Assembly: GCA_019749915.1 (NCBI GenBank)
Contig: JAIEPE010000012.1
Location: 1 to 48,870 of the forward strand
DNA: 48,870 bases
Origin: Alphaproteobacteria bacterium
GTDB lineage: Bacteria > Pseudomonadota > Alphaproteobacteria > UBA9655
Direction: 5' to 3'
Shown here: one piece after another, positions 1-48,870 of the stretch
Position numbering within the stretch: position 1 is the stretch's first letter
How the letters are laid out: each line of letters begins with the position of its first letter
Made by a program: the position numbers and the translations under genes
The notes under the pieces: generated by a model
What the model was told of the DNA's origin: nothing
Databases searched by the model: none
The model's input: only the letters and a program-made list of their open reading frames with translations

Positions 1-76
1 CCTATAGAAGACTCCAAAATATGTATGCTCTCCTTATAGCAGCTCTAAGCTTTAATATGACTTACCTATCCTTAAA

Positions 77-91
77 GGGACTGTTGCAAAC
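77..91 (+). repeat. Left terminal inverted repeat of the IS
   Basis: GGGACTGTTGCAAAC, pairing with the right end at 1231-1245 with one mismatch. It marks the transposase-distal end of the element. Confidence 0.8.
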
Positions 92-209
92 GTGTAGATT
101 TAGGCATTTGAATTAAAAAAGAAGCAAAAGAAGTGTGCAGATAGTTTTTTGAACTTTTTGGCTGGTTTTTATTCTCAAAAAGGACTTAAAAAGCAGAATC
201 TAGGCGCAA

Positions 210-1200
210 TTATCCTGTGGTCTCCTCCTGAAATGGAGGAGAAATTACAAGCAATCTCTTCAGATTAAAGCAAATCGCCTGCATAAACACAGCAAGCTGA
301 TTCTTAGCCACTCCCTTATAGCGTATCCTCTTTGAATCACCAGAAAAGACTCGCTCATAAGGGGCTCTTATCTTGGAATACCAACGATCCTGATCCACAT
401 TTTTACCCTTCATGTTGTTCTTCTTAATAGCCGCTAAATGACATCCTTTACGAGCTGCGATCTGCTTGGCAGGTGCAACACAATACTTTATCTGCATAAA
501 TGGCTCCTTGGCTAGGGCATACATTCTTGAGGCCTTGAGCATCCGTAACATTTGCAGGAGTAACCGCAACTTTATTAATCATGCCTGATTGCATGTCCAC
601 ACTGACATGCTTTTTATAACCATACCAATATTTGTTTTTCCCCTTGCAGCCAATGCGGGCTTGCTTATCATGAGCAACCTTGGGTAGAATTTCGTTGTTG
701 AGCTTTTCATACTTTTGTTTAAGGGCTTCATCTCGTTCTTCCCATAAAGAGGCTTTGGCAATGAGATGGCTTGCGTCTACAAACGTAAACACTTCATTCA
801 TATAGCCCTGAGCTTTTAACTGATCTCGCAGGTTCTCAAATAGCTTGGATAATAGGTTCGTACCAATCTTTTTGCGGGCACGTGAAAAAACAGTATGGTC
901 AGGAGTATCTTCACTTAATAAAAATCCACAAAACCATTTGCCCGCACTATTTTCTTGTAAAAAGACCTCTAATTCTCGATCGCTCAAATCTTCTAAAAAC
1001 TGTAAGAGGAGACAGCGAAAAATCCTTTCAATTCCATAACCTTCATGAGGATTATTACTTTTTACCTGTTTTAAGAGAGAATCAACCTTTCTAAAGTCTC
1101 AAACCTTCATGAACCTCCGGTATCTATGGTTGGGTAATACCATTTTATCTAAGCAAATCATCTCGAATTGATTCATAAGAGCCTCGTCAACAGTTTCCAT
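210..1200 (-). pseudogene. IS5-like DDE transposase, disrupted by a stop and a frameshift
   Basis: The frame starts at an ATG at 1200 and shows IS5-type transposase features: an amino-terminal segment with LSDREL, the FVDAS aspartate block, the WYGYKKHVSVD block, an IYADK aspartate block and a YERVFS glutamate block near the end. These fit a DDE catalytic triad. Two lesions are visible: a TGA in frame at 1099-1101 after about 33 codons, and a net loss of about two bases near 490 just after IYADK, where the frame continues as YCVAPAKQ. The last readable residues are at 212. It is a relic without transposase function, although internal reinitiation could make fragments. The family is recognised from motif order; the subgroup is not determined. 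Confidence 0.85.
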
Positions 1201-1230
1201 TCTTTATAACAAATTCTTCAAATCTTGTCA

Positions 1231-1245
1231 GTTCGCAACAGTCCC
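1231..1245 (-). repeat. Right terminal inverted repeat of the IS
   Basis: GTTCGCAACAGTCCC on the plus strand, the complement of the left end with one mismatch. It lies upstream of the transposase start. The stretch from here to the tRNA at 1456 shows no gene. Confidence 0.8.
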
Positions 1246-1455
1246 CCTATAGCGAAACATAAACAAAGACAACCGACCCTCTATTGCAGCATGGGACAAT
1301 GGCGGGACAGTCCGCAAAAATTTACAGGAGAAAATCCTGCGATTGAGAACTGAGCAGAGTCCCTTCAATAATGCTCATTACTGTCTTTTGTTATTGTCTA
1401 GTGTCCCACGGAGCCCTTTTAAGGAAAAAATTTCTTATCAGAAAATACTAAAAAA

Positions 1456-1547
1456 TGGCGGAGGGGATGGGATTCGAACCCACGATACGCGTTTCCACGT
1501 ATAACGGTTTAGCAAACCGCCGCCTTCAGCCACTCGGCCACCCCTCC
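1456..1547 (-). tRNA. tRNA-Ser (anticodon GCT), CCA encoded
   Basis: Read on the minus strand, the acceptor stem GGAGGGG pairs with CCCCTCC. The anticodon arm shows TTTGCTAA, giving anticodon GCT, which decodes AGC/AGT serine codons. A long variable arm (TACGTGGAAACGCGTA) is typical of class II tRNA-Ser. The T arm has GGTTCGAATCC. The genomic 3' end is followed directly by CCA at 1458-1456. This tRNA reads exactly the AGT/AGC codons that are abundant in the Ser-rich linkers of the repeated exported proteins in this window. Confidence 0.97.
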
Positions 1548-1670
1548 AGATCTTAGTTACTATTTTCTAACTGGCCAGAAGGGTCTCTGTCAATTGATTG
1601 TTTATCAAAGCCATAATAGGCTATATTATCAAAGTTTCTACATGCTTTGAAATACAAGGAGAAAGATCCA

Positions 1671-2855
1671 TTGGTGCCCCATTCGACTCATTTTTCATAT
1701 GGATCATTTACTAAATCTCTCACAATCTTGCAGGTCATTCCTGCCTTAAAAAGTGGCGGCGTTGAAATCGAAACCCTTGAAGTTGCAAGCGCTATCCTAG
1801 CTGCAGGGGGACGTCCTATCATCGCGTGCGCCCAGGGCACCCTCTCCAGAGATCCACGCACAAAAGGAGTACTTTTAAAAACCCTCCCGTTGAATACGAA
1901 AAATCCACTTCAAATTTGGAGGAACGCCAAACTTTTAAAAGAATTGATCCGCAATGAAAAAGTAGACATCATCCATGCGCGCTCTCGCGGCCCCGCTTGG
2001 AGTGCTTTTAAGGCCTCCAAAGAAACAGGGATTCCCTTTATCACAACTTATCATGCGGCCTATAAATCACGTAGCTTCTTTAAGACGCTTTATAATTCCG
2101 TGATGGCCGCAGGAGATCGGGTGATAGCCATCTCCCCTTTTATCGAACAGCACATCAAAACCAAATACGCCCGATTCCGCTGGTTTGATCCCTCAAAACT
2201 GCGCCTCATTCCCCGGGGGATTGATTTAGAGTATTTTTACCCCAAGACAGTTTCTCCTGACAAAGTGACCCGTTTACGTCAAGAATGGGATCTTCCCTAT
2301 AAAGCACGCGTGATTCTACTTCCTGGACGCCTCAGTAAATCAAAGGGACAAGACACTTTAATTAAAGCCTTTGCGATGATAAAAAGCCTCAACACCTTTC
2401 TTATTCTCCTCGGCTCCGCCCAGGGTCATGAAGCTTATCGTGACACTCTCCTGGGCTTGGTAGCCGCCTTAAACCTTGAAGACCGTGTCAAATGGTTTCC
2501 CGCCATAAGTGACCTTGCACCAGCTTATCAGCTGGCGGATGTTATTGTATGTCCCTCTCATGTTCCCGAAGGTTTTGGCCGACTGATCGTGGAAGCGCAA
2601 GCTATGGAAAAACCTATTATTGCAACAAATCATGGCGGAGCCTGTAATCTTATAGAAGATGGCAAAACGGGATGGCTTGTGCCCTCTGAGGATAAAAAGG
2701 CGCTCGCAAAAGTCCTGGACCAGGTACTAGCTCTGTCAAAAAAAGAACTGGCAGCAATGGGAAAGCGTGAGCGAGCTTGGGTAGAAACTCATTTTTCAAA
2801 GAACTCCATGCTTTCTAAAACGATTAAAGTCTATAAGGAAGTGACTAAAGGTTAG
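1671..2855 (+). CDS. Glycosyltransferase family 4 protein
   Basis: A predicted cytoplasmic or membrane-associated sugar transferase of the GT-B fold, probably acting on surface polysaccharide or lipopolysaccharide. The amino-terminal Rossmann half opens with LTILQVIPALKSGGVE, the usual acceptor-side glycine-rich loop. The carboxy-terminal half has the nucleotide-sugar region with LLPGRLSKSKGQD and the EX7E motif EGFGRLIVE, followed by an HGG segment. I chose a TTG start at 1671 because AAGGAG lies 9 bases before it; a GTG at 1674 or a further upstream TTG at 1647 are alternatives. The length of about 394 residues is normal for GT4. It stands alone between a tRNA and a minus-strand operon, so sugar donor and acceptor cannot be inferred. 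Confidence 0.85.
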   Translation: MVPHSTHFSYGSFTKSLTILQVIPALKSGGVEIETLEVASAILAAGGRPIIACAQGTLSRDPRTKGVLLKTLPLNTKNPLQIWRNAKLLKELIRNEKVDIIHARSRGPAWSAFKASKETGIPFITTYHAAYKSRSFFKTLYNSVMAAGDRVIAISPFIEQHIKTKYARFRWFDPSKLRLIPRGIDLEYFYPKTVSPDKVTRLRQEWDLPYKARVILLPGRLSKSKGQDTLIKAFAMIKSLNTFLILLGSAQGHEAYRDTLLGLVAALNLEDRVKWFPAISDLAPAYQLADVIVCPSHVPEGFGRLIVEAQAMEKPIIATNHGGACNLIEDGKTGWLVPSEDKKALAKVLDQVLALSKKELAAMGKRERAWVETHFSKNSMLSKTIKVYKEVTKG

Positions 2856-2984
2856 AAAGTTTGCAGGATAAGAGTCCGTATCTTGGATCAATGATTTAAC
2901 TGCGAGATGAGTCCCTTTCGCTACGCTCAAAGTCTCATAAAAACAACTCTTTGTATTTATTAGAGAAAATCAGATTATGTAAAT

Positions 2985-3761
2985 TTACTTTTCTTTAAAT
3001 TTAGGCGTTCTTTTTTCTAAAAAAGCTGTCATCCCTTCCTTTTGATCTTCAAGGGAAAAGCTAGCCTGAAAGAGGCGCCTTTCGAATCTCAAACCTTCAG
3101 AGAGAGGCACCTCAAAGGCTCTGTTCACGGATTCCTTAATCATCATAACAACGGGCAAGGAATAGGAGGCAATTTTATGAGCCACGGCGAGGGTTTCTTC
3201 TTTCAATTTATTATCCGGAACAACGCGCGCAACGAGATTCACTCTCTCAGCTTCTTGAGCTCCCATCAAACGCCCTGTCAGACATAAATCCATCGCCTTT
3301 GATTTACCGATAGAACGCGTTAACCTTTGAGTTCCCCCTGCTCCAGGGAGAGTGCCAATGGTTATTTCGGGCTGTCCAAACTTGGCTGACTCTGCCGCAA
3401 TGATCATATCGCACATCATAGCGATTTCACACCCGCCGCCTAAGGCATATCCGGAAACAGCTGCTATAATGGGCTTTCGACAAGCGCTTACTTGCTCCCA
3501 GCCTTTTGTAATAAAATCTTCGAGATAAGCTTCTGAGTAAATCTTTGCCTGCATTTCCTTAATGTCTGCCCCAGCCGCAAAAGCTTTTTCTGACCCCATC
3601 AAAACCATACAATGAATAGAATTATCATTTTCGCAGTCTTTTAAGGCCGCTCCCAACTCATCAATCAATTGCTCTCCAAGAGCGTTTAACACTTCAGGTC
3701 GATGGAGCGTGATAAGGCCCACCTTGTCCATTTTTTCAAAAAGGATAAATTTATATGTCAT
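2985..3761 (-). CDS. Enoyl-CoA hydratase/isomerase (crotonase) family protein
   Basis: Predicted to hydrate trans-2-enoyl-CoA to 3-hydroxyacyl-CoA in fatty-acid or amino-acid breakdown. It has 258 residues, the standard length of a stand-alone hydratase. The oxyanion-hole loop AFAAGADI sits at about residues 60-67 and the GYALGGGCE loop at 104-112. Two catalytic glutamates are visible, E112 and E132 (the latter in GQPEITIGTLPGAGG); their 20-residue spacing matches mitochondrial enoyl-CoA hydratase, so true hydratase activity is likely. Its start ATG overlaps the stop of the upstream lysR-type gene by four bases (ATGA), implying translational coupling in a trxB-lysR-hydratase operon. Substrate chain length is not predictable. 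Confidence 0.9.
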   Translation of the reverse strand: MTYKFILFEKMDKVGLITLHRPEVLNALGEQLIDELGAALKDCENDNSIHCMVLMGSEKAFAAGADIKEMQAKIYSEAYLEDFITKGWEQVSACRKPIIAAVSGYALGGGCEIAMMCDMIIAAESAKFGQPEITIGTLPGAGGTQRLTRSIGKSKAMDLCLTGRLMGAQEAERVNLVARVVPDNKLKEETLAVAHKIASYSLPVVMMIKESVNRAFEVPLSEGLRFERRLFQASFSLEDQKEGMTAFLEKRTPKFKEK

Positions 3762-4669
3762 AGGATGATCTTTTCTTGTTGTTTATTATCTTTAGCCACT
3801 TCTTGTTGCAAAAACTCCCACAGTTTGATGATGCGCTGAGAATTTTTCAACTGACGCGGATAAATAAAATAAAAACGCACGTAAGGGGGAGGAATATCCG
3901 GAAGGATTTGCACTAAATCTTTAAACTTTTCAGCTATATAAATGGGAAGACACCCAATACCGCTCCCTGCTTCGACCATCTTTGCAATCCCATAGAGATT
4001 ATTCATGGAAATATGAGCTTCCCGCATCACTCCAGGAGGAGAGCCACAAGTTAAAATATAGTTTACATCATCATAGGGCAGAAGAGCCTTGTCAAAGTAG
4101 GCGATCAATTGGTGGCGATCAAGATCTTCTGCTTTTATAGGAACTCCATGGTCGAGCAAATACTTGCGGCTCGCATAAAAATAAAGAGGACGACAAATAA
4201 GTTCATGATAGATTAAGGATTCATCCCGCATGACTGCTGAAGAAATGGCAACATCCGACCCCCGAATTGAAACATCCACGGGATCATCACTAAAATTTAC
4301 ATTGATTAATATTTCAGGATTTTTCTTCAAAAACTGCATTAAACGCGGTATAAACCAAGTTGTTCCAAATCCAATTGTGCAGGAAATCGCTAAGGAGCCT
4401 TGGGCTCCTTCTTTCTTGTCAGTTAACCTTGCTTCTGCCATCGCCAAATCAGAAAAGACTTCCCGAATTGTGCGCAAAAGAAGCTCCCCTTGCTCTGTTA
4501 AAATTAATCCTCTGACATGACGGTGAAAAAGTGGAACGCCCATACGATTTTCAAGACCGCTAATCTGACGGCTAATGGCAGATTGGGTGATATCAAGGCG
4601 CGCGGCAGCCCGTGTAAAACTTCCTGATTCAGCAACACTGTAAAAAATTCTAAGTTTATCCCAGTCCAT
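3758..4669 (-). CDS. LysR-family transcriptional regulator
   Basis: 303 residues, normal for the family. The amino-terminal winged helix-turn-helix (about residues 1-60) carries the LysR signature, with FTRAAARLDITQSAISRQI as the recognition region and LFHRHVRGLILTEQG after it. The remainder resembles a periplasmic-binding-like effector domain with two lobes; the ligand is unknown. The start ATG is 8 bases after the trxB stop and the end overlaps the hydratase start by 4 bases, so it is the middle gene of a tight operon. A LysR gene just after trxB is a layout I recall from other alphaproteobacteria. The target genes are not known; autoregulation of this operon is plausible but not shown. Confidence 0.92.
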   Translation of the reverse strand: MDWDKLRIFYSVAESGSFTRAAARLDITQSAISRQISGLENRMGVPLFHRHVRGLILTEQGELLLRTIREVFSDLAMAEARLTDKKEGAQGSLAISCTIGFGTTWFIPRLMQFLKKNPEILINVNFSDDPVDVSIRGSDVAISSAVMRDESLIYHELICRPLYFYASRKYLLDHGVPIKAEDLDRHQLIAYFDKALLPYDDVNYILTCGSPPGVMREAHISMNNLYGIAKMVEAGSGIGCLPIYIAEKFKDLVQILPDIPPPYVRFYFIYPRQLKNSQRIIKLWEFLQQEVAKDNKQQEKIIL

Positions 4670-4677
4670 GAATTATT

Positions 4678-5625
4678 TTAAGCATCCCCTTCATTCTGCA
4701 AAAAGTTGGCCACATCAAGGGCTCCCATACATCCCATCCCCGCTGCCGTCACCGCTTGACGGTAGACTTTATCACGAACATCTCCTGCCGCAAAAATGCC
4801 TTTCACAGAGGTTTCCGTGGATGAAGGAGCCCCAATAATATACCCTTCTTCATCTAGCTTCAACTTTCCACGGAAAATTTTGGTATTCGGCACATGGCCA
4901 ATAGCCACAAAAAAACCATCAATTGGCAAGTCAGACAAATCACCTGAAATTGTGTTTTTCAAACGAACACCTGTCACAGTCAGTGGATCTTCTCGTCCAA
5001 CGATCTCGTCAACTACATGATCCCAAAGAATATGGATTTTTGGATTTTTAAACAGTCGCTCTTGCAACACCTTTTCAGCGCGCAATTGATCGCGGCGATG
5101 AATCAAGGTTACTTTTGAGGCATGATTGGTCATATAAAGGGCTTCTTCAACAGCTGTATTGCCTCCGCCCACAACGGCCACCTCTTTTCCACGGAAGAAA
5201 AAACCATCGCACGTCGCACAACCGGACACCCCAAAACCACGGAATTTGGTTTCACTTTCAATCCCAAGCCATTTGGCTTGCGCCCCCGTACAGATAATAA
5301 TGGTTTCAGCCTTATAAAGAGTCCCACTTTCTCCTCGACAGATAAAGGGACGCTGAGTGGTATTTACCTCCTGAATATGATCTTGAATGATCTTCGTTCC
5401 CACGTGTTCTGCTTGAAGACGCATTTGCTCCATAAGCCACGGCCCTTGGATGACATCCGCAAAGCCAGGATAGTTTTCCACGTCCGTTGTGATCATCAAT
5501 TGCCCCCCTGGCTCCATACCAGAGACAAGAACCGGCTCCAAATTCGCCCTTGCAGCATAAATTGCTGCGGAATAGCCGGCAGGACCACTTCCAATAATGA
5601 GCACTTTTGTATAAATTTCAGACAC
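4678..5625 (-). CDS. trxB: Thioredoxin-disulfide reductase
   Basis: NADPH-dependent flavoenzyme that reduces thioredoxin in the cytoplasm. It has 315 residues, the usual bacterial length. The FAD-binding loop GSGPAG is at residues 12-17, the redox-active CATC is at 136-139, the NADPH-binding GGGNTA is at 153-158, and the late FAD motif FAAGDV is near the end. It starts with a GTG preceded by GAAGGG at a suitable distance. It is the first gene of a minus-strand operon with lysR and an enoyl-CoA hydratase. Its upstream region, from about 19 bases before the start, is duplicated elsewhere in the window (see repeat 5644-5733). Confidence 0.97.
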   Translation of the reverse strand: MSEIYTKVLIIGSGPAGYSAAIYAARANLEPVLVSGMEPGGQLMITTDVENYPGFADVIQGPWLMEQMRLQAEHVGTKIIQDHIQEVNTTQRPFICRGESGTLYKAETIIICTGAQAKWLGIESETKFRGFGVSGCATCDGFFFRGKEVAVVGGGNTAVEEALYMTNHASKVTLIHRRDQLRAEKVLQERLFKNPKIHILWDHVVDEIVGREDPLTVTGVRLKNTISGDLSDLPIDGFFVAIGHVPNTKIFRGKLKLDEEGYIIGAPSSTETSVKGIFAAGDVRDKVYRQAVTAAGMGCMGALDVANFLQNEGDA

Positions 5626-5643
5626 TTTTTAACCCTTCTATTG

Positions 5644-5733
5644 CTTAAAAATTTCCTCTACCCTTATTGTGCCAAAGTTCTCTAAGATTACCAGGGAAAA
5701 ATATGCTTAATGTTGACAACAGAGGTACGATTG
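5644..5733 (+). repeat. Dispersed repeat, copy 1 (trxB upstream region)
   Basis: About 90 bases match 11261-11352 at roughly 85% identity by eye, including an unbroken TCTCTAAGATTACCAGGG. This copy lies in the trxB 5' flank; the other lies in front of the third exported paralogue. The match suggests that a duplicated exported-protein gene carried part of the trxB upstream region with it. Confidence 0.85.
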
Positions 5734-5866
5734 AATAAAGAAATCTCATTTTTCTGAATTATTATTTTTTAACTTAGATATTATTAAGCATAATATTAAT
5801 TTTAAAACAACAATCAATATTGTATAATTAAAAAATGTTTTTTGATTTAAAAAAACCTTGAAATAT
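5730..5866 (+). repeat. Dispersed AT-rich repeat, copy 1 (5' flank of first paralogue)
   Basis: About 135 bases are recognisably related to 8702-8840. Shared blocks include TTTTTCTGAATTATTA, TTTTTTAACTTA and AATATTGTATAATTAA. One copy lies ahead of each of the first two exported paralogues, so it may hold distant promoter or regulatory sequence, or simply be duplication debris. Confidence 0.75.
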
Positions 5867-6282
5867 TTTATGAGAAAAGTAAAATATTACATAAAAAAAC
5901 ACACAATTACCTCGTGGATTTGCGCCACGAGGATATCTCACATTTATTAATTAACCATTTTTTGTATTTAAAGCCATAGAAAGGAATAACGTATCTGTCT
6001 ATTAAAAGCCGCTTTCTTTTTACAATTTAATTCTTTTAAAAAAGTATTTGACTTCTTTAATATATAAATGTTTAAGATAGATGTATTGCATGTTTTTAGT
6101 GTTAAGAATATAAAATATTCTCGTTCATAACAATCCGCTGTTAACATTTTTTATTAAAAAAGATGTTGTCCATAATTTATGACATATAATTTTATATAAC
6201 ATGATGCTATTTTATAGTATAATTTAATGTAGAGTATTAACAGAAGTGTGTTTTTAATTAAATTTTTTAAAAATGTGGTAAC

Positions 6283-8508
6283 ATGAAACGTTATTTAACT
6301 CTTTTAACTCTATCTTTTCTCTCAACCAGCACGCTTGTGAAAGCCGGGAAATTTAATATCCCTGAACTATCTACAATCCCCGAAGAAAGAACAACCATTC
6401 TTCATGCTAAAGCTGACAGGCTACAGAAAAATATTGATAATACGGAAAATGCCGACCTTAAACAGGCCCTTACACAACAGAGGGAAGTTGTTAATACTCT
6501 TTTACACATTCCTTTAACTGAAGCTACTGCGATTAGTGGGCAATATTGGCTTTATGATAGTGCCAAAAAGAAAAAAGATGGGATTAATGCTAGGATTTAT
6601 CCTGCTTTTCTTCATGAAATGCGTCACAGAGACGCTAGGTCGCAATTTGCTAAAATTTACCGCACACTCCGCGCAGAAATTTATGCGCCCGAATCGCAAG
6701 AAGACCGAGATCTTGACGCAGCTATACGGGCTTTTGGAGGGACCTTCGGCGAGGAAGTTAGTAAAGACACACTCAAGGCGGCTGGCCGCTACCTAAAAAT
6801 GCAAAGGTTAATCGCTCCGCACATACAAAAAGCTGACAAAATAATAGACGAGTACATGGCTAATGCCAAGAGAATAACAGCTGATTTCAACAGAATAAAA
6901 GAATCTGGCGATGAAAGAGACCTAAAAATACTCGAACACTGGCTACCCTATAGAAGTGACGAGTGGAGAATTGTGAGACAGGCACTTGGCCGTCTTTCGT
7001 CGATAGGTATTTCGCTGGTACCTGAAAGTGATCCAAATTATCAGTATCCTCCAATGTATCGAGCAGAGTATCGAGAACATCAAATATATGATATTTTAGG
7101 CTATAAAGCGCTAGAAGACAAGCTTGCCCCTATTCTCGCCCCTTACCGTCAGTCAAGACAAGACACTCCTGATTTCATAGCCTCCGTCTTTTCAGGTGCA
7201 AGTGATTATGCAAAACTGGAAGAAGCTCTCGCCTCACGCTATTCTAATATTTATGATGCGCCTCCTGAGGTGCGCGATTTTTTGGGCATTATGAGAAGAA
7301 TCAGGGACCTTCCTTTTCTACTTACGACTCTTAAGAGTTTACAACCAGAAGCTCAAAAAAAATTCTTGGACGATCCAGTACCAGTAGTTTGGACTCACTA
7401 TTCTTCTGCCTATCAAGAGTTTATTCCGACTCCAGGAGAGGTGTCAATGCAAGACGCTCCTGATTTCATAGCCTCCGTCTTTTCGGGAGCAAGTGATTAT
7501 GCAAAATTGGAAGAAGCTCTCGCCTCACGCTATTCTTATTATTATAATGGTATGGATTACGAGGTGCGAGATTTTTTGGGCATTATGAGAGAAATCAGGG
7601 AACTTCCTTTTCTACTGATAAGGCTTAAGGAGTTGCATCGAAAAACTCAAGAATTATTGGACAATCCACCAAGTTTAGGTTTAGCTCCTGCACCTACTTT
7701 GTTAGAAAGCACTCCCAGGTACCATATGGGAAAAGTTAGTCCTTACCCATTAAGTGGATTTTCTGCCCCTGAAGGCGCTCATAGATGGACTGTCGGAAAG
7801 AAAGCTTCAATAACTCTTCCTTTAGCAGAGATGGGCTTCCCCTCCCAAATTTCTTTTTTTGACACTCGTGCTCTTGTAACAGGTAGTCACCCACAAAATC
7901 TAATCGTAAAGGTGAATGGGAATGAAGTTAAACGCTATATTTACACACTCGAAGATAACAATAAAAGAATTGACATCCCTCTGCCTGAAGCTGGCCCAGC
8001 AACAATTGAATTTGAGATGCCAGATGCGGCAAGTCCTTCTGATTTAGGGATTGGTGCTGACAAAAGAGCACTTGGCATATCATTTAGAGAATTCCAAGCA
8101 TATTCCACTCCTAGATTCCATATGGGAAAAGTTAGTCCTTACCCATTAAGTGGATTTTCTGCTCTTGAGAGTTCCCATAGATGGACTGTCGGAAAGAAAG
8201 CTACAATAACTCTTCCTTTAGAAGTGATGGCGCATCGCCCCTCCAGCATTTCTTTCTTGAATACGAAAGGCTTTATAACGGGCAGTCGCCCACAAAATCT
8301 AATCGTGAAGGTAAATGGGGGCATAGTTAAGCACTATGTTTATACACCCGGCAATAATAATCAGACACTTGAAATTCCTTTGCCTAAAGATGGCCCAGCA
8401 ATAATTGAATTTGAGATGCCCGATGCGGCAAGTCCTTCTGATTTAGGGATTGGTGCTGACAAAAGAGAGCTTGGCATATCATTTGGAGAGGTCAAGTTTC
8501 AGTATTAA
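6283..8508 (+). CDS. Large exported modular repeat protein (family member A)
   Basis: 741 residues; no family recognised with certainty. Residues 1-21 form a Sec-type signal peptide (KR, hydrophobic run, cleavage likely after VKA). Residues 25-330 look helical and charged. Two near-identical helical repeats follow, about residues 293-365 and 390-461, each starting with a QD(T/A)PDFIASVFSG block. The carboxy-terminal part is two tandem copies of a module of about 130 residues (about 476-607 and 608-741) marked by HRWTVG, LPL, VKVNG, IPLP and a closing LGISF; predicted beta-rich. Signal peptide and helical region closely resemble the member at 43445. Likely secreted or surface-located. The module resembles, from memory, a beta-sandwich attached to alphaproteobacterial glycosyltransferases, so glycan binding is possible but unproven. 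Confidence 0.8.
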   Translation: MKRYLTLLTLSFLSTSTLVKAGKFNIPELSTIPEERTTILHAKADRLQKNIDNTENADLKQALTQQREVVNTLLHIPLTEATAISGQYWLYDSAKKKKDGINARIYPAFLHEMRHRDARSQFAKIYRTLRAEIYAPESQEDRDLDAAIRAFGGTFGEEVSKDTLKAAGRYLKMQRLIAPHIQKADKIIDEYMANAKRITADFNRIKESGDERDLKILEHWLPYRSDEWRIVRQALGRLSSIGISLVPESDPNYQYPPMYRAEYREHQIYDILGYKALEDKLAPILAPYRQSRQDTPDFIASVFSGASDYAKLEEALASRYSNIYDAPPEVRDFLGIMRRIRDLPFLLTTLKSLQPEAQKKFLDDPVPVVWTHYSSAYQEFIPTPGEVSMQDAPDFIASVFSGASDYAKLEEALASRYSYYYNGMDYEVRDFLGIMREIRELPFLLIRLKELHRKTQELLDNPPSLGLAPAPTLLESTPRYHMGKVSPYPLSGFSAPEGAHRWTVGKKASITLPLAEMGFPSQISFFDTRALVTGSHPQNLIVKVNGNEVKRYIYTLEDNNKRIDIPLPEAGPATIEFEMPDAASPSDLGIGADKRALGISFREFQAYSTPRFHMGKVSPYPLSGFSALESSHRWTVGKKATITLPLEVMAHRPSSISFLNTKGFITGSRPQNLIVKVNGGIVKHYVYTPGNNNQTLEIPLPKDGPAIIEFEMPDAASPSDLGIGADKRELGISFGEVKFQY
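7159..7376 (+). repeat. Internal tandem repeat 1 in exported protein A
   Basis: Nearly identical over its first 85 bases to the segment starting at 7450 and more diverged afterwards. It encodes the block DFIASVFSGASDYAKLEEAL and then a helical FLGIM segment. The high DNA identity indicates recent duplication or conversion. Confidence 0.85.
7450..7664 (+). repeat. Internal tandem repeat 2 in exported protein A
   Basis: Second copy of the unit beginning at 7159, offset by about 291 bases and in frame. A single, more diverged version occurs in the paralogue at 43445 (about 44270-44350), so copy number varies between family members. Confidence 0.85.
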
Positions 8509-8697
8509 GCTTCTTTTGTTTCCATGGATCCTTATCGTCCTAAGGGCTCCTCAAGATCCTTTCCTTATAGTTGACGTCCCGCGGCCCAAACCGCGGGATC
8601 ACCCCATCTTTCCGTATCCCTGGACTCCGCCTATCAAGCAGCGGGGCGTCAATGGTATGTATATTTGTCATGTAAGGACCTTAACCCTAGCGAAAGG
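8506..8697 (+). repeat. 3'-flank repeat, copy 1 (after exported protein A)
   Basis: About 190 bases from the stop codon onward match 13087-13273 at roughly 90% identity by eye, including the palindromic element inside. The downstream flanks of members A and C are therefore duplicates, although their amino-terminal halves are unrelated. Confidence 0.85.
8571..8652. repeat. Palindromic intergenic element, family 1, copy 1
   Basis: An 82-base imperfect palindrome. The ends TTGACGTCCCGC and GCGGGGCGTCAA are complementary at 11 of 12 positions, and an inner perfect 7-bp hairpin CCCGCGG/CCGCGGG lies at 8578-8597. Related copies are at 13152-13232 and 41205-41281. It resembles the dispersed palindromic repeats common in Rickettsiales-like genomes, and may also stop transcription of the gene before it. 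Confidence 0.8.
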
Positions 8698-8701
8698 TAT
8701 A

Positions 8702-8840
8702 ACTGAATAAAAAAATCTTGTTTTTCTGAATTATTAATTTTTTAACTTACATAGTGTTGCATATAATATTAACTTGAATTTAACAATTAATATTGTATAA
8801 TTAAGAAGTAGAGATTTTTATTTATAAAAACATTGAAATA
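8702..8840 (+). repeat. Dispersed AT-rich repeat, copy 2 (5' flank of second paralogue)
   Basis: Counterpart of 5730-5866, sharing TTTTTCTGAATTATTA and AATATTGTATAATTAA blocks. The whole spacer 8509-8997 (489 bases) between the first two paralogues contains only this repeat, the 3'-flank repeat and the palindrome; no gene is seen. Confidence 0.75.
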
Positions 8841-8997
8841 CGCTTTAATGTATTGTATGGGTAATATGTAAACCAATATAGAAACAGCTACAAAAGGTGA
8901 AGATGTATGCTAAGGTGAGTTTTTAGTTCTTATCTCTCATTTCTGCAGAGAGTTCTAAATTAGAAGGTTTTAAGTTATTTGGTAATGGAGTTGAGTT

Positions 8998-10950
8998 ATG
9001 AAAAAACAGAGAAAAAAGTTACAGTTAATGACGGCTTTAATGTTAGGAACAACCGTATTTCTCCCTGCGAAAAAGGCCTTGGGGATGATAGGAAACACCG
9101 AGGAGGATGCAAGAAGCATAGGAACCACAACATACAAGGCAACAGCGGCTAAACAAGTACTTGCTGGAGATATATTTGTTAATTCTACACTATCTTTAGA
9201 TGCAAAGGTTGTTTTAAGGCATCTCAATGGTTTACCTGTTATAAAGGACATGCTTGCGGACTCTTTACAGGCTCTTTATGTGGGAGGCATTGGTAAAGTG
9301 ATGGCTCATGACAGTACCTTTAAACCCGATCTTTCGAACGAAGAATTAAAGGCGCTAATCAAACAAGGACTTCAGAAGATAAGTTCAGCTCAAGACGATC
9401 CTTTTGATAGCGTAGTGACAAAACAAGTTTATACAAGCTGGGGCCAGAATGATAGAAAAGCTGAACTTGATAGCATAATGGGTGATAAATCTGCGATACA
9501 AAGGATATTTGCAGAAAAGTTATCCCATGTCATGGAAGAAACTCCCAATATATTAAACAGCTTTTTAGCTCATCTTCCGCAATCAGAAGCAGAAAAGGAA
9601 GCTCAGAATTTATGTACTGAAAAATTTGCGCATTACTTTACTGCTCTGAATGTTGTGGACGGTTGGACTCCTACAGCTCCTACTCTAAGCTACAAACAAA
9701 AACAGTTGCTAGCCAATCCTCACGTGGAGTACGAGTTACAGCTTAAGGAAGCAGCAAAAGTATATAGTACACTTTTGCAGAGAGAAAAAAAATTGCTAAC
9801 ATCTAGGCCTTCTCCTGAGAGTGAGACCGTTTCTGCACCATCATCATATACTCGTCCGGAATCTCAATTTCCTGGACAATCAGGCATGCTTGAAGAGTTG
9901 AGTGGGGCTTTAGCAAAAAGAAGACAAGCTCCGCAGATCACTGGATCTTCATCACCATCCTTGAGGAGTACAAGCACAACTCCTGTTGCACAGGCTTCAG
10001 CTCCTACTTCTTCACTTAGTCCTGTCAAAACTCTTTCTACTTCCCTTCAAGAGCGAGACATTGTTACGAGCAGCCCCACGAGTAGCAGCAGCTCAATGCC
10101 ATCGACAAAACCTGCAACTCTAGTTCCTGCTGATGAGCCTGCTTTATTAGAAAATACTCCCAGGTACCATATGGGAAAAATTAGTCCTTACCCATTAAGT
10201 GGATTTTCTGCCCCTGAAGGCGCTCATAGATGGACTGTCGGAAAGAAAGCTACAATAACTCTTCCTTTAGCAGAGATGGGCTTTCCCTCCCAAATTTCTT
10301 TTTTTGACACTCGTGCTCTTGTAACAGGTAGTCACCCACAACATTTAATTGTAAAGGTGAATGGGGAGGGAGCTGGTAGTTATGATTATACACTTACCAA
10401 TAATAATCAGACAATTGAAATTCCTCTGCCTGAGGCTGGCTCTGCAGAAATTGAATTTGAGATGCCCAATGCGGCAAGTCCTTCTGATTTAGGGATTAGT
10501 GCTGACACAAGAGCACTTGGCATATCATTTAGAGAGTTCCAAGCATATTCCACTCCCAGGTACCATATGGGAAAAGTTAGTCCTTACCCATTAAGTGGAT
10601 TTTCTACTCTTGAGAGTTCCCATAGATGGACTGTCGGAAAGAAAGCTACAATAACTCTTCCTTTAGAAGTGATGGCACATCGCCCCTCCCGCATTTCTTT
10701 CTTGAATACGAAAGGCTTTGTAACGGGCAGTCACCCACAAAATCTAACCGTAAAGGTGAATGGGAAGGAAGCAGGTCGCTATATTTATACACCCGGCAAT
10801 AATAATCATACACTTGAGATCCCTCTGCCTAAAGATGGCCCAGCAACAATTGAATTTGAAATCCCCTATGCGATAAGTCCTTCTGCATTAGGGATTAATG
10901 CTGATCAAAGAGAACTTGGCATATCATTTGGAGAGGTCGAGCTTCAATAA
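8998..10950 (+). CDS. Large exported modular repeat protein (family member B)
   Basis: 650 residues. The first 29 residues form a signal peptide (KKQRKK, then a hydrophobic run ending near KALG). Residues 30-270 look helical and do not obviously resemble the amino-terminal regions of the other members. Residues 270-385 are a Ser/Thr/Pro-rich low-complexity linker. Two tandem copies of the shared module of about 130 residues follow (about 387-517 and 518-650), with HRWTVG, TLPL, VKVNG, IPLP and LGISF motifs. At DNA level the first copy is almost identical to the first copy in member A. It is preceded by a repeat shared with member A and followed by a hairpin. The layout suggests an exported adhesin-like or effector protein; the function is unknown. 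Confidence 0.8.
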   Translation: MKKQRKKLQLMTALMLGTTVFLPAKKALGMIGNTEEDARSIGTTTYKATAAKQVLAGDIFVNSTLSLDAKVVLRHLNGLPVIKDMLADSLQALYVGGIGKVMAHDSTFKPDLSNEELKALIKQGLQKISSAQDDPFDSVVTKQVYTSWGQNDRKAELDSIMGDKSAIQRIFAEKLSHVMEETPNILNSFLAHLPQSEAEKEAQNLCTEKFAHYFTALNVVDGWTPTAPTLSYKQKQLLANPHVEYELQLKEAAKVYSTLLQREKKLLTSRPSPESETVSAPSSYTRPESQFPGQSGMLEELSGALAKRRQAPQITGSSSPSLRSTSTTPVAQASAPTSSLSPVKTLSTSLQERDIVTSSPTSSSSSMPSTKPATLVPADEPALLENTPRYHMGKISPYPLSGFSAPEGAHRWTVGKKATITLPLAEMGFPSQISFFDTRALVTGSHPQHLIVKVNGEGAGSYDYTLTNNNQTIEIPLPEAGSAEIEFEMPNAASPSDLGISADTRALGISFREFQAYSTPRYHMGKVSPYPLSGFSTLESSHRWTVGKKATITLPLEVMAHRPSRISFLNTKGFVTGSHPQNLTVKVNGKEAGRYIYTPGNNNHTLEIPLPKDGPATIEFEIPYAISPSALGINADQRELGISFGEVELQ

Positions 10951-10998
10951 CTTCAATATTGAGAGATAAAAGACCCCATCACAAGTAGTGAAATATTG

Positions 10999-11042
10999 AG
11001 AAGAGCTTCAGCTAGCCGTTAATTCATAGCTGGGGCTCTTCT
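10999..11042 (+). terminator. Strong stem-loop after exported protein B
   Basis: AGAAGAGCTTCAGCTA (10999-11014) can pair with TAGCTGGGGCTCTTCT (11027-11042) along 16 positions, with two G-U wobbles and a 12-base loop. Only a weak pyrimidine-rich stretch follows, so termination is likely but may be Rho-dependent or inefficient. Confidence 0.55.
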
Positions 11043-11170
11043 TATACCTCGTACTACTGCCTTAAAACGATAAAAGAATCTGCTATATGCAGAATCAGTC
11101 GAACGTTAAAAAGCCACTTTTAAGTTGGGCACCTAGAACTTCCTTTTTTTGTCCTTACGTTGTCAATCTT

Positions 11171-11224
11171 CGCAAAGGCAGGGATCCGGGGAATATCTGG
11201 ATTCCCGTGTTCCCCGCCTTTGCG
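11171..11224. repeat. Palindromic intergenic element, family 2
   Basis: Imperfect palindrome of 54 bases with outer arms CGCAAAGGC and GCCTTTGCG and inner GGGGAA/TTCCCC blocks. It is typical of dispersed intergenic palindromes, with a spaced ATCTGGAT centre. It lies in the 477-base spacer 10951-11427, which otherwise holds a hairpin and the repeat at 11261. Confidence 0.75.
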
Positions 11225-11260
11225 AGGACGAGAATGATACACGGGGTTTTTTTAGAGGTG

Positions 11261-11352
11261 CCTTAAAAATTTCTTCTACCCCTATTGTGCAAAAGTTCTC
11301 TAAGATTACCAGGGAAAAATACGCCTTATGACGATAACAAGAGATACGATCT
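11261..11352 (+). repeat. Dispersed repeat, copy 2 (5' flank of third paralogue)
   Basis: Counterpart of 5644-5733, the region upstream of trxB, at roughly 85% identity. It ends about 75 bases before the start of exported protein C. Confidence 0.85.
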
Positions 11353-11427
11353 ATTTATCTAATAAAAATAGTTGAAATTAATTTTAAATATATTATATCA
11401 ATAATGCATCAAATATAGGAGATTGAC

Positions 11428-13089
11428 ATGAATATATCAAAGAAGTTGAAATTAAGCCTCTTAGCAACGAGCATACTGTTCTTTCCTAAAGCAGGGCATA
11501 CCATGATGACCCCTGAGGATAAAACGTCTTCAGCGGGACCATCTATACAAGCACATACACCTGACCAAGAACGTCCAGTTTTCAATAGCCTACTACCAGT
11601 GGGTCTTTCAAATCAAGTTCCAACCCCCTCTACTGATTATAGAGCAGGTTCAAATCGGATGAAACAGCTTTTTGGCCAAGCTTTTATACCAAATGAAAGA
11701 ATCAACCAACAGTTAACTTTACTTGGGTCTACAAGTCCAGAAAATTTTCAAGAGATAACAGAGGCTATTCGTACACAACTTGTAGAAAAATTTACTACTT
11801 CTAACACGTATTCATCTAGATCATCGACAGCTATTGACCCTGTTCTTCTAGCTTCTCTACAAGATGTTGTTTCCTTTGCACTGACTCTTTCCAAAGAAGA
11901 AATAGAGCAGCGTTCAAAAGGGATGATCCGTACAATAGTTGACTTAAATAACGCTTTCCCTTCCTTCCAACACACTGTGTTGCCGTCATTCCTTTGTCCT
12001 CAGACAGAGGAAGAAGTAGATCGATCTTATAATGTGCAACTTTCCGAACTGCTTAGAAGAACTCCTAATTTGCTTTGTTTTTTTAAAGATCTCTTGAAAC
12101 TTGATCCCCGTCAAATAACATACCGTACCGAGGTAATTAAGAAGAGTGCTGGCTCTTTACTGCCAAATAGGCCGTACACTTACATAAAGGAGTGGGAAGA
12201 AAAAGCTTTCTCCATAATGGAATTCTTGTTGAAGCTTAAAACTCAAGATATTATTGACCGTGCAGAGTCTATGAAAAAGTTGATGTCCTTTTCTTCTACA
12301 CGCGATTACGAATTTTACACCCCAGTAAAACAAGCAGCAGCGCTTTTAGGTACCTCTACATTGATGGAAAGAGCGGATGAATTTCTTAACCTTTTAAATG
12401 CATCACCTGCGTTAGAGCTAATAGCTAATAAGCTGTCTTATCTTGCAGTAGAACTTAATCCAGTGGATTTTAGGCACTACGTTGCTTCTCAAAACTCACA
12501 GACTCTCTTGATTAACTTGCATCATAGCTACTCTTGCCTAGACCCGCTTACGTTTATTGAACAGATTAAATCGGAACTTGCTGTAGCTGCCCCCTCGAGT
12601 AGTAGTAGTGCCCCTACAAGCAGCAGCAGTTCAATTCCATCGGTACAGCCTGCAAATCCTGCTGATGAGCTTGCTTTGCAAGCAAGCGCTACCAAGTTCC
12701 AGATGGGAGAACCTAATTCCTACCAAACAACTGGATTTTCTGCCTTTGAGGGGTCACATAGATGGACTGTAGGAAATAAAGCTTCAATAACACTTCCTTT
12801 AGCAGAAATGAAGCCTCGCCCCTCCAGCATTTCTTTTTTGAATACGAAAGGCCTTATAACTCCTACTCACTCACAAACGCTAACCGTAAAGGTGAATCGG
12901 AAGTTAGGGAATAGGTATGTTTATACACCCGGCAATAATAATCATACACTTGAGATCCCTCTGCCTAAAGATGGCCCAGTAGTAATTCAATTTGAAATCT
13001 CAAATGCGGCAAGTCCTTCTGCATTAGGGATTAATGCTGACAAAAGAGAGCTTGGCATATCATTTGGAGAGGTCCAGTTTCAGTATTGA
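11428..13089 (+). CDS. Large exported modular repeat protein (family member C)
   Basis: 553 residues. Residues 1-26 form a signal peptide (MNISKKLKL, hydrophobic run, KAGHT). Residues 30-390 look helical with many short charged segments and are not obviously related to members A, B or D. A Ser-rich linker written mainly in AGT/AGC codons spans about residues 390-415. One copy of the shared module of about 130 residues ends the protein (about 421-553), with HRWTVG, TLPL, VKVN, IPLP and LGISF. AGGAG lies 5-6 bases before the ATG. The 5' flank is shared with trxB and the 3' flank with member A. Probably exported; the function is unknown. Confidence 0.8.
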   Translation: MNISKKLKLSLLATSILFFPKAGHTMMTPEDKTSSAGPSIQAHTPDQERPVFNSLLPVGLSNQVPTPSTDYRAGSNRMKQLFGQAFIPNERINQQLTLLGSTSPENFQEITEAIRTQLVEKFTTSNTYSSRSSTAIDPVLLASLQDVVSFALTLSKEEIEQRSKGMIRTIVDLNNAFPSFQHTVLPSFLCPQTEEEVDRSYNVQLSELLRRTPNLLCFFKDLLKLDPRQITYRTEVIKKSAGSLLPNRPYTYIKEWEEKAFSIMEFLLKLKTQDIIDRAESMKKLMSFSSTRDYEFYTPVKQAAALLGTSTLMERADEFLNLLNASPALELIANKLSYLAVELNPVDFRHYVASQNSQTLLINLHHSYSCLDPLTFIEQIKSELAVAAPSSSSSAPTSSSSSIPSVQPANPADELALQASATKFQMGEPNSYQTTGFSAFEGSHRWTVGNKASITLPLAEMKPRPSSISFLNTKGLITPTHSQTLTVKVNRKLGNRYVYTPGNNNHTLEIPLPKDGPVVIQFEISNAASPSALGINADKRELGISFGEVQFQY

Positions 13090-13273
13090 GCTTCTTTTGT
13101 TTCCATGGATGAGCTCGCCCTAAAGGACTCCTCAAGACCCCTTCCCTACAGTTGACGTCCCGCGGCCCAGACCGCGGGATCACCCCATCTTTCCGTATCC
13201 CTGGACCCCGTTGTCAAGCAGCGGGGCGTCAATGGTATGTATATTTGTCATGTAAGGATTGAATCTAGCGAAA
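13087..13273 (+). repeat. 3'-flank repeat, copy 2 (after exported protein C)
   Basis: Matches 8506-8697 from the stop codon through the shared TGTATATTTGTCATGTAAGG block. The gene-free stretch 13090-13424 holds this repeat and then about 150 bases leading into kdpF in which I see no clear gene. Confidence 0.85.
13152..13232. repeat. Palindromic intergenic element, family 1, copy 2
   Basis: 81-base copy of the element at 8571-8652 with the same TTGACGTCCCGC and GCGGGGCGTCAA ends and the same inner CCCGCGG/CCGCGGG hairpin. It lies inside the duplicated 3' flank. Confidence 0.8.
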
Positions 13274-13424
13274 AGGACTCAGGATCTATAAATCCCCATC
13301 TCCGCGAGGGCTGACATTGGGTAGGTATGGACACAAGGTTTTTCATCTCCTCTCCTTTTCCATTGGTTTGTTCTCAAAACTTTGGCATACTTAAAGAAAA
13401 AAGAGACGGGGAGAGTTAAAAACA

Positions 13425-13514
13425 TTGGCCGTAGAATATTATATTGGCTTCGTAGTCGCCATTTTCCTCTTAGGATACCTGGTTTACTTCCTTATTGACA
13501 TCTCATCAACATAA
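13425..13514 (+). CDS. kdpF: Potassium-transporting ATPase subunit F (KdpF)
   Basis: A 29-residue single-span membrane peptide beginning at a TTG with a GGGGAG ribosome binding site about 11 bases upstream. The hydrophobic core FLLGYLVYFLI closely matches the KdpF pattern (LLGYLVYAL in E. coli). In known systems KdpF stabilises the KdpABC potassium pump in the inner membrane. It is correctly placed as the first gene before kdpA, but 165 bases away, with a structured inverted-repeat element in between. Its identification rests on this short motif plus context, which together are strong. Confidence 0.85.
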   Translation: MAVEYYIGFVVAIFLLGYLVYFLIDISST

Positions 13515-13526
13515 AAGAAGGGGGTA

Positions 13527-13650
13527 CCTCATGAAAATTTTCAATCTTTTTTTAATGACAGAGGCTGATTTATCAGCTGAGACAGGATCACCTCTCCCCT
13601 TTGTGGGAGAGGTTAAAAAAACTTTATTTTTCTCATAAATTTTCATGAGG
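13527..13650. repeat. Structured inverted-repeat element between kdpF and kdpA
   Basis: A perfect 14-bp inverted repeat (CCTCATGAAAATTT at 13527-13540, AAATTTTCATGAGG at 13637-13650) encloses two smaller perfect hairpins: GCTGA/TCAGC at 13564-13577, and CCTCTCCC/GGGAGAGG at 13591-13612 with a 6-base loop. As RNA this would fold into a three-way junction within the kdp transcript, just ahead of the kdpA ribosome binding site. It may be an inserted small palindromic element, an attenuator, or an RNA-processing site that sets kdpF and kdpA levels. Confidence 0.75.
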
Positions 13651-13679
13651 CGACTCTGCGTAAAGGAAGGGGATAAGGA

Positions 13680-15392
13680 ATGACTTTAAACGGCATTTTA
13701 CAAATTGCTCTCTTATTTACAACCCTTCTTTTTCTCATCAAGCCCGTTGGGATTTACCTTTATCGTGTCTATGAAACCCCTAGCCTCTTTCCTCTTTTTA
13801 ATCGTCTAGAAGGCAAGCTTTTAAATTGGTGTTGCTTTAAACCCGAACAACAGAACTGGAAAGCCTACCTTAAATCACTTTTGATTTTTAACATCATGGG
13901 AGTTGCCATTCTTTTTTGTATTCAGCGTCTTCAGCCCTTCCTTCCCTTAAATCCTGAGAATTTTCAAGCAGTGCCATGGGCCTTGGCTTTAAATACAGCC
14001 GTCAGCTTTGTCACCAACACCAATTGGCAAGCCTATAGTAGTGAACCTACCATGAGTTATTTTACACAGATGGTCGGCCTCACTTGGCAAAACTTTGTGT
14101 CTGCAGGAACGGGTATGGCCGCTTTTTTGGCTTTTTCTCGGGGGCTCAGTCGCCACTCAACTTCATCTCAGGATATCCTTTTAGGAAATTTTTGGGTGGA
14201 CCTTTTGCGGTCTGTTTTCTATGTGTTTTTGCCTGGAGCTTTCATTATAGCTCTTTTATTTATTTCCCAAGGCGTGATTCAAAATTTTTCACCAACTCTT
14301 GAGATTACAACTCTTGAAGGAGGCCGTGAACTTATTTCCATGGGACCTGTTGCCTCCCAAGAGGCCATCAAAGTCTTAGGAACCAATGGGGGAGGTTTTT
14401 TTGGAGCAAACTCAGCCCATCCCTTTGAAAATCCAACGCCCTTCACTAACTTTCTTCAGATGCTCTCTATGATCTTAATCCCGGGAGCTTTGACCTATAC
14501 CTATGGAAAAATGATCCAGAGTCAAAAGCAAGGCTGGTCCATTTTCATCGCCATGGTAATTCTCTCCTTAATGGGAATTCTAGCCATCTATTATTTTGAA
14601 TCCCAGCTCAACCCTCTACTTCACGGGTTGGATCTAGATCAAACTCCTGGCAATCTTGAAGGGAAGGAAGTTCGTTTTGGTATCTTAGGGTCGGCCCTTT
14701 TTGCCAACCTAACAACCGACACCTCTTGTGGAGCCACAAATTGCCTTCATGACAGTTTTACGCCTTTAGGTGGACTTATTCTTCTTTTGAATATCCTCAT
14801 CGGTGAGATCGTCTTTGGTGGCGTGGGTGTGGGGTTATTCAACATGCTCCTTTTTATTATCATTAGCGTATTCATGGCAGGTCTGATGGTTGGCCGAACT
14901 CCTGAATATTTAGGAAAAAAAATTGAAGGTAAGGAAGTGCGTTTCGCCATTCTCTCTATTGCACTCTACCCTTTAATTATCTTGGTAGGCGCTGCTATAT
15001 CGGTTTTATCGCCTTCAGCCCTTGGCTCTCTTCATAATGGAGGCCCTCATGGTTTCAGCGAAATCCTTTATGCCTATACAAGCGCCACTCACAATAATGG
15101 CTCCGCCTTTGATGGTCTTGATGCAAACACCTCTTGGTATAATCTCTCCTTGGCCCTGGCGATGTTTGTAGGGCGTTTTTTTCCTATCTACTTAGGACTT
15201 TCCATCGCAGGTTTAATGGTTAACAAAAAAATTATCCAGCCCAGCGCCGGCACCTTTCCAACACAAGGTGCTCTTTTCATTTGGCTTCTGATAGGCGTTA
15301 TCTTAATTGTAGGGGCATTAACTTTTTTCCCCGTACTGGCCATCGGCCCTTTCATCGAATATATCGACCTATGGCAGGGGAGGTCCTTTTAA
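13680..15392 (+). CDS. kdpA: Potassium-transporting ATPase subunit A (KdpA)
   Basis: Potassium-binding, channel-like subunit of the high-affinity KdpFABC pump in the inner membrane. 570 residues, close to the 557 of E. coli, with about ten hydrophobic spans. Conserved filter regions are visible: TNTNWQAY near residue 112, GTNGGGFFGANSAHPFENP near 234, TTDTSCGATNC near 350 and HNNGSAFDGL near 472. GGAAGGGGATAAGGA before the ATG gives a good ribosome binding site. Its stop shares one base with the kdpB start (TAATG), a sign of coupled translation. Confidence 0.97.
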   Translation: MTLNGILQIALLFTTLLFLIKPVGIYLYRVYETPSLFPLFNRLEGKLLNWCCFKPEQQNWKAYLKSLLIFNIMGVAILFCIQRLQPFLPLNPENFQAVPWALALNTAVSFVTNTNWQAYSSEPTMSYFTQMVGLTWQNFVSAGTGMAAFLAFSRGLSRHSTSSQDILLGNFWVDLLRSVFYVFLPGAFIIALLFISQGVIQNFSPTLEITTLEGGRELISMGPVASQEAIKVLGTNGGGFFGANSAHPFENPTPFTNFLQMLSMILIPGALTYTYGKMIQSQKQGWSIFIAMVILSLMGILAIYYFESQLNPLLHGLDLDQTPGNLEGKEVRFGILGSALFANLTTDTSCGATNCLHDSFTPLGGLILLLNILIGEIVFGGVGVGLFNMLLFIIISVFMAGLMVGRTPEYLGKKIEGKEVRFAILSIALYPLIILVGAAISVLSPSALGSLHNGGPHGFSEILYAYTSATHNNGSAFDGLDANTSWYNLSLALAMFVGRFFPIYLGLSIAGLMVNKKIIQPSAGTFPTQGALFIWLLIGVILIVGALTFFPVLAIGPFIEYIDLWQGRSF

Positions 15393-17422
15393 TGGCTAAG
15401 CTTTCAAACCATTTTATGAGGGAAGCCCTTTGGAATACTTTCAAACGGCTGGATCCCCGTTATCTTAAAAAACATCCGGTCATGTTCGTTGTTCTTTTAA
15501 GTGCAAGCCTTACAACACTCATCGTAGTACGTGACTTTTTTTACCCCCCACTTTTGCATGAACCCCTTTGGTTTACGACCTCTGTTTCTATGTGGCTTTG
15601 GTTTACCCTATTGTTTGCTAATGCTTCCGAAGCCTTTGCCGAAGGGAAAGGAAAGGCTCATGCTTCAAGCCTTAAAGCCCTTGCCCAAAAAATGACTGCC
15701 CGTCGTATAGTAAATAATGAGAAAGAGGAAATGATCTCCGCCAGCGATTTAAGGCGCGATGACGTCATCAAAGTTATCGCGGGGGAGTTTATTCCCTCTG
15801 ATGGAGAAATTATTGAAGGTATCGCTGCCATTGATGAATCCGCCATTACAGGAGAATCGGCACCCGTTATTCGGGAAAGTGATAGCGATAGATCCACAGT
15901 TACCGCAGGCACAAAACTAATCTCAAATCAGCTCCTCATCCGTATCATCTCCAATCCCGGAGAAAGTTTTTTGGATCAAATGATCAGTCTTGTTCAAGCC
16001 GCCAGGCGGCAAAAAACGCCTAATGAGATTGCGCTTCAGGTCCTTCTGGTCGGACTGACCATCATTTTTTTAATTGTGTGCACAACCCTCGTTCCCTTTG
16101 GATTTTATTTAAACTCTAAACTTTCCCTCACGGTTATTGTTTCTCTGCTCGTGTGCCTTATTCCTACCACCATTGGTGGACTTGTTTCCGCCATTGGTAT
16201 CTCGGGCATTGAACGAGCTTTACGCAAAAACATCCTCGCCATGAGTGGAAAGGCTGTTGAAACCGCAGGAGACATTGACGTTTTGCTCTTGGACAAAACA
16301 GGAACCATCACCCTTGGCAACCGGATGCCTGTTGAATTTATTCCATTTAAGGGGGTGGATATTAAGGAATTTGCCCGTACCATTGAGTTCTCTAGCTTAG
16401 CCGACCGCACCCCAGAGGGCCGCTCTATCCTTGAATTTATCGAAAAAAATTATGGTCGTTCTGTGAGTGAAAAAGATGCTGAGGCCCTGACCTTCATTCC
16501 CTTTAGCGCTGAAACCCGCTTGAGTGGCTGCGAAGGACCTTCTCTATCTGTACGCAAGGGAGCTTGCGACGCTATACAAAGCCTTGTTCTCGCCAAGAAA
16601 GGAACAATTCCCCCAGAATTTTTAACAGTTATGGAAAAAATCAGCCTTACAGGGGGAACGCCCCTTGCGGTCGCCATGAATGGAAAACTCCTTGGAATCA
16701 TTCATCTTAAAGATATTATCAAGCCAGGAATTCAAGAACGCTTTCAACGTCTCCGGAAAATGGGCATTCATACAGTTATGATTACGGGAGATAACCCTTT
16801 AACGGCAAGCACCATTGCTGAAGAAGTAGGGGTGGATAACTTTTTAGCAGAAGCCACACCAGAAAAAAAACTTAACTTTATTAAAGCACAGCAAGCCAAA
16901 GGCTACCTCGTTGCCATGACCGGCGATGGCACCAATGACGCTCCTGCTCTTGCTCAAGCTGATCTGGGGATTGCTATGAACTCCGGCACACAAGCAGCCA
17001 AGGAAGCAGCAAATATGGTTGATTTAGATAGCAACCCCACCAAAATTTTAGAGGTCATTGAAATCGGCAAACAACTTCTGATGACAAGAGGCTGTTTGAC
17101 AACTTTTTCAATTGCCAATGATGTGGCCAAATACTTCGCCATTATCCCAGCCATCTTCCTTCTCTCTATCCCTGAATTTGAAATCTTAAACATTATGAAC
17201 TTGTCTTCTCCCTATTCGGCCATTCTAGCAACGGTTATCTTTAATGCCCTGATCATAGTGGCACTAATTCCTTTGGCTTTTAGAGGTGTGAAATACCGGC
17301 CCCGAGGAGCAAAAAGTCTCTTGGCCCACTCTCTTTTTATTTATGGAGTGGGGGGAATTTTTAGCCCTTTTATTGGCATTAAACTCCTTGATATGCTCTT
17401 ACTCAATTTGGGGCTGATTTAA
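15392..17422 (+). CDS. kdpB: Potassium-transporting ATPase ATP-binding subunit B (KdpB)
   Basis: P-type ATPase subunit that powers potassium uptake by KdpFABC. 676 residues from an ATG overlapping the kdpA stop; GGGGAGG lies 8 bases upstream. The actuator TGES motif is at residues 153-156, the phosphorylated aspartate D301 is in DKTGTIT, and the hinge motif GDGTNDAPALAQAD is near residue 515. The Ser of the TGES motif, whose phosphorylation inhibits E. coli KdpB, is conserved. It is followed immediately by kdpC with no spacer. Confidence 0.97.
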   Translation: MAKLSNHFMREALWNTFKRLDPRYLKKHPVMFVVLLSASLTTLIVVRDFFYPPLLHEPLWFTTSVSMWLWFTLLFANASEAFAEGKGKAHASSLKALAQKMTARRIVNNEKEEMISASDLRRDDVIKVIAGEFIPSDGEIIEGIAAIDESAITGESAPVIRESDSDRSTVTAGTKLISNQLLIRIISNPGESFLDQMISLVQAARRQKTPNEIALQVLLVGLTIIFLIVCTTLVPFGFYLNSKLSLTVIVSLLVCLIPTTIGGLVSAIGISGIERALRKNILAMSGKAVETAGDIDVLLLDKTGTITLGNRMPVEFIPFKGVDIKEFARTIEFSSLADRTPEGRSILEFIEKNYGRSVSEKDAEALTFIPFSAETRLSGCEGPSLSVRKGACDAIQSLVLAKKGTIPPEFLTVMEKISLTGGTPLAVAMNGKLLGIIHLKDIIKPGIQERFQRLRKMGIHTVMITGDNPLTASTIAEEVGVDNFLAEATPEKKLNFIKAQQAKGYLVAMTGDGTNDAPALAQADLGIAMNSGTQAAKEAANMVDLDSNPTKILEVIEIGKQLLMTRGCLTTFSIANDVAKYFAIIPAIFLLSIPEFEILNIMNLSSPYSAILATVIFNALIIVALIPLAFRGVKYRPRGAKSLLAHSLFIYGVGGIFSPFIGIKLLDMLLLNLGLI

Positions 17423-17977
17423 ATGAAAAAAGACCTTCTCATTGCTTTCTCTGTTTCTCTCATCACCCTATTTTTTACGGGCGTGGTCTATCCCTTTCTT
17501 ATAACCCAAATCGGAGGCTCCTTGTTTCCTTATAAGACTTCTGGAAGCCTTATCAAAGATGAGCAGGGCGGAGTCATTGGCTCGGAGCTCCTCAGACAGA
17601 ATTTCAAAAATCCAGCCTACTTTTTTCCACGCCCTTCAGCAGAAGAGACTAATTTAGCTCCCACCTCAAAACTATTGATCACTCGCATTCAAGCGAGAAT
17701 TGCCGAGATTAAAAAGATCAATACAAACCCCATTCCCATCGATTTAGTTACAAGTTCTGCCAGCGGGCTTGATCCCCATATTTCTAAGGAAGCTGCGCTG
17801 TGGCAGGCTCCCCAGATTGCTCTTCACCGTAACGTAAATCTTAAACATATCACGGCCTTAATTGAACGCCTGAGGGAAAGCCCTCAATTTTATGTTTTAG
17901 GGGAAAGTCGCCTCAATGTTCTAAAGTTAAATTTAGCTCTAGATGTTTCTTTTGGTGTCCCTGTGGGGGGTTTATGA
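17423..17977 (+). CDS. kdpC: Potassium-transporting ATPase subunit C (KdpC)
   Basis: Single-span accessory subunit that anchors the complex and raises the ATP affinity of KdpB. 184 residues with one amino-terminal transmembrane helix (about 6-30) and a periplasmic domain carrying the family blocks NFKNPAYFFPRPSA and SASGLDPHIS. It begins directly after the kdpB stop, and its own stop overlaps the start of the kdpD-like gene by four bases. All four pump subunits are intact, so a working pump is likely. Confidence 0.95.
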   Translation: MKKDLLIAFSVSLITLFFTGVVYPFLITQIGGSLFPYKTSGSLIKDEQGGVIGSELLRQNFKNPAYFFPRPSAEETNLAPTSKLLITRIQARIAEIKKINTNPIPIDLVTSSASGLDPHISKEAALWQAPQIALHRNVNLKHITALIERLRESPQFYVLGESRLNVLKLNLALDVSFGVPVGGL

Positions 17978-19131
17978 AAAAAAATTTACAGCCCCCTCAA
18001 GATTTTCTAACTCTCCTTCAAAAAGCCAATCGCGGCCGATTAAAGGTCTATACAGGACCCGTTGCGGGTGTAGGCAAGACTTACCGCATGTTAGAAGAGG
18101 CTCATTCTTTGCAAGCTCAAGGCGCAGATGTTGTTTTGGCCTTCATTGAAACCCATGGACGGAAAAAACTTCAGGAACTCTTGAAAGGGCTCGAAGTCAT
18201 CCCGCGTAAAAAATACGAATACAAAGGCGTTACCGTTGAAGAAATGGATGTGGATGCAGTACTCAAGCGCAAACCCCAAATTGCTATTGTGGATGAAGCA
18301 GCTCATACGAATACCCCTCTTTGCCGAAATACAAAAAGATATCAGGATATTCTCGAACTTTTAAATGCAGGAATCAACGTCATCTGTGCCTTTAATATAC
18401 AACATTTAGAAAGCCTGAGTGATATCGTTAAAAAATTTACGAACGTTACGATTTATGAAACCATTCCTGACAGTTTTCTCAAACATGCTGATCAAGTCAT
18501 TAACGTTGACCTTGGCGTCGAGGATATTATTGATCGCCTTCAGTCAGGGCAAATTTATGGATCAGAAAAAATATCTCTTGCTCTTGAACATTTCTTTAAG
18601 CAAGAAAATCTTATCAAATTGAGAGAACTTGCTTTACGAGAAGTTGCTGAATCCATTGAACAAACGAACTATTTACCAAGAAATGTATCTCTGAAGGAGG
18701 CAATTTTTGCCAGCCACCAAATCATGGTCTGTTTTTTGCCGGAAAGATGGAGTCAGCGCACTCTCCTAAAGAAAGCCTCCCGTCTGGCAGGGCGCCTAAG
18801 CAAAGAATGGTTTGTCGTCTATACAGAAACGGAAGAAGATAGCCCCGAGAAAATTGATCTTGAAAAACAGCGCCATCTTTTTTCTGACATTCAGTTTGCA
18901 AAGGATTTAGGAGCTCATATTATTCATTTCAAGACGGAAAACCGCGTCAATGCTTGGCTCGAATTTGCTGAGAAAGAATCCATTACCCAACTTATTATTG
19001 GCCGCCCAAAGGAAAGTTGGTGGCGTGAAGCCCTTGGTTTAGATACCCTCAATTCTCTTCTCAAACAATCGAAAGATCTTGATATCTTTATTATGGGTTA
19101 CAATAAGAACGAAATTGAGAGCGACACTTGA
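17974..19131 (+). CDS. kdpD: Truncated KdpD: sensor and USP domains without kinase
   Basis: 385 residues matching only the cytoplasmic front half of KdpD. Walker A GPVAGVGKT is at 28-36, a Walker B-like VDEAAHTN is at 106-113, and NIQHLESL at 141-148 matches the KdpD family block. A universal-stress-protein-like domain covers about residues 245-375, where c-di-AMP binds in some KdpD proteins. The four transmembrane helices and the histidine kinase domain of full-length KdpD (about 890 residues in E. coli) are missing. The end overlaps the next gene, a separate membrane histidine kinase, by four bases. I recall similar short KdpD plus kinase pairs in Bacteroidetes. It probably modulates the neighbouring kinase. 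Confidence 0.9.
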   Translation: MKKNLQPPQDFLTLLQKANRGRLKVYTGPVAGVGKTYRMLEEAHSLQAQGADVVLAFIETHGRKKLQELLKGLEVIPRKKYEYKGVTVEEMDVDAVLKRKPQIAIVDEAAHTNTPLCRNTKRYQDILELLNAGINVICAFNIQHLESLSDIVKKFTNVTIYETIPDSFLKHADQVINVDLGVEDIIDRLQSGQIYGSEKISLALEHFFKQENLIKLRELALREVAESIEQTNYLPRNVSLKEAIFASHQIMVCFLPERWSQRTLLKKASRLAGRLSKEWFVVYTETEEDSPEKIDLEKQRHLFSDIQFAKDLGAHIIHFKTENRVNAWLEFAEKESITQLIIGRPKESWWREALGLDTLNSLLKQSKDLDIFIMGYNKNEIESDT

Positions 19132-20948
19132 TGAAAATAAGAACACAACTCTTTTTCGCCCAACTTCCCACCCTTTTAATCATAGGATTCATCACCTGGT
19201 TTTTCATTTTTTTCATGTTAGCCTTAAGAGATAAGGCTGATATTATTCTCGTTCAAAACTTTAAAACCATCTCCTCTATGAATGATATTCATAAATACCT
19301 TGAAGAACTCAATGAACTTTATATCAAAAATCCCCAATTTATTTCAAAGGAACCAAAGAAATTTAATAGTCTAAAGTCAAAGATTGACCAACAACTTTTT
19401 ATTCAGGACAAAAATATAAAAAATGATGAGGAAAAGAAGCTAACAAAAAAGTTAGAAGAAAGTTGGAAAATATACCAAATTCAGGTTTCATCTCCTTCTA
19501 ATAACTTACTTTCAGGTGAACAGAAAAAATACCAAGAGGTCAAAGAGACCATCGATGCCATCAACACCTTAAACCTAGAGGGTCTAAGCCAAACAAAAGA
19601 AAACTTTACTTTATTTATCTCTTATTTTGTTATCTTTATCCTGGGCGCGGCCACCGTTAGCTTACTATTTGGACTTTATCTTTCCTGGTTTTTCTCAGGT
19701 TTATTTTTAAAACCTCTCTCGACCATGAGAGATACAATGCGTCAAATGGGGACAGAAGAAAAAACAATCTTTTTAAATCTAAAAGGCTCGGAAGAAATTG
19801 AAAAACTCTCTAATGAATTTAACCTTATGTCAATTCGACTCCAGGGCTTTCAGAAAGATTCTTTGCAAAAAGCGATTGAAAGCTATGAAACTATAAAAGA
19901 TGCCCTTGATTCTTGGCCGGAACCTATCCTCATTTTAAATCAAATTTCCAATTTTACCTGTATCAACAAAGCTGCTCATAAAATTCTGAAACTTTCCCAA
20001 GATCATAACAAGATTCCTTCTCTCTTCCACGTTAAAGCAGATTGGAAAACACCTCTCCTTAATATCTGCAATACGGTTCTTACAACCAAGGATCGGTATC
20101 ATCCTGATAAAGAAAAGGATGTGCTCTCCCTTATCGTTGAAAATAAGAAAGCTTTTTATCTTCCCTGGGCTTTCCCCATCAAAAAATCCGGTGCTGATTA
20201 TCCAAGTTCTTTGGAAGGAGTCTTCATTATCTTGCAAGATCTTCTCCACAAACCCCTCTCTTCAGCAACCAAGGTTGATGCCTATGAAAGGATTGCCCAC
20301 AACTTTCAAACACCTCTCAATGACGTGCGCATGGCGATTCATCTTTGCTCTGAAGGAACGGTAGGTCCTTTAACAGATAAGCAACAAGAAATTCTCATTT
20401 CTGCCCGAGAAAAATGCGATCAGCTTGCAAAGCTCACTCAAAGTTTACTTAGCCTTTCTACTCATGTGAAAAAAGAACTCCCTTCTGTTCAGAACGTGGA
20501 TTTAAGTTCACTCCTTTCAAGTCTTGTTAAAAGTGCAAAACTTGAAGCAGATAAAAAAAATACCTCAATCCTTTTTGAAACTCCACCATACCTCGCCCCC
20601 TTAAAGGTCAATAAAGAAGAGGTAGAAACGATCCTTAGAAATCTTCTTCAGAATGCTGTTTACTATGCCACCCCAGGTTCGGAAATAAAAGTTCTACTTC
20701 AAGAAATCGAGAATAAATCTATTGAATTTAGCGTTACCAACCACGGACCTCTCATTCCTCCTGAATACCGTAAAGATATCTTTAAAAAGAATTTTAAAGT
20801 CCCTGGACAATCCAAGAAACGAGCTGGCTTGGGTCTATACATTGCTAAAAAGAGTGTGCAGGGGATGAAGGGGAGAATTGGCTTTCGAAATGCAGGAAAG
20901 AATGGTACAGTTTTTTGGGTGAAGTTTCCTCTTTCTCCCACAACTTAA
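19128..20948 (+). CDS. Membrane sensor histidine kinase, partner of the short KdpD
   Basis: 606 residues. A first membrane helix (about 11-33), a periplasmic helical segment (34-160) and a second helix (162-190) are followed by a HAMP-like linker (190-245), a PAS-like domain (250-375), a dimerisation/phosphoacceptor domain with H391 in AHNFQTPL, and an ATPase domain with the N box near N509 and GLGLYIAK at 567-574. The acidic residue normally next to the histidine is Asn here, and the usual DxGxG box reads NHGPL, so activity may be altered. It ends the kdp operon and overlaps kdpD by four bases. No response regulator is encoded nearby; the target regulator is unknown. Confidence 0.88.
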   Translation: MMKIRTQLFFAQLPTLLIIGFITWFFIFFMLALRDKADIILVQNFKTISSMNDIHKYLEELNELYIKNPQFISKEPKKFNSLKSKIDQQLFIQDKNIKNDEEKKLTKKLEESWKIYQIQVSSPSNNLLSGEQKKYQEVKETIDAINTLNLEGLSQTKENFTLFISYFVIFILGAATVSLLFGLYLSWFFSGLFLKPLSTMRDTMRQMGTEEKTIFLNLKGSEEIEKLSNEFNLMSIRLQGFQKDSLQKAIESYETIKDALDSWPEPILILNQISNFTCINKAAHKILKLSQDHNKIPSLFHVKADWKTPLLNICNTVLTTKDRYHPDKEKDVLSLIVENKKAFYLPWAFPIKKSGADYPSSLEGVFIILQDLLHKPLSSATKVDAYERIAHNFQTPLNDVRMAIHLCSEGTVGPLTDKQQEILISAREKCDQLAKLTQSLLSLSTHVKKELPSVQNVDLSSLLSSLVKSAKLEADKKNTSILFETPPYLAPLKVNKEEVETILRNLLQNAVYYATPGSEIKVLLQEIENKSIEFSVTNHGPLIPPEYRKDIFKKNFKVPGQSKKRAGLGLYIAKKSVQGMKGRIGFRNAGKNGTVFWVKFPLSPTT

Positions 20949-20979
20949 GAAATAATATCAAAAAAAAGGGAGTTCTATC

Positions 20980-21330
20980 ATGATTTATAAAAATTGTATT
21001 GATGCTTGCTTTGATTGTGTTAAAGCCTGCGACCGTTGTTCTTGCGAAGGATGTGAGACCTCAAAAGAGTGCCTACCACTTCAGGAGTGTTGCATTTTAA
21101 GTGCAGAAGTTTGCAATCTTGTAGGACGCCTTACAGCGCGGGGAATTTGTTGTGCTGAACTTTACGATATATGTGCAAAAATCTGCGACGATTGCGCCAA
21201 AGAGTGCTCAAAAGTAGATAACGAGTATTCAAAGACCTGCGCTGAAGCTTGTAAAAAATGTGCAGAAACTTGCCGTACTTGCAGCGCAGATTGCGCTAAA
21301 TGTGCAACAAAAAAAACAGCCTGCCATTAA
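20980..21330 (+). CDS. Cys-rich four-helix-bundle copper-binding protein
   Basis: 116 residues with 25 cysteines arranged as CxxxC and CxxC pairs along amphipathic helices, the pattern of Csp-type copper storage proteins, whose four-helix bundle is lined with thiolates that hold Cu(I). No signal peptide is seen, suggesting a cytosolic form. AGGGAG is 8 bases or so before the ATG. It follows the histidine kinase by 31 bases and could ride on the kdp transcript. A perfect 12-bp hairpin follows it. Together with the CopA ATPase at 38991 it suggests copper exposure, for example inside a host phagosome. Confidence 0.88.
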   Translation: MIYKNCIDACFDCVKACDRCSCEGCETSKECLPLQECCILSAEVCNLVGRLTARGICCAELYDICAKICDDCAKECSKVDNEYSKTCAEACKKCAETCRTCSADCAKCATKKTACH

Positions 21331-21340
21331 ACCAATAAAT

Positions 21341-21369
21341 AACGTCCCATGGCTCATCCATGGGACGTT
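21341..21369 (+). terminator. Perfect 12-bp hairpin ending the kdp-csp transcript
   Basis: AACGTCCCATGG (21341-21352) pairs fully with CCATGGGACGTT (21358-21369) around a 5-base loop. No T run follows on either side, so it may be a Rho-dependent end, an RNA-stabilising 3' hairpin or a protein-binding palindrome. Confidence 0.6.
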
Positions 21370-21414
21370 AATAAGTTTCCTCAAACTGAGTTCAAATGTT
21401 ACCTAATTAACATC

Positions 21415-21695
21415 TTATTTAGCTTGAGCTTTATTTTCTAGCTGGCTTAATCTGCGCTCTGCCTCTTCATGACTCATAGTACCGTTCATCATAGCATCTA
21501 AAATCGCAGAGCTCTCATTTATTAATCGATCGTTTTCAGCAGCATCCTCATCATATCGTTTTGAGCATCTTCCATCCTTCTTTTACTTTCTTGACGCAGT
21601 TGCTCTTGCACTGCTGAAATCTCTTGCCCCTTTTCTAAGGTAGCTTGGCGTTGCTTCAGTAAAGCCTGTAGATCTTCCTCCTGATCTGGATTCAT
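21415..21695 (-). pseudogene. Small frameshifted helical protein gene
   Basis: From an ATG at 21695 a 57-residue frame (MNPDQEEDLQALLKQRQ...) runs to a TAA at 21522-21524. The next frame, overlapping near 21545, continues as a similar charged helical sequence (ENDRLINESSAIL, SHEEAERRLSQLENK) to a TAA at 21415-21417. One frameshift would join them into about 90 residues. Upstream in the same frame a hydrophobic CCFSSATYA string resembles the end of a signal peptide, but a stop interrupts it. This is best read as a decayed small periplasmic coiled-coil protein; no family is recognised. Confidence 0.5.
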
Positions 21696-21810
21696 TGCGT
21701 AGGTTGCACTTGAAAAACAGCATATAATTTAATGGCTGGTAAGATATTAAACTAATTTTTGATTTTTTCTCCTAGATACCCTATATACATAATTAACAAA
21801 CACATCAACT

Positions 21811-22365
21811 TTGAGAGATTTTTTGCAAGAATTTATTGAAACCTGGGGCTATTTTGCCGTCTTTCTGGGCTCCCTTGTGGAAGGAGAATCGGTGATTTTT
21901 GCTGCCGGTTTTCTCGCACACGAAGGGTACCTCTCACTGCCAAAGATCATTCTTGTCTCCTTTACGGGAACTTTGATTGCCGACCAAGTCCTTTATCAAA
22001 TTGGGCGCTATTACGGAGGCCACCTTCTCGATCGCTTTCCCTCTCTCAAACCTAAGGCGGATCGTGTTTTTTATCTTTTAAAACGTTATGACACTCTTTT
22101 TATTCTTACCTTTCGGTTTATCTATGGCATCCGCACCTTAAGTCCTCTGATTATTGGCGCCAGCGGCGTGGGCATTAAACGTTATAGCTTTTTGAATTTT
22201 GTTGCAGCCCTCATTTGGTCGGTGGGAAGCTGTGTTGCTGCCTATTATTTAGCCCATCTTATTATGGAGCATCTTCATTTTTTTTCTAAAGTTGTTTTAG
22301 GAGTCGTCTTTGTTTCCCTAGTTATCGGCTACGGAGTTTACAAATGGCGCACCAGAAACGCGTAA
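21811..22365 (+). CDS. DedA-family (VTT/SNARE-associated) membrane protein
   Basis: 184 residues with about five hydrophobic segments, the usual DedA size. The ETWGYFAVFLGSLVEGESV opening, the GTLIADQVLYQIGRYYG block, and RFIYGIRTLSPLIIGASG followed by G...Y-F-N are characteristic. DedA proteins are inner-membrane flippases, some recycling undecaprenyl phosphate or phosphatidylethanolamine. The TTG start has no clear ribosome binding site; the next in-frame TTG at 21823 is an alternative. It lies 22 bases before gpt on the same strand and is probably co-transcribed with it. Confidence 0.88.
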   Translation: MRDFLQEFIETWGYFAVFLGSLVEGESVIFAAGFLAHEGYLSLPKIILVSFTGTLIADQVLYQIGRYYGGHLLDRFPSLKPKADRVFYLLKRYDTLFILTFRFIYGIRTLSPLIIGASGVGIKRYSFLNFVAALIWSVGSCVAAYYLAHLIMEHLHFFSKVVLGVVFVSLVIGYGVYKWRTRNA

Positions 22366-22387
22366 CCCTCAACATGGAGTCATTATA

Positions 22388-22831
22388 ATGTCCCGTCGTT
22401 ATCCTGTTAATTGGCAAGAATTCTACCTCAATGCTCAAGCCCTAGCGTGGCGTCTGAATGAGGGAAAAACCTGGAAGGGGATGATTGCTATCACCCGTGG
22501 TGGATTGGTTCCTGCCGCCATCGTTGCACGTGAGTTAGGCATTCGTAAAATCGACACGGTCAGCATCATCAGCTATGATGACAACGACAAGCAAATTGAG
22601 CCCTCTATCATTAAAACCTGTGAGGTGGACAACCACGGTAAGGACTGGCTTGTCATCGATGATTTGGTGGATACAGGCGCAACGGCAAAGGTCGTCCGAG
22701 ATATGCTCCCCAAAGCTCACATAGCCGCTATCTATGCTAAACCTTCCGGAAAAGATATGGTGGATACCTTCATGACGGAAGTCAGTCAAGACACTTGGAT
22801 CGTCTTTCCTTGGGAAGAAGAGATCGGCTAA
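22388..22831 (+). CDS. gpt: Xanthine/guanine phosphoribosyltransferase
   Basis: Purine salvage enzyme that joins xanthine or guanine to PRPP. 147 residues, close to the 152 of E. coli Gpt. The PRPP-binding loop VIDDLVDTGAT is at residues 89-99, the amino-terminal AITRGGLVPA block at 34-43, and the carboxy-terminal IVFPWE is the substrate-contacting tail typical of Gpt. ATGGAGTC precedes the ATG. Salvage enzymes suit an intracellular lifestyle with access to host purines, though that is inference. Confidence 0.93.
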   Translation: MSRRYPVNWQEFYLNAQALAWRLNEGKTWKGMIAITRGGLVPAAIVARELGIRKIDTVSIISYDDNDKQIEPSIIKTCEVDNHGKDWLVIDDLVDTGATAKVVRDMLPKAHIAAIYAKPSGKDMVDTFMTEVSQDTWIVFPWEEEIG

Positions 22832-22989
22832 TCCAGAGACCTAATTTTTTGTCTTGTTTGCTCATATACACTAGGTTGAGAAGAATTTTCAGCTTTCTAT
22901 AGAATTTCTTTAATTTTTTTTTAATTTTCTTTAGTTTATCTTCTAAATATGCCACAAGGTATAAAATCTAAAAAGGAGGGCCATCCCCT

Positions 22990-24072
22990 ATGATCAGAGC
23001 TCTTTTAATTTTCATACTCTTTTCACTCGCAATCCCCCTTCAAGCTACCTCACAAAAGACCGTAAACCTTTATGGATGGGCCTATGTTTTTCCACCTGAG
23101 ATGCTGACTCAATTTCAAAAAGAAACAGGGATTAAGGTTAATCTTGATGTCTATGATACTCCCGAAATCATGGAGACAAAGTTATTCACAGGTAACTCAG
23201 GCTATGATGTCGTCATGGTGACTGTCTGGCCCTATCTGCCACGCCAGCTTGAAGCCAAAATTTATCAACCTCTTCAAACTTCCCTCATTCCTAACAAAAA
23301 AGAGGTTGATCCCCTTCTTTTAAAGAAAATGGAAAAGGCTGACCCTCAAAACGTCTTTGCTCTCCCCTTTATCTGGGGTACTAATGGATTTGCTTATAAT
23401 GTGAAAATGATTGAAAAACGTGATCCTAAGGCTCCTGTCAACAGTCTTGCCATGCTCTTTGACCCCCAAGTAGTCGCAAAATTTGCCGATTGTGGGGTGA
23501 TGCTTATTGACTCTCCCATTGATGTATTTCCACCAGCTCTTGCCTATTTGAAGAAAGATCCAAATTCGGAAGGCCCCGAAGATCTTAAAGATGCAACGAA
23601 GCTCCTCGCACAAATTCGTCCTTATGTTAAAAAATTCAAAGCTAACCCGGCCACAGAAAATCTGACCTCAGAAAATTATTGCCTTGTTCAAGGATTTTCC
23701 TCTGAACTTACGTTGGCTCAGAAGTTGGGAAAAAAGATGGGCCTTGATATTCGTTATGTCATCCCAGAAGAAGGTGGAAGTCTTTGGGTGGATGCTCTCG
23801 CCATTCCAAAGGATGCTCCCCATCCTCAAGAAGCCAATATGCTTATCAACTTCCTTTTACGCCCTGATGTTATTGCTCAAGTGACTAATGAAATGACCAC
23901 TGCCAACAGCGTCCCTTCTTCCTCAAAATTCATTGAAAAAGATATCCGTGAGAATCAGCTTATCTTTCCTTCCAAAAAGACCTTAGAAAAGTTATACATA
24001 GATAAGGTTCACTCTCCTCACTATGAGCGCTTACGTCTCAGAGAATGGACACGCGTCAAAATCGGACGGTAG
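22990..24072 (+). CDS. potF: Polyamine ABC transporter substrate-binding protein
   Basis: Periplasmic receptor that delivers putrescine or spermidine to the membrane permeases. 360 residues: a signal peptide at 1-20, then the PotD/PotF-like fold with NLYGWAYVFPPEML at the front, GYDVVMVTVWPYLPR near 75, and the hinge motif LPFIWGTNGFAYN near 120. AAAAGGAGGG lies 10 bases before the ATG. It is first in a complete four-gene importer operon. Putrescine versus spermidine preference cannot be told from the sequence; potD is an alternative name. Confidence 0.88.
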   Translation: MIRALLIFILFSLAIPLQATSQKTVNLYGWAYVFPPEMLTQFQKETGIKVNLDVYDTPEIMETKLFTGNSGYDVVMVTVWPYLPRQLEAKIYQPLQTSLIPNKKEVDPLLLKKMEKADPQNVFALPFIWGTNGFAYNVKMIEKRDPKAPVNSLAMLFDPQVVAKFADCGVMLIDSPIDVFPPALAYLKKDPNSEGPEDLKDATKLLAQIRPYVKKFKANPATENLTSENYCLVQGFSSELTLAQKLGKKMGLDIRYVIPEEGGSLWVDALAIPKDAPHPQEANMLINFLLRPDVIAQVTNEMTTANSVPSSSKFIEKDIRENQLIFPSKKTLEKLYIDKVHSPHYERLRLREWTRVKIGR

Positions 24073-24082
24073 GGATAAATGA

Positions 24083-33169: not shown

Positions 33170-35590
33170 TTAATGGGTCGTAATTTCTTCACTTTGTTGA
33201 CTTTCAAGATCCCTCTTATGGTTGGCAATAGTTGCCATTTCCTCGGTCCAAACGATAGGTTGCAGAGGTTCTTTGAGAGCAATTTTCAGGACTTCCTCTA
33301 CCCGAGAAACCGGAATAACTTTCATTCCTTTTTTCACATTTGTCGGAATTTCCACCAAATCCTTTTCGTTATCCTTGGGGATAATAACAATTTTAATCCC
33401 ACCTCTTAGAGCCGCCAAAAGCTTTTCTTTCAAACCTCCAATAGGCAAAACGCGCCCTCTTAAGGTAATTTCTCCCGTCATGGCCACATCTTTTCGAACT
33501 GGAATTCCTGTAAGGACTGACACAATAGAAGTACACATCGCAACTCCTGCAGAAGGACCATCTTTTGGGGTTGCTCCTTCGGGAACGTGAATGTGAATAT
33601 CGCGTTTATCAAAAAGAGGGGGTTCAATGCCAAATTGTGGCGCCTTCGATTTTACATAACTGGCAGCGGCCTGCACAGACTCCTGCATAACTTCGCCCAA
33701 CTTTCCAGTGATTTGCATTTTCCCTTTACCAGGCAACATCACAGTTTCAATGGAAAGAAGTTCTCCCCCCACTTCTGTCCACGCAAGTCCGGTTGTCACG
33801 CCAATAGTATCCTCAAGATCGGCCATGCCGTGGCGAAAGCGAGGAACGCCCGCAAATTTGCTCAGATTTTTTGTTGTGATCTTAACACTCTTGTGCTTTG
33901 GAGAAGCCAAATAACGCACGGCCTTTCGGCAAAGGTTAGCAAGCTCTCGCTCTAAATTTCGCACGCCCGCTTCAAGAGTATAGGTACGAATCACTTCGCG
34001 TAGGGCTTGCTCCGTAATTGAAATCTCATTTGGCTTTAATCCATGGTTTTCCAACTGTTTCGGAAACAAGTGACGCTGCGCAATTTGAACCTTCTCATCT
34101 TCCGTATATCCAGAGATCCGAATGACCTCCATACGATCTAAAAGGGGCTGCGGCATATTGAGCGTATTGGCGGTCGTCACAAACAAAACGTTCGACAAAT
34201 CGTAATCAATTTCCAAATAATGGTCATTAAAGGTATTGTTTTGCTCTGGATCCAAAACTTCTAAAAGGGCAGAGGTAGGGTCGCCCCGCCAGTCAGTTCC
34301 TAACTTGTCGATTTCATCCAGCAAATAAAGGGGATTGGTGGTTTTTGCCTTTTTCATCCCTTGAATAATCTTACCGGGCATGGATCCAATATAGGTACGA
34401 CGATGCCCTCTGATTTCCGCTTCATCCCGCACGCCACCTAAGGACATACGCACAAAATTTCGTCCTGTCGCACGTGCAATAGATTTTCCTAGAGAAGTTT
34501 TTCCCACACCAGGAGGACCTACAAGACATAAGATAGGGCCATGAATGCGCCCGACTCTGTTTTGAACAGCAAGATACTCAATGATCCGTTCTTTGACTTT
34601 TTCTAAACCATAATGATCTTCGTTTAAAACCTTTTCAGCCTTGGCTAAATCTTTTTTTACACGCGCTTGAGTTCCCCACGGGATCTCTAAAAGCCAATCT
34701 AAATAGTTGCGCAACACCGTAGCCTCAGCAGACATGGGACTCATCTGGCGAAGTTTTTTTAATTCGCTTTGGGCACGTTCAAGAGCTTCCTTCGATAATT
34801 TTGTTTTCTTAATTTTATCTTCCAACTCAGAAAGCTCGTCCTTGCCCTCTTCCCCTTCACCCAATTCTTTTTGAATCGCCTTCAGTTGTTCATTAAGGTA
34901 ATATTCTCTTTGAGTTTTTTCCATTTGGCGCTTAACGCGGCTGCGAATTCGTTTTTCTGCCTGCATAACGCCGATTTCGCCTTCTATAAAGCCAATAGCC
35001 CTCTCTAGACGTTTATTTACGTCTGCTGTTTCTAAAAGCTCTTGTTTTTCATCTAATTTAAAACTCAAGTGGGCAGTGATAACATCAGCAAGTTTTGAGG
35101 GTTCCGAAATCTGCATAATTGAAGACATGATATCAGCAGGAATTTTTTTCTGAAACTTAACGTACTGTTCAAATTGGGAAATAAGAGTGCGCATCAAAGC
35201 TTGAGACTCTTGAATAGCGCCCGGCTCTTCCTTAAAGAGTGCAATTTCAGCTTCAAAATATCCTGGAGTTGTAATCAATTTGTTGATTTTAACCCGGGTT
35301 TCTCCCTCAAGGAGAACCTTTACAGTCCCATCAGGCAAGCGTAACAGTTGCAAAACACGAGCAAGAGTTCCAACGGTATAAAGATCTTTTATGCCCGGAT
35401 TGTCGATGGTAGGATCTTTTTGACTCAATAGCACTACTTTTTGATTACTGGTCATAACAACATCTAAAGCGTGAATAGACTTCTCACGACCTACAAACAA
35501 AGGAATCACCATGTGAGGAAACACCACAACATCGCGCAAGGACAATACTGGATAAACCGATTGCTGAATCTCTATATTTTTCTCGCTCAA
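33170..35590 (-). CDS. lon: ATP-dependent protease Lon
   Basis: Cytoplasmic AAA+ serine protease that degrades misfolded and regulatory proteins. A TTG at 35590 preceded by GAGAGG gives 806 residues and puts Walker A (GPPGVGKT) at 358-365, as in E. coli Lon, which supports this start over an ATG 105 bases upstream. The amino-terminal substrate domain opens YPVLSLRDVVVFPHMVIPLFVGR. The catalytic Ser is in PKDGPSAG and the Lys in GGLKEKLLAA. It is divergent from icd and followed by the HU gene. Confidence 0.97.
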   Translation of the reverse strand: MSEKNIEIQQSVYPVLSLRDVVVFPHMVIPLFVGREKSIHALDVVMTSNQKVVLLSQKDPTIDNPGIKDLYTVGTLARVLQLLRLPDGTVKVLLEGETRVKINKLITTPGYFEAEIALFKEEPGAIQESQALMRTLISQFEQYVKFQKKIPADIMSSIMQISEPSKLADVITAHLSFKLDEKQELLETADVNKRLERAIGFIEGEIGVMQAEKRIRSRVKRQMEKTQREYYLNEQLKAIQKELGEGEEGKDELSELEDKIKKTKLSKEALERAQSELKKLRQMSPMSAEATVLRNYLDWLLEIPWGTQARVKKDLAKAEKVLNEDHYGLEKVKERIIEYLAVQNRVGRIHGPILCLVGPPGVGKTSLGKSIARATGRNFVRMSLGGVRDEAEIRGHRRTYIGSMPGKIIQGMKKAKTTNPLYLLDEIDKLGTDWRGDPTSALLEVLDPEQNNTFNDHYLEIDYDLSNVLFVTTANTLNMPQPLLDRMEVIRISGYTEDEKVQIAQRHLFPKQLENHGLKPNEISITEQALREVIRTYTLEAGVRNLERELANLCRKAVRYLASPKHKSVKITTKNLSKFAGVPRFRHGMADLEDTIGVTTGLAWTEVGGELLSIETVMLPGKGKMQITGKLGEVMQESVQAAASYVKSKAPQFGIEPPLFDKRDIHIHVPEGATPKDGPSAGVAMCTSIVSVLTGIPVRKDVAMTGEITLRGRVLPIGGLKEKLLAALRGGIKIVIIPKDNEKDLVEIPTNVKKGMKVIPVSRVEEVLKIALKEPLQPIVWTEEMATIANHKRDLESQQSEEITTH

Positions 35591-35752
35591 GAATAACCTC
35601 TCGTTCACTTTCACAACTCTATCTATTTTTAGGATAGACCATTTGCGAATTTTCATAAAGGGGTTATTTATGAGGGATTCTTGCATGTCCCCCATGGCAT
35701 ATCTTGTTCATATCCTCTATACTAGAACAAAGTTTCCGAAGGGAGAGAGTAA

Positions 35753-37183
35753 ATGTCAAAGCGTGTAACGCTCATTAAAGGTGACGGGATTGGTCCCGAA
35801 GTTGTGGGGTCAGCGAAGCGTGTCATCGATGCCATGGGACTTAATATAGAATGGGAAGTATGTCAGGCTGGAGCTGAAGTTTTTAAAAAAGGCCTCGCAA
35901 CAGGCGTTCCCCAAGAAACCATTGATTCAATTATGCGGACGCGCGTTGCTCTGAAAGGTCCTCTCGAGACACCCGTAGGATACGGTGAGAAGAGCGCAAA
36001 TGTCACATTGAGAGCCCTATTCGAAACCTATGCCAACACCCGTCCTGTGCGGCAAATTCCCGGAATTAAAACCGCCTTTATGGAGCGAGATATTGATTTC
36101 GTTGTGGTGCGTGAGAATGTAGAAGATCTTTATGCAGGCATTGAATATGACCAAACGCCAACAGTTGCTGAAGCTTTAAAATTGATCACTCGGAAAGGTT
36201 CCGAGAAAATTATTCGCTTTGCCTTTGAGTTAGCTCGAGCTGAGGAACGCAAAAAGGTGCACTGCGCCACAAAGGCTAATATTTTAAAATTGACCGAAGG
36301 CCTATTTAAAAAGGTTTTTGAAGAAGTGGCGCCCGACTATCCCGACATCGAAGCGAATCATATCATCATCGATAACTGTGCCCATCAAATGGTTCTCCGC
36401 CCCGAAATCTTTGACGTACTTGTCACAACAAACCTTCATGGGGATATCATCAGTGATTTAGGCTCCGGCCTTGTGGGGGGCTTGGGCGTTGCTGCTGCAG
36501 CAAATATTGGAACAGAAGCTGCTATTTTTGAAGCGGTTCATGGTTCTGCTCCTAAATATGCGGGCAAAAATACCATCAACCCAACGGCTCTTTTATTTAC
36601 AGCCGCCCTTATGCTTCGCCATCTGGAGGAATTTGAAGCGGCAAATATGTTGGAGCAATCCCTTCTCTATACCTTGGGCGTACAGAAGGTTTATACTCAG
36701 GATTTGGATAAAACATCTCCTATTGGCACAGTTGAGTTTACAGATATTGTGATTCAAAACTTAGGAAAAAAGACAGATTTTTGGCCACAGCGGACCTATA
36801 AGCCTCTTCATATTGGAAAACTTTCCCAGCCGAAAGAAAAAGTGAGCCAAAAAGGTGTGGGAGTTGATATCTTTATTCAGAGTGAGCTTTCACCCGATGA
36901 GCTTGGCAAAAGCATAGAAACCATTGCGGCCCCCTCTCCCTTTCACTTGGCCATGATTTCCAACAGAGCCCTTCAGGTCTACCCCGCCGTTGGGGGGATT
37001 AAGCCCGATACGGTGGATCACTGGCGCGCCCGCTTTTTTCTGAAAAATGGGGGCGATCTTAAGGATGACGAGGTTCTTTCTCTTATCCAAACCATCAGTC
37101 ATAAACACCAATGGATGCACATTGAAAAGCTTTTCGAGATCAACAACGCTCCCGGATTTACAAAAGCCCAGGGAGAGGCGTAA
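35753..37183 (+). CDS. icd: Isocitrate dehydrogenase (long, Rickettsia/Thermus-like form)
   Basis: TCA-cycle enzyme oxidising isocitrate to 2-oxoglutarate. 476 residues: an isopropylmalate/isocitrate dehydrogenase core (IKGDGIGPEVV at the front, NVTLRALFETYANTRPVR, VVRENVEDLYAGIEY, DLGSGLVGGLGVAAAANIG, AVHGSAPKYAGK) plus a carboxy-terminal extension of about 140 residues, as in Rickettsia and Thermus enzymes. GGGAGAGAG precedes the ATG. It heads a transcript with rpiB. The coenzyme is probably NADP, by family analogy. Confidence 0.93.
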   Translation: MSKRVTLIKGDGIGPEVVGSAKRVIDAMGLNIEWEVCQAGAEVFKKGLATGVPQETIDSIMRTRVALKGPLETPVGYGEKSANVTLRALFETYANTRPVRQIPGIKTAFMERDIDFVVVRENVEDLYAGIEYDQTPTVAEALKLITRKGSEKIIRFAFELARAEERKKVHCATKANILKLTEGLFKKVFEEVAPDYPDIEANHIIIDNCAHQMVLRPEIFDVLVTTNLHGDIISDLGSGLVGGLGVAAAANIGTEAAIFEAVHGSAPKYAGKNTINPTALLFTAALMLRHLEEFEAANMLEQSLLYTLGVQKVYTQDLDKTSPIGTVEFTDIVIQNLGKKTDFWPQRTYKPLHIGKLSQPKEKVSQKGVGVDIFIQSELSPDELGKSIETIAAPSPFHLAMISNRALQVYPAVGGIKPDTVDHWRARFFLKNGGDLKDDEVLSLIQTISHKHQWMHIEKLFEINNAPGFTKAQGEA

Positions 37184-37202
37184 AATCCTTAGAGGAAAAC
37201 AC

Positions 37203-37679
37203 ATGGAAGATACAGTGATTAACATTCTTGAAGGCAATCATTCCAAAGGTACCGTTATTTTTGGCAGCGATCATGCGGGTTTTGAGTATAAAGAATTCTT
37301 AAAAAAAGCAGCCCATGACTTGGGCTATACGGTTATGGATTGCGGCACCCATTCCATAGATCGGGTGGATTATCCCGACTTTATTCCCCCTGTTGTTAAG
37401 GAAGTTCTTGCAGGCGCCAGGGGGGTTCTCATTTGTGGAAGCGGTATTGGCATGAGCATTGGAGCGAATCGGTTTAAAGGCATCAGAGCGGCTCTTTGTT
37501 TTGACGGCCTTATGGCCGAATTTGCCCGTTCCCATAATGACGCAAATATCCTTGTCCTGGGAGAGCGGTTCATAGGAAAGGAACTAGCTTTGTCTTGCCT
37601 AAAAACATTCCTTACCACTGCTTTTCTTGGCGATCGTCATTTGCTGCGCGTTGAGAAATTGGATACTTTAGATGGTTAA
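37203..37679 (+). CDS. rpiB: Ribose-5-phosphate isomerase B
   Basis: Interconverts ribose-5-phosphate and ribulose-5-phosphate. 158 residues from ATG 37203, with AGAGG about 9 bases upstream. The family blocks are IFGSDHAGFEYK (19-30), CGTHS, DYPDFI, and GVLICGSGIGMSIGANR with C78 as the likely catalytic base; HNDANILVLGER follows. There is an extra amino-terminal stretch of about 14 residues. It lies 19 bases after icd, and its last codons overlap the start of the next small gene. Confidence 0.94.
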   Translation: MEDTVINILEGNHSKGTVIFGSDHAGFEYKEFLKKAAHDLGYTVMDCGTHSIDRVDYPDFIPPVVKEVLAGARGVLICGSGIGMSIGANRFKGIRAALCFDGLMAEFARSHNDANILVLGERFIGKELALSCLKTFLTTAFLGDRHLLRVEKLDTLDG

Positions 37680-37848
37680 AGAATTAATCAATCCTGGACG
37701 CTCCCATAACCACAAACCGGTAGCAAGTGTTGTTCGAAACTCATATTCGAAGCTAGAATTACGAGAAGATTACTACTTATCCCAAGAAGCTAAAAAATTG
37801 GATATCAAAGGCGCAAAAACGCTTAGCCATGAAGACGCATGGAAATAA
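37672..37848 (+). CDS. Putative antitoxin of a RelE-type pair
   Basis: 58 residues; the ATG lies within the last codons of rpiB (8-base overlap). The sequence is charged with a helical carboxy-terminal half (YYLSQEAKKLDIKGAKTLSHEDAW). I do not recognise the family from the sequence alone. The call as antitoxin rests on its size, its position just before, and overlapping, a RelE-like gene, and the usual antitoxin-toxin order. Its stop and the toxin start overlap by several bases. Confidence 0.55.
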   Translation: MVKELINPGRSHNHKPVASVVRNSYSKLELREDYYLSQEAKKLDIKGAKTLSHEDAWK

Positions 37849-38110
37849 AATATCATAATGTTATCTGGAAGAAATCGCTCAAAAGCATATCCTTCATCTT
37901 CCAGTACGTGCTAAATTACTGATAAAAAGAGCCATAGAAGAACGTCTCATGGTAGATCCTATTGGTTTTGGAAAACCACTTCGTTACAGTCTTAAGGGGC
38001 ATAGGCGTTTGCGTGTTAGCGATTACCGTGTTGTTTATCGAATCGAAGAAAAAACCAATACTGTCCTTATCATTGCCATAAAACATCGCCGTGATGTTTA
38101 TGATGATTGA
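37839..38110 (+). pseudogene. RelE/ParE-like toxin gene, frameshifted near its start
   Basis: The ATG frame reads MEIKYHNV and then runs out of homology. One base later the frame YLEEIAQKHILHLPVRAKLL, then ERLMVDPIGFGKPLRYSLKGHRRLRVSDYRVVYRI and IIAIKHRRDVYDD, is clearly a RelE-type mRNA interferase or ParE-like toxin and ends at a TGA at 38108. A single base loss near 37865 explains the break. No good start codon opens the second frame, so the toxin is probably silent. Overlap with the upstream small gene supports a former toxin-antitoxin operon. Confidence 0.87.
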
Positions 38111-38203
38111 TCCCAATAAAACTATCGTTTATCGATAAATAATAGTTGCAAAACAATAAAATTATGTTAACGTCACCTCATTAACCAACACAGAGGTCTT
38201 AAT

Positions 38204-38770
38204 ATGCAACGTATCCAAAAAGTCAGCACCTATCTGATCTGGGTGTTTAATTTTCTTCTCATCGCTTATCCTCTTTTTATAATATCCTGGTGGTTTCTCA
38301 TTGACTGGGAGCCCTTTAAAAGTCTTGTGCGTGAGGGCCACATTTTCACCCCCATTGCTGCACCCGAGGGAGTCGTCAATCTTGCTAATGTTGCCTTTAC
38401 ACCCTTCACGAAAATGGTATGGCTTGCGGGCAATTTCATTGGATTTGCTCCTTTGTTTTTAGGGCTTCTTATCCTTAAAAAACTTTTCACAAATTATAAA
38501 ATGGGGATCATTTTTTCACTGCAAAATGCAGAAAAATATAAGTACATAGGGGGACTCTTTTTAATCAACGCCTTTTTAACGGCGCCACTTTCTCACATGT
38601 TTGATGTTCTTGCTGTCACTCTTTCCAATCCTCCTGGACATCGTTATATTACACTTTCTTTTGGTACCCCTAATATAAATGATATCTTTTGCGGGATTCT
38701 AATCCTTTGTATTTCTTGGGTTATGGCTGAAGGCTATAAGCTTCAAGAAGAACAAAGTCTGACCATATAA
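38204..38770 (+). CDS. DUF2975-type membrane protein
   Basis: 188 residues with four hydrophobic segments (about 10-32, 60-90, 110-135 and 155-178), matching the DUF2975 membrane family in size and topology. It is followed after 12 bases by a small XRE-type regulator of the YozG kind, the standard partner of DUF2975. Such pairs are thought to sense something at the membrane; the signal and purpose are unknown. GAGGT precedes the ATG weakly. Confidence 0.75.
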   Translation: MQRIQKVSTYLIWVFNFLLIAYPLFIISWWFLIDWEPFKSLVREGHIFTPIAAPEGVVNLANVAFTPFTKMVWLAGNFIGFAPLFLGLLILKKLFTNYKMGIIFSLQNAEKYKYIGGLFLINAFLTAPLSHMFDVLAVTLSNPPGHRYITLSFGTPNINDIFCGILILCISWVMAEGYKLQEEQSLTI

Positions 38771-38782
38771 GGGAGGGAACAC

Positions 38783-38983
38783 ATGCCTATAATTGTGAAC
38801 CTTGATGTCATGATGGCCAAACGTAAGATCAAGCTCCAAGAGCTTGCAGAAAAGGTAGGGATTTCGGTCCCTAACCTTTCCATCTTGAAAACAGGAAAAG
38901 CCAAAGCTATTCGCTTTTCCACTCTGGAAGCCATTTGCCAAGCTCTTGAGTGTCAACCTGGAGATATATTGGAGCATGAGTAA
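38783..38983 (+). CDS. Small XRE/YozG-like transcriptional regulator
   Basis: 66 residues forming a lone Cro/CI-type helix-turn-helix: MMAKRKIKLQELAEKVGIS as helices 1-2, VPNLSILKTGKAKAIRFSTL as the recognition region, and EAICQALECQPGDIL at the end. GGGAGGG is 8 bases or so before the ATG. It is paired with the DUF2975 protein upstream and probably regulates this two-gene operon. Confidence 0.9.
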   Translation: MPIIVNLDVMMAKRKIKLQELAEKVGISVPNLSILKTGKAKAIRFSTLEAICQALECQPGDILEHE

Positions 38984-38990
38984 AATCTTG

Positions 38991-41102
38991 TTAGTATCTT
39001 TTTAGTCGCAAGGAATTCAACACCACCATAATGCTGCTGGCCGCCATGGCACCCCCGGCAATTTCGGGACTAAGATGGCCAAAGGCAGCAAAGCCGATGC
39101 CCACCACGTTAAAAATAAAGGCCCAGAAAAGATTTTCTTTGATGATACGGAAGGTACGCTTTGAAAGAAGAAAGGCTTCAGGAATCAATTCAAGAGATGG
39201 CCGCATAAGTGTAATGGGTGCAGCATCCATAGCCACATCCGTTCCTGATCCCATAGCAAAGCCAACTGTAGCCACTGCCAGAGCTGGACCATCATTCACA
39301 CCGTCCCCCACCATGGCTACCAAATTGTGATGCTCTTCTTGAGCTTTAACATAGTTAATTTTATCCTTAGGCTGAAGACCAGCCATGACTTCTTCGATAC
39401 CAACCCTCTCTCCAATCATCAGTGCTGCTTCCTTTTTATCTCCCGTCAACATAATGGTTTTAAGACCCATGTCCTTAAGAGCTTTTAAGGTATCTCGTGC
39501 ATGTAATCTTGGGGTATCGGAAAGATAGAAAACGCCGAGTAACCCCATTCCATCTTCTGCCAAATAAACGGTCGTTTGATCCGATTGGCGCAAGACAGGA
39601 ATATCAAAACCCAGCTCTTCCATCATTTTTTCAGACCCTAGAGAATATGTTTTTCCTTGAATCTTTCCCTTGATTCCCTTGCCTGGCAAAGAGAAAAAGT
39701 CTTCTACCACAAGTAAATGAGGCGCCTTAAGAGCCGTTAAAAAGGCTTTTGCAACAGGGTGTTCGCTGCCTTTTTGAAGGGACGCGGCCAAAAGAAGAAT
39801 TTGCTCCTCACCCTGATCGGCAAAAGGCTTCATAAAGGTGAGACTAAATTCACCTTTTGTCAAAGTCCCTGTTTTATCAAAAACAACTTGATCCACCATC
39901 CTAAGAGCTTCAAGGCTCTCCAAATCTTTGATTAAAATTCCCTTTCGCGCAGCCTCTCCCATGGCCACCACAATCGCAGTGGGCGTGGCAAGGCCCAAGG
40001 CACAAGGGCAAGCAATCACAAGGACGGAGACGGCTGAAATCAGGGCCACCTGCACAGGATAACCAAGGGCCAGCCAACTTCCAAAAGTGATGAGGCTGAT
40101 AACTAAAACCAGAGGAGTAAAAATTCCTGCTACCCGATCCACAAACCGTTGAATGGGTGGGCGGGACGATTGAGCTTTTTCCACCATCTGAATCATACGC
40201 GCAAGAGTGGATTGACTTCCCACGGCGCTGGCTTCCAGGTATAAATTTCCGGAAGTATTGGTGGTACCACCAATGACCTTATCCCTCTCTTGACGCAGTA
40301 CTGGAAGACTTTCCCCGGTGATCATAGATTCATCCACCTCGCTTTTCCCCTCAAGGATAATCCCATCCACAGGTATGCGCTGCCACGCGCGCACCAAAAC
40401 CTTTTCCCCTTTTTTAATATCTTGAGTTAAAACTTCTACATAAACCCCATCCCGCTCCACAAAAGCTGTGGGAGGGGTGAGTTTCATCAAGGAGCGGACA
40501 GCCTCATTGGCTGATCTTTTCGCTCGCTCTTCAAGGAGTCGCCCCAAAAGAACAAGAGTAATCACAACGGCAGAGGCCTCAAAATAAAGTTCTTGAGCTC
40601 CTAAAAACACGCCTACAACGCTATAGCCATAGGCGGCGGAGGTGCCGATCACCACAAGCAAATCCATCCCTGTACTGAAATGTTTTAAGGAACGCCAAGA
40701 GGATTGAAAAAAACGCCTCCCGGCCCACAACTGCACAACGCTGCCACAAACAAGCTGAAGATAAGGGGACACATAAAAGCCAATCATATGAGCAAGCAGA
40801 GGTAGGGTAAAAACAATGGCAACAATTAAATCTGCATAACTGGGGAACGCATGGCCATGATGATGAGCCCCTCTCCCATGGTTCTGAGGCATTTCGCCTT
40901 CATAACCTTCGCTCTTAATTGCTTCTAAAATCTGATGAGGGAGATGGGGATCTGTTGAGTTGATTTCAACGTCAACCTTTTCACTGACAAAATTGACGCG
41001 CACTCCTTTAACTCCCTGAACTCGCATAAGTACTTTTTCAAGCCTTGCTGCACACGTCACACAGCGCATGCCCTTAATTTTAAGGTGTAGAGAATTGTTC
41101 AT
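38991..41102 (-). CDS. copA: Copper-translocating P-type ATPase (CopA-like)
   Basis: Exports Cu(I) from the cytoplasm. 703 residues. One amino-terminal metal-binding domain has GMRCVTC (11-17), followed by a His-rich linker HGRGAHHHGH. The actuator motif TGES is at 262-265, the membrane CPC at 365-367, and the phosphorylated D409 in DKTGTLTKG. SEHPVAKA (the HP locus) and GDGVNDGPALA follow, with MAASS in the last helix pair as in Cu(I)-type pumps. The start codon lies 7 bases from a perfect hairpin containing the ribosome binding site, suggesting translational control. The two small exported proteins upstream may belong to the same system. Confidence 0.94.
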   Translation of the reverse strand: MNNSLHLKIKGMRCVTCAARLEKVLMRVQGVKGVRVNFVSEKVDVEINSTDPHLPHQILEAIKSEGYEGEMPQNHGRGAHHHGHAFPSYADLIVAIVFTLPLLAHMIGFYVSPYLQLVCGSVVQLWAGRRFFQSSWRSLKHFSTGMDLLVVIGTSAAYGYSVVGVFLGAQELYFEASAVVITLVLLGRLLEERAKRSANEAVRSLMKLTPPTAFVERDGVYVEVLTQDIKKGEKVLVRAWQRIPVDGIILEGKSEVDESMITGESLPVLRQERDKVIGGTTNTSGNLYLEASAVGSQSTLARMIQMVEKAQSSRPPIQRFVDRVAGIFTPLVLVISLITFGSWLALGYPVQVALISAVSVLVIACPCALGLATPTAIVVAMGEAARKGILIKDLESLEALRMVDQVVFDKTGTLTKGEFSLTFMKPFADQGEEQILLLAASLQKGSEHPVAKAFLTALKAPHLLVVEDFFSLPGKGIKGKIQGKTYSLGSEKMMEELGFDIPVLRQSDQTTVYLAEDGMGLLGVFYLSDTPRLHARDTLKALKDMGLKTIMLTGDKKEAALMIGERVGIEEVMAGLQPKDKINYVKAQEEHHNLVAMVGDGVNDGPALAVATVGFAMGSGTDVAMDAAPITLMRPSLELIPEAFLLSKRTFRIIKENLFWAFIFNVVGIGFAAFGHLSPEIAGGAMAASSIMVVLNSLRLKRY

Positions 41103-41109
41103 GTTATTT

Positions 41110-41137
41110 CTCCCTCTCTATGATGTTAGAGAGGGAG
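41110..41137 (-). promoter_or_regulatory. Hairpin enclosing the copA ribosome binding site
   Basis: On the copA strand CTCCCTCTCTA pairs perfectly (11 bp) with TAGAGAGGGAG around a 6-base loop. The 3' arm contains GAGGGAG, the only good Shine-Dalgarno sequence, ending 7 bases before the ATG. When folded the ribosome site would be closed. It could be a thermosensor-like or ligand-controlled leader, or an inverted-repeat operator at the DNA level. Confidence 0.7.
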
Positions 41138-41204
41138 TATGAAAAAAAAGTTAATGCACTTTTGTACTTGAAGGCGCCTTTTTTAACTGTATTAGGTGTT
41201 GACT

Positions 41205-41281
41205 CTGGACCCCGTGGTCAAGCCAGGGGGCGTCAAGGTCGTGGGAAAGGGTGACGCCCCGCGACTTGATCGCGGAGTCCA
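41205..41281. repeat. Palindromic intergenic element, family 1, copy 3
   Basis: Long imperfect palindrome: CTGGACCCCGTGGTCAAGCC...GGCGTCA (41205-41235) against TGACGCCCCGCGACTTGATC...GTCCA (41252-41281). It shares the CTGGAC, TCAAG and GGGGCGTCA blocks of the elements at 8571 and 13152. It lies between copA and the small exported protein genes. Confidence 0.8.
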
Positions 41282-41322
41282 CTCTTCAGTAAGACTTATA
41301 GAAGTTCGTTTAGATATTCAGC

Positions 41323-41568
41323 TTAGCCAGGTTGATTTTGGTCAAAAACGTTTTCTTCCTCAACCCTTAGCTTCATTTGTTCTTCTGGAGTTAAAGCGCT
41401 TTCTTCTGGCATTAAGGATTTCATTTCATTTGTCGAATCAAGAAGCTCTTTCTTTGACTCTGGCGTCTTTACTCCTTGTTCTTTTGCCATAGCACTTTGC
41501 GGCGTATAAGCCGTAAAAAATAGAGCGGCAGATCCTAAAACAACCATTCGATTCCATGAAGTTTTCAT
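41323..41568 (-). CDS. Small exported protein, unknown function
   Basis: 81 residues from an ATG preceded by AAGGAA. Residues 1-28 form a signal peptide ending AMA. The mature part (about 53 residues) is highly charged with EESALTPEEQMKLRVEEEN, likely helical, and contains no cysteine or histidine. It lies 14 bases after another tiny exported protein gene and upstream of copA in the same direction, with a palindrome between. No family is recognised. Confidence 0.65.
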   Translation of the reverse strand: MKTSWNRMVVLGSAALFFTAYTPQSAMAKEQGVKTPESKKELLDSTNEMKSLMPEESALTPEEQMKLRVEEENVFDQNQPG

Positions 41569-41582
41569 TCTTAATTTCCTTT

Positions 41583-41747
41583 TTAATAGAGTGAACTTCC
41601 TGAACTATCGCCTGAAAATACAAGTTTTTCAAGACTTGTTATTGTATTTTTTTGCTGCCCACTTAGAGTTGAAGCTGCTTCTTCTGCATGCGCACTTGTA
41701 AAAAATAGCCCTAATCCCGCCCAAAGAAAATAATGTGCTGTTTTCAT
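41583..41747 (-). CDS. Very small exported protein, unknown function
   Basis: 54 residues; the ATG at 41747 has GGGGAGAG 4-5 bases upstream. Residues 1-21 are a signal peptide (MKTAHYFLWAGLGLFFTSAHA). The mature peptide of 33 residues is Ser-rich (SGDSSGSSLY end). It begins about 120 bases after the COQ10/RatA-like gene, separated by an AT-rich spacer that may hold a promoter. It appears to be the first gene of a two-gene operon of tiny exported proteins. Confidence 0.65.
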   Translation of the reverse strand: MKTAHYFLWAGLGLFFTSAHAEEAASTLSGQQKNTITSLEKLVFSGDSSGSSLY

Positions 41748-41865
41748 ATTTCTCTCCCCAATAATTTTTCTTAAAAAGAATTATATACTATCTGAAGAAA
41801 GTTAATAATTTATTTCTTTATTTTTTTATCAAGAGTTTAAGAAAAAAATATTTCCTCTGTTCTTC

Positions 41866-48870: not shown

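What the first reader, a model, noticed from the sequence alone, without database searches (positions are those of the whole stretch)
6283..13089. A four-member family of exported modular proteins (candidate new system)
Three tandem genes here (6283-8508, 8998-10950, 11428-13089) and one distant (43445-44851) encode proteins with signal peptides, mostly unrelated or partly related helical front halves, Ser-rich linkers in all but the first, and one or two copies of a common carboxy-terminal module of about 130 residues. Six module copies occur in total. I recognise no family for the front halves. The variable-front, constant-module plan is what one expects of surface proteins or effectors that share a targeting or binding module. 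In a putatively host-associated bacterium these are good candidates for host-interaction proteins.
Basis: partly seen in the sequence, partly recalled or inferred. Interest (0 to 1): 0.85.

Follow-up and report, generated by a model that had tools for sequence, protein, structure and literature searches.

The report
Swappable C-terminal tails on exported proteins
A group of related, uncultured bacteria shares a set of exported proteins whose front halves recur from species to species but whose tail-end module is a different, unrelated one in several of those species, which looks like a fast-changing address label on surface or host-interaction proteins.

Summary
In detail: four intact exported proteins carry six copies (57-86% identical) of one C-terminal module. 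It understates what is there: this genome holds 31 copies in 25 proteins, plus one diverged copy on an FkbM methyltransferase. The module is a diverged branch of Pfam DUF7024: several paralogues pass the cut-off, and a confident AlphaFold model (pLDDT 94) is a jelly roll of the kind found in carbohydrate-binding modules.

The main result is comparative. Sister species carry the same fronts with unrelated tails. A helical module has 22 matches in G006, a second module 28 in G007, a third 7 in G010 and (25-36% identical) 27 in G013; each is rare or absent elsewhere in the genus. P0001's orthologue beside the same trxB in G006 has another tail. P0001's own 807-nt tail is 99.1% identical to that of an unrelated-front gene on another contig, so it was copied after the species split. 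Fronts have dN/dS 0.46-1.30 (8 comparisons) against 0.03-0.08 in three core genes.

Best reading: a fast-evolving exported arsenal with an exchangeable, probably glycan-binding, C-terminal address module. Modularity and exchange are shown; ligand, secretion route and the fronts' activities are inferred.

The parts
6283..8508 (+). P0001, 741 aa: signal peptide, F1-type helical front (contains an internal repeat of about 100 aa), no Ser linker, two tail modules
   Evidence: orthologous front in G006 (58-62%, Mhel tail) and G010 (50%, M4 tail)
7711..8106 (+). tail module copy 1 of P0001 (DUF7024 branch)
   Evidence: AlphaFold model of this copy pLDDT 94.4
8107..8505 (+). tail module copy 2 of P0001
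   Evidence: the two-module tail is 99.1% identical in DNA to that of an OTU-like gene on contig C69
8998..10950 (+). P0002, 650 aa: signal peptide, F2-type front, Ser/Thr/Pro-rich linker, two tail modules
   Evidence: front 53% identical to a G007 protein with Mfrt tail and 29% to a G006 protein with Mhel tail
10156..10551 (+). tail module copy 1 of P0002
10552..10947 (+). tail module copy 2 of P0002
11428..13089 (+). P0003, 553 aa: signal peptide, F3-type front, Ser-rich linker, one tail module
   Evidence: front 41% identical to a G006 protein with Mhel tails; paralogous front on C68
12688..13086 (+). tail module of P0003
43445..44851 (+). P0004, 468 aa: signal peptide, F1-type front, Ser-rich linker, one tail module; beside lipA
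44444..44848 (+). tail module of P0004 (the window copy that hits DUF7024, E 0.011, below cut-off)
4678..5625 (-). thioredoxin-reductase-type gene (trxB), synteny anchor of P0001
   Evidence: Pfam Pyr_redox_2; 94.9% identical in G006 beside the P0001 orthologue
13680..15392 (+). kdpA, synteny anchor on the other side of the three-gene island
   Evidence: Pfam KdpA; 93.5% identical in G006 beside genes with helical tails

Best explanation
The four proteins belong to an exported, modular arsenal. Each has a Sec-type signal peptide, a fast-evolving front (the working part) and, usually after a Ser-rich linker, one to three copies of a C-terminal address module. In this species the address module is a diverged DUF7024 jelly roll. 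Shown: the module is on 25 proteins here; the same fronts in sister species carry unrelated modules, each of them amplified in its own species; tails are copied between genes with unrelated fronts inside one genome, with the break at or just before the module. Inferred: the module binds one glycan-like ligand common to the whole set. I lean to an envelope glycan of the bacterium itself, so that the fronts are held and displayed at the surface, and to tails being replaced as a set when that ligand changes. Also inferred: some fronts act on a eukaryotic host (OTU-like, WH2-like and sulfotransferase-like motifs).
For: 31 copies in 25 proteins of the genome; module at the exact C-terminus in 22 of 25. 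Tail families counted in the 15 genomes of the genus: helical (Mhel) G006 22, G007 2, G004 1, G000 1, others 0; Mfrt G007 28 (several partial), G006 5 (partial), G000 2, G003 2, others 0; M4 G010 7, G013 27, G003 1, others 0; the G000 module found in 1 of 58 other genomes. Same fronts with different tails: P0001 in G000/G006/G010, P0002 in G000/G007/G006, P0003 in G000/G006, OTU-like front in G000/G006/G007; homology stops before the tail. Same locus: trxB 94.9%, lysR 96.7%, kdpA 93.5% identical flanks in G006. Tail copying: P0001 tail 99.1% identical over 807 nt to the C69b tail, fronts unrelated; dS 0.022 against 0.36-0.50 for core genes between G000 and G006; the two-module tails of P0001, P0002 and two OTU-like genes group together, 100/99 and 98/97. 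Fold: pLDDT 94.4, matches to CBM29, CBM35, CE2 jelly rolls at Z 9.6-10.4. Envelope-glycan lean: the diverged copy sits on an FkbM methyltransferase and E. coli holds a DUF7024 protein over the cut-off.
Against: No ligand was tested. The fold list also contains non-CBM proteins (receptor-binding domains of clostridial binary toxins, MAM domains, reelin, proteases), and no Pfam CBM family matches the module. The G006 tail is helical by appearance and has no sign of glycan binding; its structure was not predicted. 9 or 10 of the 15 genomes show none of the four amplified tails in quantity, so the pattern is shown for five species, not all. 3 of 25 proteins have sequence after the module. Export past the periplasm is unproven: the two secretins of G000 are a Tad-pilus CpaC and an orphan. 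The P0001 front's dN/dS of 1.30 has a bootstrap interval of 0.95-1.81, which includes 1. OTU and sulfotransferase readings have no family-level support.
Confidence: 0.5

Rival explanations
1. The tail is a lectin-like address for the host: it binds a host surface or organelle glycan or protein, and tails change when the bacterium changes host.
For: CBM-like fold shared with receptor-binding domains of secreted toxins; fast front evolution; eukaryote-type motifs in some fronts. One ligand per species would also fit a host ligand.
Against: DUF7024 elsewhere sits on envelope-glycan enzymes; no export route to the host was identified. Hosts of these genomes are unknown to me.
Confidence: 0.3
2. 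The tail is a secretion or sorting signal, read by a species-specific export machine, as the C-terminal domains of type IX secretion or the BID domains of Bartonella effectors are.
For: C-terminal in 22 of 25 proteins; shared by unrelated fronts.
Against: Up to three copies, one protein with 267 and one with 77 residues after the last module; all intact copies already have N-terminal Sec-type leaders or nearly so; three or more unrelated tail folds on the same fronts in close sister species would need as many machines; no T9SS sorting or BID family matched.
Confidence: 0.12
3. The pattern is neutral: the last third of a repeat-rich gene family is homogenised by gene conversion in each species, and the tail has no shared function.
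For: Strong within-genome conversion; repeats at contig ends and in intergenic regions.
Against: The module is under constraint: invariant residues across 31 copies and between-copy dN/dS 0.37-0.58; spread reaches genes on nine contigs with unrelated fronts; unrelated folds reach the same position in different species.
Confidence: 0.08

Closest known systems
Pfam DUF7024 (PF22895), including E. coli phosphoglycerol transferase I (OpgB/MdoB) C-terminal region
   Same: Homologous module; jelly-roll fold; several paralogues over the Pfam cut-off; weak match of the C70 copy to the C-terminus of the MdoB model (13.8 bits).
   Different: There it ends single envelope-glycan enzymes; here it is amplified to 31 copies on exported proteins of many kinds, and other species replace it.
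Choline-binding, SLH, GW or CWB2 proteins of Gram-positives (recalled)
   Same: One surface-binding C-terminal module shared by many unrelated exported fronts in a genome.
   Different: Gram-negative; unrelated fold; the module type changes between sister species on the same fronts.
Terminal reassortment of type III effectors (seen as a search listing only)
   Same: Recombination joins one terminus to many partners.
   Different: There the N-terminal secretion signal is the shared part; here the front stays and the C-terminal module is exchanged, in the same sense across many genes of a species.
Bartonella effector proteins with a C-terminal BID domain (recalled; paper PMC5675462 seen only in a listing)
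   Same: Alphaproteobacterial effectors with varied fronts and a shared C-terminal domain.
   Different: BID is a type IV secretion signal; here there is a Sec-type leader and no BID match.
Carbohydrate-binding modules of the jelly-roll type (CBM29, CBM35, CBM6, CBM22)
   Same: Fold (Z 9.7, 9.6 for CBM29 and CBM35).
   Different: About 7-13% identity; no CBM family match; ligand unknown.

Membership tests
DUF7024 (PF22895) | Score over the Pfam gathering cut-off (24.4 bits) | tested here: met
   Met by paralogues: L039 50.9 bits, L036:14321 29.3, L036:7063 27.7, L042 25.8, C70 30.4. Window copies alone: P0004 16.1 bits, below the cut-off; P0001-P0003 not listed; they are 54-87% identical to the other 25 copies of the family.
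DUF7024 (PF22895) | Nearly full-length coverage of the profile | tested here: met
   P0004 aligns 15-142 of 145; others 20-29 to 140-144.
OpgB/MdoB phosphoglycerol transferase | Sulfatase-type catalytic domain in front of the module | tested here: not met
   No such Pfam or NCBIfam match in P0001-P0004.
Carbohydrate-binding module | All-beta jelly-roll fold | tested here: met
   AlphaFold pLDDT 94.4, ten strands, no helix; PDB matches.
Carbohydrate-binding module | Sequence match to a CBM family | tested here: not met
   No CBM family in Pfam scans of the DUF7024-type copies.
Carbohydrate-binding module | Binds a glycan | not testable with these tools
   Needs a binding assay.
Type IX secretion C-terminal domain | Match to a T9SS sorting-domain model | tested here: not met
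   No such NCBIfam or Pfam match.
Polymorphic toxins (Rhs/CDI type) | Constant N-terminal part, variable C-terminal toxin with an immunity gene | tested here: not met
   Polarity is reversed: front varied, tail constant within a species. Immunity genes were not searched for.
OTU deubiquitinase (fronts on C69, not in the window) | Match to Pfam OTU (PF02338) | tested here: not met
   0 matches at E up to 10 in the genome; only a DGxC block similar to two viral polymerase-protein chains, E 0.03.
Sulfotransferase (fronts on C71, not in the window) | Match to a sulfotransferase family or fold | tested here: inconclusive
WH2 actin-binding motif (C63 protein, not in the window) | Score over the Pfam cut-off | tested here: not met
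   13.2 bits against 23.1, E 0.077; it follows a poly-proline run.

The most novel reading that the evidence does not exclude
A genus-wide 'change of address label': a shared arsenal of exported proteins in which each species has taken one resident domain, spread it by tail conversion over most of its arsenal, and so re-addressed the whole set at once to a species-specific ligand (its own changed surface glycan or a new host).
Probability: 0.4. Interest if true: 0.9.

Novelty: new variant of a known kind. Interest (0 to 1): 0.72.

Why it matters
Shared binding modules on exported proteins are known, and so is effector reassortment. What is unusual is several sister species, at least two of them very close to this one (core proteins 93-98% identical), carrying the same fronts with unrelated C-terminal modules, each amplified in its own species. 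It gives a natural experiment: same front, three or four different tails. If the tails are address labels, comparing their ligands between species would show what forced the change (surface polysaccharide or host), and it would give a function to DUF7024. It also offers a route to find secreted arsenals in uncultured symbionts: look for the one C-terminal module that is amplified in a genome.

Tried and rejected
Single known family for whole proteins: rejected (Pfam, NCBIfam, PHROGs). Decaying copies: 2 of 25 look broken (C69e, signal peptide and front in different frames; C60a, a front piece in another place upstream); the four window genes are intact. Solved relative of the module by sequence: none (two unrelated hits at E 0.39 and 0.71). 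Homology between tail families: none by profile comparison for A3/A13, A3/A11, A11/A13 and A3/A10 (shallow alignments, probabilities of 2% or less); A10 against A11 and A13 was not compared. Structure of a sulfotransferase-like full-length protein: model unusable, mean pLDDT 37.4. Type II secretion as the export route: secretins occur in 15 of 15 genomes, but the two in G000 are a Tad-pilus CpaC and an orphan; unresolved. Class Alphaproteobacteria rests on DUF4167 and the Tad genes (recalled), not on a test. Literature: no paper in the held library contains 'DUF7024'; searches (0 papers; 0 papers) showed nothing that describes this system in their listings; beyond listings I saw only passages of PMC11909080 and PMC8163844.
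Full report
1. What was checked. The four ORFs exist as described. Their C-terminal module occurs six times in the window, 57-86% identical. P0001 and P0004 share a front (40.6%), P0002 and P0003 do not match the others.

2. Size of the family in this genome. The window is the whole of contig C61 of a 2.08 Mb, 73-contig genome, 97.3% complete. A profile of the six copies finds 32 matches: 31 at 6.2e-78 to 7.8e-51, in 25 proteins on nine contigs, and one at 1.7e-10 on an FkbM-type methyltransferase on C70. In 22 of the 25 the protein ends with the module; the other three have 267, 77 and 11 further residues. A crude leader test passes 21 of 25; P0001 and the C66 protein fall just below the threshold and the two failing outright are the broken copies. 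Fronts include relatives of P0001/P0004 (C66), of P0002 (C60, C37) and of P0003 (C68), a set of tandem genes on C69 with a DGTC block that recalls OTU proteases, six tandem genes on C71 of which five have a front with sulfotransferase-like motifs, and a Pro/Ser-rich protein on C63 with three modules, a poly-proline run and a WH2-like motif. These front readings are leads: Pfam finds no OTU and no sulfotransferase, WH2 is below its cut-off (13.2 of 23.1 bits), profile searches of the PDB gave only a 31-residue block at E 0.03 for OTU and designed TIM barrels for the C71 fronts, and the structure model of a C71-type protein failed.

3. What the module is. Pfam DUF7024 (PF22895) matches P0004 at E 0.011, below its cut-off, but paralogues pass it, the best at 50.9 bits against 24.4. 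A model of the P0001 copy built on ten sequences has pLDDT 94.4 and only strands. Its best solved matches are jelly rolls: Foldseek E 3.5e-5 and weaker with TM-scores of about 0.4-0.6; aligner Z 10.4 to the front domain of a CE2 esterase, 9.7 to CBM29, 9.6 to CBM35. The same list holds receptor-binding domains of clostridial binary toxins, MAM domains, reelin and proteases, so the fold alone does not prove glycan binding. E. coli holds a DUF7024 protein over the cut-off; that this is the C-terminus of OpgB is recalled, with weak support from the match of the C70 copy to residues 644-759 of the MdoB model (13.8 bits).

4. The module is nearly private to this species. In 58 other genomes (14 of the same genus) the profile finds one match, in G001, at 9.1e-10, on a sulfatase-like protein by eye. 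PF22895 itself finds five further copies in G001 in three ORFs, one of them an OTU-like protein ending in two DUF7024 domains, and none in the other 13 genomes. In the named genome collection two contigs of a MAG labelled Flavobacteriales carry it; their genes match those of this genus (Hsp33-type neighbour 90% identical to G006), so I take them as misbinned.

5. The same fronts have other tails in sister species. The P0001 front has an orthologue in G006 (58% over 465 columns; 59% over 483) and G010 (50% over 372). The G006 protein ends in a helical-looking module of about 72 residues (Mhel), the G010 protein in a beta-rich module (M4). The P0002 front is 53% identical in a G007 protein with a third module (Mfrt) and 28-29% in a G006 protein with Mhel; its paralogue C37b is 42% identical to a G010 protein with M4. 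P0003 is 41% identical to a G006 protein with Mhel. The OTU-like front is 56% identical in G006 (Mhel) and 44% in G007 (Mfrt). In whole-protein comparisons the similarity ends before the tail in all ten pairs examined. Of 71 tail-bearing frames from seven sources, 66 had at least 60 residues outside modules and were clustered (5 dropped); six of the clusters span two or more species, and in five of these the C-terminal tails differ by species; the clusters were built by chaining, so two of them join more than one front.

6. Each tail is amplified in its own species. Matches in the 15 genomes of the genus: Mhel, G006 22, G007 2, G004 1, G000 1, others 0; Mfrt, G007 28 including partial ones, G006 5 partial, G000 2, G003 2, others 0; M4, G010 7, G013 27 at 25-36% identity, G003 1, others 0. 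So five species have a dominant tail. The remaining genomes show none of these in quantity; G003, G004 and G001 have end domains of other kinds that were not surveyed, and some genomes are incomplete (63-83% for G001, G010, G011). Where Mfrt is rare (G000, G003) it sits near the N-terminus, and the single Mhel of G000 lies inside the P0003-type protein of C68; this suggests that a resident domain was recruited and spread, an inference. No homology between tail families was found by profile comparison. One of five M4 proteins scanned has sub-threshold matches to CBM_4_9 (E 3.5e-4) and a surface glycan-binding domain (E 3.5e-5).

7. Same place, recent copying. In G006 the P0001 orthologue lies beside the same trxB and lysR (94.9% and 96.7% identical) and kdpA (93.5%) lies beside a gene with three helical tails. 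In G000 the 807-nt two-module tail of P0001 is 99.1% identical to that of the OTU-like gene C69b, with unrelated fronts; the shared stretch starts just before the module and stops at the end of the gene, and the sequence after the stop codon is not shared. Synonymous divergence of these tails is 0.022, against 0.36-0.50 for trxB, kdpA and lysR between G000 and G006, so the copying is younger than that species split. In a module tree the tails of P0001, P0002 and two OTU-like genes group (100/99 and 98/97); front labels need 17 changes (least possible 9, shuffled mean 22.2), so tails are partly clustered by front or locus and partly exchanged; clade tests for the F1, F2 and OTU tails reject single origin, but are eased by the two tandem copies forming separate clades.

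8. Speed of evolution. Eight front comparisons between species or with the MAG contigs give dN/dS 1.30 (P0001), 0.85 (P0003), 0.84 and 0.72 (C37a), 0.72 (C37b), 0.56 (OTU-like), 0.55 (P0002) and 0.46 (C71c); three core genes give 0.08, 0.07 and 0.03. The P0001 value has a bootstrap interval of 0.95-1.81 and its synonymous divergence is lower than that of the core genes, so recombination may be involved; I claim fast evolution, not proven positive selection.

9. How it probably works. Step 1, export by a Sec-type leader: read from sequence. Step 2, passage over the outer membrane: unknown; G000 has a Tad-pilus secretin and an orphan secretin. Step 3, the tail holds the protein at one ligand common to the set: inferred from the fold, from repetition in one to three copies and from its presence on many unrelated fronts. 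I lean to the bacterium's own envelope glycan because DUF7024 otherwise sits on envelope-glycan enzymes; a host glycan is the main rival. Step 4, the front acts, perhaps on a eukaryotic host: a lead from motifs and speed of evolution. Step 5, when the ligand changes, a new tail spreads over the set by recombination at or before the module: the spread is shown, the cause is inferred.

10. Verdict. The finding is real, larger than reported and partly reinterpreted: a DUF7024-branch module, one of at least four exchangeable tails on a genus-wide exported arsenal. I found no description of such a system in the searches named under Tried and rejected.

Noticed in passing
window 17974-20948: KdpD appears split in two ORFs: a 385-aa protein with the KdpD sensor domain and a separate 606-aa HisKA/HATPase protein.
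   Followed up: no
window 31290-31946: A Phd/VapB-like antitoxin ORF (31707-31946) beside what looks by eye like a PIN-type toxin split over two frames (31290-31439 and 31417-31704).
   Followed up: no
L039 (G000 contig C63) 3685-6642: Exported 986-aa protein with three tail modules, a poly-proline run and a WH2-like motif near the C-terminus (sub-threshold Pfam match): a candidate actin-binding protein.
   Followed up: partly
L034 (G000 contig C69) 4052-14518: Tandem genes with a DGTC block like OTU proteases and a second shared domain; relatives in G001, G003, G006, G007. A different OTU-like front occurs in G001 and G013.
   Followed up: partly
L044 and L045 (JALEGO contigs): Contigs of a MAG labelled Flavobacteriales carry genes of this alphaproteobacteria-like genus; probable misbinning.
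   Followed up: partly
window 44940-44957 and downstream of tail genes on C37, C66: A palindromic intergenic repeat (CCCCGCG...CGCGGGG type) recurs near tail genes.
   Followed up: no
L147 (G010 contig C105) and window 42301-44851: lipA is 98.3% identical between G000 and G010 and has a tail-bearing gene upstream in both, but with different fronts and opposite relative orientation.
   Followed up: partly
L067 (G003), L059 (G004): Two further kinds of C-terminal end domain on OTU-like and sulfotransferase-like fronts, not surveyed in the genus.
   Followed up: no

What the first reader, a model, noticed from the sequence alone, without database searches (positions are those of the whole stretch)
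17974..20948. Split KdpD without KdpE: an unusual potassium-sensing arrangement
KdpD is reduced to its ATP-binding and USP parts and the kinase is a separate membrane protein of unrelated membrane architecture; both overlap by four bases, so they are co-translated. No receiver-domain regulator lies in this window. The kinase has Asn in place of the usual acidic residue after the phosphoacceptor His391, and a changed DxGxG box. The short KdpD may regulate a kinase acting on a distant regulator, or act through direct protein contact. I recall similar splits in Bacteroidetes, so lateral transfer is possible.
Basis: partly seen in the sequence, partly recalled or inferred. Interest (0 to 1): 0.6.

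Follow-up and report, generated by a model that had tools for sequence, protein, structure and literature searches.

The report
Split potassium sensor with decaying kinase
A group of uncultured Alphaproteobacteria carries a laterally acquired potassium-pump operon in which the usual one-piece sensor KdpD is two proteins and no partner regulator was found; the split is a known arrangement, but here the histidine kinase has lost key catalytic residues while staying under selection, so it may now serve as a membrane sensor for the pump-inhibiting half instead of switching genes on.

Summary
Window 13425-20948 is a kdpFABC operon followed by a 385-aa KdpD (KdpD + USP domains only) and a separate two-TM HAMP/PAS histidine kinase. 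No KdpE is adjacent or was found elsewhere in the 97%-complete genome. The split itself is known (Deinococcus, Bacteroidota, deltaproteobacteria; PMC11018627, PMC5716572). A KdpD tree puts this genus with those short forms, apart from full-length alphaproteobacterial KdpD (100/100), so lateral acquisition is supported. Several relatives keep a sigma-54 NtrC-type regulator near the cassette; no sigma-54 was found in 15 genomes of this genus, while both sister genera have it. The less ordinary part is the kinase: non-genus relatives have canonical motifs, but here the G1-box Asp is Asn (9 of 10), the second Gly is lost (10 of 10) and the H+4 Thr is mostly lost, while His and the N, F and G2 boxes are kept and selection is purifying. 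The serine-kinase residues of short KdpD and its target KdpB Ser are intact, and no diadenylate cyclase was found, so the published c-di-AMP input seems unavailable. Best reading: KdpD is the pump-inhibiting serine kinase and the kinase-like protein its membrane input partner. That coupling is inferred, not shown.

The parts
13425..13514 (+). kdpF, TTG start, LAVEYYIGFVVAIFLLGYLVYFLIDISST (29 codons)
   Evidence: translation; the stretch is conserved upstream of kdpA in four relatives. Identified as KdpF by its single-TM look and position, not by a profile match.
13680..15392 (+). kdpA
   Evidence: PF03814, E 7e-225
15410..17422 (+). kdpB; start 15410 or 15389; keeps TGES with Ser150 = E. coli Ser162, and Asp295 = Asp307
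   Evidence: PF00122 and PF00702; residue mapping to E. coli
17423..17977 (+). kdpC
   Evidence: PF02669, E 6e-51
17974..19131 (+). Short KdpD (KdpD domain + USP), putative atypical serine kinase; Walker A GPVAGVGKT 28-36, Walker B DE 107-108, Tyr37/Arg188
   Evidence: PF02702; NF038185 'KdpD_non_kinase' 354 bits, below its 550 cut-off; alignment with E. coli KdpD
19128..20948 (+). Separate histidine-kinase-like protein (TM1, extracytoplasmic helical bundle, TM2, HAMP, PAS, DHp, CA) with degenerate H and G1 boxes

Best explanation
The operon is a laterally acquired kdpFABC-shortKdpD-kinase cassette. In its wider family this cassette can work with a sigma-54-dependent NtrC-type regulator; in this genus no such regulator and no sigma-54 were found. 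The short KdpD most likely still acts as the atypical serine kinase that phosphorylates KdpB Ser150 (E. coli Ser162) and so shuts the pump when potassium is sufficient. The co-encoded kinase-like membrane protein, with changed ATP-pocket and phosphotransfer motifs but under purifying selection, most likely no longer works as a normal kinase for a regulator. It probably passes a membrane, ion or osmotic signal to the short KdpD by direct contact, as the C-terminal half of a one-piece KdpD does in cis. Shown here: gene content, motifs, absences at the sensitivity of the searches, phylogeny, selection. Taken from work on E. coli and Deinococcus KdpD: the serine-kinase activity and contact between KdpD halves. 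Inferred: loss of kinase activity, and the coupling between the two proteins.
For: Serine-kinase residues and the KdpB TGES target are conserved, and short KdpD is under strong purifying selection (omega 0.04-0.06); the biochemistry is published for E. coli and D. geothermalis (PMC11018627). No KdpE-like protein among seven receiver proteins. No sigma-54 in 15 of 15 genus genomes, present in both sister genera. Sigma-54 regulators lie near the cassette in L037, L039, L040 and L043. No diadenylate cyclase in 17 of 17 genomes, so the c-di-AMP input shown for a short KdpD seems unavailable. Kinase motifs: G1 Asp lost in 9 of 10 and second Gly in 10 of 10 genus members, in none of nine non-genus homologues; six other histidine kinases of the same genome keep the Asp. 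Selection is relaxed but still purifying (DHp omega 0.06-0.10 against 0-0.04 for EnvZ in close pairs of the same genomes). The kinase follows KdpD in every genus locus that extends far enough. In E. coli the KdpD N-terminal domain contacts the C-terminal half (PMC2714519).
Against: The phospho-acceptor His is kept in 10 of 10, and the N, F and G2 boxes are intact, so residual kinase or phosphotransfer activity is possible. One member (L030) keeps the G1 Asp. The DHp domain is among the best conserved parts of the kinase, as expected if His chemistry or dimerisation still matters. No direct evidence of contact between the two proteins. The genome is 97% complete, so a missed regulator is possible.
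Confidence: 0.5

Rival explanations
1. The kinase is still catalytic, perhaps slow, and phosphorylates an unlinked regulator, such as the orphan receiver protein at G000:C51:903-1784 or the OmpR-like regulator, giving ordinary transcriptional control.
For: His, N, F and G2 boxes kept; DHp under purifying selection. The orphan receiver occurs in all 12 Kdp-carrying genus genomes and in none of the three without Kdp.
Against: G1 Asp and Gly lost, TP motif after the His broken in most. The orphan receiver also occurs in the sister genera G001 and G002, where no KdpD was found; its C-terminal half shows no DNA-binding domain and is missing in two Kdp-carrying genomes. The three Kdp-less genus genomes are small and possibly related, and one is only 63% complete, so the co-occurrence is weak. 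The OmpR-like regulator has its own adjacent EnvZ-like kinase.
Confidence: 0.3
2. The kinase is a decaying leftover of the acquired two-component system with no present role; short KdpD works alone.
For: Motif loss, and relaxed constraint relative to EnvZ.
Against: Omega 0.10-0.16 over the whole gene and 0.04-0.26 for the single domains in comparisons where dS is not saturated, full-length open frames in all genomes where the gene is complete, gene order with KdpD kept down to about 40% kinase identity.
Confidence: 0.1
3. Short KdpD is controlled by c-di-AMP through its USP domain, as in Deinococcus geothermalis, and the kinase is unrelated to it.
For: Same KdpD/USP architecture as DgKdpD (PMC11018627).
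Against: No diadenylate cyclase domain in any of 17 genomes of the order.
Confidence: 0.04

Closest known systems
KdpD/Usp short KdpD with a separate histidine kinase (PMC11018627; NCBIfam NF038185 KdpD_non_kinase; Deinococcus KdpD-N + SK + RR, PMC5716572)
   Same: KdpD and USP domains only, serine-kinase residues kept, separate membrane kinase gene beside it
   Different: No response regulator found; no diadenylate cyclase; kinase with degenerate catalytic motifs; the commonest separate kinase in PMC11018627 is TM/GAF/DHpCA, whereas this one is 4HB-HAMP-PAS; scores below the NF038185 cut-off
kdpABC-shortKdpD-kinase cassette of deltaproteobacteria, Riflebacteria and Bacteroidota (L032-L043, L148)
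   Same: Gene order, KdpD 49-55% identical (delta/Riflebacteria/Planctomycete) or about 40% (Bacteroidota), kinase of the same architecture at 23-28%
   Different: Those kinases have canonical H and G1 boxes, and several loci carry a sigma-54 NtrC-type regulator
E. coli KdpDE
   Same: Same pump, same KdpD and USP domains
   Different: One-piece KdpD with four TM segments, and KdpE; KdpD only about 39% identical over the shared part
DivL (Caulobacter pseudokinase, PMC4211667)
   Same: A histidine-kinase fold with weakened ATP binding reused as a signalling partner
   Different: DivL lost the His and senses a response regulator; here the His stays and the proposed partner is a serine kinase

Membership tests
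Short KdpD (KdpD/Usp serine kinase) | KdpD domain with G-x5-GKT Walker A and DE Walker B | tested here: met
   Residues 28-36 and 107-108
Short KdpD (KdpD/Usp serine kinase) | Adenine pair Trp39/Arg190 of E. coli | tested here: inconclusive
   Arg188 kept, Trp is Tyr37; aromatic, effect unknown
Short KdpD (KdpD/Usp serine kinase) | Target Ser in KdpB TGES | tested here: met
   KdpB Ser150 = E. coli Ser162
Short KdpD (KdpD/Usp serine kinase) | Phosphorylates KdpB | not testable with these tools
   Needs biochemistry
NCBIfam NF038185 KdpD_non_kinase | Score of at least 550 bits | tested here: not met
   354 bits, though aligned over nearly the whole model
KdpDE two-component system | KdpE-type OmpR-family regulator | tested here: not met
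   Seven receiver proteins, none KdpE-like
KdpDE two-component system | KdpD with TM, GAF and HK domains on one chain | tested here: not met
   385-aa KdpD plus separate kinase
Active HisKA histidine kinase | Phospho-acceptor His | tested here: met
   10 of 10 genus members
Active HisKA histidine kinase | G1 box DxGxG | tested here: not met
   NHGPLI in the window; Asp lost in 9 of 10, second Gly in 10 of 10
Active HisKA histidine kinase | N, F and G2 boxes | tested here: met
c-di-AMP-controlled short KdpD | Diadenylate cyclase in the genome | tested here: not met
   0 of 17 genomes

The most novel reading that the evidence does not exclude
A histidine kinase that lost its response regulator (and whose host lost sigma-54) has become a non-catalytic membrane sensor whose output is a separate P-loop serine kinase that inhibits the potassium pump: a two-component kinase rewired into a purely post-translational switch without any response regulator.
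Probability: 0.35. Interest if true: 0.65.

Novelty: new variant of a known kind. Interest (0 to 1): 0.4.

Why it matters
PMC11018627 raises the question how short KdpD serine kinases sense potassium when the TM/GAF sensor is missing, and answers it with c-di-AMP for one species. In this genus no c-di-AMP synthase was found, but a co-encoded membrane kinase-like protein with changed catalytic motifs is kept. That makes a testable case for how the post-translational arm gets its input, and for how an acquired two-component system adapts after its regulator and sigma factor are gone.

Tried and rejected
c-di-AMP control: rejected, no diadenylate cyclase. Riboswitch control: only two tRNAs found in the window at Rfam gathering scores. 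KdpE elsewhere: none among seven receivers. Orphan receiver P0001 as dedicated partner: co-occurs with Kdp within the genus but is also in sister genera without KdpD and is reduced to the receiver in two genomes. Pseudogene: rejected by dN/dS. Vertical descent with alphaproteobacterial Kdp: rejected by the KdpD tree. Upstream conservation was inspected for a regulator site, but the conserved block largely overlaps kdpF and gave no clear motif. Foldseek on the kinase model returned ordinary histidine kinases (WalK, HK853; DivL at rank 37), as expected; the model is of modest confidence, pTM 0.33.

Full report
What is there. The operon is kdpF (13425-13514), kdpA, kdpB, kdpC, a 385-aa KdpD (17974-19131) and a kinase of about 605 aa (19128 or 19131-20948), all on the + strand with little or no space between kdpA and the kinase. 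KdpD holds the KdpD domain and a USP-like part and no kinase domain of the histidine type. The kinase has two hydrophobic segments, and its AlphaFold model shows an extracytoplasmic helical bundle, a HAMP-like stretch, a PAS-like domain, DHp and CA (pLDDT 75, pTM 0.33).

No regulator. Twelve of 15 genomes of the genus carry KdpD. The kinase follows KdpD wherever the contig runs far enough, and no response-regulator gene was seen beside it. In the window's own genome seven receiver domains were found. By sequence and neighbours they read as NtrX beside NtrY, CtrA, an OmpR-like regulator beside an EnvZ-like kinase, an orphan receiver of 293 aa, a CckA-like hybrid, a receiver-EAL and a receiver-GGDEF-EAL. 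KdpE is not among the best 25 NCBIfam matches of the OmpR-like one, which scores best against OmpR.

Where it came from. Among 385 alphaproteobacterial genomes searched with this KdpD, nearly all other strong matches are to long KdpD at 33-41% identity; one other clearly short form (G050) is 52% identical. The KdpD tree places the genus with short KdpD of deltaproteobacteria, Riflebacteria, a planctomycete and G050, and apart from full-length alphaproteobacterial and E. coli KdpD with 100/100 support; the exact sister is unresolved. The same split occurs in Parabacteroides and is published for Deinococcus (PMC5716572). So the split is an established kind, and lateral acquisition is well supported.

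What the wider family has. A sigma-54 NtrC-type regulator lies near the cassette in L037 (downstream), L043 (upstream of kdpA), L039 and L040, and a receiver protein follows the kinase in L034. Not every relative has one nearby: none was seen in the 17 kb of L038. In this genus no sigma-54 gene was found in any of 15 genomes, while both sister genera have one. Whether sigma-54 was lost before or after the cassette arrived is not known.

The kinase. In nine non-genus homologues the H box reads HEF[RK]TPLTS (HQF in one) and the G1 box has the form DxGxGI. In the ten genus members the His is always kept, H+1 is Glu, Asp or Asn, H+4 is Thr only twice, and Pro at H+5 is lost in three. The G1 Asp is Asn in nine of ten and the second Gly is replaced in all ten, whereas the N, F and G2 boxes are kept. 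Six other histidine kinases of the same genome keep the Asp. From general knowledge, this Asp contacts the adenine in GHKL ATPases, and Asp-to-Asn there is a classic ATP-binding mutant of Hsp90; that is recalled, not tested here. Omega is 0.10-0.15 for the whole gene in close pairs, 0.06-0.10 in DHp and 0.11-0.24 in CA; for EnvZ in close pairs of the same genomes DHp is 0-0.04 and CA 0.08-0.11; short KdpD is 0.04-0.06. So the protein is under selection but its catalytic core is less constrained. The omega values are Nei-Gojobori estimates from few pairs and carry no error bars.

The serine-kinase half. In PMC11018627 the KdpD domain of E. coli phosphorylates KdpB Ser162 through Walker A and B motifs, and a short KdpD of Deinococcus geothermalis does so under control of c-di-AMP. 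In the window Walker A, Walker B and Arg190 are kept, Trp39 is Tyr, and KdpB keeps TGES. No diadenylate cyclase domain was found in 17 genomes of the order. If the short KdpD senses potassium, the input must come from elsewhere. The co-encoded membrane protein is the obvious candidate, and E. coli KdpD halves are known to contact each other (PMC2714519). This step is inference.

Verdict. The part worth a second look is the genus-wide change in the kinase motifs together with the missing regulator, sigma-54 and c-di-AMP synthase. A catalytically weak kinase acting on an unlinked regulator remains a serious rival.

Noticed in passing
G000:C51:903-1784 (L144): Orphan receiver protein whose C-terminal half has no Pfam match; by eye it looks like a degenerate PP2C/SpoIIE phosphatase. 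Conserved in the family, reduced to the receiver in G005 and G006.
   Followed up: partly
window 20980-21330: Cysteine-rich DUF326 protein just downstream of the kinase, kept there in several genus members and absent or replaced in others.
   Followed up: no
genus g1 (15 genomes): Sigma-54 not found in the whole genus though both sister genera have it, while an NtrX-like protein without a GAFTGA motif (own genome, L002) is kept.
   Followed up: partly
window 13515-13679: Extra stretch of roughly 140 bases between kdpF and kdpA, absent in four relatives.
   Followed up: no
window 11428-13089: 553-aa protein with a likely signal peptide and Ser-rich stretches upstream of kdp; a shorter relative at 38% identity lies at the same place in L025.
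   Followed up: no
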